Shown: one piece after another, positions 1-52,590 of the stretch | How the letters are laid out: each line of letters opens with the position of its first letter | Position numbering within the stretch: the stretch's first letter is position 1 | Assembly: GCA_014728175.1 (NCBI GenBank) | Contig: WJMA01000021.1 | Span: 1-52,590 of the forward strand | Length of the DNA stretch: 52,590 nucleotides | Source: Candidatus Fermentibacterota bacterium | Lineage (GTDB): Bacteria > Fermentibacterota > Fermentibacteria > Fermentibacterales > JCC-6 | Direction: 5' to 3' | Notes under the pieces: generated by a model | Told to the model about the DNA's origin: nothing | What the model saw: the letters and a program-made list of their open reading frames with translations, nothing else | The model's database searches: none | Translations under genes and position numbers: made by a program

Positions 1-1638
<1,638 letters not shown>

Positions 1639-1654
1639 ATCTCCTCCGTCTGGC

Positions 1655-1742
1655 TGGTGCCGGGGAAGGGAGTCGAACCCTCACGCCCCATTGGGGCAAC
1701 GGATTTTAAGTCCGTTGTGTCTGCCCGTTCCACCACCCCGGC
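1655..1742 (-). tRNA. tRNA-Leu (UAA), CCA encoded
   Basis: Class II tRNA. The acceptor stem pairs GCCGGGG with CCCCGGC, followed by discriminator A and an encoded CCA (1655-1657). The anticodon arm is ACGGA/TCCGT with loop CTTAAAA, giving anticodon UAA. A long variable arm (GCCCC/GGGGC) and a T arm with GGTTCGACTCC follow. The long variable arm and discriminator A fit leucine. It lies between glnS and mutL, reading toward mutL. Confidence 0.96.
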
Positions 1743-1763
1743 ACGCGGATTTGTTAACGCAGA

Positions 1764-1792
1764 AATATACCTGTGGTAGAATTGGTTCGTAA
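1764..1792 (-). promoter_or_regulatory. Candidate promoter for tRNA-Leu and mutL
   Basis: On the minus strand a good -10 (TATATT, 1769-1764) follows a weak -35 (TTACGA, 1792-1787) with a 17-base spacer. Predicted initiation is about 15 bases before the tRNA 5' end. The -35 matches only about half the consensus, so this is tentative. Confidence 0.35.
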
Positions 1793-1808
1793 GCCCGGCG
1801 GGAAGCGG

Positions 1809-3506
1809 CTACTTTCCGTGACCGGACAGTTTTTTCTCTATTTTGGCCCAGCTGTCTCTAAGGGCCACGGTCATGTTGAGGACGGGATACCCCTCCCGCG
1901 AGCGCTGGGGATCTACGTGGAAGTATCCGATCCTTTCCAGCTGGATCAGATCCTCGGGGCCCAACGAGGCCAGGGCGGGCTCGGCTGGAACCTCGGGCAG
2001 TACCCGGAGGGAATCGGGATTGAGGTTGTCCATGAATGTCCCCCCCTCCGGAGCCTTCATGGGGTTCGGAATGCCGAAGAGCCTGTCGTAGAGCCTTGCC
2101 TCTACGGTCACGGCGTGACGGGCCGAGACCCAGTGCAAGGTTCCTCTCACCTTTCTGCCGTCGGGTGTCGACCCCCCGCGCGACTCCGGGTCGTGGCTGC
2201 ATCTAAGCTCCACGACGTTGCCCTCCCGGTCGGTCACCACGTCTTCGCACCGGATGTAGTAAGCGTATCGAAGCCTTACCTCCCGGCCGGGGGAAAGACG
2301 ATAGAACTTCCTGGGGGGCTCCATCATGAAATCCTTCCGGTTGACGTAGATCTCTCGGGAGAAGGGAACCTTCCTGGTACCCGCGCTCTCGTCCTCGGGG
2401 TTGTTCACGAAGTCCAGCCAGTCCTCCCCGTCCTCCGGATAATCCTCTATGACCACCTTCAGGGGATCCAGAACGGCCATGTATCTGGTGGCCCTCCTGT
2501 TAAGGTCCTCCCTTACGCAGTGCTCCAGCAGGCCGACATCCACGGTGCTCTCCCGCTTGGCAACGCCCACCTTGTCCACGAAGCTGCGGATGGACTCGGC
2601 GGTGTAGCCCCGCCGGCGTATTCCGCTTAGGGTGGGCATTCGAGGGTCGTCCCACCCGTCCACGACGCCGTTCTCGACCAGCCGGGAGAGCTTTCTCTTG
2701 CTCAGCACCGTGTAGGTGAGGTTGAGGCGGGCGAACTCGATTTGCTGGGGATGGAAGACGTCCAGTTGGTCCAGGAACCAGTCGTAAAGCGGCCTGTTGT
2801 CCTCGAACTCCAGCGTGCACAGGGAATGGGTGATTCCCTCGATGGAGTCCTCCAGGCAGTGGGCGTAGTCGTACATGGGATAGATGCACCACTCGTCACC
2901 GGTTCTGTGGTGGCTGCGGTGGAGGATCCGGTATATGGCCGGGTCTCTCATGTTCATGTTGGGATGGGCCATGTCTATCTTCGCCCTCAGGGTTCGACTG
3001 CCCTCCGGGAACTCCCCCGCCTTCATTCTGCGCAGCAGGTCCAGGTTCTCCTCCGGTGTCCTGTTGCGGTAGGGGCTGTTTCTGCCCGGCTCGGTGAGGG
3101 TGCCCCTGTACTCCCTTACCTCCTCGGGGCTCAGGTCGCACACGAAGGCCTTGCCCATCTCCACCAGCCGTTCTGCGTACTCGTACATCTTGCCGAAGTA
3201 GTCCGAAGCGAAGTAGAGCCGGTCCTCCCAGTAGTAGCCCAGCCACCTTATGTCCTCCTTGATGGCCTCGACGTACTCCGTCTCCTCCCGGGTGGGATTC
3301 GTGTCATCGAAGCGGAGGTTGCACTTCCCTCCGAACTCCTCGGCCACTCCGAAGTCCAGACAGATCGCCTTGGCATGCCCTATGTGGAGGTAGCCGTTGG
3401 GCTCGGGCGGGAACCGGGTCATCACCTTTCCTCCGTGCTTGCCGGAGCGTACGTCCTCGTAGACCTTCCTGCGAATGAAATCCCGGGGTTCGTCGTCAGT
3501 CGGCAC
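1809..3506 (-). CDS. glnS: Glutaminyl-tRNA synthetase
   Basis: Class I aminoacyl-tRNA synthetase charging tRNA-Gln with glutamine. The 565 residues are near the usual 550-560. The catalytic fold shows [16 protein letters not shown] (33-48, containing HIGH) and the KMSKS equivalent VLSKRK (267-272). It is followed by the beta-barrel anticodon-binding region with [10 protein letters not shown] near the C-terminus. The FDDTNP and ASDYF motifs separate GlnRS from GluRS. The start is GTG at 3506 with GGGAG seven bases upstream, one base after the map stop codon, so it is probably co-transcribed with map. Having GlnRS suggests direct charging of tRNA-Gln rather than sole reliance on GatCAB transamidation. 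Confidence 0.97.
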
Positions 3507-3507
3507 G

Positions 3508-4275
3508 CTATTGCTCCCTTTCCAGGCTGGTCAGTATCTCCACACCCTCTTCGGTTACCAGCACGGTATGCTCGAACTGGGCGCTGAGGCTGCCGTCCTT
3601 CGTTCTTACTGTCCAGCCATCCTCGCTGCTCACGGTTACCTCGTGGCTTCCGCCCATGTTTATCATCGGCTCTACGGTGAACGTCATTCCGGGACGCAGG
3701 CGTATCTTGTTGGCCCGGCTGTAATGATGGAACACCATGGGTTCCTCGTGGAATGACCTTCCTATGCCGTGCCCGCTGAAGGCCCTCACTATGCCGTAAC
3801 CGAACTTGGACAGGTATCTCTCTACGGCCTTGCCTACCTCGTAGAGATATTTGCCCGGGCGGACCGCATCTATGCCCCTGTACATGGCCTTTTCGGTTCT
3901 TCTGACCAGCAACTCGGCATCCCGGTCCACCTCGCCTATCATAAAGGTTCTGGAGGTGTCCCCGTGGTAGCCGTCCAGCCTTACCGTCACGTCGACGTTC
4001 ACTATGTCGCCCCGACTGAGTACGTCCTTCTCCGAGGGGATGCCGTGGCAAACAACGTCGTTGACGGAGGTGCAGACGTGCTTGGGGAAGCCCCGGTAGC
4101 CGTACGGGGCCGATTGCGCGCCGTGGCTCTCGGTGAAGCGGTCGCAGATACGGTCTATCTCCTCGGTGGAGGTTCCCTCCGTCACGTGCTCGGACACGTG
4201 CTGCAGAAGCCGGGCCGCCAACCTGCCGGCCCGTCTCATACGGTCGATCTCCTCCGTGGTCTTCAGCTTTATCAT
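3508..4275 (-). CDS. map: Methionine aminopeptidase, type I
   Basis: Removes the initiator methionine from nascent proteins. The 255 residues are a standard type I length. The five metal ligands are all recognisable: two Asp in [17 protein letters not shown], His in GHGIGRSFH, Glu in FTVEPMI and Glu in QFEHTVLV. There is no N-terminal zinc-finger extension. ATG start at 4275 with only a weak upstream purine tract. It is followed almost immediately by glnS. The 83 bases before it (4276-4358) hold no gene. Confidence 0.96.
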
Positions 4276-4358
4276 TGGCTCGGTCTCTCAGGGTTCGGTC
4301 CCGGAACGACAGAAAAACATAACAGGCCTTTCTCCTCCTGCAACCGCGCCGCCGGCAT

Positions 4359-5696
4359 CTAGGGCAACCCTGAGCAGGAGTTTCGAACATCATGGTGGGC
4401 TTCGGGCCAGAAGGAGTCCGAGCCGGCGGTGCTCCGGGGAATCTCCCAGGCGGTTATGCTGCCGTTGGATGTTAGTAGAAGCAGGTCCAGGTCCCCATCT
4501 CCCTCCAGATCTCTGAGGACGGGACCGTCGGCGTGGCACCGCCCCGACTTGACCAGTGGAAAACCCTCCACGCTCCGACCCAGCAGGTCGTAGCAATGCA
4601 CGTATCCGGGATATCGGTTGTCGGCGACCACGATCTCGGCCCGGCCGTCACCCCGGATGTCGGCCAGCACCGGGGATCCTTCCAGTTGTGGCGAGGGGCT
4701 GAGGGGCCATCCGGGCAGGACGTTGCCTAGGTGATCGAATCCCCAGAGCGTGCTGTCATCGGCGATCGTGGTGCAGAATATCTCCACGTACCCGTCGCAG
4801 TCGGCGTCGACGGATACCGGAGTCGAGTAGCTTCCCTGAGCTGGGAGAATCACGGGGAAGCCCGGGGACAGGGAGCCGTCCTCCCGGCAGGCGTAAAGGC
4901 TGCACGATTGGCCCCTGTCGTAAGCGATGAATACGATCTCCAGGCTGCCATCCCCCTCCAGGTCGGTGATTACCGGGGCGGACCAGCTGGTTCTCTGTCC
5001 GGCCATGAAGGGGTATCCGGAAGCGGTCTCACCCGAGCCCTCCAGGCGGTAGAGGAATCCGTGCTCGGTTACCGACGCCAGCCGGGCGGGGTTCTCGGCC
5101 GAGCCCGACAGTAAGGCAACGGTTCCGGTGATCTTTCCGGCAATGTCCGGTTCCCACCGGGCATGAGGCGTACCGGAGGGTTCCCATGCTCCTATCCTGG
5201 ATCCGCAGGGCATGATCACTTCCGGACTTCCGTCACCGTCGAGGTCTCCGCAGCATGGAGATACCATTCCCCATTGTATCTCGCATTCCACCGGCCATCC
5301 TTCCAGGGTGTCGGCATGGTCGTCCAGAGCTATGAGCAGGTTCCTCCCGGATACCGCCACCACCACTTCCAGGTCGCCGTCTCCGTCCAGGTCGGCCGCG
5401 GCGGGCTTGGACTGGATCCTTCCCCCGGTGATCACGGGCCAGCCGTCCCGAACAGTCCCGTCGGAGTTCCATGCCCATACACTGCCCGCGGTGGACCCGG
5501 CAACCACCTCGCATGCTCCATCCCCGTCCAGGTCGGCAACCAGCAACCCACTGGGCGAGTACCAGGTATCCACGCTCATGCTCACAGGCCATCCGGGAAG
5601 GACCGATGGAGCCCCGGCGGTTTCCGCCCCCGGGATGAGGAAGGCAAGCGTCAGCAGGGCCGCGACGGCCGGGAGAGTGATGCCGGATGGTCTCAT
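4359..5696 (-). CDS. Secreted seven-bladed FG-GAP/VCBS propeller protein
   Basis: Exported beta-propeller protein of unknown role. From the ATG at 5696 it has a signal peptide (MRPSGITLPAVAALLTLAFL, then a small-residue region). About seven repeats follow, each with an Asp-rich loop such as DLDGDGACEVV, DLDGDGDLEVV, DLDGDGSPEVI, DLEGDGSLEIV, DADCDGYVEIF, DIRGDGRAEIV and DLEGDGDLDLL. Each pairs with a GWPV/GFPV-type motif. The DxDGDG loops probably bind calcium. A C-terminal WPEAHHDVRNS segment is typical of these proteins. The frame extends upstream, but the ATG at 5696 forms an ATGA overlap with the preceding gene's stop and puts the signal peptide first. Such propellers usually mediate surface binding; the ligand cannot be inferred. 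Confidence 0.85.
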   Translation of the reverse strand: MRPSGITLPAVAALLTLAFLIPGAETAGAPSVLPGWPVSMSVDTWYSPSGLLVADLDGDGACEVVAGSTAGSVWAWNSDGTVRDGWPVITGGRIQSKPAAADLDGDGDLEVVVAVSGRNLLIALDDHADTLEGWPVECEIQWGMVSPCCGDLDGDGSPEVIMPCGSRIGAWEPSGTPHARWEPDIAGKITGTVALLSGSAENPARLASVTEHGFLYRLEGSGETASGYPFMAGQRTSWSAPVITDLEGDGSLEIVFIAYDRGQSCSLYACREDGSLSPGFPVILPAQGSYSTPVSVDADCDGYVEIFCTTIADDSTLWGFDHLGNVLPGWPLSPSPQLEGSPVLADIRGDGRAEIVVADNRYPGYVHCYDLLGRSVEGFPLVKSGRCHADGPVLRDLEGDGDLDLLLLTSNGSITAWEIPRSTAGSDSFWPEAHHDVRNSCSGLP

Positions 5697-7414
5697 GGTT
5701 GAAGCTGCCTTGCCTCCAGGCGCCGGTAACGGTTTACCGCGGCGCATATCTCCTGCTTTCTGGGCAGGGCCAACTCTCCGGGGTGGCCGCCTCTGAACGG
5801 CGAGATGGCGTCCAGGCCGTTTTTCCGTACGTCTTCGAGCACGGAATCCACGGCCTCGGAAAGCGATCGGCTCCCGTCCATGTATCTCTTTGCCATGTAA
5901 GTGAGGATCATGGCTATAGCGTTGGTCTGGCTGGAGCTTACCAGCTGCTCCACAAGCGACAGGTCGATCGTGGACCTGCCGTAGCGTACGTGGTGCAGGC
6001 CCTTGGGCCGGACCTTGTCCCGGCGGCCCAAGCGAAAGGAGGAAGGCAGGGGTACCCGGGGAGAAACCTCCCTCATGGGCTGCGTGACCTCCGCCCTTCT
6101 ATCGCTTCGGAAACGGTCGGCCACCTCTCGGGCCGTCGAGGTGGCATCCCGGGGAACGTAACTCACCATCTTCACCACCACGTCTGCGATGTCCAGGTAG
6201 TCGCCCGAGCCTCCCAGCACCAGCATCGTGGATACCCCCAGAACGCTGTGAAGCTCTCTTACCCGGTCTATGAACGGAGTAATGGGCTCCAGGGATTTCT
6301 CCACCAGGTGCTGCATCCTCACGTCCCTTATCATGAAGTTGGTGGCACTGGTGTCCTCGTCCAGCAGCAGCAACCTGGAGCCGCTCTCCAGGGCCTCCAC
6401 TATGTTGCTGGCCTGGGAGGTGCTTCCGCTGGCGTTTTCCGAGGTGAAGCACCGGGTATCGATCTTCTGTGGAAGGTCGGCTATGAACGGATGTATGTCG
6501 ACGGACACCACGCTCCTGCCGTCCTCGGCGCGCACCTTCATGGCGCTGTCTACGGTTACCACCATCTCCCGGCCGTCACCAGGGACATGGTTGTAAACAC
6601 CCTTCTGAACGGCTCTCAGAAGCGTGGATTTCCCGTGGTAACCACCGCCCACCACCAGGCTGACTCCCTCCGGTACACCCATGCCGGATATCTGAGAACC
6701 ATCCTTGAGGGTCAGGGAGACCTCCAGCTCGGGTGGAGACTGGAACGGAACCGCCCGGGAAGCCTCCAGGGGAAGGTCACTTACACCGCTCTCCCTGGGA
6801 AGTATCGATCCGTTGGCCACGAAGGAAACCAGCTCCAGACCTTCCAGCTGGGATCGAAGCAGGTCCTGGTTCTCGGTGGTCTGCACGTGATCTTCGACCT
6901 CGTCGGCGTCGATGCTCCGGTAGTGCAGGGCCTCGGAAGCCACTTCCGGTACGGACTCCAAGAGCATCCGCTTCGCCTTGGCCGCCATCACTCTTCTACC
7001 GCGTGCCGGAAGTCCGACCACGAACCTGGCCTCCACGAAGTCTTCCCCCACCACCATGGACGTCCGGCGCAGTATCTCAGAGCCACAACGGTCTATACTC
7101 AGCAATCCGCTTTTCCCGGTGCCCCCCCTCCTGTCCTCGTGCCTTCTGGCCGAGGAATGGAAACGCCTGGTCAGGTAGTCCTCCAGTCCGATCCTTCTGG
7201 ACGGGTTGGAGAAGAGCTCGGGAGGTATCCGGGCTACCGATTGGGGGACCACTGCCCGGAGGTGGCTGGGCGGAGCGAAGGGATCGCTCTGAACGTGATC
7301 GATGTGCAGCACCATGTCTCCCAAATCGTAGGAGCCCTTGATGCTCTTGTAGGCCTTGTAGCCCCTGGAGTCGATTCCCTCCAGCTTTTGCGCCAGGTCG
7401 TTTCGATTTCGCAT
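5693..7414 (-). CDS. ABC-class P-loop ATPase of COG3044 (PF09818 type)
   Basis: Predicted soluble ATPase of the poorly characterised COG3044 family, 573 residues. Visible motifs are Walker A GGGYHGKST (256-264), a family signature-like ASGSTSQA (328-335) and Walker B RLLLLDEDTSATN (347-359). GxxHGKST and DEDTSATN are hallmarks of this family rather than of transporter ATPases. There are no membrane segments. It sits 4 bases after uvrC and overlaps the propeller gene by ATGA, so the three are probably one message. Its biological role is unknown; the uvrC neighbour hints at nucleic-acid work but does not prove it. Confidence 0.9.
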   Translation of the reverse strand: MRNRNDLAQKLEGIDSRGYKAYKSIKGSYDLGDMVLHIDHVQSDPFAPPSHLRAVVPQSVARIPPELFSNPSRRIGLEDYLTRRFHSSARRHEDRRGGTGKSGLLSIDRCGSEILRRTSMVVGEDFVEARFVVGLPARGRRVMAAKAKRMLLESVPEVASEALHYRSIDADEVEDHVQTTENQDLLRSQLEGLELVSFVANGSILPRESGVSDLPLEASRAVPFQSPPELEVSLTLKDGSQISGMGVPEGVSLVVGGGYHGKSTLLRAVQKGVYNHVPGDGREMVVTVDSAMKVRAEDGRSVVSVDIHPFIADLPQKIDTRCFTSENASGSTSQASNIVEALESGSRLLLLDEDTSATNFMIRDVRMQHLVEKSLEPITPFIDRVRELHSVLGVSTMLVLGGSGDYLDIADVVVKMVSYVPRDATSTAREVADRFRSDRRAEVTQPMREVSPRVPLPSSFRLGRRDKVRPKGLHHVRYGRSTIDLSLVEQLVSSSQTNAIAMILTYMAKRYMDGSRSLSEAVDSVLEDVRKNGLDAISPFRGGHPGELALPRKQEICAAVNRYRRLEARQLQP

Positions 7415-7418
7415 CCGA

Positions 7419-9233
7419 CTATCGTTCCTCCTTTTCGGGTTTCAGCTCTGCGGCGAATTCCAGTATGGCCGCAGCCTTCTTTCTTCCTATTCCGGGTACG
7501 CCGAGCAGCTCGCTTTCCTCCGCCTCCCGGAGCCTTCCTATGCTTCCGAACTTTCTCAGCAGGGCGGCCCTGGTGACCGGTCCCACCCCCGGGATATCCT
7601 CCAGCATAGATCTGAGGGTTCCCTTGGAGCGTCTCAGGCGGTGGTAATGGAGTACGAACCTGTGCGCCTCGTCCCTTACCATCCGCAGAAAAGTAAGAGC
7701 CGGAGAGTCCGGAGGAAGGTCCGGAGATCTTTCCTCCGATCCCACCAGAAGGGTCTCATCCCTCTTGGCCAGCGAGACGAACACGATCCTCTCCGCATGC
7801 CGTCCCGCCGCCTTCAAGGCCGACCTGTGCTGGGCAATACCTCCATCGATGAGGAACAGGTCGGGAAGGCGCTCGTCCAGACGGCGGAGGTACCTGCCGA
7901 CCGCGTCACGGATCATGGCGGGATCGTCCCCGGAGATGCTTCGTTCCATGGAGAACCTGCGATAACCGTCCTTGTCCGGTCTACCGTCCCGAAAGCTTAC
8001 CAGCGCGGCCACGGAGTACGTTCCCTGGATGGTGGAGGCGTCCATCCCCACTATCCACCGGGGTTCGCTTTCCAGTCCCAAAACCTCGGTCAGCTCCCGC
8101 ATGGCCTTCTGCACCGCCCGTTCTCTGGACCGGGGGTAACGCCATTCCATCCTGGCCAGGAAATCGGTCAGGTCTCTGGTCCCCAGCTCGACCAGCTCCC
8201 TCTTACCACCCCTCCGGGGTACGGTGATCCTGACCACAGAGCCTCTGCGGTCGGAGAGCCATTCGGCCAACAGGCCGGCGTCCGGCGGCTCTTCGGAGAG
8301 CAGAACCTCCCGGGGAATATCGTCGGTCTCCGAGTAGTAGGTTCTCAGGAGCACCTCCAACCTCTCCCCCGCCGGAGCTTCCTTCCAGCTGCCGGCGAAC
8401 GGCAGGCGCACGACCCCCATGAGCCTTCCGCCCCTCATCTGCATCACCAGGCCCCAGCTGTCCCTCACCACCAGCACGTCCCTGGATAACATGTCGTGCA
8501 GGGCTTCCGGAGCCGGCCAGCCCAGGCTTTCCAGCCTTTTGAGCAGGTCCCTCCAACGGGCGGCCTCCTCGAACCGCCGTTCCCGCGACGCGGTGTCCAT
8601 CCTCTCCCGAATGGTCGTCCTGGCCCATTTCCAGTCTCCCTCCAGGACCTTTCTCACCGAACGTACGTTCGACTCGTACAGCTCGGTGCATTCGCCGACG
8701 CACGGGGCGGGACAACGCCCCATCTGTCCCATCAGGCAGGGTCGGTCCCTGGGCGTCACCTCTCCGGTCTTGCAGCGCCTTACCGGAAAGGCGCTCTGCA
8801 GGAGCTCCACCAGCTTGCGAAGGCTTCTCGCGTCGGGATAGGGGCCGAACCTGGGTACGTCCCTGCCCGGATCCACCACCCTGGTCACTACCAGCCGGGG
8901 GTACTCCTCGTCAGTGGTTATCTCCAGGTAGGGATAGCGGCGGTCGCTCTTGAGCCTTACGTTGAGAGGGGGCTTGTGCAACCTTACCAGCTCCGCCTCC
9001 AGGACCAGGGCCTCCATCTCGCTTCTGGTAGTGGTCCACTCTATGGAGCCGGCCCTTTCCAGGAGCCTCTCGTGCCTGGCGTCACCGGGGGTTCCCAGAT
9101 GCCCCTTCAGCCTCTTTCGTATGCTCAGGGCCTTGCCTATGTAGAGTATCTTCCCCGAGTCGTCTATGAATCTGTACACCCCGGACAGATCGGGAGCCCG
9201 GTCGGCGATTTCGGATAGAGCCTTACGTCCCAC
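7419..9233 (-). CDS. uvrC: UvrABC excinuclease subunit C
   Basis: Dual-incision nuclease of nucleotide excision repair, 604 residues (normal). The N-terminal GIY-YIG domain has GVY (18-20) and YIG (31-33). A Cys cluster with CLMGQMGRCPAPC follows, then a UVR motif (FEEAARWRDLLKRLE) that contacts UvrB. The C-terminal RNase H-like domain keeps the D-D-H triad as GMDAS, LIDGG and DEAHRF. Two helix-hairpin-helix motifs (DIPGVGPVTRAALL, GVPGIGRKKAAAIL) bind DNA. The usual FDISH sequence around the first Asp reads MDAST here, a departure that keeps the catalytic Asp. The start overlaps murJ by 11 bases. Confidence 0.97.
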   Translation of the reverse strand: MGRKALSEIADRAPDLSGVYRFIDDSGKILYIGKALSIRKRLKGHLGTPGDARHERLLERAGSIEWTTTRSEMEALVLEAELVRLHKPPLNVRLKSDRRYPYLEITTDEEYPRLVVTRVVDPGRDVPRFGPYPDARSLRKLVELLQSAFPVRRCKTGEVTPRDRPCLMGQMGRCPAPCVGECTELYESNVRSVRKVLEGDWKWARTTIRERMDTASRERRFEEAARWRDLLKRLESLGWPAPEALHDMLSRDVLVVRDSWGLVMQMRGGRLMGVVRLPFAGSWKEAPAGERLEVLLRTYYSETDDIPREVLLSEEPPDAGLLAEWLSDRRGSVVRITVPRRGGKRELVELGTRDLTDFLARMEWRYPRSRERAVQKAMRELTEVLGLESEPRWIVGMDASTIQGTYSVAALVSFRDGRPDKDGYRRFSMERSISGDDPAMIRDAVGRYLRRLDERLPDLFLIDGGIAQHRSALKAAGRHAERIVFVSLAKRDETLLVGSEERSPDLPPDSPALTFLRMVRDEAHRFVLHYHRLRRSKGTLRSMLEDIPGVGPVTRAALLRKFGSIGRLREAEESELLGVPGIGRKKAAAILEFAAELKPEKEER

Positions 9234-10872
9234 GCCGACGCAGCACCTCTAGTGCGGAAAGGGCCCTTCTCCCTGCGAATAGGAGGAAGCAGCCGGAGAA
9301 CAGGACGACCGACAGGGCACAGACGGCAAGCAGGACCAGAACCCCTACCAGGAAGGAGCCGGCGGCGGCCGACCGTACGCTCTCCCTGACCAGCATGAGT
9401 CCCCCTCCGGTAATCAGGAATGCCAGCGCGGTGGACACGTATGTTCTGGTGCCCGGGCCGGGACCGGCCCCGATCCGCTTCTTGAGGCTCAGCCTGAGAA
9501 GTAGGAAGTTGACCAGCGCCGATACGCTGCTGGCCGCAGCCAGGCCAGCCAGCGGTCTGGCCAGCCGGGTGGTTATGAACAGCCAGGTGAGAAGCACGTT
9601 GAGGATGATGTTCAGTCCCATGCAGGCGAGAGCGATCTTGACCGGGGTGCGGGTGTCCTTCAGGGCGTAGAACACCGGAACTGTTATCCTCACCCCGCCC
9701 GTGAACAGAAGGGCACCGGCGTAGAAGGAAAGGGCGGTGGAGGTCAGGAGAACCGACCTTTGGGAGAACGCCCCCCGGGCCAGTATCACGCTTACCAGGG
9801 GGCCGGCAAGCATGGCCAGGCAGAGCGCTGCGGGGATAAGGACCATGGCCAGTATTTTGGTGGCGGCCGATAGCGACCGCCTGGCTTCGGAAACCTTTCC
9901 CAGGGCGGTCTGCCTGCTCAGGGTGGGCAGCAGGGCCGTGGACAACGCCACCGCGAAGACGCCCAGCGGGACATGCATGATCCGGCTCCCGTAGGAAAGC
10001 GCCGCTACGCTCCCCGGTTCCAGTAGCGAGGCTATCAACTGGTCAACGAGGATGTTGACCTCCGCGGCCACCAGCCCTATCAGGGCGGGTACCGCCAGCC
10101 CCAGCACCCGCAGAAATCTCGAGTCCCTCCAACGAAAATCCGGGGCGAAACTGAACCCCTTGGCCCTGGCCGCCGGAAGCTGAACGGCCAGTTGCAACAA
10201 GCCTCCCGCGGTGGCCCCGATGGCGTAGCCCCAGACGGGTACCTGGGGAAAGAACTTCCTTCCCAACACGAACAGGCCGGCGATGGCGCAAACGTTGAAA
10301 AGGACGGGTGCCAGGGCTGGAGACAGGAAGTGCCGGTGGCTGTTCAGTATTCCCATGTACACCGCCCCGGTTCCCACGAAGAAGATGTACGGGAACAGTA
10401 TACGCAACAGCCCGGTGGTTAGCTCTATCTTCCCCGGAACCTCGACGAAGCCGGGAGCGAATATTCTGGCCAGCACCGGCGCGAAGACCATGCCCAGGAC
10501 GACCAGCAGCAGCAGCGCCGAGGCTACGAAGGTAACCACCTTCCGACCCAGCTCCCTGGCCGTGGTCTCCCCCCGGTTGACCAGGGAATCGGTGTAGGTG
10601 GGAACGAAAGCAGCACTCACCGTGGACTCACCGAACAGCCTGCGGAGGATATTGGGTATTATGAAGGCTATGGTGAAGGCATCGGCGGCCATGCCGGTGC
10701 CCAGAACCGCCGCCTGTCCCATGTCCCGCAAAACGCCCAGGAGCCTGCTTAGAACGGTTAGTATGCTCATCAGACCCGTCGCCCGGGCCACCTTGCGGCC
10801 CTCCTGCGACGGCGAGCCCAGGAGCTCCTCGGGAATCTCCGCCTCGGGGTTGGAACCTGTGGGTTCGCTCAT
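9223..10872 (-). CDS. murJ: Lipid II flippase MurJ (MviN family)
   Basis: Inner-membrane MOP-superfamily flippase moving lipid II outward for peptidoglycan synthesis. It has 549 residues with about 14 hydrophobic segments. The family N-terminus is present (SRLLGVLRDMGQAAVLGTG, with the conserved Arg), followed by DAFTIAFIIPNILRRLFGE and FVPTYT. ATG start overlaps the stop of the upstream GT-C gene by ATGA. It precedes uvrC with an 11-base overlap, so envelope and repair genes share this transcript. Confidence 0.95.
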   Translation of the reverse strand: MSEPTGSNPEAEIPEELLGSPSQEGRKVARATGLMSILTVLSRLLGVLRDMGQAAVLGTGMAADAFTIAFIIPNILRRLFGESTVSAAFVPTYTDSLVNRGETTARELGRKVVTFVASALLLLVVLGMVFAPVLARIFAPGFVEVPGKIELTTGLLRILFPYIFFVGTGAVYMGILNSHRHFLSPALAPVLFNVCAIAGLFVLGRKFFPQVPVWGYAIGATAGGLLQLAVQLPAARAKGFSFAPDFRWRDSRFLRVLGLAVPALIGLVAAEVNILVDQLIASLLEPGSVAALSYGSRIMHVPLGVFAVALSTALLPTLSRQTALGKVSEARRSLSAATKILAMVLIPAALCLAMLAGPLVSVILARGAFSQRSVLLTSTALSFYAGALLFTGGVRITVPVFYALKDTRTPVKIALACMGLNIILNVLLTWLFITTRLARPLAGLAAASSVSALVNFLLLRLSLKKRIGAGPGPGTRTYVSTALAFLITGGGLMLVRESVRSAAAGSFLVGVLVLLAVCALSVVLFSGCFLLFAGRRALSALEVLRRRGT

Positions 10873-12401
10873 CTAGGGTTCTCCACTCCCATCAGGGGGC
10901 CCAGCTCTTCCCCCAGCCGGGGATCGATACGCACCGCCTCGAAGGCGGCTTCGGCCGCCGCCTGGCGGTCTCCTGATCGCAGCAGGGCCACGGCCAGGTT
11001 CTTCCAGGCGGTGGGAGAGTATGGAGCCTGCCTTATCGCCCGTTTGAACATGGCCACTCCCTCTTCCGATCTACCCATTCTCATCAGGGCGATCCCGGAG
11101 AGGTTTGCGAGGTCCGCCCCCCGGAATCCCCGTTCCTCCGAGGCTTCCCGGAGGGTCTCCAGGGCGGCCGTCGGACTTCCGGACTCCAGCAGGGCCTCCG
11201 CCCGAAGAATCTGGGTGGTACCGTCCCTGGTAGCCGCGGGCCATTTTACGGCCAGGGAAAGGGCCAGGATAGAAAGCAGGATGGCGCCGGCAACGGGCAT
11301 CTCCCTGGAGCGGGGAAATTCCGCCGCGGCCAGCATCCAGGCTCCCGGCAGAAAGGCCAGCCTGTAGCGCGCGGCCGGAAAGAAGACGAAGGCGATCAGC
11401 GGGACCGCCAGCAGACATGAGTAGGAAAGAATGCGCCAGGCCTCCCCGGCCGGCCGTATCCGGGCGTAACCAAGGGATAGGAAAACCGCCAAGGGAATCA
11501 GCAGAACCCAGCTCCACCATCCACGGAGAAGATAGGCCACCTCCAGGTTCCTTCCCGGGCCCGGTAGAGTCAGGGAGCGCAGAGCCTTGGTAAGGCCCAG
11601 CCCCAGCCAATGCAGGGGTTTTTCCCTCACCGCGTTCAGGGCCCTACGGAAAAAGAAGGCCTGTTGGCCCTCCCCACCCCTCACCGCCACCAGCTCCTCG
11701 AACTCCAGGCCCGGGGGCACCTCCACCAGATCCGTGGAGGTTCCCAGCCAGAGGTTCTCCGCGGCGTTCGTGGACAGGACGGGCCCCCCGTCAGAGCTCA
11801 TGTTGAGAGCCATCACGGGGAGCAGCACGACCAATGCCACCCCGGGGGCCCGGAGCAGCTCGCTCGCCCGAAGTCCGGCGATGAGCCCCCAGATCGATAA
11901 TAGCGGCACCAGCACGGCGACCTCCGATCTGAACAGGCAGGCCAGGCCCAGCAGCAGCCCGGAAAAACAGAACCGGCCCCTCCTCAGCATGAGCAGGGAC
12001 GCCGTAACCAGGATGCAGGCGGGGACGGCCGGCAGTATCTGTAGCCCGAACAGGATCAGGTGGGGATCGACGGCTACCAGTACGGAGACCAGCATGGACC
12101 ACGATCGGTCCGGGAGCATAAAAAGCAGGAGCACGGCGGGAAGCAACGAAACGGCCGACAGCGCTAACCGGGCCGAGAAGGGATCTTCCTCCGCCCTTAA
12201 GAGGTCGGCGAGGAGGTACATGCCAGGTGGGCGCTCGAAGGCGCTCTCGGAAAGCGAACGTAGGCCTTGGGCGTACACTCTCTCGTCCACGTACAGGCCC
12301 TCCAGGGGTAGCTCTTCGTCCAGGTGAAAGGCGAAGAGCAGCCTTCCGGCTACACCGAGCACGATAACCGCTGCCAGGGCCCAGAGTCTGCGCGTGCTCA
12401 C
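10869..12401 (-). CDS. GT-C-type membrane glycosyltransferase with C-terminal TPRs
   Basis: 510 residues: about ten hydrophobic segments (1-385) followed by a soluble C-terminus with TPR-like helices (about 395-505, for example TAWKNLAVALLRSGDRQAAAEAAFEAVRIDP). The first extracytoplasmic loop has DERVYAQG, resembling the acidic DE-x-x-Y motif of PMT/ArnT-type enzymes that use polyprenyl-phosphate sugars. I infer a periplasmic glycosyl or aminoarabinose-type transferase; donor and acceptor are not evident. It is coupled by ATGA both to the degenerate transglutaminase gene upstream and to murJ downstream. Confidence 0.65.
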   Translation of the reverse strand: MSTRRLWALAAVIVLGVAGRLLFAFHLDEELPLEGLYVDERVYAQGLRSLSESAFERPPGMYLLADLLRAEEDPFSARLALSAVSLLPAVLLLFMLPDRSWSMLVSVLVAVDPHLILFGLQILPAVPACILVTASLLMLRRGRFCFSGLLLGLACLFRSEVAVLVPLLSIWGLIAGLRASELLRAPGVALVVLLPVMALNMSSDGGPVLSTNAAENLWLGTSTDLVEVPPGLEFEELVAVRGGEGQQAFFFRRALNAVREKPLHWLGLGLTKALRSLTLPGPGRNLEVAYLLRGWWSWVLLIPLAVFLSLGYARIRPAGEAWRILSYSCLLAVPLIAFVFFPAARYRLAFLPGAWMLAAAEFPRSREMPVAGAILLSILALSLAVKWPAATRDGTTQILRAEALLESGSPTAALETLREASEERGFRGADLANLSGIALMRMGRSEEGVAMFKRAIRQAPYSPTAWKNLAVALLRSGDRQAAAEAAFEAVRIDPRLGEELGPLMGVENPR

Positions 12402-13945
12402 CGATCGAACCTCATAAGAATCCTGATGGGGCGCGGGCAGGTGTCAACCAGAACGTTCTCCCCCATCTCGGTTCTTCGCCATTGAAGCGATTCCGAGCCG
12501 GCCGCTTCCGGATATACCGGGAAGAGCCACCTCCGTTCGAATTGGCTCTCCATCTCCACCGAGAGGTCCCAGTCCATACCCGGAGCCAGAAGGTACGGAC
12601 CGTCCGATAGCGGAAGCCTGCCCTCGGCCCGTACCGTGGCCGGCGTGGACAGGTCGAAGAGGTCCGAGACCTGCAGGCTCTCGACCGCGGCCACCGACCC
12701 GCTGTGCCACATCCAGACCGCCAGAGCGGTAACCGCTTCGTCCAGGCTCAGGCCGGCCAGCTTTCTTCTGAGCAGCATATCGAAGTATCCCCTGCAGGCC
12801 AAACTCAAATCAAAGCTACCGGTCGAGGGATCGAGCCGCCACTCCTCCCGGCAGGTGTTCTCGAAGGCCGGGTTCGGTTCCATGGACAGCAGGGCATCGC
12901 GCTCGGTATCCAGCAACCATAGTCCCGAGGGCCTGTGCACGTAATCGGCCTCCGTAAGATAGGCGGAGGGCTCCACCAGTATCTCCCGACCGTCGGTCGT
13001 GAGTACCCTGACCAGCATCCGGTCCCAGCCCGTGGGAACGGGCAGGGCCGGCCGGGAATCCCTGGCCGGCAGCAAGCGTGGGCTCAACCCCAGCTCCCGA
13101 CATATGCCGACCATGACCACGGCCATCTCCAGGGGGGTGGCCTTCCTGGAGTCCAGGATCTCCTGCAGGGGCCTGACCGTAACCATACGCAGGGGATTCA
13201 GCTCCGGGTCGGGCTGGAAGCTCTCCGTGAGAAGCGTACGAGCTCTCAGCACCATGGATCTTCCATCGGGACCGTAGGAGGAGGCTGCCAGCGCCGCGGC
13301 CCGCAGGTCTGGTGGAAACGGTGGCTCGGTGGCCTCGTCCGCCTCCCGCAGCAGCATGTCTCCCAGAGCTTCCCACGAGGCTATCGAGCTAACCCATAAC
13401 GTCGAGGAAGGGTTCTGCGCGCGCAAGACGAGGGTACCTTCGGCTTCCTCGGATACGTATCCCTCGCCCCGCCATTCCAGGCCCGGGGGAGGATCGTGGA
13501 TGAATATCCTCACCGTGTCCACGTCCACCGTCCGGGGCTCGAAGAGCAGCCAGGGACCCTTCTCGTAAAGCCTTCCCCAGTCCTTTCTCAGTATCGTGTA
13601 ATCGATCGCCGAACCCGGTACCGCCCCGGGAAAGGCAACGGACAGACACCTGGGATAACCGCCCCCGCCGTGGAGGGTGTCCACCGCCCAGGACGGCACT
13701 TCCGCCTCCTCTCCCGAGGGAGGGGCGACCGATGCCCCCAGGAGCCGCACCGATTGGTACGAAGGATCGTAGTTCTGCCGTAGCCGTCGGAGAAGGCCGT
13801 TGTCCCCGATTATGCCCCCGACGTGAATCTTCCGTAGAAGGGTGTCCCCGCTGGTCCAGAGCTCGGATTCGTAATTCGTCATCCTGGAAGGCGGGGCGGC
13901 GGCCAGAACCGCGACCCAGAGTAGAAGAAGGCCCCAGAGCCTCAT
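12398..13945 (-). CDS. Transglutaminase-fold secreted protein lacking the catalytic triad
   Basis: 515 residues with a signal peptide (MRLWGLLLLWVAVLAAAPPS). The layout follows the next gene upstream (13942-15759), a DUF3857/transglutaminase-core protein. Aligning the core by eye, the catalytic Cys-His-Asp of that neighbour correspond here to Pro271 (RKATPLEMAVV), Arg309 (WDRMLVRV) and Glu325 (ILVEPSAY). All three are gone while the surrounding helices and strands are retained. I read it as a non-catalytic paralogue, possibly a binding or scaffolding partner. It is coupled by ATGA to the active copy upstream and to the GT-C gene downstream. Confidence 0.6.
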   Translation of the reverse strand: MRLWGLLLLWVAVLAAAPPSRMTNYESELWTSGDTLLRKIHVGGIIGDNGLLRRLRQNYDPSYQSVRLLGASVAPPSGEEAEVPSWAVDTLHGGGGYPRCLSVAFPGAVPGSAIDYTILRKDWGRLYEKGPWLLFEPRTVDVDTVRIFIHDPPPGLEWRGEGYVSEEAEGTLVLRAQNPSSTLWVSSIASWEALGDMLLREADEATEPPFPPDLRAAALAASSYGPDGRSMVLRARTLLTESFQPDPELNPLRMVTVRPLQEILDSRKATPLEMAVVMVGICRELGLSPRLLPARDSRPALPVPTGWDRMLVRVLTTDGREILVEPSAYLTEADYVHRPSGLWLLDTERDALLSMEPNPAFENTCREEWRLDPSTGSFDLSLACRGYFDMLLRRKLAGLSLDEAVTALAVWMWHSGSVAAVESLQVSDLFDLSTPATVRAEGRLPLSDGPYLLAPGMDWDLSVEMESQFERRWLFPVYPEAAGSESLQWRRTEMGENVLVDTCPRPIRILMRFDR

Positions 13946-15759
13946 GGTAGCCCCAGGATCCTTACGGCGGGGCTGCTTCTGGCCAGCAGAGCGTCCAATA
14001 TCCTGGCTACTCTAAGAGAGTCGGGATATGCGGGACCTATGGAGCAACGCTGGACCAGGATCAGGGTATCCGACCGGGCATGGGCCCGAGACTCGAAGGT
14101 ACCCGCGGACAGGGTTTCGGGAGGCCGGTATCCTTCCGGCAGGCCGTATAGGCTAAGGGTGAATTTCTCGTTGATGGGGGGCTGCAGAAGCAGCTCGGTG
14201 TAATCCAGGTACGTACATAGCAGCAGAACCGCGTTGCGGGTACCCAGAGGGTTCAGCTCCGAGATACCGGGTAGTAGAACCTCCATGCCTTCGCCGGGAG
14301 AGGGAAGGGACGGAAGTGACCAACGCAGCCTGCCCCGGGCGGTCATTCCCCCGCCGGCTCCCGGCGGGCTGGCAAGGACCAGCGAGCCCCGGTCATCGGC
14401 GGAGAGATACGCCCGGAGAAACTCCAGGAAGCGCTCCTCCCCCAAACGCTGCAGTATTCCGGCGAAGACCTGATCCACGGCTCCTGAGGCGCTAACGACT
14501 ACCTCGCCCTCCATCGTGAGGCCATCGTTACTCAGGCTTCCCTCGAAGACGACGGTCATGCTGTCACCCCTAATCGGGTCGGGAACCCTGTGCAGCTCCG
14601 TCCCCCGGGGAGAGAGAGCAAGGTACCTCCTCCCCCTCATGCTCATCGGCAAATCCGCGGAGACCTCCAGGGAAGGGTCGATGATCCTGATCCCGCCTTC
14701 CGGGCCCGTCAGGGCCACCAGCATGTGGTTGAAGCTTCTGCTTCCCACCAGGTCGTCCAGATCGTGGGACGTGTTGCACAGGGCGAGCGAGGCCCGGTGG
14801 CCGGCCGCTCTCAGAAGCCAGGTCAGAAGGACTGCCACGTCCCTGCATACCCCCGAACTACCGGCCAGGGTCTCCACCGGCGGCCTGGGGGAGTAGCCGG
14901 GGTCGTCTCCCCAGTCCGAGCCCAGATAATCGATCGACTCCCTCACCCATCGAGTAAGCCGGTCGGGGTCGGTTCCCACCGCGGCGAGCAGGGAGTCCGC
15001 GGTCCGGCGTCCCCGGGAGGGGTCGCAGAAGGAGTCCAGAGCCGACCACAGCTCCCAACTTGCCTCCGCCGGCCGATGCGAGGAGAGAACCACTCTGGGC
15101 GCCCTCTCCCAGACAGGTCTACTGAGGGGCGCCCTGTCGTAGGCTCTGCCCCCCTCCCGCCGCCATACGAACCTGGTTCGGTCGCCTTCCTCGATTATCC
15201 GGGGCGGGTCGAACCCTTCCGAAACGTAGAAGAGGCCCCTCTCGGAGGGCCAGTCCACGGTTAGAACCGAACGGGCGACACTGTCCCTGCCGGCCCCGAA
15301 GAAGGAGTAGGAGTACAGGTCGGCTAGGGGAAGGCTCTCAATGCTCCTGACGACCTCCAGCAGAACGGTATCTCCCACTTCCAGGCCGGGAAGGTCTACG
15401 GTGAGCTCCCTCAAACTGCTCTCCAGCCGCCCAGAGGAAGAAAGAGCCCGATGGGGTCCCTCCCTGACCTCCGCCCTCTGGTCTGCCCTTCCCGGACGCC
15501 AGTGGCGCACCTCGGCCGTTCTCAGCAAAAGCTCCTCCCCGCCCTCCCTGTAGCCCAGGGATATTCGGGAGAATCTGGCCACGCCCCTGCCGTTCAAGGG
15601 TACGATTCGCTGCCGGGTGGTCTCCAGATAGCGGGGTCGGGTAGATAGCTCCGTAAGCTGGGAGGAATCCGGGTCTGCGGTGAGACATACCTCATGGCGC
15701 AGGAAGACTGCGTCGGTAAGTAAGAGTGATGCGATCAGGACCGCCGGAACGGAAGTCAG
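13942..15759 (-). CDS. Secreted DUF3857/transglutaminase-like protein, CTG start
   Basis: 605 residues: signal peptide (MTSVPAVLIASLLLTDAVFL), an N-terminal beta-rich DUF3857-like region (about 30-250), then a transglutaminase core with a complete triad. The triad is Cys305 in SSGVCRDVAVL, His345 in FNHMLVAL and Asp361 in IIDPS. A beta-rich C-terminus follows. No ATG, GTG or TTG precedes the signal peptide after the surE stop codon. A CTG at 15759 overlaps that stop (CTGA) and has GGAGGA six bases upstream, so CTG is the likely start. The next in-frame GTG would delete the signal peptide. Upstream in-frame starts would run about 75 residues through surE with unlikely Arg/Gly-rich sequence. 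Probably a periplasmic or outer-surface cysteine peptidase or transglutaminase-like enzyme; substrate unknown. Confidence 0.75.
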   Translation of the reverse strand: MTSVPAVLIASLLLTDAVFLRHEVCLTADPDSSQLTELSTRPRYLETTRQRIVPLNGRGVARFSRISLGYREGGEELLLRTAEVRHWRPGRADQRAEVREGPHRALSSSGRLESSLRELTVDLPGLEVGDTVLLEVVRSIESLPLADLYSYSFFGAGRDSVARSVLTVDWPSERGLFYVSEGFDPPRIIEEGDRTRFVWRREGGRAYDRAPLSRPVWERAPRVVLSSHRPAEASWELWSALDSFCDPSRGRRTADSLLAAVGTDPDRLTRWVRESIDYLGSDWGDDPGYSPRPPVETLAGSSGVCRDVAVLLTWLLRAAGHRASLALCNTSHDLDDLVGSRSFNHMLVALTGPEGGIRIIDPSLEVSADLPMSMRGRRYLALSPRGTELHRVPDPIRGDSMTVVFEGSLSNDGLTMEGEVVVSASGAVDQVFAGILQRLGEERFLEFLRAYLSADDRGSLVLASPPGAGGGMTARGRLRWSLPSLPSPGEGMEVLLPGISELNPLGTRNAVLLLCTYLDYTELLLQPPINEKFTLSLYGLPEGYRPPETLSAGTFESRAHARSDTLILVQRCSIGPAYPDSLRVARILDALLARSSPAVRILGLP

Positions 15760-16505
15760 AGAGATTCCTCCGAAAACAGGTCGAAGGGCGGTGGGTCGAT
15801 GGTGGCGGACCTGTCGGTGGAGAGAACGGACAGGCTGACCAGACCGTCGGCGAGGGCCTCCAGATCGGTGCCTTTGACGTCGGGCGATTCCTGGGGCCTC
15901 AACCTGTCGTAGACGTAAACGTTTCCGCCCGGTTCGACCTCCACCAACGGGAGGTCCCTTCCGAACCTGGCGGTGCGGGTCCATGCGTAGCGCAATGGGT
16001 CCTCGTCGTACAGCTCCGGTACGTTCACGTTGAGAACCGAGTGCGGGGGAAGGCTCTCCACGAGGCCTTCTTCCAGCATTCTACGCGCAACGTTCGCCGC
16101 TCTGTCGAAGTCAGGCTCCCTCTCCGCGTACTCGACGCTGACCGCCAGGGCCGGAAATCCCCAGAAGGCGGCCTCGGTGGCCGCCGCGACGGTTCCGGAG
16201 TAGAACACGTTGTTGGCCGTGTTGGCGCCCCTGTTTATCCCGGAGACCACGACCTGGGGAGGAGAATCGCCAAGGATCCTTCCCAGGGCTAGCTTGACGC
16301 AATCGGTCGGGGTGCCCTCCACCGCCCACCTGCGATCCCCTACCCGACGGATGGCTATACGTCTGCGCAGGCCCAGGGCCTGGGAGATGCCGCTGCTGGG
16401 GTCGGCCGGAGCCACGGTCCAGGTATCGAAAGACTCCAGCGCCCTCTCCAGGGAAAGAAGCCCTTCGGCATCTATGCCATCGTCGTTGACCAGCAGAACG
16501 CGCAC
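15756..16505 (-). CDS. surE: 5'/3'-nucleotidase SurE
   Basis: Nucleoside monophosphate phosphatase involved in stress survival, 249 residues. Metal-binding NDDG appears at the N-terminus (MRVLLVNDDGIDAEGL). The family signatures SGINRGANTANNVFYSGTVAAATEA and the VEGTPTDCVKLAL segment are present. GTG start at 16505, with a G-rich tract just upstream. The stop codon overlaps the CTG of the transglutaminase-like gene. It follows the PorV-like gene by 45 bases on the same strand. Confidence 0.95.
   Translation of the reverse strand: MRVLLVNDDGIDAEGLLSLERALESFDTWTVAPADPSSGISQALGLRRRIAIRRVGDRRWAVEGTPTDCVKLALGRILGDSPPQVVVSGINRGANTANNVFYSGTVAAATEAAFWGFPALAVSVEYAEREPDFDRAANVARRMLEEGLVESLPPHSVLNVNVPELYDEDPLRYAWTRTARFGRDLPLVEVEPGGNVYVYDRLRPQESPDVKGTDLEALADGLVSLSVLSTDRSATIDPPPFDLFSEESL
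15766..15771 (-). promoter_or_regulatory. Shine-Dalgarno site deciding a CTG start
   Basis: GGAGGA inside the last codons of surE, followed by a six-base spacer (ATCTCT) and CTG at 15759. The spacing is optimal and no other start codon lies in range. Confidence 0.65.
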
Positions 16506-16550
16506 CTCAACCCCCTCGTTGCAGCTGAATCTAATAGGAGAAATGGTTTC

Positions 16551-17453
16551 CTAGAAAGACTTGCCCAGGGTGAACCTGTGGGTTTCTCCCAGCTGGTAGT
16601 CGCCGGGAACGTAAGCGTAGTCCAGGGTCCAGGCACCGGTCGACAATCCCAGCCCGCCGGTTAGCGTGTGGCTCTCGCTACCCAACCACGCACCGGCCCT
16701 GACGGACAGCCAGCGATAGGGCGAGTAATCCAGGCCCAGCCCGCCCTTGGGGCGGGTATCTACGTGCTTCCTTACCTCACCAGACAGCGACGCCCTTCCC
16801 AGGGGAAGAGAAACGCTGGTCCTGGCCCCCAGGCGCCAGGTGTAGGGCAGCCTGTGGGTCTCTTCGGTCATGGTTACCGCCGGGCCCACGTGCTGTACTA
16901 CCGCGGCCAGATCGAGGAAGCCGAAAGGCCTGTACACGACTCCGGCGTCGAAGGCGAACCCCGAGCAGCTCTCCAGCCATATCTTCTGCCGCATCAGCTT
17001 GGCGGCCAGGCCCAGGTCGAACCTTCCCAGCCTTACCGCGGCGGCGGCGTGGAAAGACATCTCGTCGGAGCCGAACGTTCCCAAAGGCTCGCTGCTGGCC
17101 TCTTCCCTTCTCTGTAGCCCTCCCACGTGCATGAGACGGGCGGCCAGAGACCAGGAAACACCGGACGATCTGAAGGCCCCGGCCACGAAGCTCTGGGAGG
17201 CGGAGCCGAACCAGGAGTTGTGCCCGGCGATGAACCTGGATGCCTCCAGTGCGGCCAACCGGGCCGGATTGTGGAACGCCGAGGTACCGCCGCCGTTGAG
17301 CGAGCCGGTTCCTCCCAGGGCCGATACCATCGCTCCGACGTCCACCTTGAGGAAAGCGAAAGCGGCGGAACCGGCGTCTCGGTAAGGCTCGGAGGATGGG
17401 GCCGTCCCCGGTAGTGCCAGAACCAGGGCCGCAAGCGCGAGTGCGTGCCTCAA
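16551..17453 (-). CDS. PorV/PorQ-type outer-membrane beta-barrel protein
   Basis: 300 residues with a signal peptide (LRHALALAALVLALPG) and the family start after it: AFAFLKVDVGAMVSALGGTG followed by GGGTSAFHNPARLA. The rest alternates polar and hydrophobic residues as in a barrel and ends with FTLGKSF, an aromatic C-terminus typical of outer-membrane proteins. The family (PorV/PorQ, UPF0164) occurs mainly in FCB-group bacteria, where PorV serves type IX secretion, but many relatives have no known role. TTG start at 17453 with GGGAG four bases upstream. It is first in a long minus-strand run and divergent from lipM. Confidence 0.75.
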   Translation of the reverse strand: MRHALALAALVLALPGTAPSSEPYRDAGSAAFAFLKVDVGAMVSALGGTGSLNGGGTSAFHNPARLAALEASRFIAGHNSWFGSASQSFVAGAFRSSGVSWSLAARLMHVGGLQRREEASSEPLGTFGSDEMSFHAAAAVRLGRFDLGLAAKLMRQKIWLESCSGFAFDAGVVYRPFGFLDLAAVVQHVGPAVTMTEETHRLPYTWRLGARTSVSLPLGRASLSGEVRKHVDTRPKGGLGLDYSPYRWLSVRAGAWLGSESHTLTGGLGLSTGAWTLDYAYVPGDYQLGETHRFTLGKSF

Positions 17454-17495
17454 GACGCTCCCTTCGAATTGGCAGGCAGCTACTGTCGAACCTGC

Positions 17496-17524
17496 AATGT
17501 AGTGACTACCCCGAATTTTGACAA
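17496..17524 (-). promoter_or_regulatory. Candidate promoter for the PorV-like gene
   Basis: Minus strand: TTGTCA (17524-17519), 17-base spacer, TACATT (17501-17496). The lipM/porV intergenic gap is about 130 bases. On the plus strand a TTGACA (17518-17523) overlaps the same -35 region, followed 17-18 bases later by only a weak -10 (GTAGTT/TAGTTT), so a shared divergent promoter is possible. Confidence 0.4.
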
Positions 17525-17582
17525 TGGTTCCCTTAGGGTCGTAGTTTCACAGCCTGGAAATCCGGGACGAAGGGAACTGCCG

Positions 17583-18407
17583 TTGACAGAGACTCCGAGA
17601 TCTGTATGCGTCCGCTCGGGCCGCAGGACCGGGGCCTGGAACATGGCTTTCGACCAGCTGATGATGAGCAGGATAGATGACGGAAGGCTGGACCTTGTAC
17701 TCAGGATTTTCGGCTGGTCTCCGCCCTGCGTCTCCCTGGGAAAGCTGCAAAGGCTCGAGGAAGAGGTAGACCCGGAGTCGGTCCACAGAATGGGTTTTCA
17801 CGTGGTGCGCAGGCCCACCGGAGGAAGGGCGGTTTTGCACAGCAGCGAGATAACTTACAGTCTGGCCGCTTCCAGGGCCCATACCCTGGTGCGGGGCTCG
17901 ATCGAAGAGAGCCTGCGCAGGATATCCCGGGCCATAGTCGAGGCGCTGGAGATGTCCGGCCTGGAGGTATGCTCGGGTCCCTCGCCCAGATCTTCCGGGG
18001 CCCGCAGGAAACCGGCCAACCCCTGCTTCACCTCCCACGCACCCTGGGAGATAACCACGCCCGACGGTAGAAAGCTGGTGGGAAGCGCCCAGGCCAGAAC
18101 CTCCTCGGTGTTCCTGGAGCATGGCTCGATAATCTTGCGCAACCAGCAGCCTCTCCTGGCCGACCTTCTTCCCCGGGGAGTGGAAGAGCCGGTGAGGGTA
18201 AGAGTAAGAAAGACCCTGCGACGCTCCTGTGGAGGCGTACTGGAGATGGACCCGGAGCTGGATCCGGAGGTGGTCGAAAACAACCTGCTTCGATCCTTCC
18301 AGGGAGCTCTGGAACATGCTCTTCCGGAGGTGGACGTCTCAGAGCTGGAAGGCCCGGAGCTTTCCGAGCTGGTGGCCCGGAACCGTTTGGCATTGGAGGA
18401 TTCATGA
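17583..18407 (+). CDS. lipM: Octanoyltransferase LipM (lipoate/biotin ligase fold)
   Basis: Transfers octanoate from octanoyl-ACP to a lipoyl domain, the first step of lipoate synthesis. Motifs are AWNMAFDQ near the N-terminus, RRPTGGRAVLHSSEITYS, and NPCFTSHAPWEI with the Cys expected for the LipM catalytic nucleophile. GRKLVGSAQARTSSVFLEHGSI completes the set. The Cys separates LipM from ATP-dependent LplA. The frame is open from 17445, but TTG at 17583 with AAGGGA seven bases upstream places the start about 16 residues before GAWNMAFDQ, as in homologues. It overlaps lipA by ATGA, so both steps of the pathway are coupled. Confidence 0.88.
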   Translation: MTETPRSVCVRSGRRTGAWNMAFDQLMMSRIDDGRLDLVLRIFGWSPPCVSLGKLQRLEEEVDPESVHRMGFHVVRRPTGGRAVLHSSEITYSLAASRAHTLVRGSIEESLRRISRAIVEALEMSGLEVCSGPSPRSSGARRKPANPCFTSHAPWEITTPDGRKLVGSAQARTSSVFLEHGSIILRNQQPLLADLLPRGVEEPVRVRVRKTLRRSCGGVLEMDPELDPEVVENNLLRSFQGALEHALPEVDVSELEGPELSELVARNRLALEDS

Positions 18408-19279
18408 CCACACCCGAAAGAAAGCCCGAGTGGCTGAAGATGCCGGCTCTGGGAGGCCGGAAGGCGGCGGAGGTCAGAAGGATCCTGACGGGGTACGGTC
18501 TGGACACCGTCTGCAATCGGGCCCGGTGCCCCAATCGCGGTCACTGCTACGACAGGGGGACGGCCACCTTCATGCTCATGGGTGAGCGCTGCACCCGGAA
18601 CTGCCTCTACTGTGCGGTCCCATCGGCCGACGGTCCCCTTCCTCCCCCCGAACCCGACGAGCCGCGGCGCCTGGCTCTGGCCTGCCGGGAGCTGGGCCTG
18701 AGATACGTGGTTCTGACCTCCGTGACCAGGGACGACCTGGAGGACGGAGGCGCCGGGCACTTCGCCGCAACGGCCCGGGCGGTGCACGAGGAGCTTCCCT
18801 CCGCCCGGATAGAGCTGCTGGTACCGGACTTCCGGGGCAGCCCGGAATCGCTCCGGACGATTGCAGGCTGTCCTCTGGACGTTCTGAACCACAATCTGGA
18901 GACCGTGGAGAGGTTGTTCCCGTACGTAAGGCCTCAGGCATCCTACCGCAGGTCTCTGGATCTTCTGAGAGCGCTGGGGAGGCTAAGGCCGGGATTAACC
19001 CTGAAGAGCGGCCTGATGCTGGGCCTGGGAGAGACGGATGCGGACGTGGATCGGGCCCTGCGCGATCTGCGGGCGGCGGGGGTGGAAATGCTCACCCTCG
19101 GCCAGTACCTGCGTCCCTCCGAGAGCCATTGCCCTGTTTGCAGGTACCTCTCACCGTCCGAGTTCTCCGCCTGGAGGGACAGGGCTTTGAGGCTGGGCTT
19201 CGGTACCGTCGCCTCCGGACCGCTGGTGAGGAGCTCCTACCACGCCGACCTCAACTTCGCGGGGAGCCGGGGCCGTTAG
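18404..19279 (+). CDS. lipA: Lipoyl synthase
   Basis: Radical SAM enzyme inserting two sulfurs into octanoyl groups on lipoyl domains. 291 residues. The auxiliary 4Fe-4S cluster ligands are Cys37, Cys42 and Cys48 (CNRARCPNRGHC). The radical-SAM ligands are Cys63, Cys67 and Cys70 (CTRNCLYC). The VVLTSVTRDDLEDGG motif and the C-terminal RSSYHA serine motif are present. The start overlaps the lipM stop by ATGA. No glycine-cleavage or 2-oxoacid dehydrogenase gene is in the window, so the client protein lies elsewhere. Confidence 0.97.
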   Translation: MTTPERKPEWLKMPALGGRKAAEVRRILTGYGLDTVCNRARCPNRGHCYDRGTATFMLMGERCTRNCLYCAVPSADGPLPPPEPDEPRRLALACRELGLRYVVLTSVTRDDLEDGGAGHFAATARAVHEELPSARIELLVPDFRGSPESLRTIAGCPLDVLNHNLETVERLFPYVRPQASYRRSLDLLRALGRLRPGLTLKSGLMLGLGETDADVDRALRDLRAAGVEMLTLGQYLRPSESHCPVCRYLSPSEFSAWRDRALRLGFGTVASGPLVRSSYHADLNFAGSRGR

Positions 19280-19327
19280 CCTCACCCCTCTTTGATAGAT
19301 CTCCCGGATGGAAGCTATATTCGAATC

Positions 19328-20308
19328 ATGGAATTGACTGAGGCTTACTCCCACGGATGCTCCCTGGCTCCCATGGCCGGGATCACCGACTCCGCGTTCA
19401 GACGGCTATGCCGGGAATTGGGAGCCGACTCGGTGGTGACCGAGATGGTCTCCGCCACCGGCCTGGCCAGAGGCTCGGCGAGGTCCGGGCGGCTGATTCG
19501 GTTCGAAGACCGGGAAAGTCCCATCGGGGTCCAGCTGTTCGGGCACCTGCCCCGGGACTTCGAGAGGGCGGCGGCCCTGGTTTCGGAGATGGGTTTCTCC
19601 TTCGTGGACGTGAACGCGGGATGTCCCACCAGGAAGGTGGTCCGTAGAGGCTCGGGCGCAGCCCTTCTGGATGATGTCCCGCTTCTACTGGATGTAGTGG
19701 AAGCAACCGCCCGGGGCGGCAACCTTCCCGTCACGACCAAGATCCGTCTGGGAAGCGATCCCGATCGGCCGGTACCCGAATCCCTACCCACCGATTTGGC
19801 CCGCTCGGGTTGCAGGGCCATTGCCGTGCACGGAAGATACGTGTCGAACGGTTTCGCCGGTCCGGTGGATCACAACGGGATAGCTAGGCTGGCCCGGATC
19901 TCCCCGGTCCCCGTTTTGGCCAACGGAGACTCGACAGGAACGGAAGCCGTAAAACGACTGATTCTGCTGTCCGGGGCCAGCGGGGTTCTCCTGGGCAGGG
20001 GGGCCGCCCGTAACCCCTGGATCTTCAGGGAGCTCTCCGAGGCCGGAAAAGGGCGCCCCGGTCCGGGCGAGCTGCGAAGGCTGGCCCGACGGCAGATGCG
20101 GATGATGTCGGAGTACATGCCGGAGCGCAGGATGTTGTTAAAGCTGAGAGGCTACCTGGCCAGGTACCTCAGGGGTTTTCCAGGAGCGTCCGGGTTGCGA
20201 TCACTGGCGGTCGCCGTTTGCAGCCGGAAAGACGTGGAGCGTGTCCTGGACCTGGCGGAGGAGCGAATCCACTGCCCGGAGACGGAGGCGGTCTGTGGCC
20301 GGCGGTAG
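19328..20308 (+). CDS. tRNA-dihydrouridine synthase (DusB-like)
   Basis: FMN-dependent enzyme reducing uridines in the tRNA D-loop. From ATG at 19328 the protein has 326 residues. Motifs are LAPMAGITDSAFRRLC near the N-terminus, FSFVDVNAGCPTRKVVRRGSGAALL with catalytic Cys99, KIRLG, AVHGR and GASGVLLGRGAARNPW. An in-frame TTG at 19292 adds 12 residues but lacks a ribosome site. It follows lipA by 48 bases. Its stop lies inside the start of the next lipoprotein gene. Which Dus subgroup it belongs to cannot be settled by eye. Confidence 0.9.
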   Translation: MELTEAYSHGCSLAPMAGITDSAFRRLCRELGADSVVTEMVSATGLARGSARSGRLIRFEDRESPIGVQLFGHLPRDFERAAALVSEMGFSFVDVNAGCPTRKVVRRGSGAALLDDVPLLLDVVEATARGGNLPVTTKIRLGSDPDRPVPESLPTDLARSGCRAIAVHGRYVSNGFAGPVDHNGIARLARISPVPVLANGDSTGTEAVKRLILLSGASGVLLGRGAARNPWIFRELSEAGKGRPGPGELRRLARRQMRMMSEYMPERRMLLKLRGYLARYLRGFPGASGLRSLAVAVCSRKDVERVLDLAEERIHCPETEAVCGRR

Positions 20309-21077
20309 ATACCTTCTGTTGTTGATGATGCCCCTTCTGGCAGGCTGTGGGGAGAGGGTGCGGGTGACCACCCGCTTTGAGCTCCCAACCCGCGCCGACG
20401 AGCAGCCCAGATGTCCCTACACCTGGCGGAGGGGGGATAGCTGGCCGTTGATGGCATGGGCGGTTCTGGACTCCCCGGAGGACGCCAGGGCCCTGGCCGT
20501 GAGCTCGGGTTACGAAGCGGGAGAGTCGCCCGATCCCGGCCAGGACATCTACGTGGCGCTGGACTCGAGGCTTGCCGAGGCCCTGAAAGCCAGGATGTCG
20601 GCCGCCAGAATGGTGCGGGAAGCGACCAAAGCCCGGGAGAGCGGAGATCGAGCGACGGCGTGCTCCCTTTTGGTGGAGGCCATCGAAGAGGACTCCTCCT
20701 GGTCGGTGCCGGTTTACGATCTGGGAATCCACTACCTGGAGGACGGCCGCCGCCACAGGGCCGTCGAGGTTCTGCGGCCCCTGGCTCACAAGTACAGGAT
20801 AGCCCTTCTGTTGGCCAGGATAGCCTGGGACGACGGCCGTACCGCCGATGCGCTAAGGCTACTGGAAACAGCCCTTCTGGACCCCGATCCTCCAACGGAG
20901 GTGCTCGCAGCCTGCGGGATCGCTTACACCGTGACGGGGAACCTGTACCAGGCCGCCTCGATCTGGCGCCGGATACTGGCCGATCCGGACGCCCCCAGCG
21001 ATCTCCGACTGGAAGCCGTCAGGTACGCGCTCGGACAGCAGAGCAGGGAGCAGCGATCGTTGGAGGATACCCCCTAG
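20295..21077 (+). CDS. Lipoprotein with LysM-like and TPR-like regions
   Basis: 260 residues from GTG at 20295 (GGAG seven bases upstream, inside the dus gene). Lipoprotein signal peptide with lipobox LLAGC (Cys18). Residues about 40-85 (YTWRRGDSWPLMAWAVLDSPEDARALAVSSG and onward to PGQDIYVAL) resemble a LysM fold (YxVxxGDxxxxI ... PGQxLxVP). The rest is helical with TPR-like pairs such as ATACSLLVEAIEEDSSWSVPVYDLGIHYLEDG. I infer a cell-wall-associated lipoprotein. Its TAG stop overlaps the stop of the convergent small ORF (CTAG, 21074-21077). Confidence 0.65.
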   Translation: MAGGRYLLLLMMPLLAGCGERVRVTTRFELPTRADEQPRCPYTWRRGDSWPLMAWAVLDSPEDARALAVSSGYEAGESPDPGQDIYVALDSRLAEALKARMSAARMVREATKARESGDRATACSLLVEAIEEDSSWSVPVYDLGIHYLEDGRRHRAVEVLRPLAHKYRIALLLARIAWDDGRTADALRLLETALLDPDPPTEVLAACGIAYTVTGNLYQAASIWRRILADPDAPSDLRLEAVRYALGQQSREQRSLEDTP

Positions 21078-21253
21078 TCGCTGTCGGTTTCGGGAATAAG
21101 CTTCGGGTGACATCTCCTACAGAACCTGCAGATGCCGCCCTGCATGGATTGCGGATCGCCCCGCAGCATCGACCTGTCCATCACCAGAAAACCGCAATGA
21201 CCTACCAGAACGGCGATCGATGGCAAACGATGACCGGCGCAGAGGTTTGCCAA
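21074..21253 (-). CDS. Small Cys-rich protein, possibly zinc-binding, unknown
   Basis: 59-residue ORF from TTG at 21253, running MANLCAGHRLPSIAVLVGHC and ending CRFCRRCHPKLIPETDSD. Cys5/His8, His19/Cys20 and Cys42-x2-Cys45-x2-Cys48-His49 could form a metal site. AGGGG lies nine bases before the TTG. The frame is continuous with the upstream small ORF (21266-21460) across a single TAG, so the two could be halves of one ancestral gene. Sequence complexity looks like coding DNA. I recognise no family. It ends in a CTAG stop-stop overlap with the convergent lipoprotein gene. Confidence 0.45.
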   Translation of the reverse strand: MANLCAGHRLPSIAVLVGHCGFLVMDRSMLRGDPQSMQGGICRFCRRCHPKLIPETDSD

Positions 21254-21265
21254 CTCCGGGTACCC

Positions 21266-21460
21266 CTAGGTGGTGGTGGGCACCCGCCACAGATGGGGCG
21301 AGCAATCGTCGGGAAGGTCCCTAACTAAGTGCAATATTCGCTTGGCTACGTCCAGGTTGCTGTCTGGGATCGGAGACTCTACCAGCATGGCGCCGAACTC
21401 CGTGGGGGAAGCAAGAGCCTCCAGGTCCTCGAAGCCCCCTACCACTTCGAACTCCGTCAG
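21266..21460 (-). CDS. Small unrecognised ORF downstream of the AlkD-like gene
   Basis: 64 residues if read from CTG at 21460, starting MTEFEVVGGFEDLEALASPT and ending SPHLWRVPTTT. The stretch FGAMLVESPIPDSNLDVAKRI vaguely recalls part of a receiver-domain fold, but I would not call it. A 16-residue hydrophobic ORF (MILVILLLIPHAVRVP, 21507-21457) starts with an ATGA overlap on the AlkD-like gene and ends in a TGA overlapping this CTG. One extra C in the CCCC tract would join them into one protein with a hydrophobic N-terminus. So this may be a frameshifted gene, a sequencing error or a CTG-started gene. An in-frame TAG (21268-21266) separates it from the Cys-rich ORF. Confidence 0.4.
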   Translation of the reverse strand: MTEFEVVGGFEDLEALASPTEFGAMLVESPIPDSNLDVAKRILHLVRDLPDDCSPHLWRVPTTT

Positions 21461-21503
21461 GGGACCCGCACGGCGTGTGGAATCAGAAGCAGGATAACCA
21501 AGA

Positions 21504-22229
21504 TCATCGGCGGCCCCTCCGTCTTCGCCTGGGCTCCTTCACTCCCGTTCTTATCTTGTTCCTCACCTCGCGCCTTACCCTGGAGGCCAGCCTTTTCCCG
21601 TGCTCCCGCAGGAATCGTCTTACCGCGTCCTTGTCATGATCCACCAGCGACCTCAGGGCCCTGGATAACGCCCTGATCACCAAGCAGTCGCGGTCGTCTA
21701 CCACTTCGCTGCACACCGCGAGGGTACGCTCGGTATCTCCGGAACCTCCCCTGGCCTTGATGTTGAGAGCCAGTACGCTGGCCAGGGCGGCCCTTCTCCA
21801 GAACCGGTTGGGCGAACGGGCCCACTTCCTCACGAGAGCGGTATCGACGTTGCCCCGATTCCAGGCCGGGCCGGCCAGGTATTGTCCGAACCTGTCCACG
21901 GAGTCCCAGAAGTCCATGCCCCGGCCCAGTCTCTGGAGCTCTTCCTCTTCCAGTTCGGCCATCGCACCCGGGTGGTAATGGATGAGCTCGCAGGCCAGAA
22001 AGCAGTGGCCGTACATGCGGATAAGCTGAAGCCCCAGCTCTATGATTGTCTGGGGGTCCTCGGAGGAAAGCTTGCGGGTGTACTCCTCTCTCAGAGCTCT
22101 GAGGGTGGGAACGTGCCGGTCCGGCAGACGGGAGACCCGCCGGTCTATCTCGGCGGCTATCCTGCTTACCCGGGTCCAGGAAGGATCTGCTTCGGCCTCG
22201 GGGAGCGTCGTCCGGTTCGGATCGTTCAA
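21504..22229 (-). CDS. AlkD-like DNA alkylation repair / HEAT-repeat protein
   Basis: 241 residues, all-helical HEAT-like. The segment VDRFGQYLAGPAWNRGNVDT followed by VRKWARSPNRFWRRAALASVLALN matches the PF08713 (AlkC/AlkD-type glycosylase) pattern of a D-F-G motif followed by W-x2-S-x3-WxRR. The C-terminus is very basic (KEPRRRRRGRR), fitting DNA binding. Members excise alkylated purines, but some are non-catalytic, and I cannot verify the active site by eye. TTG start at 22229 with GGAGGTGG seven bases upstream, a very strong ribosome site. It overlaps a downstream mini-ORF by ATGA. Confidence 0.7.
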   Translation of the reverse strand: MNDPNRTTLPEAEADPSWTRVSRIAAEIDRRVSRLPDRHVPTLRALREEYTRKLSSEDPQTIIELGLQLIRMYGHCFLACELIHYHPGAMAELEEEELQRLGRGMDFWDSVDRFGQYLAGPAWNRGNVDTALVRKWARSPNRFWRRAALASVLALNIKARGGSGDTERTLAVCSEVVDDRDCLVIRALSRALRSLVDHDKDAVRRFLREHGKRLASRVRREVRNKIRTGVKEPRRRRRGRR

Positions 22230-22250
22230 AAGATTTCCACCTCCGGGGGG

Positions 22251-22278
22251 AAGATATCCAACTCTAGAAGCCTGACAA
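22251..22278 (-). promoter_or_regulatory. Candidate promoter for the AlkD-like gene
   Basis: Minus strand: TTGTCA (22278-22273), 16-base spacer, TATCTT (22256-22251), 22 bases before the start codon in the 72-base gap after the NlpC/P60 gene. Moderate match only. Confidence 0.3.
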
Positions 22279-22301
22279 GGTGAGACCCGGCCCTACCGCC
22301 A

Positions 22302-22811
22302 TCACAGGAACCTGCCCACCTTGGCCAGTCTGGTGCTGTAGTACGGATGGGCTATGGACTGCCGCACCACTCCCCGGCTGGAGGAAGCGTGGACGAAGAA
22401 CCCGTTTCCCACGTACACTCCGACGTGCGATATCCCGCTGCCGGAAGTGTTGAAGAACAGGAGGTCTCCGAACCTGAGCTCACCGGGGCTGACGTCCTGG
22501 GCGGCCTCGGCCTGCTCGCTGGCTCTTCTGGGGATGCTTATCCCCACCGCGGCGAACACCTGCTGGGTCAGTCCGGAGCAGTCCACCCCCGACTTGCTCT
22601 CGCCACCGTATACGTAGGGAGTGCCCAACCAGCTCTGTATCTCCGAGCTTAGGGAGTTCTCCAGGGATCCCCGGGGCCCGCCGGAGGCGCTGGCGGCACT
22701 GGACAAGGTCGACCCTTCGCACCTCAGGCCGCTTCCGGTGTACACGGGCGTGGTGCTGCATCCTACCGCCAGCATTACACCCGCCAAACAGAAGACCTTG
22801 CCCGCGGTCAT
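22302..22811 (-). CDS. NlpC/P60 peptidoglycan endopeptidase, lipoprotein
   Basis: 169 residues. Lipoprotein signal with lipobox MLAVGC (Cys18). NlpC/P60 domain from about residue 55 (WLGTPYVYGGESKSGVDCSGL) with catalytic Cys78, His129 (ISHVGVYVGNG) and third polar residue His141 (FVHASS). Likely cleaves D-Glu-mesoDAP bonds in peptidoglycan from the membrane surface. ATG start 3 bases after the nadB stop codon, so co-transcribed with nadB although unrelated in function. Confidence 0.92.
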   Translation of the reverse strand: MTAGKVFCLAGVMLAVGCSTTPVYTGSGLRCEGSTLSSAASASGGPRGSLENSLSSEIQSWLGTPYVYGGESKSGVDCSGLTQQVFAAVGISIPRRASEQAEAAQDVSPGELRFGDLLFFNTSGSGISHVGVYVGNGFFVHASSSRGVVRQSIAHPYYSTRLAKVGRFL

Positions 22812-22814
22812 CGC

Positions 22815-24410
22815 TCAGGACCTTACCAGGGTGTCCCGGGGCGGAGGGAGCGTTCGGATGCAATCGAGGTTGTAGTGAAGCCCCCTGCTTTCCCTTCGCA
22901 AGAGGGCGGATCTGACTATCATCCTGCTGACTGTGCACAGATTCCGTAGCTCCAGAAGCTCTACTGTGGGCAGGAGTGCCCAGTAGTCCTCCTCCACCTC
23001 CTGCCAAATCACGTCCAGCAGCCTGTGGGCCCTGTACAGGCGTTTGTCGGTTCGGACTATTCCCACGTAGTCCCACATTACGCTCCTCATCGAGGCCCAG
23101 GCGTGATCGACGAGAACGTTCTCCGACAAAGGCTCGGCCCGTCCGAAGTACCAGTCTCTCACCTGGTGGGTAATCTCCAGAGGAAGGTCGGAGGCCACCG
23201 AGGCCGCGCAGAGCATTCCCATAACTCCGGCCTCTAGCAGGCTATTGCTGCCCAATCTGTTGGCTCCGTGAAAGCCCGTACAGGAGGTCTCCCCTATCGC
23301 CCGCAGACCCCGCATCTCGGTGGCACCGTCCGGATCTGCCGAAACCCCTCCCACGCAGTAATGGGCGGCGGGAACCACCGGTATGGGATCCTTCCAGGGG
23401 AGGATGCCCACCGATCTCACTCCTTCCGTAACCTCGGGGAAATGTTCCTCCAGATAGGACTTCTCCAGATGGGTGGCGTCCAGCAGGACATGATCGTGCC
23501 CGTGACGCTTCATCTCCGCGTCTATGGCCCGGGCCACCACGTCCCTGGGTGCCAGCTCCATCCACTCGCTGTCGTACTCCCGCATGAATCGCTCGCCGTT
23601 CAGATTGAGAAGGCGGGCCCCCTCGCCCCGGAGAGCCTCCGTGATCAGGAAGTTCCTCTTCTCGGGATGGAACAGGCAGGTGGGGTGGAACTGGAAGAAC
23701 TCCATGTTCCGCAACGGAAGACCGGCCCTGCAGGCCATCGCGATACCGTCGCCGGTGGCCTCGTCCTGGTTGGACGTATAGCGGTACACCTTGCCTGCGC
23801 CCCCGGTGGCCAGCACGGTCTCCCGGGAAAGGAAGGTGTCCACCCTGCCATCCAGAAGGACGTATGCGCCCAGACAGCGGTCTCCGCCCCTCTCCAGCAG
23901 CACGGGCGCTTCTCTGGAGGCGGTTATCAGGTTGATGGCGAAAGCCTCCTCTATGACCCTTATGTTCGAGCGGTTCCCGCAGACCTCCAGAAGGATCTCG
24001 CTGAGCATCTTGCCCGTACGGTCCCTGTAGTGCAGGATCCTGTGTACGCTGTGACCGCCCTCTATGCCTCCGGTCTGGTCCTTCGAGCCTTCGAGATTTG
24101 CGCCCCAACCTCTGAGCGCTTCGACCAACTCGGGGCCCTGGGAGATTATGGTGCGGGCCACCTCGCGATCGACCAGGCCTCCTCCGGCCTCGATGGTGTC
24201 CTTTAGGTGGATCTCGACGCTGTCGCCGGGAGTAATGGGAGCGGCCAAACCCCCCTGGGCGAGGTACGTGCTGCCCGAGGGCAGCTTCGATTTGGAAATC
24301 AGAACCACGTCCAGGTTCCGGGGAAGCCTCAGGGCACACACCAGGCCCGCCATACCCCCGCCAACTATCAGCACGTCGCATTTGAGGGTATTGGCGACTC
24401 TTTGGTTCAT
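22815..24410 (-). CDS. nadB: L-aspartate oxidase
   Basis: FAD enzyme oxidising L-aspartate to iminoaspartate, first step of de novo NAD synthesis. 531 residues, normal length. The dinucleotide-binding GGGMAGLVCALRL lies at the N-terminus, with GSTYLAQGGLAAP, VLATGGAGKVYRYTSNQDEATGDGIAMA, FQFHPTCLFHP and GANRLGSNSLLEAGVMG. These distinguish it from the succinate dehydrogenase flavoprotein by length and context. nadA and nadC are not in the window. It lies 8 bases after lpxK. Confidence 0.96.
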   Translation of the reverse strand: MNQRVANTLKCDVLIVGGGMAGLVCALRLPRNLDVVLISKSKLPSGSTYLAQGGLAAPITPGDSVEIHLKDTIEAGGGLVDREVARTIISQGPELVEALRGWGANLEGSKDQTGGIEGGHSVHRILHYRDRTGKMLSEILLEVCGNRSNIRVIEEAFAINLITASREAPVLLERGGDRCLGAYVLLDGRVDTFLSRETVLATGGAGKVYRYTSNQDEATGDGIAMACRAGLPLRNMEFFQFHPTCLFHPEKRNFLITEALRGEGARLLNLNGERFMREYDSEWMELAPRDVVARAIDAEMKRHGHDHVLLDATHLEKSYLEEHFPEVTEGVRSVGILPWKDPIPVVPAAHYCVGGVSADPDGATEMRGLRAIGETSCTGFHGANRLGSNSLLEAGVMGMLCAASVASDLPLEITHQVRDWYFGRAEPLSENVLVDHAWASMRSVMWDYVGIVRTDKRLYRAHRLLDVIWQEVEEDYWALLPTVELLELRNLCTVSRMIVRSALLRRESRGLHYNLDCIRTLPPPRDTLVRS

Positions 24411-24418
24411 CGTTTCGG

Positions 24419-25501
24419 TTACCCGCTCTTCCCGTGTCGGGTCAGAAGGGTGATCTCCTGCAGCAGATCCTGGAGCTCACCGGTGACCTCCAATCCGACC
24501 TTAAGTATGCATAGATGGTTCTCTATGGCCAATCGCCGGGGGATCTTGACCGCATCTTTGCGGGTGGTCACCAGGAAGTCCGCCCCCAGCTCGCTCCTGC
24601 GGGCCTCCAGAGCCGCCACGTCCCGGGCCGAGTATTGGTAGTGATCCGGATAGGGGATCAACTCCAGAACCTCGCAACCGTGCTCCTCCAGCGAGGTTCC
24701 AAAGGACTCCGGCTGGCCTATGCCGCAGAACGCCAGGACGCTTACACCTTGGGCGGATACCTTCTCGCCGTCGTACAGCTCCATGGACTCGGGAACCATT
24801 CTGCTGTAAACCAACCGGGCCTTCCAATTGTTCTGGGCCACCTGCCGGGCCACCCAGTGACAGGAGCGGCCGGGGTCCACCCGGTTCACCCATACGTAGT
24901 CCGCCTCGGACAGGACGGAAGGGGGCTCCCTGAGGGTACCCACCGGAAGAAGGCCTCCCGTCCCGTACGGATGGTGGAAGTCCAGGACCACTACGTCCAG
25001 GTCCCTGTGCAGCTTGTGGTGCTGGAAGGCGTCGTCCACCAGGATCAGGTCGGGTTCGGAGCGCTCGGCCAACCCGGCAGCCTCCCACTTGCGACGGCCG
25101 GCGTAGACCCGGGCCGTGGAGTTCAACTCTAAGGCCAGCAATCGGGCCTCGTCGCTGTGGCTTGAACGCGCGCCCGATCCGGGCCGGACCTCCGAAGGGC
25201 CCTCCGGGCCACCCCTGAGCTCCCGAGCCACCACCGCAACTTCCACTCCCGCCTCGGACAACCTCCGGGCCAGGAAGGCCGTGATCGGGGTCTTTCCTAC
25301 TCCCCCGAGCTCTATGTTGCCCACCCCCACCACCGGGGTACGGAGGTGGATGCTCGAAAGTCTGTCGGTCTCGTACTGGGTTCTATGAGCTTTTGCCAGT
25401 AGGGAGTACAGCATGGAAAGCGGAGTGAGCATCCATCCCAGCCACGCCCATCCGGGGTCTCTCCGGGCAACCTTGCGAAACACCCGATACAACCGGCTCA
25501 C
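24419..25501 (-). CDS. lpxK: Tetraacyldisaccharide 4'-kinase LpxK
   Basis: Phosphorylates the 4' position of lipid A disaccharide at the inner membrane. 360 residues. An N-terminal amphipathic/membrane helix (WLGWMLTPLSMLYSLLAKAHR) precedes Walker A GNIELGGVGKTP, then a conserved LILVDDAFQHHKLHRDLDVVVLDF. GTG start at 25501 overlaps the stop of the waaA fusion (GTGA). The frame extends 14 residues upstream into that gene but without a ribosome site or homology. Part of an lpxB-waaA-lpxK run. Confidence 0.95.
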   Translation of the reverse strand: MSRLYRVFRKVARRDPGWAWLGWMLTPLSMLYSLLAKAHRTQYETDRLSSIHLRTPVVGVGNIELGGVGKTPITAFLARRLSEAGVEVAVVARELRGGPEGPSEVRPGSGARSSHSDEARLLALELNSTARVYAGRRKWEAAGLAERSEPDLILVDDAFQHHKLHRDLDVVVLDFHHPYGTGGLLPVGTLREPPSVLSEADYVWVNRVDPGRSCHWVARQVAQNNWKARLVYSRMVPESMELYDGEKVSAQGVSVLAFCGIGQPESFGTSLEEHGCEVLELIPYPDHYQYSARDVAALEARRSELGADFLVTTRKDAVKIPRRLAIENHLCILKVGLEVTGELQDLLQEITLLTRHGKSG

Positions 25502-27345
25502 GGCGTTTCCATTCCTATGTAGGCGATGTCGAGCAGTCTCCACAATTTTCCCAGAATCCTGTCGGATTCCGAACCGACCAGCTCGGAAACCGCCTTCCGG
25601 TCCGGCGGGGATTGCAGGAGCCGATTCATAGCGGAGGACATGGATGTGGCGTCTTCCACCGTTACGATCGTTCCGGACCTTTTACCCCTGCTGACCGTAT
25701 CGGCGTAGCTCTCCACGCTGGGTCCAACCATTACCGGTACGCCGTGATGGAGAGGTTCCATCAGGTTGTGTCCTCCGATGTCCACCAGGGTTCCACCCAC
25801 GAACGCTACGTCCGCTATACCATAAAGGCTGTCCAGCACGCCGTGAACATCTACCACTATGCTGTCGGCGTCCCCCGGGTCCGGCCAGCCGGGATCCAGG
25901 CTGCTCCAAGGGACGGGTCGCATTCCAACGCCCCGGAGCATCTTCAGCACCCGATTCGCCCGTCTGATATGTCGGGGAGCAATAAGCGGAAAAACAGCGC
26001 TTTCGGAGGCCGCTTTGACCACGGTCTCCTCCTCTCCCTCCCTGGTGGAGCCGGCTACCAGAACCGGCCGGCGGCAGTCCGCCAGGGCCATCCAGGATTG
26101 CGGAGGCTTGGGGGGAGCGCGGAGGATCTTGGTATCACCGCCCACTTCCAGGACCTCGGGGTCGACGCCCAGGGCGGAGAATCGCTCCAGGTCCTCCGTG
26201 GTTCGGGTCATTATTCCCACGAAGGTGGAAAGGAGGGTGCTAAGTAGCCTTCTTATGATCGAGTATCGCTTCAAGGAGCGGGACGAAAGCTTGGCGTTTA
26301 TCATGGCCATCGGGATGCCGAAGCGTATGGATCCCAGCAGCATGTTGGGCCAGAGCTCCGTCTCGCTGAGAACCAGGGCCCGGGGCCGGATCCTGCGAAG
26401 AAAGCGTTCCACCCAGCCCGGAACGTCCAGGGGGGCGAAGCTGGCCGGAAGCCCCTCACCTTCCAAAAACGACCTGCCGGCCGGCGTGCTGCAGGATACG
26501 TGCACCGGGATTCCCTTGCCCGACAGCATCTCCACCACGGGAAGAAGCCCCTTCAACTCGCCCAGAGAGGAGCCGTGTAGCCATATAGGCCCGTCCGCCC
26601 GTGGACGGGCCCGGCCCCTCCTCTCCCCTCTTTCTCTGGCCGGTCTGAACGCAAGAGCTGCCGAGGCGATCGGAGAGACCGACCTGGCCAGAAGCGACAG
26701 CGCCCATGCCTGCAACCTGGGGCCGGGAAGGGCTGCGAGGTCCGCCATGCCGGTCACCCGCCTTAGCTCCGCCTCGATCCGGTCGGGCCTACCCCGGCCC
26801 ACGGCCAGGGGCCTTCCCTCCACCACGGCAACCCTGGAGAAGGGAAGCGGTAGGATGAACCGGTCCCAGCTGTCGAACCTCACCCGGGGCCAGGCAGAGG
26901 CGCTCATGCAGACCACAGGTCTACCGGCCATCGCCGCTATGCGGGGGGTCCCGGGCTTGAGGGTCCGGGCCGGTCCTCTCGGGCCGTCCGGAGTGATCGC
27001 CCCGTCCAGGCCCGACCTGATCGCCCGGACCATCCTTCTCATGGCCCTGTGGCCGCCCCTGGTGGTCGAGCCCCTTATGGTGCCGAATCCATTGGCATGC
27101 AATACGTTTGTTACGTACTGACCATCGCGGTGCTCACTGACCATGACCGTAATGCCCTCGTGGCGGTGGGTGTATATCAGGGGCAGCTGCCGGCCGTGCC
27201 AGAATGCGTACAAGACGTTGCCCACCCGCACCCTTCCGCTGCGTCCGGAGAGGGGGCGCAGGTAATCGACCCGCCACGAGGATCCCAGCAGCTCTATCAG
27301 GATCCTTCCCAGTAACGGGGGGATCCGATCCGGGTCCAGTCTCAT
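25498..27345 (-). CDS. waaA: Fusion of DUF374 acyltransferase-like domain and Kdo transferase WaaA
   Basis: 615 residues from ATG at 27345, which overlaps the lpxB stop (ATGA). Residues about 1-200 match DUF374/COG2121, a lysophospholipid-acyltransferase-like domain (YAFWHGRQLPLIY, EHRDGQYVTNVLHANGFGTIRGS, GLDGAITPDGPRGPARTLKPG). Residues about 205-615 are WaaA/KdtA: membrane helix, WLHGSSLGELKG with candidate catalytic Glu263, ALVLSETELWPNML, and GGTLVDIGGHNLMEPLHHGVPVMVGPSVESYAD. WaaA transfers Kdo to lipid A precursor. The DUF374 part probably acts on the same lipid, for example as an acyltransferase, but this is inferred. No stop or start separates the domains, so it is one polypeptide. 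Confidence 0.88.
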   Translation of the reverse strand: MRLDPDRIPPLLGRILIELLGSSWRVDYLRPLSGRSGRVRVGNVLYAFWHGRQLPLIYTHRHEGITVMVSEHRDGQYVTNVLHANGFGTIRGSTTRGGHRAMRRMVRAIRSGLDGAITPDGPRGPARTLKPGTPRIAAMAGRPVVCMSASAWPRVRFDSWDRFILPLPFSRVAVVEGRPLAVGRGRPDRIEAELRRVTGMADLAALPGPRLQAWALSLLARSVSPIASAALAFRPARERGERRGRARPRADGPIWLHGSSLGELKGLLPVVEMLSGKGIPVHVSCSTPAGRSFLEGEGLPASFAPLDVPGWVERFLRRIRPRALVLSETELWPNMLLGSIRFGIPMAMINAKLSSRSLKRYSIIRRLLSTLLSTFVGIMTRTTEDLERFSALGVDPEVLEVGGDTKILRAPPKPPQSWMALADCRRPVLVAGSTREGEEETVVKAASESAVFPLIAPRHIRRANRVLKMLRGVGMRPVPWSSLDPGWPDPGDADSIVVDVHGVLDSLYGIADVAFVGGTLVDIGGHNLMEPLHHGVPVMVGPSVESYADTVSRGKRSGTIVTVEDATSMSSAMNRLLQSPPDRKAVSELVGSESDRILGKLWRLLDIAYIGMETP

Positions 27346-28430
27346 CCTCCCAGCTCCTCGGTTATCCTGGCCGCGGCCCGGGAGGCCGAGCCGGGGGGGC
27401 CCAGCGCCTTCCTTACCTCCCCGAGCCTTTCCCTGGCCCTTTCCCGTGCTTCGGCGTTCCTCAGAAGGGGATCCAGAGCCTCCGCCAGGCCCTCGGCGCT
27501 GGCCCGTCGCTGCACCAGCTCGGGGGCCACTTCCTTTCGCGCGACCAGGTTGGCCATGCCTATGTGGTCCAATTCCCTTACCAGCATTCTGGCCAGGAGG
27601 TAGCTGACCAGGGAGGTCCGGTAGCCGATAACGAAAGGCCTTCCGTATAGAGCGGTCTCCAGGGTGGCCGTTCCCGAGCATACCGCAGCGGCTCTGCAGG
27701 GAAGCAGGGCCGATTCGATATCTGCGCAACCCCGGATCAGGGGATGGTCCAGAACCGAGCCGTAAGCCGACTCATCCAGGTAGGGCGATACCGCTATCCT
27801 GGCCCGTTCCACCAGCCCCCTATCCCGCAGCAGCTCGAAGGCCCCGATCATGGGAGACAGTAGATGGCGCACCTCCTGCCTTCTGCTCCCCGGCAGGAGG
27901 GCCAGGTCGGCTCCTCCCTCGGGCAGCGGCTCGGGAATCTCGTCCACCAGGGGATGGCCGCTCCAGAATGCGTTGACGCCGTTTTCCCGGTAGAGGTCCT
28001 TCTCGAACCGAAACAGGGTGATCATCAGGTCCACGCAACTGCGGACCTTCCGCATCCTACCTCTCCCCCAGGCCCAGAGCTGTGGAGAGACGTAGTAGAT
28101 CACCCTGAGGCCGTGGGAGTGGGCCCAGGAGGCGAATCTGAGGTTGAAACCGGGATAGTCCACTAGAACCACCGCATCGGGCGACTCGGCCAGCGCTCTG
28201 CGCTTGAGGGCCCGGGCGACTCCTAGAAGCTTGGGCAGTGAGGTCAGCACCTCCAGAAAGCCCATGACCGACAGATCCCTGTGGTGGAAGTGCAGGTCGA
28301 CCCCCCCGGCCAGCATTCTATCTCCGCCCATTCCGAAGGCATGGACCTCGCTGCGTTTGCGAAGCTCGCGCAGAAGCTCGGCCGCCCGCAGGTCGCCCGA
28401 AGGCTCACCCGCCACCACCAAAAGCTTCAT
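27342..28430 (-). CDS. lpxB: Lipid-A-disaccharide synthase LpxB
   Basis: GT19 glycosyltransferase condensing lipid X with UDP-diacylglucosamine. 362 residues with MKLLVVAGEPSGDLRAAELLRELRKR at the N-terminus, DAVVLVDYPGFNLRFA, VIYYVSPQLWAWGRGRM, ALLPGSRRQEVRHLL and CSGTATLETALYGRPFVIGYR. ATG start overlaps the upstream dehydrogenase stop codon (ATGA) and its own stop overlaps the waaA fusion start. Works with the neighbouring waaA and lpxK at the cytoplasmic face of the inner membrane. Confidence 0.97.
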   Translation of the reverse strand: MKLLVVAGEPSGDLRAAELLRELRKRSEVHAFGMGGDRMLAGGVDLHFHHRDLSVMGFLEVLTSLPKLLGVARALKRRALAESPDAVVLVDYPGFNLRFASWAHSHGLRVIYYVSPQLWAWGRGRMRKVRSCVDLMITLFRFEKDLYRENGVNAFWSGHPLVDEIPEPLPEGGADLALLPGSRRQEVRHLLSPMIGAFELLRDRGLVERARIAVSPYLDESAYGSVLDHPLIRGCADIESALLPCRAAAVCSGTATLETALYGRPFVIGYRTSLVSYLLARMLVRELDHIGMANLVARKEVAPELVQRRASAEGLAEALDPLLRNAEARERARERLGEVRKALGPPGSASRAAARITEELGG

Positions 28431-29353
28431 GAACCTTCCCGGAATCTCTCCAGGCTTTCTTTCATGCTTCGGCTTATCATGTCCGCGACCCGCAACGCCC
28501 GCAGGCCGTCGCCGGCGCTAACCATGGGCCGTCTGCGCTCCGTGCAGGCGGCGATGAAGTCGGACAACTCCGTCTGGAGGGCATCGGCCCCGGGAATGGG
28601 CACTTCCACGGGAACGATTTGCCCAGCTTTCAAGCGATACGCTTCCACCATTTTCCCGGCGAAGTCGATGGAGACGTAGGAGCTGCGCTGGAAGAACCTT
28701 AGCTTCCGTACCGGCTCCCGGGAGATGCGGCTGGCCGTGATGTTGGCCGTGGCTCCATCACGGAACTGGATCCTGGCACTGGCTATGTCCACGTTGTCGC
28801 TCAAAACGGGCACTCCGGAGGCCCTTACCTCCTCCACCTCTGATCGGGCGAAGCAGAGGACCAGGTCGATGTCGTGGATCATTAGGTCCATCACCACGGA
28901 TACGTCCGTTCCGCGGGGCTTGAATGGAGCCAACCTGTGCCCTTCCACGAACAGGGGCTTTCTAATGAGATCCACCGATGCCATCACCGCCGGGTTGAAC
29001 CTCTCCACGTGTCCCACCCCGACCACGACCCCGCTCTCGGCGGAGAGGTCCACCATCTCTTCGGCCTCCGGGACAGAGGAGGCCAGGGGCTTCTCGACCA
29101 GGAGGTCTACGTTTTTCTCCATCGCTTCCAAGGCTACCCGGTGATGGTGGGTGGTGGGACATGCCACCACGGCCATCTCCACTCGATCGAGAAGCTCGTT
29201 CAGGGAGCTACAGGGGTGCACGTCCAGCTCTCCGCTTACCTCCTCCGAGCGTCGGGAATCGGTGTCGAATATGGCAACATCTCCTACGAGGCCCCGGAGT
29301 ATCCTTGCATGGTGGTAGCCCAAATGACCCACGCCTATCACGCCCGCGCGCAA
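28427..29353 (-). CDS. Gfo/Idh/MocA-family sugar dehydrogenase, GnnA-like by context
   Basis: 308 residues. NAD(P)-binding GVIGVGHLGYHHARIL at the N-terminus and the catalytic-lysine motif VEKPLAS, followed by the C-terminal oxidoreductase fold (VMDLMIHDIDLVL). It sits directly upstream of lpxB with an ATGA overlap. In other lipid A clusters a Gfo/Idh/MocA enzyme (GnnA) oxidises the 3-hydroxyl of UDP-GlcNAc to allow a 2,3-diamino sugar. By context this could be GnnA, but the usual partner aminotransferase GnnB is absent nearby. Confidence 0.8.
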   Translation of the reverse strand: MRAGVIGVGHLGYHHARILRGLVGDVAIFDTDSRRSEEVSGELDVHPCSSLNELLDRVEMAVVACPTTHHHRVALEAMEKNVDLLVEKPLASSVPEAEEMVDLSAESGVVVGVGHVERFNPAVMASVDLIRKPLFVEGHRLAPFKPRGTDVSVVMDLMIHDIDLVLCFARSEVEEVRASGVPVLSDNVDIASARIQFRDGATANITASRISREPVRKLRFFQRSSYVSIDFAGKMVEAYRLKAGQIVPVEVPIPGADALQTELSDFIAACTERRRPMVSAGDGLRALRVADMISRSMKESLERFREGS

Positions 29354-29356
29354 GAG

Positions 29357-30397
29357 TTATCTCCCCAACCCGGAGAGCACGCTCTCCGCGTACTCCACGT
29401 CGGAGGGGTCCAACGACAGGTGGGTGACCAGCCTTACCGTGGAGCCATCTACGGACAATGCGCCCACGCCCTGCGATTCCAGCTCTACCACCACGGAACC
29501 GGCCTGCCCGTCGGACGTTCCGACCATCACTATATTGGAGTCGACCGAGGACACGTCGACGGTCAAGGCCGGCGAGGAGTCCGCTGCGGCAGCCAGCTTC
29601 CGGGCGTGCTCGTGGGTCAGACCCAGCCTGGGAAGAAGATTTTCCAGAGAATGGATGCAGGCCGCGGCGAGCATGCCGATCTGCCTCATTCCGCCCCCGC
29701 ACCTCTTGCGGTACCAGTGCGCCTTCTCCACCAGCTCGCCCGATCCGGCCAGCACGGATCCCACGGGACATCCCATGGCTTTGGAGAAGCATACCGATAC
29801 CAGGTCGTACTCCTCGGCAAGATCACTCATCGGCCTGCCCGTTGCCACGTGCGCGTGCCACAGCCTGGCCCCGTCCAGGTAGGCGGCCGCTCCGGCCCGG
29901 TGGGCCTCTTCCAATACCTCTATCTGCCCGTCCAGGTCCAGTACCTTGCCCCCCAGCATGTTGTGGGTGTTCTCCAGGGCCACGACCGTTCGGGGAGCGA
30001 AATGCGGGTCCCTGGCCCTGCTCAGAGCCTTCCGGACCTCGGTAACGGGCAGCAAACCGTTTGCCGACTCGTCGATCCTGTGCAGCTGGATACCGCCGTG
30101 GAGCGCGTGCTGGGCGCCTTCGAAATTGTACACATGGCTGGCGGCACCGCAGAGCACCTCGTCTCCGGGGTCGGCCAGACACCTCAGGGCCACTCCGTTG
30201 GACATCGTTCCCGAGGCCATGAAGATGGAGGCCTCCTTGCCCAGAAGGGAGGCCATCCTCTCCTGCAGACGGTTGGCCGTGGGATCTTCTCCGAAAACGT
30301 CATCTCCCAGCTCGGCCTCGGCGATCGCCTTTCTCATGGAGTCCGAGGGGAGGCTAAACGTATCGCTGCGCAGGTCGGTCCTGAATCGGTTGCTCAT
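29357..30397 (-). CDS. Low-specificity L-threonine aldolase family protein
   Basis: PLP enzyme cleaving L-threonine or L-allo-threonine to glycine and acetaldehyde. 346 residues from ATG at 30397, which overlaps the ddl stop codon (ATGA). Motifs are DLRSDTFSLPSDSMRKAI at the N-terminus, ELGDDVFGEDPTANRL, SGTMSNGVALRC, LDGARLWHAHVA and the PLP-lysine loop VCFSKAMGCPVGSVLAG. A longer frame upstream lies within ddl and has no homology. Its place between ddl and lipid A genes may be coincidental, or it may supply glycine. Confidence 0.9.
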   Translation of the reverse strand: MSNRFRTDLRSDTFSLPSDSMRKAIAEAELGDDVFGEDPTANRLQERMASLLGKEASIFMASGTMSNGVALRCLADPGDEVLCGAASHVYNFEGAQHALHGGIQLHRIDESANGLLPVTEVRKALSRARDPHFAPRTVVALENTHNMLGGKVLDLDGQIEVLEEAHRAGAAAYLDGARLWHAHVATGRPMSDLAEEYDLVSVCFSKAMGCPVGSVLAGSGELVEKAHWYRKRCGGGMRQIGMLAAACIHSLENLLPRLGLTHEHARKLAAAADSSPALTVDVSSVDSNIVMVGTSDGQAGSVVVELESQGVGALSVDGSTVRLVTHLSLDPSDVEYAESVLSGLGR

Positions 30398-31407
30398 TCC
30401 CCCACCGGCCTTTCCCGGCCGATCCGTCTCCGGGTCAGGGCTTCGGATATTATTCTTTCCATCAACCGCTTTGGAGGGATACCCGAGGCTTCCCACAGCC
30501 TGTGGAACATACTGATGCTGGTGAAACCCGGTATCGTGTTGACCTCGTTTACGTAGAGATCGCCCTTGGGCGACAGCAGGAAGTCCACCCTGGCGAAGCC
30601 CGTTCCTCCCAATACCTCGAAGGCCTTCTCGGCGGTCGTCTTGAGGCGGGAGGCCAGGTCGGAAGACAGGTCGGCGGGAATGACCAGCCTGGAGTCCTCG
30701 CACTCGTACTTCGCCTCGTAGTCGTACCATTCCTTGCCCGGCAGCACTTCCCCGGGCATGGAGGCCGACGCCCCGTCCGGACCGCCCAGAACGCTAACCT
30801 CGATCTCCCGGGCCCGGTCCAGGGCCTTCTCCACTACTAGCAGACAATCGTAAGAGTAAGCGTGATCCAAAGCGTCCTCGAGGCGATCCAAGTTGTCCAC
30901 TCGGGTGATTCCTATGCTGGAGCCCAATCTGGCGGGCTTTACGAACACCGGCGGGGATAGCTCGCCGGTAAGCTCGGAGGTAGAGAGACTGCGGGAAGCA
31001 CGTACGGTGATCCAAGGCAACACCGGAAGCCGCCTCCATTCGAACATACGCTTGGTGGCGACCTTGTTCATTGCCAGCGAGGAGGTCATCACGTCCGCCC
31101 CGGCATACCTCCAGCCTGCCATCTCGCACAATCCCTGCACGGTTCCGTCCTCGCCCAGGGGCCCGTGCAGAACCGGAAACACCAGGTCGAAATCAACCAC
31201 TCCATCCTGACCGGCCAGTTTCCAGGACTCGGGCAGCGCCCGAAGCTGGACGGGCCCGTCGTCCAGCGTCCATTCTCCCTTCGCCCCGATCTCCAGACGT
31301 ATCAGGTTATGGCCGGCGGCATCCAGAACCTCGGCTACAAACCCCGCGGATTCCAAAGAGATCCTTCTCTCGGCGGACCTTCCTCCATAGACCAACAGAA
31401 TATCCAC
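30394..31407 (-). CDS. ddl: D-alanine--D-alanine ligase
   Basis: ATP-grasp enzyme making the D-Ala-D-Ala dipeptide for peptidoglycan. 337 residues from GTG at 31407 with GGAGGT six bases upstream. Motifs are VYGGRSAERRISLESA, VFPVLHGPLGEDGTVQG, VFVKPARLGSSIGITRV, EIEVSVLGG and FLSPKGDLYVNEVNTIPGFTSISMFHRLWEASGI. The frame continues 49 codons upstream but without ribosome site or homology. First gene of the 31.4 to 21.1 kb minus-strand run, divergent from an epimerase gene. Confidence 0.96.
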   Translation of the reverse strand: MDILLVYGGRSAERRISLESAGFVAEVLDAAGHNLIRLEIGAKGEWTLDDGPVQLRALPESWKLAGQDGVVDFDLVFPVLHGPLGEDGTVQGLCEMAGWRYAGADVMTSSLAMNKVATKRMFEWRRLPVLPWITVRASRSLSTSELTGELSPPVFVKPARLGSSIGITRVDNLDRLEDALDHAYSYDCLLVVEKALDRAREIEVSVLGGPDGASASMPGEVLPGKEWYDYEAKYECEDSRLVIPADLSSDLASRLKTTAEKAFEVLGGTGFARVDFLLSPKGDLYVNEVNTIPGFTSISMFHRLWEASGIPPKRLMERIISEALTRRRIGRERPVGE

Positions 31408-31437
31408 GTTCGCACCTCCAAGCACGTAAAATGAACG

Positions 31438-31457
31438 GTGGACGGTTTTCTGTCCAC
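31438..31457. repeat. Short inverted repeat in the ddl/epimerase intergenic gap
   Basis: GTGGAC (31438-31443) and GTCCAC (31452-31457) with an 8-base spacer, about 30 bases upstream of the ddl start. It could be an operator or a hairpin in the ddl leader. The 137-base divergent gap (31408-31544) otherwise shows only weak promoter-like hexamers, for example TTGACC at 31469-31474 on the plus strand. Confidence 0.35.
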
Positions 31458-31544
31458 ATACCCTTGGGTTGACCCCCGGGGGCGCGAAGCACAGTTTCAC
31501 CGTTCCGGAGCACGAGGCGTCATCGGTCAAAGTGGAGGGTCGGG

Positions 31545-32483
31545 ATGCGCGCATTGGTTACCGGCGGGGCCGGCTTTATCGGATCGCACGTGGCGGATCA
31601 CCTTCTGAAGAGCGGGTACGAGGTCCATGTGATCGACGATCTCTCAACGGGTTTTCGCGCCAACGTCAGTGACCGGGCCGTGCTGCACGAGCTGGACGTA
31701 AGAGGCCCGGAGGCTGCCGTCCTCATCTCCGAGCTCTCCCCGCACGTTCTGTTTCACCACGCCGCGCAGATGGATGTTCGAAGATCGGTCAGAGACCCGC
31801 TGTTCGATGCCGATGTGAACGTAAAGGGCTCGCTTAACGTGCTGGAGGCCTGCAGAAAGTTTTCGGTGACCAGGGTGGTGTATGCTTCCACCGGCGGGGC
31901 GGTGTACGGAGAGCCGGAGACCCTGCCGGTCCCGGAGAGTCATCCCATTCGTCCCATAAGCCATTACGGCGTTAGCAAGCATACTGTAGAGCACTACCTG
32001 TTTCTGTACCGCCAGCTGTACGATTTGGATTACGTGATTCTCAGGTATCCCAACGTGTACGGTCCCCGACAGAATCCCCACGGAGAGGCCGGCGTAACCG
32101 CCATCTTCACCTTGGCTTACCTGGAGGGACGGACGCCGGTGGTATACGGCGACGGCACCCAGGAGAGGGACTACCTGCACGTCTCCGACGTGGCCAGAGC
32201 CAATCTGTCTTGCGCGGACCTCACGGACGAACGGTTGTCAGGGCAGGTGTTCAATCTGGGCTGGGGAGTGGGTAGAAGCGTGTTGGAACTCGATCGAATC
32301 ATAAGAGATTACGTGGGAACTGATTCCGAGCCTACCTTTGCTCCCGCCAGGGCCGGTGAGATAAACAGGATATCGCTGGATTCGGGCAAGGCCCGGCGAA
32401 TCATGGGCTGGGAGCCGAAGGTGAATTTGCGGGACGGCCTGCGGGAGCTGGTGGAGCATCATCGAGGGTTGGTTCAACGATGA
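31545..32483 (+). CDS. NAD-dependent sugar-nucleotide epimerase/dehydratase (GalE-like)
   Basis: 312 residues, extended short-chain dehydrogenase. NAD-binding GGAGFIGSHVADHLL at the N-terminus, VVYASTGGAVYGE (catalytic Ser/Thr), HYGVSKHTVEHY (YxxxK) and a C-terminal substrate domain with DGTQERDYLHVSDVARA. Closest in pattern to UDP-glucose/UDP-GlcNAc 4-epimerases. ATG start preceded by GGAGGG. It overlaps gmhB by ATGA, so an LPS core or other envelope sugar role is likely. An ADP-heptose epimerase (HldD) is an alternative suggested by the gmhB neighbour, but the motifs look GalE-like. Confidence 0.8.
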   Translation: MRALVTGGAGFIGSHVADHLLKSGYEVHVIDDLSTGFRANVSDRAVLHELDVRGPEAAVLISELSPHVLFHHAAQMDVRRSVRDPLFDADVNVKGSLNVLEACRKFSVTRVVYASTGGAVYGEPETLPVPESHPIRPISHYGVSKHTVEHYLFLYRQLYDLDYVILRYPNVYGPRQNPHGEAGVTAIFTLAYLEGRTPVVYGDGTQERDYLHVSDVARANLSCADLTDERLSGQVFNLGWGVGRSVLELDRIIRDYVGTDSEPTFAPARAGEINRISLDSGKARRIMGWEPKVNLRDGLRELVEHHRGLVQR

Positions 32484-33049
32484 AGGCCTCCGTGTTCCTG
32501 GACAGGGACGGGGTGATCAACCACGACCTTTCCGATTACGTGCGAACCCTGGAGGACTGGGAACCTATCGACGGAGCGTTCGGGGCGCTGGCCAGGCTGA
32601 CGCGGGCCGGCCACCCCCTGGTTGTGGTTACCAACCAGTCGGCGGTTGCCAGGGGGTACACCAGCAAAAAGGTGGTGGAGGAGATCCACCGGAAGATGAT
32701 CCAAAGGGCCGGGAAGGTCGGAGCGGAGATAAACGCGGTCTACTACTGTCCACACGCTCCGGGAACCGAATGCGACTGCCGAAAGCCGAAAACGGGAATG
32801 GTGGACAGGGCCAGAGATGAGCTCTCCCTCCCCCCCGGCGGTTACCTGATCGGGGACGCCGCTTCCGACATGGAGCTGGGAAGAAGAGCGGGCCTGTTGA
32901 CCGTTATGGTTCTGACAGGACGGGGGCGAAGCGAGCTGGACAGGATCAGAGACCGGCGGAAGACCATGCCCTGGAAGATCGCTGCGGACCTGATTCAGGC
33001 GGTCGATATCATTCTGGACAACGAGGACACCGGCGGCCGTGAGACGTAG
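32480..33049 (+). CDS. gmhB: D-glycero-D-manno-heptose 1,7-bisphosphate 7-phosphatase
   Basis: HAD-superfamily phosphatase of ADP-heptose synthesis for the LPS inner core. 189 residues. Nucleophile and acid FLDRDGVIN (Asp8, Asp10), VVTNQSAVARGY, the zinc-binding loop YYCPHAPGTECDCRKPKTGM and YLIGDAASDMELGRRAG. ATG start overlaps the epimerase stop codon. Consistent with the two GT9-type transferase genes at 40.4-42.3 kb. Confidence 0.93.
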   Translation: MKASVFLDRDGVINHDLSDYVRTLEDWEPIDGAFGALARLTRAGHPLVVVTNQSAVARGYTSKKVVEEIHRKMIQRAGKVGAEINAVYYCPHAPGTECDCRKPKTGMVDRARDELSLPPGGYLIGDAASDMELGRRAGLLTVMVLTGRGRSELDRIRDRRKTMPWKIAADLIQAVDIILDNEDTGGRET

Positions 33050-33728
33050 GCTGCCTACCCTGCTGTATCTGCTTCTTCCCTTCCTTCTTCCGTTGGGGGT
33101 ACTGCTGGTCTGGATGATAGGTCAATGTAACGGACAGATGAACGAGCCCCAGCGAATAGTGGCCTCCATAGATGCCTCCGGGACCGGAACCACGTACCTG
33201 TCGACAGTGGTCGACGACGGTTCGGATGCCCGGTGGTCCTGCAGCGCCGGAACCTTCAAGGAGACCGGAACCACCCAGGCCTACGGAAGGAGCGTAACCT
33301 GGTGCCCCAGCGAGTCTATAGAAGATTCGGTCACCGTGATCATGAGGACCGGTTCGGTAAGTGACTCGGTCGTGTTCCTGCCCGCGATTCGTCCCCTGCT
33401 GCCCACGGCCACCGTATCCGCGGCCTACCATCTGGCGACCGTCGACAGATGCAGCTTCGTGTCGGTGCCTCCCGGTAGATTCAGGGTGGTTGCGGAGGCG
33501 GACAACCTTACCGGTTACGACGGCCTTACCGTTCTTATAACCAGTACTCCCGCCTCGAGCAGGAGGGCATACGTGGTATACCCCGGCGACACCCTGTTCA
33601 TGGATTTTCCGCTGGGGGCGGAGATAAGGGCGGTGGCAATGGAAAGCCTGGAGGATGCCCTGGACAACGGCGGTAGCGTAATAGTCAGGTTCGAGGAAAC
33701 TTCCGGCTCCGAACCAGACAGTACCTGA
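33039..33728 (+). CDS. Membrane-anchored secreted protein, unknown function
   Basis: 229 residues from GTG at 33039, overlapping the gmhB stop codon by 11 bases. An N-terminal hydrophobic segment after MRRR (LPTLLYLLLPFLLPLGVLLV) acts as signal or anchor. Residues about 40-115 (ARWSCSAGTFKETGTTQAYG, VTWCPS, DSVTVIMRTGSVSDSVVF) resemble an Ig-like/PKD-like beta-sandwich domain. The C-terminus is also beta-rich. No family recognised. Its 3' end overlaps the convergent comEC-like gene by 44 bases. Confidence 0.6.
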   Translation: MRRRLPTLLYLLLPFLLPLGVLLVWMIGQCNGQMNEPQRIVASIDASGTGTTYLSTVVDDGSDARWSCSAGTFKETGTTQAYGRSVTWCPSESIEDSVTVIMRTGSVSDSVVFLPAIRPLLPTATVSAAYHLATVDRCSFVSVPPGRFRVVAEADNLTGYDGLTVLITSTPASSRRAYVVYPGDTLFMDFPLGAEIRAVAMESLEDALDNGGSVIVRFEETSGSEPDST

Positions 33729-35013
33729 GGCCGCTCAGGACCCACCTTCTTCTTCCGACCAGCCACAGAGCGGCCAGGGCCGCCCCCCAGAGCAGGTACC
33801 CGACCGGAGAGGCTATCGAGACCCCGGGGGACTCGATGGTATTAAGCAGTTTAAGCCATGCCCACGCACTCCACTCGGTGCCCAGAGCGGCGCCCGCCCC
33901 CAGTAGCGGAACCATGGATAGCAGGGCCGAGAGCATCACGGCCAGCATCAGGGGAATCGAGATCACTGTGAAGACCGGCCCCAAAAGCTTTACCTCCCCG
34001 TAGGCCGAGCTGACCAGAGGCGCTATTCCCACCGTAACCACCAGCCCGGCGCCCAACCCCTTCCCCAGGTAGGCCAGCCACCGCCTGGACCCCGGTAACC
34101 TGAAACCCAGCACTATAAGGGTCAGTACCGCCCCGAAGGACATTTTCGCTCCCATGTCGTAGGCCACCCCCGGGGTTAGCAGGAGAACGGCGGCTAAGGC
34201 CAAGGCCCAGGCGGACAACGCGTTCAGGCCCCTACCCCATACCAGGCCATGCAGCATGAAGGCGCTCACCATTATACCGGCCCTGACGGTTGGAGTGCGG
34301 GCCCCGGCCATGAGAACGTACAGCCATACCCCGGCCAGGCAAAGGATGGAAGCGGGCCAACCCTTTCCGAGCAGAAGCTTCAGTGCCGTGTAGGCGGCCG
34401 CCGCGAACAATCCGACGTGAAGCCCGGACAGGGCCAGCAGGTGAACGGTGCCGGTTTTCCGGACCAGGTCTCTCACCGAGTAGGGAAGTTTCGCCCTGGT
34501 ACCCAAAAGCAACGCCTCGGCCAGGGCCCTGGCTCCCGGATGGCGGATCCTTTTCTCCAGATGAGCGGACAGGGCCCGGCTCTGTCGCCGGAGGAACGAG
34601 GGCGATGGCCACAACGAGAAATCCCTAACCTGGAGGAACCTTCCGCGACCGTGGGCCATCAGCGCCACCCGGTCTCCCCTCCTGGCCGCCGCGGCCAGGA
34701 TTTTGGAGGAAGCCCAGCGCCGGTCCCCTTCGACCTCTATCATTGCGCCCCGCGGGGTTACCGTAAGAACTGTACCATTGTAGATTGGTCCGGTGAGGAG
34801 GTCTCGATCTTCCTCCGGGGGGCGCAGGCTCGACCCCAGCACGACCAGGGAGACCACCATGCCCACCCGGGCGAGCCCGTATCTGCGGACTACGGCCAGC
34901 AAAACGGATAATAGGGCGAGGGCCGCCGCGGTCAGGGGGTGGACGTAGAGCGGCAGATAGAGCCCGGCGAGGAAAGCCATGACCATAACCGCGGAGAAAG
35001 GCGAAGGGCGCAT
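33685..35013 (-). CDS. ComEC/Rec2-type competence membrane protein without beta-lactamase domain
   Basis: 442 residues, about ten hydrophobic segments. The competence-domain signature TGTVHLLALSGLHVGLF lies about residue 190, preceded by a small beta domain (ILAAAARRGDRVALM). Full ComEC proteins (about 700-800 residues) carry a C-terminal metallo-beta-lactamase domain that degrades the non-transported strand. Here the protein ends after the membrane region. It may be a DNA-uptake channel needing a separate nuclease. ATG start at 35013 coincides with the predicted transcription start, so the message may be leaderless. Its start region overlaps the TrmH-family gene on the other strand. Confidence 0.8.
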   Translation of the reverse strand: MRPSPFSAVMVMAFLAGLYLPLYVHPLTAAALALLSVLLAVVRRYGLARVGMVVSLVVLGSSLRPPEEDRDLLTGPIYNGTVLTVTPRGAMIEVEGDRRWASSKILAAAARRGDRVALMAHGRGRFLQVRDFSLWPSPSFLRRQSRALSAHLEKRIRHPGARALAEALLLGTRAKLPYSVRDLVRKTGTVHLLALSGLHVGLFAAAAYTALKLLLGKGWPASILCLAGVWLYVLMAGARTPTVRAGIMVSAFMLHGLVWGRGLNALSAWALALAAVLLLTPGVAYDMGAKMSFGAVLTLIVLGFRLPGSRRWLAYLGKGLGAGLVVTVGIAPLVSSAYGEVKLLGPVFTVISIPLMLAVMLSALLSMVPLLGAGAALGTEWSAWAWLKLLNTIESPGVSIASPVGYLLWGAALAALWLVGRRRWVLSGLRYCLVRSRKFPRT

Positions 35014-35512
35014 GCCACTATTGTACCCTCCCTACTTCCATGGTTCAAGCGGCATGCCTTTGTTCGTGCTGGATAACTTCCGCAGCGCGTTCAACGTGGG
35101 ATCGGTATTCCGAACGGCGGAGTCCGTGACTCCGGCCGGGGTGATTCTGTGCGGAATATGCTGCCGCCCCGGCAATCGCAAGTTGGCCCATACCGCCAGG
35201 GGCACCCAGTCCTCAGTTCCCTGGCGCTACTTCCAGTCTCTAGAGAAAGCTCTTCGCTGGGTCTCGGGTACGGGAAGGAAGATCGTGGTGGTGGAGAGGA
35301 AAGCGGGGGCGGTGCCCGTTTTCGACGCGGACCTGGACCTGTCTTCGGCGTTCGTGCTGGGAAACGAGGCCTTGGGCGTAGCGCCGGAGGCCGCGGATTG
35401 GGTTCACCAGGCCGTTTACTTTCCCCAGTCGGGTCGGAGGGATTGTATCAACGTGTCCAGTATGGCCGCCGTGGTGGGAGCGGAGATACAGAGGAGAAGG
35501 CTTGCCTCGTAG
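34979..35512 (+). CDS. SpoU/TrmH-family RNA 2'-O-methyltransferase
   Basis: 177 residues, SPOUT fold. Motifs are FVLDNFRSAFNVGSVFRTAES, SSAFVLGNEALGVAPEAADW and DCINVSSMAAVVGAEI (SAM-binding knot). Likely methylates a ribose in tRNA or rRNA; the target is not evident. Start: ATG at 34979 has GAGGA five bases upstream. ATG at 35012 has AAGGG only three bases away but gives a more family-like N-terminus (MPLLYPPYFHGSS). Either way its 5' end overlaps the start of the comEC-like gene. Confidence 0.88.
   Translation: MTITAEKGEGRMPLLYPPYFHGSSGMPLFVLDNFRSAFNVGSVFRTAESVTPAGVILCGICCRPGNRKLAHTARGTQSSVPWRYFQSLEKALRWVSGTGRKIVVVERKAGAVPVFDADLDLSSAFVLGNEALGVAPEAADWVHQAVYFPQSGRRDCINVSSMAAVVGAEIQRRRLAS
35020..35048 (-). 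promoter_or_regulatory. Promoter for the comEC-like gene, leaderless geometry
   Basis: Minus strand: TTGAAC (35048-35043), 17-base spacer, TACAAT (35025-35020). The A of the ATG (35013) is 7 bases past the -10, where transcription should start. There is a G-rich AGGGAGGG tract between the two boxes, but as a ribosome site it would be 12 bases from the ATG and upstream of the predicted +1. Confidence 0.5.
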
Positions 35513-35528
35513 CGGCGGGGATGGAGGG

Positions 35529-36401
35529 CTAGCCTCCTTCCTCCGTAGAGTATTTGAAGTATCTGGCCCATTCGACCATCCTGTAGCCGACGCTTACCAG
35601 TAACCTCATGCCCGGCCCCTCTCCGGCCGGTAGAATCTGCCTGGTTCTCTCGGCCCCCTTGTCGCGCAGCAGGTGAAGCCCCTTGATCAGGAGGGATTTG
35701 CCCAGACCCTGCCCCCGGAACTCCGGGAGAACTCCCAGGAAGTAGAATCCCCCCTCTGTGGGATCGAGCCTGTCCAGCCTGGCCAGCACCACTCCCGTGG
35801 GTTGTTCGTCTTGGGTGGATACCCCGAACAGCTCGGGGTCGAACCGCGGCGAGCTCCTCCATACTTCCAGGTACTGGTCGAACTCGATGTCTTCCCATTC
35901 CGAGCACCTGGCCGCATTCTGGGCGACCGTAGCAAAGGTATCGGTTCCCAGGTCGTCCAGGCCGGCCAGGTCCAGCTCGGGATTCTGCGGAAGATCCGAA
36001 AGCTCGCGGTACATCCTGGTGGAGTCCCGCAGGTAGGCCATCCCCAGGTCTCCGTATATGCGCTGCAGCCTCTCCCTTTCCTGGGGTGACTGGTCTGAGT
36101 ATACGGCAGCCAGGACTACGGGCACCTCGCTCCTGGCCTGTTTCAAGGCCTCCCTGACCAGAAACTCCTCCGCCTCGGGGTCGGGCGCCATCTCATCCAC
36201 CACGTGGGGGACTCCTATCAGGCGCTCGCTCATATCCTCCCGATGCCCGGTGAAAATGAATCCCACCGGCCTGTCCCGTTCGTCGAAGGCTCCCAGGTAG
36301 GCGCCGGTGAAGTAGTCGTCCAGGGCGAAGCCCAGGAGCTGCCCGGAAAGAAAATGGACCAGGTCTCGTCTCTGAAGTATCCTCGAGGTGTAATCGCTCA
36401 T
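35529..36401 (-). CDS. GNAT N-acetyltransferase family protein
   Basis: 290 residues, apparently two GNAT-like halves. The C-terminal half has the acetyl-CoA loop FYFLGVLPEFRGQGLGKSLLIKGL. The N-terminal half (GFALDDYFTGAYLGAFDERDRPVGFIFTGHRED) looks like a degenerate copy. Substrate unknown. ATG start at 36401. It ends 16 bases from the convergent methyltransferase gene, and follows the sulfatase-fold gene by about 20 bases on the same strand. Confidence 0.8.
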   Translation of the reverse strand: MSDYTSRILQRRDLVHFLSGQLLGFALDDYFTGAYLGAFDERDRPVGFIFTGHREDMSERLIGVPHVVDEMAPDPEAEEFLVREALKQARSEVPVVLAAVYSDQSPQERERLQRIYGDLGMAYLRDSTRMYRELSDLPQNPELDLAGLDDLGTDTFATVAQNAARCSEWEDIEFDQYLEVWRSSPRFDPELFGVSTQDEQPTGVVLARLDRLDPTEGGFYFLGVLPEFRGQGLGKSLLIKGLHLLRDKGAERTRQILPAGEGPGMRLLVSVGYRMVEWARYFKYSTEEGG

Positions 36402-36423
36402 CGTGTCCTACCTCCACCCTATT

Positions 36424-37785
36424 CTATCTCACGTATCCCAGATCCTCCAGGATCGGGTCTATCGTTTCCTCGTACTCAATGGGTCGGGGCTCGCCCCGGG
36501 GCGGTAAGGCCCAATAATCCATCACCCTCTGCAGCAATTGCTGGTTTACCTCGATGGGCGACTGCTCGTAAGGATCGGAAGATAAGTCAAAGCAAAGCGC
36601 CGTATCGGATTCTGCGAGCCAGATGACCTTCAGAGAGTTAAGCACCCCTCCCGCCATCGGCTCGACGCTCCACAGCAGACCGCTGGAAGGCACGAATCGG
36701 TTCCGGGGCGGAGGACGTCCCTGGTAGTCCTCGACCGGATCCGGGAGCTGGAATCCGCAGGCGTTGTGAACCATGGGCAGAACGTCCAGTTGGCAAACGG
36801 GGAGCTCGCTCACCTCGTCTCTGGAGATGCCCGGGCCGCTTACCACCAACGGTACGTTCAAAAGCTCCTGGTAGAGGGTATGGCCGTGCTCCATCCCCCC
36901 GTGGTCGAAGAACTCTTCCCCATGATCGGCGGTGACCATAACCAGGGTGTTCCCGCCGTATCCCCGCTTTCTCAGCTCGGAGAGCAGCCTCGCGGCCTGA
37001 GTGTCGGTGTAGGCCAGCTCGCCGTCGTACAGGTTGATCAGGTTGATTACGTCCTCCTCCTCCGGAACCACCTCGCCAATGTTTACCGCTACCAGTTGCC
37101 CCGAGCTTCCCCAGTCGCTGTCGTACTCCCCCTGGTAGGCCGGGCTGGTGAACAACGTGTCGTAGGGCGGCGGAGGGTCGTAAGGGAGATGGGGGTCGTA
37201 AAGATGCATCAGGATGAAGAACCGGTCTCCGTCCTTCAGGGTATCCATCCATTCCAGGCAGTCGTCCACGGTCTCCCCCGCCTTTCTGATCCCCAAGTCC
37301 TTTACCAGTCCCTCGCAGTCGAAGTGCTCGAATCCCTGGTGGAAGCCGAAGCCCGAGTTAAGGTAGACCACGTTGAGGAAGGCGGCCGTCCGGTAACCGT
37401 GTTGGGACATCGTACGGGGCAGGTAGGGCAGCTCGGGGTCCAGCCCGTAGTAGATGTCGTTCCTCTTCCCCGCCATGTGAAGGCGGGGCGGAAGGCCGGT
37501 GAGTATGCTGGCCACGGCCGGCAGGGTCCAGGAGCTCTGGGATTGCATTCTGGAGTACACAATGCCCTCGTCGGCCAGACTGTCCAGGTGCGGCGTGGTG
37601 TTCCGGGGGTAGCCGTAGCAGCCCATGTGATCGGCCCTGAATGTGTCTATTACGATCAACAGCACGTTGGGCGGCTCCGAAGGACCCGGTCCGCCGCAAC
37701 CGATGGGCCACGCCAGGATCAGGAGGAGAGTGAAGAGAATCCGGACGAGAGCCCGGGGGCTAAATTCGGAAAGGGAAACGATCAG
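36424..37785 (-). CDS. Sulfatase-fold lipoprotein (alkaline phosphatase superfamily), CTG start
   Basis: 453 residues if started at CTG 37785. This gives a lipoprotein signal peptide MIVSLSEFSPRALVRILFTL with lipobox LAWPIGC (Cys30). The domain starts NVLLIVIDTFRADHMGCYGY (Asp47, Asp52 metal ligands) and continues with TADHGEEFFDHGG. The nucleophile position reads SSWTLPAVASILTG, with Thr87 where true sulfatases have Cys/Ser-x-Pro-x-Arg. It is therefore probably a phosphohydrolase or phosphotransferase rather than an FGly sulfatase. No ATG/GTG/TTG lies before the signal peptide. CTG overlaps the polA stop (CTGA) with GGAGG seven bases upstream. The GTG at 37665 would remove the export signal. 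Confidence 0.82.
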   Translation of the reverse strand: MIVSLSEFSPRALVRILFTLLLILAWPIGCGGPGPSEPPNVLLIVIDTFRADHMGCYGYPRNTTPHLDSLADEGIVYSRMQSQSSWTLPAVASILTGLPPRLHMAGKRNDIYYGLDPELPYLPRTMSQHGYRTAAFLNVVYLNSGFGFHQGFEHFDCEGLVKDLGIRKAGETVDDCLEWMDTLKDGDRFFILMHLYDPHLPYDPPPPYDTLFTSPAYQGEYDSDWGSSGQLVAVNIGEVVPEEEDVINLINLYDGELAYTDTQAARLLSELRKRGYGGNTLVMVTADHGEEFFDHGGMEHGHTLYQELLNVPLVVSGPGISRDEVSELPVCQLDVLPMVHNACGFQLPDPVEDYQGRPPPRNRFVPSSGLLWSVEPMAGGVLNSLKVIWLAESDTALCFDLSSDPYEQSPIEVNQQLLQRVMDYWALPPRGEPRPIEYEETIDPILEDLGYVR

Positions 37786-40427
37786 TGTTGAGCCTCCAGC
37801 CAGTTGCCGCCGACCCCGGTCTCAACTTCCAGGTCGACGTCCAGGTCGACGGCGTTCTCCATCTCCTCGGTTATAAGCCCTGCGGCCTCCGTCGCCAACG
37901 TCTCCGGAACCGACGCCACCAGCTCGTCGTGGACCTGCAGGACCAGCCCCGCCCGGGGAATCTCCCGCCGCAGCCTGTCGTGGACCCTCAGCATGGCCAG
38001 CTTCATCACGTCCGCGGCCGAGCCCTGTACGGTGGTATTCACCGCCATCCTCTCCAGAGCCTTCCTCCTGCTTCCCCCGGCCGTAGACAGCTCGGTGAAG
38101 TCCCTTCTCCGGCCAAGTATGGTCCGGGTCTCGCCCTCCGCCTCCGCCTCTTCGACAGTTCGATTGAAGAAACTCTCCACCTCCGGGTACCTCTCGAAGT
38201 AGCGGCGGATGATCCCGGAAGCCTCTTCCCGGGTCATACCCAGCCTCTGGGACAGGCCGTACGGGCTTATGCCGTAGACTATGGAGAAGTTAACCTCCTT
38301 GGCCTTTCGCCTGTGCTCCGGGGTGGAGGCGCCGAATACGGCCTCTGCGGTGAGGACATGGACGTCCCGGCCCGTACGGTAGGCCTCGCTGAGCGGACCG
38401 TCTTCGGAGAGATGGGCCAGCACCCTCAGCTCGATCTGGGAATAATCGGCTGATACGAACACCTCCCTCTCCCTCGGCGGTCGGAAGCACTTCCTTATCA
38501 TCCTGCCCCGGTCCGTCCTGATGGGGATGTTCTGGAGGTTGGGATCGCTGGAGCTCAGTCGACCGGTGGCGGTCACCGCCTGATTGAAGCTGGTGTGAAT
38601 CAGCCCCGTCCTGGCGCATACGAACTCGGGCAGCCGGTGTACGTAGGTGGAAAGAAGCTTGGATACCTCCCGGTGCTCTATTACCAGGTCCACGAACTCG
38701 TGCTCTCCCCTGAGGGCCAGGAGCACGCTCATGCTGGAGGAGGGGGCTCCGCCGGGAGTCTTTCTCACCGGGTCCATGCCCAGGGTATCGAAGAGAGCGG
38801 TGGAAACCTGGGAGGGGCTGTTCAGGTTGATGCTTCCTCCGACCATCTCCGAGGCTCTCGCCGTCAGATCGGATAGCCTGCCGGAGAAATCCGATTCCAG
38901 CTCCTCCAAAGACCCCACGTCCAGAGAGACCCCGCGCCTCTCCATGCTCAGCAGCACCGGGACCAGCGGAAGCTCCAACTCCCGGTAGATCCGCCGCAGG
39001 TCCGGATCTCGTTCGAGGGAATCCGAAAGCAGGGAATGAAGCCTCCAGGCGGCGCTGGCGTCCTTGCAGCAGTAATCGGCAACGTCGGAGACGGGCAGCT
39101 CGGCCAGCGTTTTCTCCTCCCCCACCACGTCGTCGTAGCTCTCCAGGCTCTCACCCAGGTATAGCCTGGCCAGAGTGCCCAGGGATCGTCTCCTGTTCTG
39201 GGGACGAAGCAGGTAATCCGCCAGGAAGGGATCGCCGGCCACCCTATCCCAGGTTACTCCCAGGTTTCGAAGTATGTGGAGGTCGTACTTGGAGTTCTGG
39301 GCGATCAACGACCTGCCCTCTACCAGCCTTTCCAGGAATGCATGGACCTTCTCCGGTGGTAGAACGGCCTCCCCTGCCAGCGGAACGTACCAGGCCCTCC
39401 CTTCGCCGGCGCATACGGACAGGCCTATCGGGTCGGCATCCATGGGCGAGGTGGACGTGGTCTCGGTATCAACTGCCACCTCGGTCTCGTCCCGCAGCTC
39501 GTTCAGGATATGCTCCAGGTCCTCCCCGGTTCTCACAGTAAGGCAGTCACATTCACTACCCGAAGCGGGGGGAAGCTCACCCAAGAGCTTTCTCATGCCC
39601 AGCCGCTCCAGAAGCCGGGCGGCCTTATCCACCGCGGGGTCGACCGGCTTCAGGGCATCCAATCCCAGGTCTTCGGGAGGCCGGGAACGAAGGGTAACCA
39701 ACCTTCGACTCAGCTCGATGGCCTCCAGGTTCCGTTCCACCTTCGCCCTGATCGAAGGGCGTTCGATATCGTCCAGCGAGGAAAGGAGGTTGTCCAGGCT
39801 TCCGAAGCGATCGAGCAGGCTGAGCGCCGTTTTCTTACCGATTCCCCTGGCTCCGGGCACGTTGTCGGTCGAGTCTCCCACCAGGGCCATATAATCGACG
39901 ATCTGGGAAGCTTCGACACCCACGATCTCCTGGACGTCGTCCGGTCCTATCAGCCTGGCATTCTTTCCCGGTCTGCCGGGCTGGATTACGGTGACCCCGG
40001 GACCTGCCAACTGTAGAAGATCCTTGTCCGAAGACAGGATCAGCACCTCGCCGGCCTTCGCCCGGAGCAACGTGGTCAGAGAGGCTATCAGGTCGTCGGC
40101 CTCCAGTCCCCGACGCTCTATCACCGGACAGCCAAGATAGCTAAGAACCTCCCGGGCCAGTCGGGACTGCTCCCTGATCTCGTCGGGCATTTCGGGTCTG
40201 TTCGCCTTGTATTCCTCGTAGATCTCTTTTCTGAACGAGGGTGCCGGATAGTCGAAGATCGCGCCCAGCAGATCGGGGGAATAGAGGTCCTTATGCCTGA
40301 AGATCTCGGTCAAAAGGTGGTGCAGACCGCTGGTCACTGTTCCGTCCGGTGCTCTCAGCGGACGCTTGATAAGCGCGTAGTGGCCCCTGTAAAGAAGTCC
40401 GAGACAGTCGACCAAAAGTGCTCTCAT
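37782..40427 (-). CDS. polA: DNA polymerase I
   Basis: 881 residues, full three-domain enzyme. The 5' nuclease domain (about 1-290) has MRALLVDCLGLLYRGHYAL and GLEADDLIASL. The 3'-5' exonuclease is apparently active (VAVDTETTS, IAQNSKYDLHIL, VADYCCKDA). The polymerase shows motif A DYSQIELRVLAHLSED, motif B RRKAKEVNFSIVYGISPYGLS and motif C LQVHDELV. ATG at 40427 overlaps the upstream glycosyltransferase stop codon (ATGA). The longer frame upstream is within that gene. It fills gaps in replication and in UvrABC repair. Confidence 0.97.
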   Translation of the reverse strand: MRALLVDCLGLLYRGHYALIKRPLRAPDGTVTSGLHHLLTEIFRHKDLYSPDLLGAIFDYPAPSFRKEIYEEYKANRPEMPDEIREQSRLAREVLSYLGCPVIERRGLEADDLIASLTTLLRAKAGEVLILSSDKDLLQLAGPGVTVIQPGRPGKNARLIGPDDVQEIVGVEASQIVDYMALVGDSTDNVPGARGIGKKTALSLLDRFGSLDNLLSSLDDIERPSIRAKVERNLEAIELSRRLVTLRSRPPEDLGLDALKPVDPAVDKAARLLERLGMRKLLGELPPASGSECDCLTVRTGEDLEHILNELRDETEVAVDTETTSTSPMDADPIGLSVCAGEGRAWYVPLAGEAVLPPEKVHAFLERLVEGRSLIAQNSKYDLHILRNLGVTWDRVAGDPFLADYLLRPQNRRRSLGTLARLYLGESLESYDDVVGEEKTLAELPVSDVADYCCKDASAAWRLHSLLSDSLERDPDLRRIYRELELPLVPVLLSMERRGVSLDVGSLEELESDFSGRLSDLTARASEMVGGSINLNSPSQVSTALFDTLGMDPVRKTPGGAPSSSMSVLLALRGEHEFVDLVIEHREVSKLLSTYVHRLPEFVCARTGLIHTSFNQAVTATGRLSSSDPNLQNIPIRTDRGRMIRKCFRPPREREVFVSADYSQIELRVLAHLSEDGPLSEAYRTGRDVHVLTAEAVFGASTPEHRRKAKEVNFSIVYGISPYGLSQRLGMTREEASGIIRRYFERYPEVESFFNRTVEEAEAEGETRTILGRRRDFTELSTAGGSRRKALERMAVNTTVQGSAADVMKLAMLRVHDRLRREIPRAGLVLQVHDELVASVPETLATEAAGLITEEMENAVDLDVDLEVETGVGGNWLEAQH
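37793..37797 (-). promoter_or_regulatory. Shine-Dalgarno site deciding a CTG start
   Basis: GGAGG within the last codons of polA, seven bases before CTG at 37785. Spacing is optimal for initiation there. No canonical start codon occurs in frame until beyond the lipobox. Confidence 0.65.
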
Positions 40428-41362
40428 CGCCCGGTTTCCCTTCTGCGTTCCACGTCTTCCCAGAGCCCCTCGACGGCTTCCATAACCGCTTCCGGGCCTA
40501 TCCGTTCCAGACAGAGGGCCGGCTCTCCCTTCGGGCAGCTCCCCAGAAAGCAGGGCGAGCAATCCAGCCCGGAGCTTACTATCTCCACGCTGGGTCCCAC
40601 CGGAGCGGTCCAAGTCGGGGAGGTGGAACCGAAGATCGCAACGGTGGGCACCCCGAGTCTGGCGGCGAGATGGGTCCCTCCGGCATCGTTTCCAACCCCG
40701 AGCACCGCCCCCGAAAGCCTCCGGCAGAGATCTACCGGGCTCAGCCCGGAGAAAACCCGGGTTCCCGGCACGCCCCCGGCCAGCTTTCGTAGCATGCTAC
40801 CCTCCTTCTCCGTGCCGTAGAACCCGACCTCGGTACCGGTACGCTTTGCCAGCAGCTCGGCCAGCCTGGGATAATGCGGCCAGATCTTGGCCGGCCCGTA
40901 GCTTGCTCCCGCGAACAGGGCGACGTGAGGTGGGGTCGAGACGGACAACTCGGGCAATTCCAGGGATCGAGGGGATGCTCCCACCGCTTCGGCCAGCCTC
41001 TCGTAGTCCCGGCTGTGATGCTCGGCTCTTCCCCGGGGCTTGCGAAGGGCCCTGGTCAGGAGGAAGCTTCGCAGCTCTCCGGCGTATCCCACCCTCCGGG
41101 GTATGCGGGATCGCATGCCCATCCATGCGGTCCGAAAGGAATCGGTCAACAGGACCAGAACGTCGTAGCCTCGGTCGGGGAGCTCGTCGGCCGGCAATAC
41201 GTCCATCTCGGGGAAGAAGACCGGAAGAAAGCCGGATACGGCGGGCCGGGTCCAGAGGGAGACCTCGTCGAACGCCTTGGATATGCCGTTTATGCTGTCC
41301 AACGCCATAACCAAGTCGCCCAACCAGTTCGGTACCCTTACCAGCACGCCGGCGCTATCCAG
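40424..41362 (-). CDS. ADP-heptose:LPS heptosyltransferase-like protein (GT9, WaaF-like)
   Basis: About 310 residues. Family N-terminus VLVRVPNWLGDLVMALDSI, then VALFAGASYGPAKIWP, LGVGNDAGGTHLAARLGVPTVAIFGSTSP and a Cys-rich loop CSPCFLGSCPKGEPALCL, all typical of WaaF. Likely adds heptose to the LPS inner core, matching gmhB nearby. Start unclear: GTG at 41347 has no ribosome site and trims the first strand; CTG at 41362 lies one base past the preceding TAG, with GGAGG nine bases upstream, and keeps a complete N-terminus. I list the CTG. ATGA overlap with polA downstream. Confidence 0.85.
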   Translation of the reverse strand: MDSAGVLVRVPNWLGDLVMALDSINGISKAFDEVSLWTRPAVSGFLPVFFPEMDVLPADELPDRGYDVLVLLTDSFRTAWMGMRSRIPRRVGYAGELRSFLLTRALRKPRGRAEHHSRDYERLAEAVGASPRSLELPELSVSTPPHVALFAGASYGPAKIWPHYPRLAELLAKRTGTEVGFYGTEKEGSMLRKLAGGVPGTRVFSGLSPVDLCRRLSGAVLGVGNDAGGTHLAARLGVPTVAIFGSTSPTWTAPVGPSVEIVSSGLDCSPCFLGSCPKGEPALCLERIGPEAVMEAVEGLWEDVERRRETGR

Positions 41363-41363
41363 A

Positions 41364-42275
41364 CTACCACCCCTCCCTGAGAAGGTGGTTCCAGCTTTGC
41401 AGGAACTCCTCCCGGCTGGATGCCGGATCGCTGCGCCACCCGGGAAAGGAACCTTTCTCGTCCAGGCCCACCACCGGTATGCCCAGGGCGCAGGCGTCTC
41501 CCCACATCCCCGGATCGTCGGTGAGGACCACGGACGAGCTGCCCAGGACGGCCAGGAACAGTGACCTGTCCGGGGGACGCAGATCCGGGTGATCGCCCTT
41601 CAGCACCACGGTCTTCAGAGGGATCTCCGCTCCTTCGTCCCTGAGCATATCCTTGATTCTCCGGGTGCAGGATACGAAAGGCATGGCCCGGCCGGATACG
41701 GGAGCCAGCACCGTGGCCGCACGGGCCATCTCACTCCTGGATACCGAAGGTCGGTAGTTCTTCCGGGGCTGGATGTGCAGAACCTCGCAGATGGTATGAA
41801 CCATGTCCGGCATTCTGCAATCGTCCGAAAGGCGGACCGATACGCCTATGCAGGGATGCTCCGTGGGACCCACGGATACCAGCGGACGTAGCTGGGCCAG
41901 AAAAGACGCCTGGGCCAGCGATATGCTACGGTAGGGAAAGAAGGCGATCGACCGCTCCCCCCGAACCTCAACCAGACGCTCCAGGGTCTCCGTCGGCATC
42001 TCCCGGTAGGAGAGCAGGTCGTCCGCCCCGAGCATCGCGGAGAACAGAGGGCGATCCCGCTCGGTACAGATCACCCTGGTCCGGGCGCCCTGGTAGTGGC
42101 TTCGAATCGACTCGATAAGATACAGGGCCGGCCAGACGTCCCCCTCGGAATCGCCGCACAGAACCGCCAGGCTGTCGGGAGAGGCCAGGTCGTCGGGCAG
42201 GTGGAAGTCCCTCCTGGCAGAGATCGCCCGCCTCATCTTGCGCTTGAGCATCAGGTCTCTGAAGAAGCCTCTCAT
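41364..42275 (-). CDS. GT9-like glycosyltransferase, probable LPS core enzyme
   Basis: 303 residues from ATG at 42275 (ATGA overlap with the upstream TPR gene). It starts with a basic amphipathic stretch (MRGFFRDLMLKRKMRRAISARRDF). SLAVLCGDSEGDVWPALYLIESIRSHYQG then resembles the GT-B N-terminal fold. The C-terminal half has SSSVVLTDDPGMWGDACALGIPVVGLDEKGS, parallel to the GNDAGGTHLAARLGVPTVAIFG motif of GT9 enzymes. Weaker than its neighbour; a diverged heptosyltransferase paralogue is my inference. Confidence 0.6.
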   Translation of the reverse strand: MRGFFRDLMLKRKMRRAISARRDFHLPDDLASPDSLAVLCGDSEGDVWPALYLIESIRSHYQGARTRVICTERDRPLFSAMLGADDLLSYREMPTETLERLVEVRGERSIAFFPYRSISLAQASFLAQLRPLVSVGPTEHPCIGVSVRLSDDCRMPDMVHTICEVLHIQPRKNYRPSVSRSEMARAATVLAPVSGRAMPFVSCTRRIKDMLRDEGAEIPLKTVVLKGDHPDLRPPDRSLFLAVLGSSSVVLTDDPGMWGDACALGIPVVGLDEKGSFPGWRSDPASSREEFLQSWNHLLREGW

Positions 42276-42958
42276 TCCAGCTCTTCGAGCAACTCTGCAG
42301 CCATATCGGCCGGCCCAGCCCCGTACCGCTCCCGTTCCTTCGCCTCCTCCAGTGTGGACATGGCCATCGAAAACTCGCCCAATGACTGCAGGCAAAGGCC
42401 CTCCAGAATGACCGGCAGGCCCTCGGTGGGGAATCGGTTCCTCAGGAAGGAGGCTACGGCCAGACCTTCTCCCGCCCTGCCGTCGGTAAGCAAGGCGAAG
42501 CCCAGGTCCAACGCGGAGTAGAATCTTCTACGGGTGGTGGAGGCGGAGGCGTAGGAAGCCCTGAAGTGCTCGACGGCCCGCTCGGACTCTCCCCTGTAGA
42601 GGTGCGACAGCCCTCTGGCGCGGTGGGTGAGCCAGGCACTTCCCTCCACCTCCAGGAGCAGTTCGCAGGCATGTTCACGCAGCCCGCATACCCAGGCCAA
42701 CCTGCCGTTCCAGAAGTCGGTCATCGATGAGTTGACACCCATAATCAGCATCTCCTCTATCAACCAGAAGGACCTGTTGGGATGGCCCGCGTAGAGAGCC
42801 TCTTCCAGAAGGCGGCCCATAATCCTGGCCTCGTCTTCGGTGCGTCCCGCCTCCTCGTATTTCGCCCCCGCCTCCCAGAGACGGCCCCGGCGCTCCAGAG
42901 CCTCCGGGGACAGCCCCGGCTCCGTCGAGAGTACGGTCAGAATCAGGAGTGCGATCAT
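42272..42958 (-). CDS. Exported TPR-like protein, unknown function
   Basis: 228 residues from ATG at 42958, overlapping the phosphatidyltransferase stop codon (ATGA). Short hydrophobic N-terminus (MIALLILTVLSTEPG) as a possible signal peptide. The rest is helical with TPR-like repeats (SHLYRGESERAVEHFRASYASA, QSLGEFSMAMSTLEEAKERERYG). Probably a protein-interaction module of the envelope operon. No specific family recognised. Confidence 0.6.
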   Translation of the reverse strand: MIALLILTVLSTEPGLSPEALERRGRLWEAGAKYEEAGRTEDEARIMGRLLEEALYAGHPNRSFWLIEEMLIMGVNSSMTDFWNGRLAWVCGLREHACELLLEVEGSAWLTHRARGLSHLYRGESERAVEHFRASYASASTTRRRFYSALDLGFALLTDGRAGEGLAVASFLRNRFPTEGLPVILEGLCLQSLGEFSMAMSTLEEAKERERYGAGPADMAAELLEELE

Positions 42959-43599
42959 TCGAACTTCCCCAGGATCCTCTTGGTCAATCTCAGATAGCTC
43001 CACAGGCCGATCAGGACGGAGAGAACCGCCAGGATACCGCATACCCCGCCCAGCGTGGAGTAGATGGCTTTTCCGGGGAAGGCCGCCCTTCCGGCGACCG
43101 TAACCACCAGCAGGTAGCTCAGTATTACCACCAGCTTCTCACCGGTGGGCAGCGGGACCACGGGGGTCGAGACGCCCCAGGAAACGACCGTGAGAACCAG
43201 GATGATCAGGAGATGGTACCCGGCGACTATTCCGGATACTACGGCTTCCACCTGTCCCGCGGCGGCCTGGGCCAGCAACACCACGATCAGGAAGACCTTG
43301 TCGGCGGCGAAATCGAGTATCTTGCCACCGTACGTTTTGCAGCGCATTCTTCTGGCGGTCCAACCGTCCAGATAGTCGGTCAGGGCGGCGAACAGGGCCA
43401 GCCAGAATACGGCCACCGGCCCCTTTCCCGAGGAGAGAAGGTAAAGCACGGGGGCAACCGCCAGTATCCTCAGAGTGGAGAAAAGCGCCGGAATCACCGG
43501 TACTCTCAGGCTCAGATTCCGGGTCCTCTTGAGAGCCTCCTGCAGGTACCTCGCTCCGGCCCTTTCCAGTCGGCCCGGCAGGTCCTCTCGGCTCATCAT
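42955..43599 (-). CDS. CDP-alcohol phosphatidyltransferase (PgsA-like)
   Basis: 214 residues, about six membrane segments. The CDP-alcohol motif is complete: DYLDGWTAR followed by GGKILDFAADK. Such enzymes transfer phosphatidyl groups to glycerol-3-phosphate, inositol or other alcohols. PgsA (phosphatidylglycerophosphate synthase) is the commonest match in Gram-negatives, but the acceptor cannot be proved here. ATG start overlaps the upstream gene's stop codon (ATGA). Confidence 0.85.
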   Translation of the reverse strand: MMSREDLPGRLERAGARYLQEALKRTRNLSLRVPVIPALFSTLRILAVAPVLYLLSSGKGPVAVFWLALFAALTDYLDGWTARRMRCKTYGGKILDFAADKVFLIVVLLAQAAAGQVEAVVSGIVAGYHLLIILVLTVVSWGVSTPVVPLPTGEKLVVILSYLLVVTVAGRAAFPGKAIYSTLGGVCGILAVLSVLIGLWSYLRLTKRILGKFE

Positions 43600-44243
43600 C
43601 TGGGAGGTTCCTCCCCGCTTCCGGAGCGAAGATAGAGATCGAGCTCACTCACGCTGATCCAGCTTCGATGCCAGGCGGTGGAGCCGGGCCCCAGGAAACG
43701 CTCCCTCACCAGCTGCAGGTCACCCTTTCTGGCCAGCTCTCCGCCGTAGAACAGCCCGTCCGGCCCCGGCCGCATCCAGCCCAGGCGCAGGACCGCCGAT
43801 ATGTTCCGGGCATAATCGTCTTCCTCCAGGTCGGGGGGCATCTCCGCCCTGTCTCCCAGCATGGGGTATACCGAGAACCTGCCGTACCAGGAGAGGGCGA
43901 TGGCCAGATCTCTTCTGGTGGCGGGAACGTCCCGCCCACCCAGGGCGAATGTGAACTCCGCTTCCTCGATCCTGCCCCGATCCACGAAGCGAAGAACCAG
44001 TGGTACCATGGCGTAGCGGCTACCGTTGAGTATCCGTTGCCTAAGGTCGGTCGATGAGCTTCCCCAGGATGTCGGCAACACGGACAGGCCTTCCCGGTCG
44101 CAGCGGTTCAGAAGCAGTCTGCGTGATACCAGCTCGGAGCTGACCTCGAAGGGATCGAAACCCGCCATCATACGCCAGATGTTGCCGCTTCTCTGCTGAG
44201 AGACGTCCGCGGTCGCGGCGGAGGCCGTAAGTAGAATCGCCAA
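43596..44243 (-). CDS. Secreted SLH-like protein, unknown
   Basis: 215 residues from TTG at 44243, about 20 bases after the tRNA-Gly CCA end. Hydrophobic N-terminus (MAILLTASAATADVS) as signal peptide. The C-terminal half (DVPATRRDLAIALSWYGRF, DDYARNISAVLRLGWM, GPDGLFYGGELARKGDLQLV) resembles SLH repeats (D-x-P, A-x2-I, G-x4-G-x-DG-x-F, TRxE). This suggests peptidoglycan or cell-surface attachment; remote. The open frame extends upstream through the tRNA gene, which cannot be coding. ATGA overlap with the downstream phosphatidyltransferase. Confidence 0.5.
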   Translation of the reverse strand: MAILLTASAATADVSQQRSGNIWRMMAGFDPFEVSSELVSRRLLLNRCDREGLSVLPTSWGSSSTDLRQRILNGSRYAMVPLVLRFVDRGRIEEAEFTFALGGRDVPATRRDLAIALSWYGRFSVYPMLGDRAEMPPDLEEDDYARNISAVLRLGWMRPGPDGLFYGGELARKGDLQLVRERFLGPGSTAWHRSWISVSELDLYLRSGSGEEPPR

Positions 44244-44263
44244 AAGAATACCTACGATGGGAA

Positions 44264-44339
44264 TGGAGCGGGCAACGGGAGTCGAACCCGCGACTTTCAG
44301 CTTGGGAAGCTGACACTCTGCCAACTGAGTTATGCCCGC
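44264..44339 (-). tRNA. tRNA-Gly (CCC), CCA encoded
   Basis: 76 nucleotides with CCA. Acceptor GCGGGCA/TGCCCGC, discriminator U (usual for bacterial tRNA-Gly), anticodon stem TCAGC/GCTGA with loop TTCCCAA, anticodon CCC reading GGG. T arm GCGGGTTCGACTCCCGT. Encoded CCA at 44266-44264. It lies between dapF and the SLH-like gene, on the same strand. Confidence 0.96.
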
Positions 44340-44354
44340 TCCGGGGGGGCAAAT

Positions 44355-44383
44355 GACATAGGCTGGCTCGATGCAGACGTCAA
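44355..44383 (-). promoter_or_regulatory. Candidate promoter for tRNA-Gly
   Basis: Minus strand: TTGACG (44383-44378), 17-base spacer, TATGTC (44360-44355), just after the dapF stop codon. The -35 is near consensus and the -10 is partial. Predicted initiation is a few bases before the tRNA 5' end. Confidence 0.45.
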
Positions 44384-44388
44384 GAGTT

Positions 44389-45186
44389 TCAGGGCTCAAC
44401 GAGCCCCCCTTCGTAGACCACCCGGGCCTCACCCTCCAGCCACCAGCCATGGTCGTCCCTTCCCACCTTCAGGGTCAAGCCGCTTCGTACCCTCAAGGTG
44501 GCGGGCAGGGCGAACGACTCCTTTCGTCGGGCCAGGCAGAAGACCGCGGCCAGGGCGCCGGTTCCGCAGGCCAGGGTTTCGCCCTCTACGCCCCTCTCGT
44601 AGGTCCGTACGGTTAGCGTACCGTCCGGCTCGAGCCTTACCAGGTCGACGTTCGCTCCCTCCGGACCGGCCCGGGGGTGGCTTCGCAGGCCCGCCGCCGC
44701 CTCGAAGGTCTCGTCGTCGAGGTTCTCGGTGACAACCACGGCGTGGGGGACGCCTGCGTCGACCATGCACACCGGGAAGGAACGGCCAGCCCGATTTAGA
44801 TCCAGTCTGGGATAATGGAGGGTGGGCTCAGTCATCCAAATCTTGGCGGACGTGGAAGAAACCAGCTCTGCGGTGTGAACCCCGGAATCGCTGCCGAACT
44901 CGAAAAGGCCCTCCTCGACCAGGCCCAGCCTTCCTGCCAGGACGGCCGCGCACCTGCCTCCGTTGCCGCACATTGCGGCCCGGCCGCCGTCGCTGTTGTG
45001 GTAGATCATGCGAAAACGGAGGTCCGGGTCGGGCCGGAGGATCAGAACGCCGTCGGCGCCCACGGACAAACCTCTGGTGCAGACCCTGGAGATGAACTCG
45101 GGGGTAAGGGCTCCCTCCAGCCGGCCGTCGCGGTCGTCGAATGCCACGAAGTCGTTGCCCGCGCCACTCATCTTCCAGAACTTCAT
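44389..45186 (-). CDS. dapF: Diaminopimelate epimerase
   Basis: Converts LL- to meso-diaminopimelate for lysine and peptidoglycan. 265 residues. Both catalytic cysteines are present (MCGNGGRC and TLACGTGA), along with the family N-terminus FWKMSGAGNDFVAFDD. ATG start overlaps the STT3-like gene's stop codon (ATGA). It supplies meso-DAP, consistent with the NlpC/P60 endopeptidase in the window. Confidence 0.97.
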   Translation of the reverse strand: MKFWKMSGAGNDFVAFDDRDGRLEGALTPEFISRVCTRGLSVGADGVLILRPDPDLRFRMIYHNSDGGRAAMCGNGGRCAAVLAGRLGLVEEGLFEFGSDSGVHTAELVSSTSAKIWMTEPTLHYPRLDLNRAGRSFPVCMVDAGVPHAVVVTENLDDETFEAAAGLRSHPRAGPEGANVDLVRLEPDGTLTVRTYERGVEGETLACGTGALAAVFCLARRKESFALPATLRVRSGLTLKVGRDDHGWWLEGEARVVYEGGLVEP

Positions 45187-47384
45187 TCGGGACCATCCTC
45201 CAGGAGCGCGTCCAGCTCGGCTCTTACCTCATCGTCCGAGGGCCTGGCCCTTAGAACCTCACGGTACTGCTCGGCGGCTTCCCGTCTTCTACCCGCGACC
45301 GCCAGCAGCCTGGCCAGATCCAGCCTGGCCGGAACGTCCGGGCCGTAAGCCTCGAGGTACGAGAGAAAATCGTCTCGCAGATAGTCGATATCATACTCAC
45401 CCCGGAGATGCAATGCGACCACTTCCTGCAGAACGGCCACCGCATGATCGGCCGGGGCGTCGTTGTTGACCATGAGAAGAAGAGACGCCGACAACATGTC
45501 CGGGTCGCTTCCCCGTCGCCCGGAGGAGGCCAGGGAATGGTAAGTCGCCCGGGGATCACGTACGGCCGCTAGGGCCCGGGAGTAGTCGTAGAACAGGTCG
45601 TGGTACCTGGGCTGGAACAAAACGTGCCTGGCTCGGGTTGGCTGCGCCGAGGCCGTTCTTCTGCCGAAGACCCGGAGCGAAGGCCCCTCGAATACCAGCT
45701 CCAGGGAGTCCAACCGGTCCGGAGCGTAATGCATGGACATGGCGGCGCAGCCTCGGGGAACCTCGGTGAGGCCGGCCAGATAGAGAAGGCCCTCCGATGT
45801 CCGGTCCAGGAGGAAGTCGGCCTGGTATATCACGTAACGGCTCCGCTTCCTATCCATGTAGGAAAGAAGGCTGTCCGGAGGCTGGAACATCTGTTCGGCG
45901 AAGGTGATCACGTTCTCCCTGTTGGTCTCGTTCTCGAAGAAGGTATGCGTGACCACGGGCCTCTCGGCGTAGGCCGATACCAACCCCGACAGATGCCAGA
46001 AGCAAAGGACCGCCTCGTCCGGTTCGGTGTCCCTGCCGAACCATAGCACCAGATCGTCCAGCTCCCTGTCGGTCAGAAGCGTTCCCCGGGAGCCGACTTC
46101 CGCCCCCAGCTCGGACAGCGCTCCCGCCAGCCGGGGTGCGAACGCCGATTGCAGGACGAGAACGGCCAGCAGGGGTACGAACCGCCATTTCCTGTCCAGG
46201 AGCTCTCCCGCCACCGGCAGAAGGCCCAGAGCCAGCAATACGGCCAGACGCTCGAAGACCAGATATCCCCCCAGAGAAGCCGCAACGAACCAGATCATCA
46301 GAGTGCCCTTCCGCCGTTGGTAGAACCTCCTTGCCGCGATGCAGGCGGCGGCGGCCAAGGGGAGGAAGAGCCACGCCATCTGGCCCGGAGTGGGGGTCTG
46401 GTAACCCGAGACCCAGAACAGGCGGGCGTCCGGCGACAGCATGGTGGGATCCTGCGGATGGCTGAAGAGAAAGCGGATTTTAGAGAGCATTACCGCTCCC
46501 ACGTGCCCGGCACTCCCTCCAAAGGCCAGGAGGGACAGGACGGATGCGGCGGATGCCCCGGCTACCAGCCAGTAACTCCTTACGAAGCAGCCGATCACCA
46601 GGGCCACGGCCAGAATGCTGGCCGGGGAGGTTATCGCTCCGTCGTGGCGCATGTGCTGAAGGGAAAGACTGGCCACTATCTGGGCCCCCGACAAAGACAA
46701 GGCCAACGGGACGGGCACGTCGCCCCTTCTTACCGATCTGACCAACAGGTAGAGAAACACGAGGGCGGAAACGAAGGAGGTCACCTTCCATGCGGCCAGG
46801 GCCACGAAGAGAAGGGCACCGGCGGCCGCGGCGTAAAACGTTTTCCGGGAGCTCTTCCCCAGAGCTGATTCCATGCTCCAGGCCGCAAATACCATCACCG
46901 GCAGAGCGAAGGTCTCCCTGTACAGCGATTCGCCCCGGGTTCTTAGCAGGGCGGGCAGCAAAACGGCGTAAAGGGAGGCGGTCATAAGAGCCTGGGTCCG
47001 GGGCATGCCCGTGGAGACCATCCACAACATCAACCCGGGTATGCATAGAAGGGGCAGAAGCCTGCAAAATGCGGTCAGGAAGGTGTCGAAGTCTCCCCCC
47101 ACCAGCCTGTGTATCCAGCCGGCCAGGTATTCCTCCAGTATGGAGTTCTGTCCGGTAGGAAACCCCCGGGGATGCATGACCAGGGGATCGATATCCGGGA
47201 TCGTTTCGCCCTCGGCGACCATTCTGGCGTACCGGTAGGCCTGGGTGGTCTCGCCCTGCATCCTTGTCGGTGGAGGCATTACCTGGGCTGCGAACCAGCT
47301 TCGGTACAGATAGCCTGCCCCGATCACCAACAGGATCGATGCTGTAAGCAGAAGTGTCTTCGCTCCGTCAGCCTTCCCGGACAT
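45183..47384 (-). CDS. STT3-like GT-C membrane protein with C-terminal TPR
   Basis: 733 residues. Hydrophobic N-terminal two thirds with about a dozen membrane segments. The first loop reads TQAYRYARMVAEGETIPDID then PLVMHPRGFPTG, similar to STT3/PglB oligosaccharyltransferases (D-x-x-Y, IP-x-xD, YPxG). A soluble part has EAVLCFWHLSGLVSAYAERP then VVTHTFFENETNRE in the place of the WWDYG region, and a short C-terminal TPR (PARLDLARLLAVAGRRREAA). The canonical WWDYG and first-loop Asp are not intact, so a true oligosaccharyltransferase is uncertain. Coupled by ATGA to dapF; starts 16 bases inside mglA. Confidence 0.55.
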   Translation of the reverse strand: MSGKADGAKTLLLTASILLVIGAGYLYRSWFAAQVMPPPTRMQGETTQAYRYARMVAEGETIPDIDPLVMHPRGFPTGQNSILEEYLAGWIHRLVGGDFDTFLTAFCRLLPLLCIPGLMLWMVSTGMPRTQALMTASLYAVLLPALLRTRGESLYRETFALPVMVFAAWSMESALGKSSRKTFYAAAAGALLFVALAAWKVTSFVSALVFLYLLVRSVRRGDVPVPLALSLSGAQIVASLSLQHMRHDGAITSPASILAVALVIGCFVRSYWLVAGASAASVLSLLAFGGSAGHVGAVMLSKIRFLFSHPQDPTMLSPDARLFWVSGYQTPTPGQMAWLFLPLAAAACIAARRFYQRRKGTLMIWFVAASLGGYLVFERLAVLLALGLLPVAGELLDRKWRFVPLLAVLVLQSAFAPRLAGALSELGAEVGSRGTLLTDRELDDLVLWFGRDTEPDEAVLCFWHLSGLVSAYAERPVVTHTFFENETNRENVITFAEQMFQPPDSLLSYMDRKRSRYVIYQADFLLDRTSEGLLYLAGLTEVPRGCAAMSMHYAPDRLDSLELVFEGPSLRVFGRRTASAQPTRARHVLFQPRYHDLFYDYSRALAAVRDPRATYHSLASSGRRGSDPDMLSASLLLMVNNDAPADHAVAVLQEVVALHLRGEYDIDYLRDDFLSYLEAYGPDVPARLDLARLLAVAGRRREAAEQYREVLRARPSDDEVRAELDALLEDGPE

Positions 47385-47946
47385 GACGTTTGGCCATCAT
47401 CGATGCGATGCGCTTGAGGGTCTCGGCCGGTCCTTTGCCCCCCAGAGCTACCGACTCGACGGTGGGCCAATCGTGGTGGTTGAGGGCGCTGTTCATGGTC
47501 TCGGCGTCGGATATGCCAGGAAGATCGCGCTTGTTGAATTGCAGCACCGTGGGTATCTCGGCGAAGTCTATCGAGTAGGCCTTCAGGTTGCGCTGCAGGT
47601 CCTCCATGTTGTCGACGTTCGCGTCGGCGCGCTCCTTCTGGCTGTCGGCTACGAAAACCAGGCCGTCCACCCCATCGAGGATCACCTTGCGGCTGAGAGC
47701 GTAGTAGGCCTGCCCGGGTACCGAGTAGAGATGGAGCCTTACCTTGTCTGCGTAGATGTTGGCGAAGTTTACGGGCAGAAAGTCAAAGAAGACCGTTCTC
47801 TCCCCCCTGGTGCAGAGGGTGACCAGCCTTCCGCGGTTCTCCGGGGCGATGAAGTCCCTTATGCGGCGAAGGTTGGTGGTCTTTCCCGAAAGTCCGGGTC
47901 CGTAGTATACGATCTTGTACGCTACTTCGTTGCTTGACCTGTGCAT
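47368..47946 (-). CDS. MglA-type small Ras-like GTPase
   Basis: 192 residues from ATG at 47946 (GGAG five bases upstream). G1 loop GPGLSGKTT, G3 reading SVPGQ as in MglA rather than DxxG, G4 FNKRDL. MglA with MglB sets polarity in gliding and twitching bacteria, but many bacteria carry orphan homologues. No MglB/roadblock gene is adjacent. The frame extends 22 codons upstream into hslU without a ribosome site. It overlaps the next gene by 17 bases. Confidence 0.9.
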   Translation of the reverse strand: MHRSSNEVAYKIVYYGPGLSGKTTNLRRIRDFIAPENRGRLVTLCTRGERTVFFDFLPVNFANIYADKVRLHLYSVPGQAYYALSRKVILDGVDGLVFVADSQKERADANVDNMEDLQRNLKAYSIDFAEIPTVLQFNKRDLPGISDAETMNSALNHHDWPTVESVALGGKGPAETLKRIASMMAKRHVREG

Positions 47947-47977
47947 AAGCTCTCCGGGTTCTGGTGCCACTCGGACA

Positions 47978-49300
47978 TCAAAGGATATAGTCAGCTTCGT
48001 CGGTTTTGCCAATAAGCACGGACAGCCGATCTCTGGCCATCTTGCCGGTAACGGTCATCGCCCCCCTGACCAGGTCGGGAGCCCCGAAAAGGTACTCGTC
48101 CAGCAGGTAGGTCATGACCGGCCGCAGCCGCCTGGCGCCTATGTCCTCCAGCTGTTCGTTGAGCCTGGCAGCAGTATTGGCCACTTCCGCCGCCGCATCG
48201 TCGGTAAGAGTGAGCTGTATGCCGTCCGAGTCCAGCATCGACTGGAACTGCCTGGCCAGGCTGCCTTCGGGCTCGTTGAGTATGCGCCTTAGATCCTCCT
48301 CGGAAAGTGGAGACAACTTCACCCTCAGGGGAAAGCGTCCCTGCAGCTCGGGAATCAGATCGGAGGGGCTGGATCCGTGAAAGGCCCCCGCAGCTATGAA
48401 CAGGATGTGGTCGGTGCTGACAGAGCCGTACCTGGTCTGGACCGTAGAGCCTTCGAGGAGGGGCAGTAAATCCCTCTGGACGCCCAGCCTGGATACGTCC
48501 GGCCCGCCGCCTCCCTCCGCGCCTATGATCTTGTCCAGCTCATCTACGAATATGATTCCCTCCTCGCCGGCCAGGTACAGGCCCCGCTCCACGTAATCGG
48601 CGCTCTCCAGGAGCTTGCGCATCTCATCTTCGAACAGCCTCTCCCGGGCAAGGCGTACCGACATCCGCTCGTGCTTGCTGCGGTCACCCGTTATTCTCTG
48701 GACCATCTTCCGCAGCCCCTCGGTCATGGACTCGTCCATGCCGCTGCCGGGGATCATCGGAAACACCTCCATGCCGGCCAGTCCGTCCTTGACCAGGACG
48801 TCTACGTCCACCTCCTCCAGCTCTCCCCTGTCCAGCGTCGACTGCAGCTCCGAGGTGGGAAGGGTCTTAAGCTCCGGATGCCTGGACAGGGCCTTCAGTA
48901 GCTTCTGCTCGGCCGCCTCGGCGGCCGTACGCTTCTTGCCTTTCCTGGCCTCCTCGTTGGCCTGGTTGACCGCCTGCCGGACCAGCCTGCGGACCATGCC
49001 CTCCACGTCCCTACCCACGTAGCCGGTCTCGGTGTACTTGGTGGCCTCCACCTTGACGAAGGGCGCCCCTACCAGGTTGGAAAGCCTTCTGGCGATCTCG
49101 GTCTTACCGATTCCGGTGGGGCCGATCATTATCAGGTTGCTGGGATATATCTCCGACCGCATGGGCTCCTCAACCAGCCTTCTGCGGTACCTGTTTCGGA
49201 GGGCGATGGATACCGCCCGCTTGGCTTCCTCCTGACCGACCACGTGTCGGTCCAGCCACTGGACTATCTCGGCCGGGGTCAGGCTCTCCTGGAGGCTCAC
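47978..49300 (-). CDS. hslU: HslU ATPase subunit of HslUV protease
   Basis: AAA+ unfoldase feeding the HslV chamber. 440 residues from GTG at 49300, overlapping the hslV stop codon (GTGA). Start region LTPAEIVQWLDRHVVGQEEAKRAV, Walker A GPTGIGKTE (60-68), then TKYTETGYVGRDVE. An inserted I-domain follows, with Walker B IIFVDELDKI, and the protein ends in EADYIL, the HslV-docking tail. Complete. Confidence 0.97.
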   Translation of the reverse strand: MSLQESLTPAEIVQWLDRHVVGQEEAKRAVSIALRNRYRRRLVEEPMRSEIYPSNLIMIGPTGIGKTEIARRLSNLVGAPFVKVEATKYTETGYVGRDVEGMVRRLVRQAVNQANEEARKGKKRTAAEAAEQKLLKALSRHPELKTLPTSELQSTLDRGELEEVDVDVLVKDGLAGMEVFPMIPGSGMDESMTEGLRKMVQRITGDRSKHERMSVRLARERLFEDEMRKLLESADYVERGLYLAGEEGIIFVDELDKIIGAEGGGGPDVSRLGVQRDLLPLLEGSTVQTRYGSVSTDHILFIAAGAFHGSSPSDLIPELQGRFPLRVKLSPLSEEDLRRILNEPEGSLARQFQSMLDSDGIQLTLTDDAAAEVANTAARLNEQLEDIGARRLRPVMTYLLDEYLFGAPDLVRGAMTVTGKMARDRLSVLIGKTDEADYIL

Positions 49301-49827
49301 AGCTCCTCCAGGTAGACGTCGCCGCCCGTGTACACGCAGATTTCCCGGGCGATGGATATGCTCTCCCGGGCTATGGTGGATATCTTCATGTTGCTGTGGG
49401 CGGCGAGAGCCCTGGCCGCGGCCAAGGCGTAAGCGTGGCCGGACCCCACGCACACGATGCCGTCCTGGGCCTCGACCACGTCGCCGGCCCCGCTTATCAA
49501 TAGCGCATTTTCGCGGTCGACGGCGGCCAGTAAGGCGTTCAGCTGGCGCAGAAGCTTGTCCTTCCTCCAATCCCTGGCCAGCTCCACGGCCGCCCGGGGG
49601 AGGTTCCCCCTGCTGCCCTCCAGCTTCTCCTCCAGCTTCTCCATCAGGTTGAAAGCGTCGGCGCTGCTGCCGGAGAAGCCGGCCAGCACCCGTCCATCCG
49701 CCAGCTTTCTAAGCTTCCTTGCGGTGCTCTTGACTATGGTGTCGCCCAGCGTAACCTGCCCGTCCGCGGCCATGGCCGCGCGGCCGTCCCTGACGATTCC
49801 GATTACCGTTGTGGATCTGAGGTCCAT
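49297..49827 (-). CDS. hslV: HslV peptidase subunit of HslUV protease
   Basis: N-terminal-Thr hydrolase of the proteasome family. 176 residues from ATG at 49827: MDLRSTTVIGIVRDGRAAMA, so a short propeptide is removed before the catalytic Thr (one of T6/T7). DGQVTLGDTIVKSTARKLRKL, GFSGSSADAFNL and GSGHAYALAAARAL are family motifs. Starts two bases after the DUF2723 stop codon and overlaps hslU by GTGA. Confidence 0.97.
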   Translation of the reverse strand: MDLRSTTVIGIVRDGRAAMAADGQVTLGDTIVKSTARKLRKLADGRVLAGFSGSSADAFNLMEKLEEKLEGSRGNLPRAAVELARDWRKDKLLRQLNALLAAVDRENALLISGAGDVVEAQDGIVCVGSGHAYALAAARALAAHSNMKISTIARESISIAREICVYTGGDVYLEEL

Positions 49828-49829
49828 GT

Positions 49830-52590
49830 CTAGCTCCCGGATAGCGATCCCACCCAGCGGTATCCGGGCGCCGTCCTTCCCGGGGCCGGCAGGGACATGG
49901 GGTATCCGTGAGGATCGGAAAGCAGGCCTTCCCTGCCCTCCTCCGCGCCTTCGACGGTGCTTACGGACAGGGCCAGGTAGGCCAGGGCGGGAAGGCCGTT
50001 CTTGGCTGCCCTGTAAGCGAGGTCTTCCACGCGCCCCCGGTTGTGATTCAGCACGAACCATTCGGCGGTGGCTCTGGCTCTTTCCAAGTCGGAGACTATG
50101 TAATCCACGTACAGCCCTACCAGACCGGCCTGCTCGGGAGGCATCGACCCGGACAGGGCGTTCCCGGCAGCCGCGGCGGTGAGCACTCTCCCCCGCGAGA
50201 CCCACCCCACCATGCGCTCCAGCACCTGCCTGGCCGTGCAGCTGTCTTTGCTCTGTTCCACGAACGAAATGGCGGCTTCGCTCATCGAGAACCTGTATCT
50301 CATGCCCAGCCGGTCCAGCGCCCTCTCCATGGTCAGCCGCAGAAGCGGTAGCAGATCGTGGTCGGGATTCTGATGCGCAAAGCTCCGCAGCCGGTTCCAG
50401 GCCGAGAGCTGGTTGCCGAAGCAGAGGTCGGTCTCCATTCCCAGCCATACCGAGTAGACGCTTCCGTCCGACAGGCTGTCCAGCGTGTTCCGGTACCTCT
50501 GCTCCAACAGATAATCGGAGCTGTACTGCCTCATGGCCATGACCGAGGTTCTCAGCCTGTCGTTGCCGTAGCGTCGGACCATAACATCCATGGAATCGGC
50601 CATGGAGAGCATGTGCTCCGAAGCGGCCAGCGGACCCTGAAGGCCGTCTATGAGCATCGCCTCTATAGTTGCATGGGAAGGCAGGATAAGGGCCCATTCC
50701 TCCGGCATGGCCACGTAGAGGGAGGCCGCCGAGTCCAGGGCGATTCGAACACTGTCCGGTCTTCCCCGGGAGAGGTAATGGTAGGCCAGTCTCTGGTATC
50801 CAAGCACGTAGTTTCTAGCCAGCTGCCTGGCCTGATCGCACTTGTATACGCCGGGGTCGGCGAATCCTCGCAGGGAGTAGCTCTGCATGTTCTCCCATCC
50901 CAGAGTACCGGCCACGTCTTCGTCATGGAGATCCTCGGTCACCCTGAAGGCTATTCCCTCCATCCTCATGTAGTCCTTGACGTAGGCCCTGTTATCCTGG
51001 GAGACGGTTCCGGCCAGGTAGATCTCCCGTCCATGTTCGGGCTGGTTCTTGATCATGTCCAGCAGCACCAGGTCCTGCATGGCTACCGAGCCCTGGTTGC
51101 CCCTGCCGTCGCTGGGCACCACCAGGGCCCTGTCCTCCTGGGTCACGGCCCAGGGCCAGGCCTGGTCGAAGGTTGCCCTCAGAAGCGATCCGTCCGTTCG
51201 GCTCCGCACCGGCATGCCGTCGGACAGCCGGACATGGAAGAAGTTGGGGCCCCAGATGAACACCGGCCTCAGGGAGTCGACCACCCCCGCCTCCGCGAAG
51301 CTCAGGAGGGCGGAGTCTCTGTCCAGAAGCTGTCTGGCGTACCAGGTGGTGTTCATCAGGCTGAGGTTGCTTACGATGACGTCTCTCCTGACGCCAAGAA
51401 CTCCCTGGGCGAACCACAGGGGGAAGGTGTCGTTGTCCCCGTTGGTTACCAGGACCGCGTTCTCGGGGCAGGATTCCAGGAGATTTATCCCGTAGTCCTG
51501 GGCTATATAAGTGTCCGACCTGTCGCAGGTGTGGGAGTTCATGGCCACGGATATGGCCGGCAGGAGCAGGAACACCCACGCCCAGCCCTTGGCCGGCCCG
51601 GCCAGCTCCCTGTAGGCGGCGAACAGGCCTATCGCCGCCAGGATCGAGAACAGGGTGAAAGAGGCTCCGAAGAAGTAGTCCCGCTCCCTCACCTCGCCCT
51701 GCGGGGTGCCCTCCTCGCCGGTCTTGAAGTTGAGGTATACCACGAAGAAAAAGCTGGCCATCAGGAAGGTCAGTCCGACAAGCAGCAATAGGTCGGGCCG
51801 GTTGAGGACCAGGAACACCAGACCGTAGACGAGGCCGCCCGTTAGCAGCAATCTCAGAAGGAACATGGGATTCCACAGGTTCACCGCCAGATCGACCAGC
51901 AGTCGGGGGATCCAGATACCTATGATGCCCAGGACGATCACGCAGCCCACCACCAGTCCGGCGCTTAGGTAGGAGTGGGAGCCCGCCAGGGACACCACCC
52001 AGTAGAGCAGGGACAATCCGACGGCGAGGTCGACCAGAAGGACGGGCAGACCCAGTAGAACGTGCATGACCAGGGACGCGATCACCCCCGCCAGACATAC
52101 CAGGAGGACGTACCTCTCCCTGCGGAACAGCCTCCACAGTCCGAGCAGAAGAAACACCACGAACCCCGTACGGATCAGGTTGCCGCATACGCCGGGCATC
52201 ATACTCCCGTACTTGCCTTGCCAGGCCGAGGGCCTTCCGGTCTGCCAGGACAGATACTCCATGTACAGCTTGAGCTGATCCTGGAACGGCCCCTTTCTGC
52301 TCAGAATGGATATCCGCCCGTACTGCTCCCTGGCCAAGGCCTTCTTGAACGTCGAGTACCTGGCCGGGTCGGTCTCGTTGATCTCCGGTCTCTGAACGGC
52401 TCTCAGGGGCATGTACAGATGGACGCTGAAGGCCAGTATAGCCAGGCCCAGGCCCAACAGGATAAGCCTGGGGTAGCGGTAGGACCTGGTTCTTCGCCTC
52501 AGGGCGTACAGCACGTAGATGAGAATTATGGGGGCCACCACTATCAGAGCGCTTAGATGGTTGGCTATGGAAAGAACCATGAGGTAGATC
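49830..52590 (-). CDS. DUF2723 membrane protein (O-mannosyltransferase-like), 5' end outside window
   Basis: About 919 residues visible; the frame is open at the right edge. The first residues (IYLMVLSIANHLSAL) match an internal helix of DUF2723 proteins, so the usual N-terminal part with the catalytic acidic loop is missing. About ten membrane segments follow, then a soluble region (LVTNGDNDTFPLWFAQGVLGVRRDVIVSNLSLMNTTWYARQL) typical of the family and a long helical C-terminus. DUF2723 is common in Bacteroidota and relatives and is proposed to glycosylate exported proteins. The ATG at 52580 is an internal Met, not the start. Confidence 0.85.
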   Translation of the reverse strand, partial: IYLMVLSIANHLSALIVVAPIILIYVLYALRRRTRSYRYPRLILLGLGLAILAFSVHLYMPLRAVQRPEINETDPARYSTFKKALAREQYGRISILSRKGPFQDQLKLYMEYLSWQTGRPSAWQGKYGSMMPGVCGNLIRTGFVVFLLLGLWRLFRRERYVLLVCLAGVIASLVMHVLLGLPVLLVDLAVGLSLLYWVVSLAGSHSYLSAGLVVGCVIVLGIIGIWIPRLLVDLAVNLWNPMFLLRLLLTGGLVYGLVFLVLNRPDLLLLVGLTFLMASFFFVVYLNFKTGEEGTPQGEVRERDYFFGASFTLFSILAAIGLFAAYRELAGPAKGWAWVFLLLPAISVAMNSHTCDRSDTYIAQDYGINLLESCPENAVLVTNGDNDTFPLWFAQGVLGVRRDVIVSNLSLMNTTWYARQLLDRDSALLSFAEAGVVDSLRPVFIWGPNFFHVRLSDGMPVRSRTDGSLLRATFDQAWPWAVTQEDRALVVPSDGRGNQGSVAMQDLVLLDMIKNQPEHGREIYLAGTVSQDNRAYVKDYMRMEGIAFRVTEDLHDEDVAGTLGWENMQSYSLRGFADPGVYKCDQARQLARNYVLGYQRLAYHYLSRGRPDSVRIALDSAASLYVAMPEEWALILPSHATIEAMLIDGLQGPLAASEHMLSMADSMDVMVRRYGNDRLRTSVMAMRQYSSDYLLEQRYRNTLDSLSDGSVYSVWLGMETDLCFGNQLSAWNRLRSFAHQNPDHDLLPLLRLTMERALDRLGMRYRFSMSEAAISFVEQSKDSCTARQVLERMVGWVSRGRVLTAAAAGNALSGSMPPEQAGLVGLYVDYIVSDLERARATAEWFVLNHNRGRVEDLAYRAAKNGLPALAYLALSVSTVEGAEEGREGLLSDPHGYPMSLPAPGRTAPGYRWVGSLSGS

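Follow-up and report, generated by a model that had tools for sequence, protein, structure and literature searches.

A probable CUG start codon for a sulfatase-fold lipoprotein gene at the polA stop codon of a Candidatus Fermentibacterota genome

CUG accounts for 0.024% of bacterial initiation codons, and in E. coli it directs initiation at 0.86% of the level of AUG (PMC11497404). Reconstructed switches to CUG are few, numbering 2 of 61,358 from AUG and 1 of 2,468 from UUG (PMC5622118), and a selection in mycobacteria gave no enrichment of CTG starts (PMC4633059). The locus described here resembles bacterial CUG initiation in that the putative start codon is a near-cognate of AUG, differing at the first position, and would be read by an ordinary initiator tRNA with the help of a Shine-Dalgarno sequence. 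It also resembles the four-base stop-start overlaps of translationally coupled genes (ATGA, GTGA or TTGA), in which an NTGA sequence is preceded by a Shine-Dalgarno sequence lying inside the upstream gene; it differs from these in that N is C, hence a weak start codon. Unlike CUG initiation as it is known, the candidate cases amount to four genes from roughly one third of a single genome; three of the four lie in CTGA overlaps, and one of them, apbE, is apparently conserved across species and families. CUG initiation would here be of a known but rare kind; what would be unusual is that it recurs within a single lineage and seems to be conserved at apbE.

The window, that is the whole stretch of DNA analysed, comprises 52,590 nucleotides of contig WJMA01000021.1 from a Candidatus Fermentibacterota bacterium. 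On its minus strand lies polA (37782..40427), encoding a DNA polymerase I with the Pfam domains 5_3_exonuc_N, DNA_pol_A_exo1 and DNA_pol_A, and ending in a TGA stop codon at 37784-37782. The following frame on the same strand is open from 37821 to its stop at 36424 (465 codons) and encodes a sulfatase-fold protein. A scan of this open frame back to 37821 found no ATG, GTG or TTG 5' of GTG 37665 (37663..37665), as the first-pass annotation had stated. The polA/sulfatase junction reads GGCTGGAGGCTCAACACTGATCGTT, in which GGAGG (37793..37797), situated in the final polA codons, is followed by 7 bases and then by CTGA. Also as first described, the proposed start CTG (37783..37785) overlaps the polA TGA, the bases TG of the start being shared with the stop. 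The next codon, ATC (37780..37782), lies 10 nt from the GGAGG. From the CTG the product would be a lipoprotein of 453 aa (36424..37785), and between this codon and the conserved NVLLIVID strand there is a signal peptide with PIGC at its end; a further 12 codons are open 5' of the CTG. The first base of the CTG is the wobble base of CAC (His), the last codon of polA, so that only C or T is possible there without altering the polymerase. GTG 37665 was rejected as a start, as it lies inside the conserved first β-strand, NVLLIVID, and its use would remove an export signal common to all homologues. Across 834 kb of this genome, AGGAG, GGAGG or GAGGT occurs at start-like spacing before 4.4% of the 13,083 codons located 5' of first canonical starts; a Shine-Dalgarno sequence alone is therefore weak evidence, and the comparison with relatives carries the case.

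The protein matches the Pfam Sulfatase domain (PF00884) with an E value of 2.7e-46, and the closest proteins of known structure are arylsulfatases and phosphonate monoester hydrolases. The residues D53, T93, D293, H294 and H306 (numbered from 37803) are invariant in 39/39 sequences. The Pfam match together with the conserved metal ligands places it in the alkaline phosphatase/sulfatase fold, and it shares with that superfamily the Asp/His metal ligands and the nucleophile position. At the latter, it differs from the C/S-x-P-x-R signature of formylglycine (type I) sulfatases, which is absent, in having Thr in the motif WTLPA in place of Cys or Ser; this Thr is likewise found in all 39 sequences. 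A Thr nucleophile is found in phosphotransferases of the alkaline phosphatase superfamily. We therefore set aside a formylglycine sulfatase, and the conserved residues suggest that the protein is likely to be a phospho- or related ester hydrolase or transferase. The family with the invariant Thr (WTLP) numbers roughly a dozen copies in the genome. The signal peptide and lipobox A-W-P-I-G-C span 37696..37785, with the Cys at 37698-37696. The lipobox had initially been called perfect; the n-region, the hydrophobic core, the Gly at -1 and the Cys are all there, but the -3 position is occupied by Pro, against the consensus [LVI][ASTVI][GAS]C. In homologues this position is mostly hydrophobic or small (L, T, A, S or V), and the Cys is kept in all those read.

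To place the junction in a comparative context, homologues of the sulfatase-fold protein were searched for in 60 related genomes and those of polA in 41, none of them of the same genus as the genome of the window. A polA relative is present in 40 of the 41, and the order polA followed by sulfatase is widely kept among the related genomes searched. The first-pass annotation had proposed that homologues lacking any signal peptide would speak against the upstream start; in every homologue and every paralogue from the same genome whose N-terminus was read, a signal peptide with a Cys is present. It had also asked for a canonical start at the same place. In at least seven relatives an ATG is found one codon downstream: CTGATG or TTGATG stands at the polA junction of L131, L132, L133, L134, L138, L143 and L146, the last being counted among the TGATG junctions with its downstream frame unconfirmed as a sulfatase. 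The same TTGATG arrangement occurs in L030. In these YTGATG relatives the ATG is the canonical start and overlaps the polA stop by one base, whereas the window has CTGATC, with ATC 37782 where they have ATG. The orthologue in genome G002 has the junction GGAGGCTCAGCATTGAGA, which contains no ATG, the next codon being AGA; here a TTG stands exactly at the position of the CTG, and a GGAGG precedes it with the same 7-nt spacing. These starts at the polA junction support the earlier statement that a gene caller limited to ATG, GTG and TTG would miss the export signal. In a phylogeny built from the C-terminal part of polA, rooted at the midpoint and with only moderately supported deep forks, YTGATG is found both in the clade of genus g2 and in G040 of another family, and because of this distribution it is plausibly the ancestral state, with the ATC of the window derived.

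The CTG thus lies at Shine-Dalgarno spacing, in the place where orthologues have their start, and we consider it probable, at about 0.72, that translation of the exported lipoprotein gene after polA begins at CUG 37785. The comparison accordingly upholds the start codon first proposed, though it leaves AUC 37782 as a live alternative. This codon, as the direct descendant of the ATG of the relatives, would have in its favour that it occupies the exact site of that ATG in at least seven of them. We regard it as unlikely, and prefer the CTG for three reasons: in G002, which also has no ATG, a canonical TTG occupies the -4 codon; the Shine-Dalgarno spacing is 7 nt for the CTG and 10 nt for the ATC; and it is CTG, not ATC, that turns up again at further starts of the genome. 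Several observations were counted against a CUG start, namely the Pro at -3 of the lipobox, the ordinary stem of the initiator tRNA, the lack of a genome-wide excess of CTG starts, the reported weakness of CUG initiation and rarity of AUG-to-CUG switches (PMC11497404, PMC5622118), and the fact that the genomes compared all belong to other genera, none being a close relative.

It is improbable that the start was simply lost, so that the gene is a recent pseudogene or yields no more than a shortened cytoplasmic protein from GTG 37665. No canonical start precedes that codon, and about 11 other sulfatase-fold genes in the genome could make this one dispensable; however, 459 codons run without a stop or frameshift, the invariant residues are intact, and the GTG lies within the conserved first strand, so that the export signal of all homologues would go. 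Scarcely more credible, and if anything less so, is the idea that base 37780 is miscalled in the consensus, or is peculiar to the strain, and conceals a true ATG. Changing one base, ATC to ATG, would give back the arrangement of the relatives, and the assembly is fragmented into 67 contigs, but one error cannot account for the candidate CTG starts in three further genes of the genome, one of which is conserved in other genomes. The 16S gene is incomplete in this assembly. A -1 frameshift at the end of polA, producing a fusion with no separate start, would accord with the 12 open codons 5' of the CTG, but is very improbable, as it would put a signal peptide inside a fusion without reason, relatives have a plain ATG here, and some of the apbE cases have only two or three open codons 5' of the CTG.

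The second case in the window is a gene for a DUF3857/transglutaminase-like exported protein of 605 aa (13942..15759, minus strand). Its putative CTGA start lies 7 nt after a GGAGG at 15771-15767, and no canonical start follows for 54 codons; among relatives, an ATG is found at the place of the CTG in L157 and L158, and a TTG two codons on in several members of genus g2. Elsewhere in the genome, an ABC transporter ATPase gene (C12:45419; L215:5419-6078, plus strand) has a CTG after a near-perfect Shine-Dalgarno sequence, GGAGGTGATCC-CTG, and its orthologue in G003 (L220, 53% identical) has TTG at the aligned position. The fourth gene, of the ApbE family (C51:2499; L199:1468-2499, minus strand), has a CTGA start. 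A lipoprotein-like ORF at C65:75617 (L182:14808-15617, minus strand) has no canonical start for 30 codons and offers a candidate ATA or CTG start.

The apbE junction could be followed across several groups. In genus g2 it carries GTG or TTG in NTGA overlaps, or an ATG, while in genus g5 it carries CTG in 11/11 readable species, most of whose apbE genes offer no canonical start as an alternative ahead of the membrane segment; CTG is also found in G037 and G040 of another family (CTGA loci L282, L293, L295-L300, L302, L303, L305, L306, L312 and L314). The C of this CTG is the third base of the last codon of the upstream gene (CGC, CTC or AGC) and is invariant in all ten g5 species whose upstream gene could be aligned. 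Over the 40 codons of that gene compared in these ten species, two third positions are invariant, none of the 14 fourfold columns is invariant, and C makes up 25% of third positions. This is suggestive of selection for C, in a count that leaves out shared ancestry, and a constraint from stop context or RNA structure would look the same. The apbE gene, with CTG in members of a second genus and of a second family as well, would be the clearest case for a selected CUG, although A, G or T at this base would be mostly synonymous in the upstream gene.

Ab initio scans of 452-834 kb of the genome found no excess of Shine-Dalgarno-preceded CTG over other codons (1.34-fold, 11 cases); a free 64-codon EM start scan over-fitted rare codons and was not relied on. 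Genome-wide use of CUG was ruled out on these scans, which therefore point to a small gene set and not to a changed code. An altered initiator tRNA was likewise ruled out, the GGGCTCATAACCC stem being ordinary. In the 452 kb sample, which excludes the apbE case at C51:2499, CTGA with no canonical start within 16 codons occurs only in the two window cases; the other stop-start overlaps there are ATGA (45), TTGA (15) and GTGA (14).

Taken together, these comparisons suggest the following course of events. The related order would ancestrally have had YTGATG at the polA junction; in the present genome the ATG would have become ATC, and the CTG at the -4 codon would have taken over, as the TTG would have done in G002. 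The GGAGG in the last polA codons would hold ribosomes ending polA at UGA over the junction, where fMet-tRNA would pair with the overlapping CUG with a first-position mismatch. The outcome would be low, polA-coupled synthesis of the sulfatase-fold protein, and the product would probably be exported and lipidated at Cys30. More tentatively, and with a likelihood that we place somewhat below even, CUG may be kept by selection in this order as a weak start at CTGA overlaps, keeping the coupled synthesis of certain exported or membrane-anchored proteins low, with the sulfatase-fold gene as one recent recruit.

Gene callers restricted to ATG, GTG and TTG would cut the protein past its export signal and thereby misassign a lipoprotein to the cytoplasm, and the supposed extreme rarity of bacterial CUG starts may in part be such a blind spot of annotation. 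If the reading holds, a CUG retained from species to species, where the upstream gene would let its first base vary, would suggest that weak initiation can itself be a selectable property.
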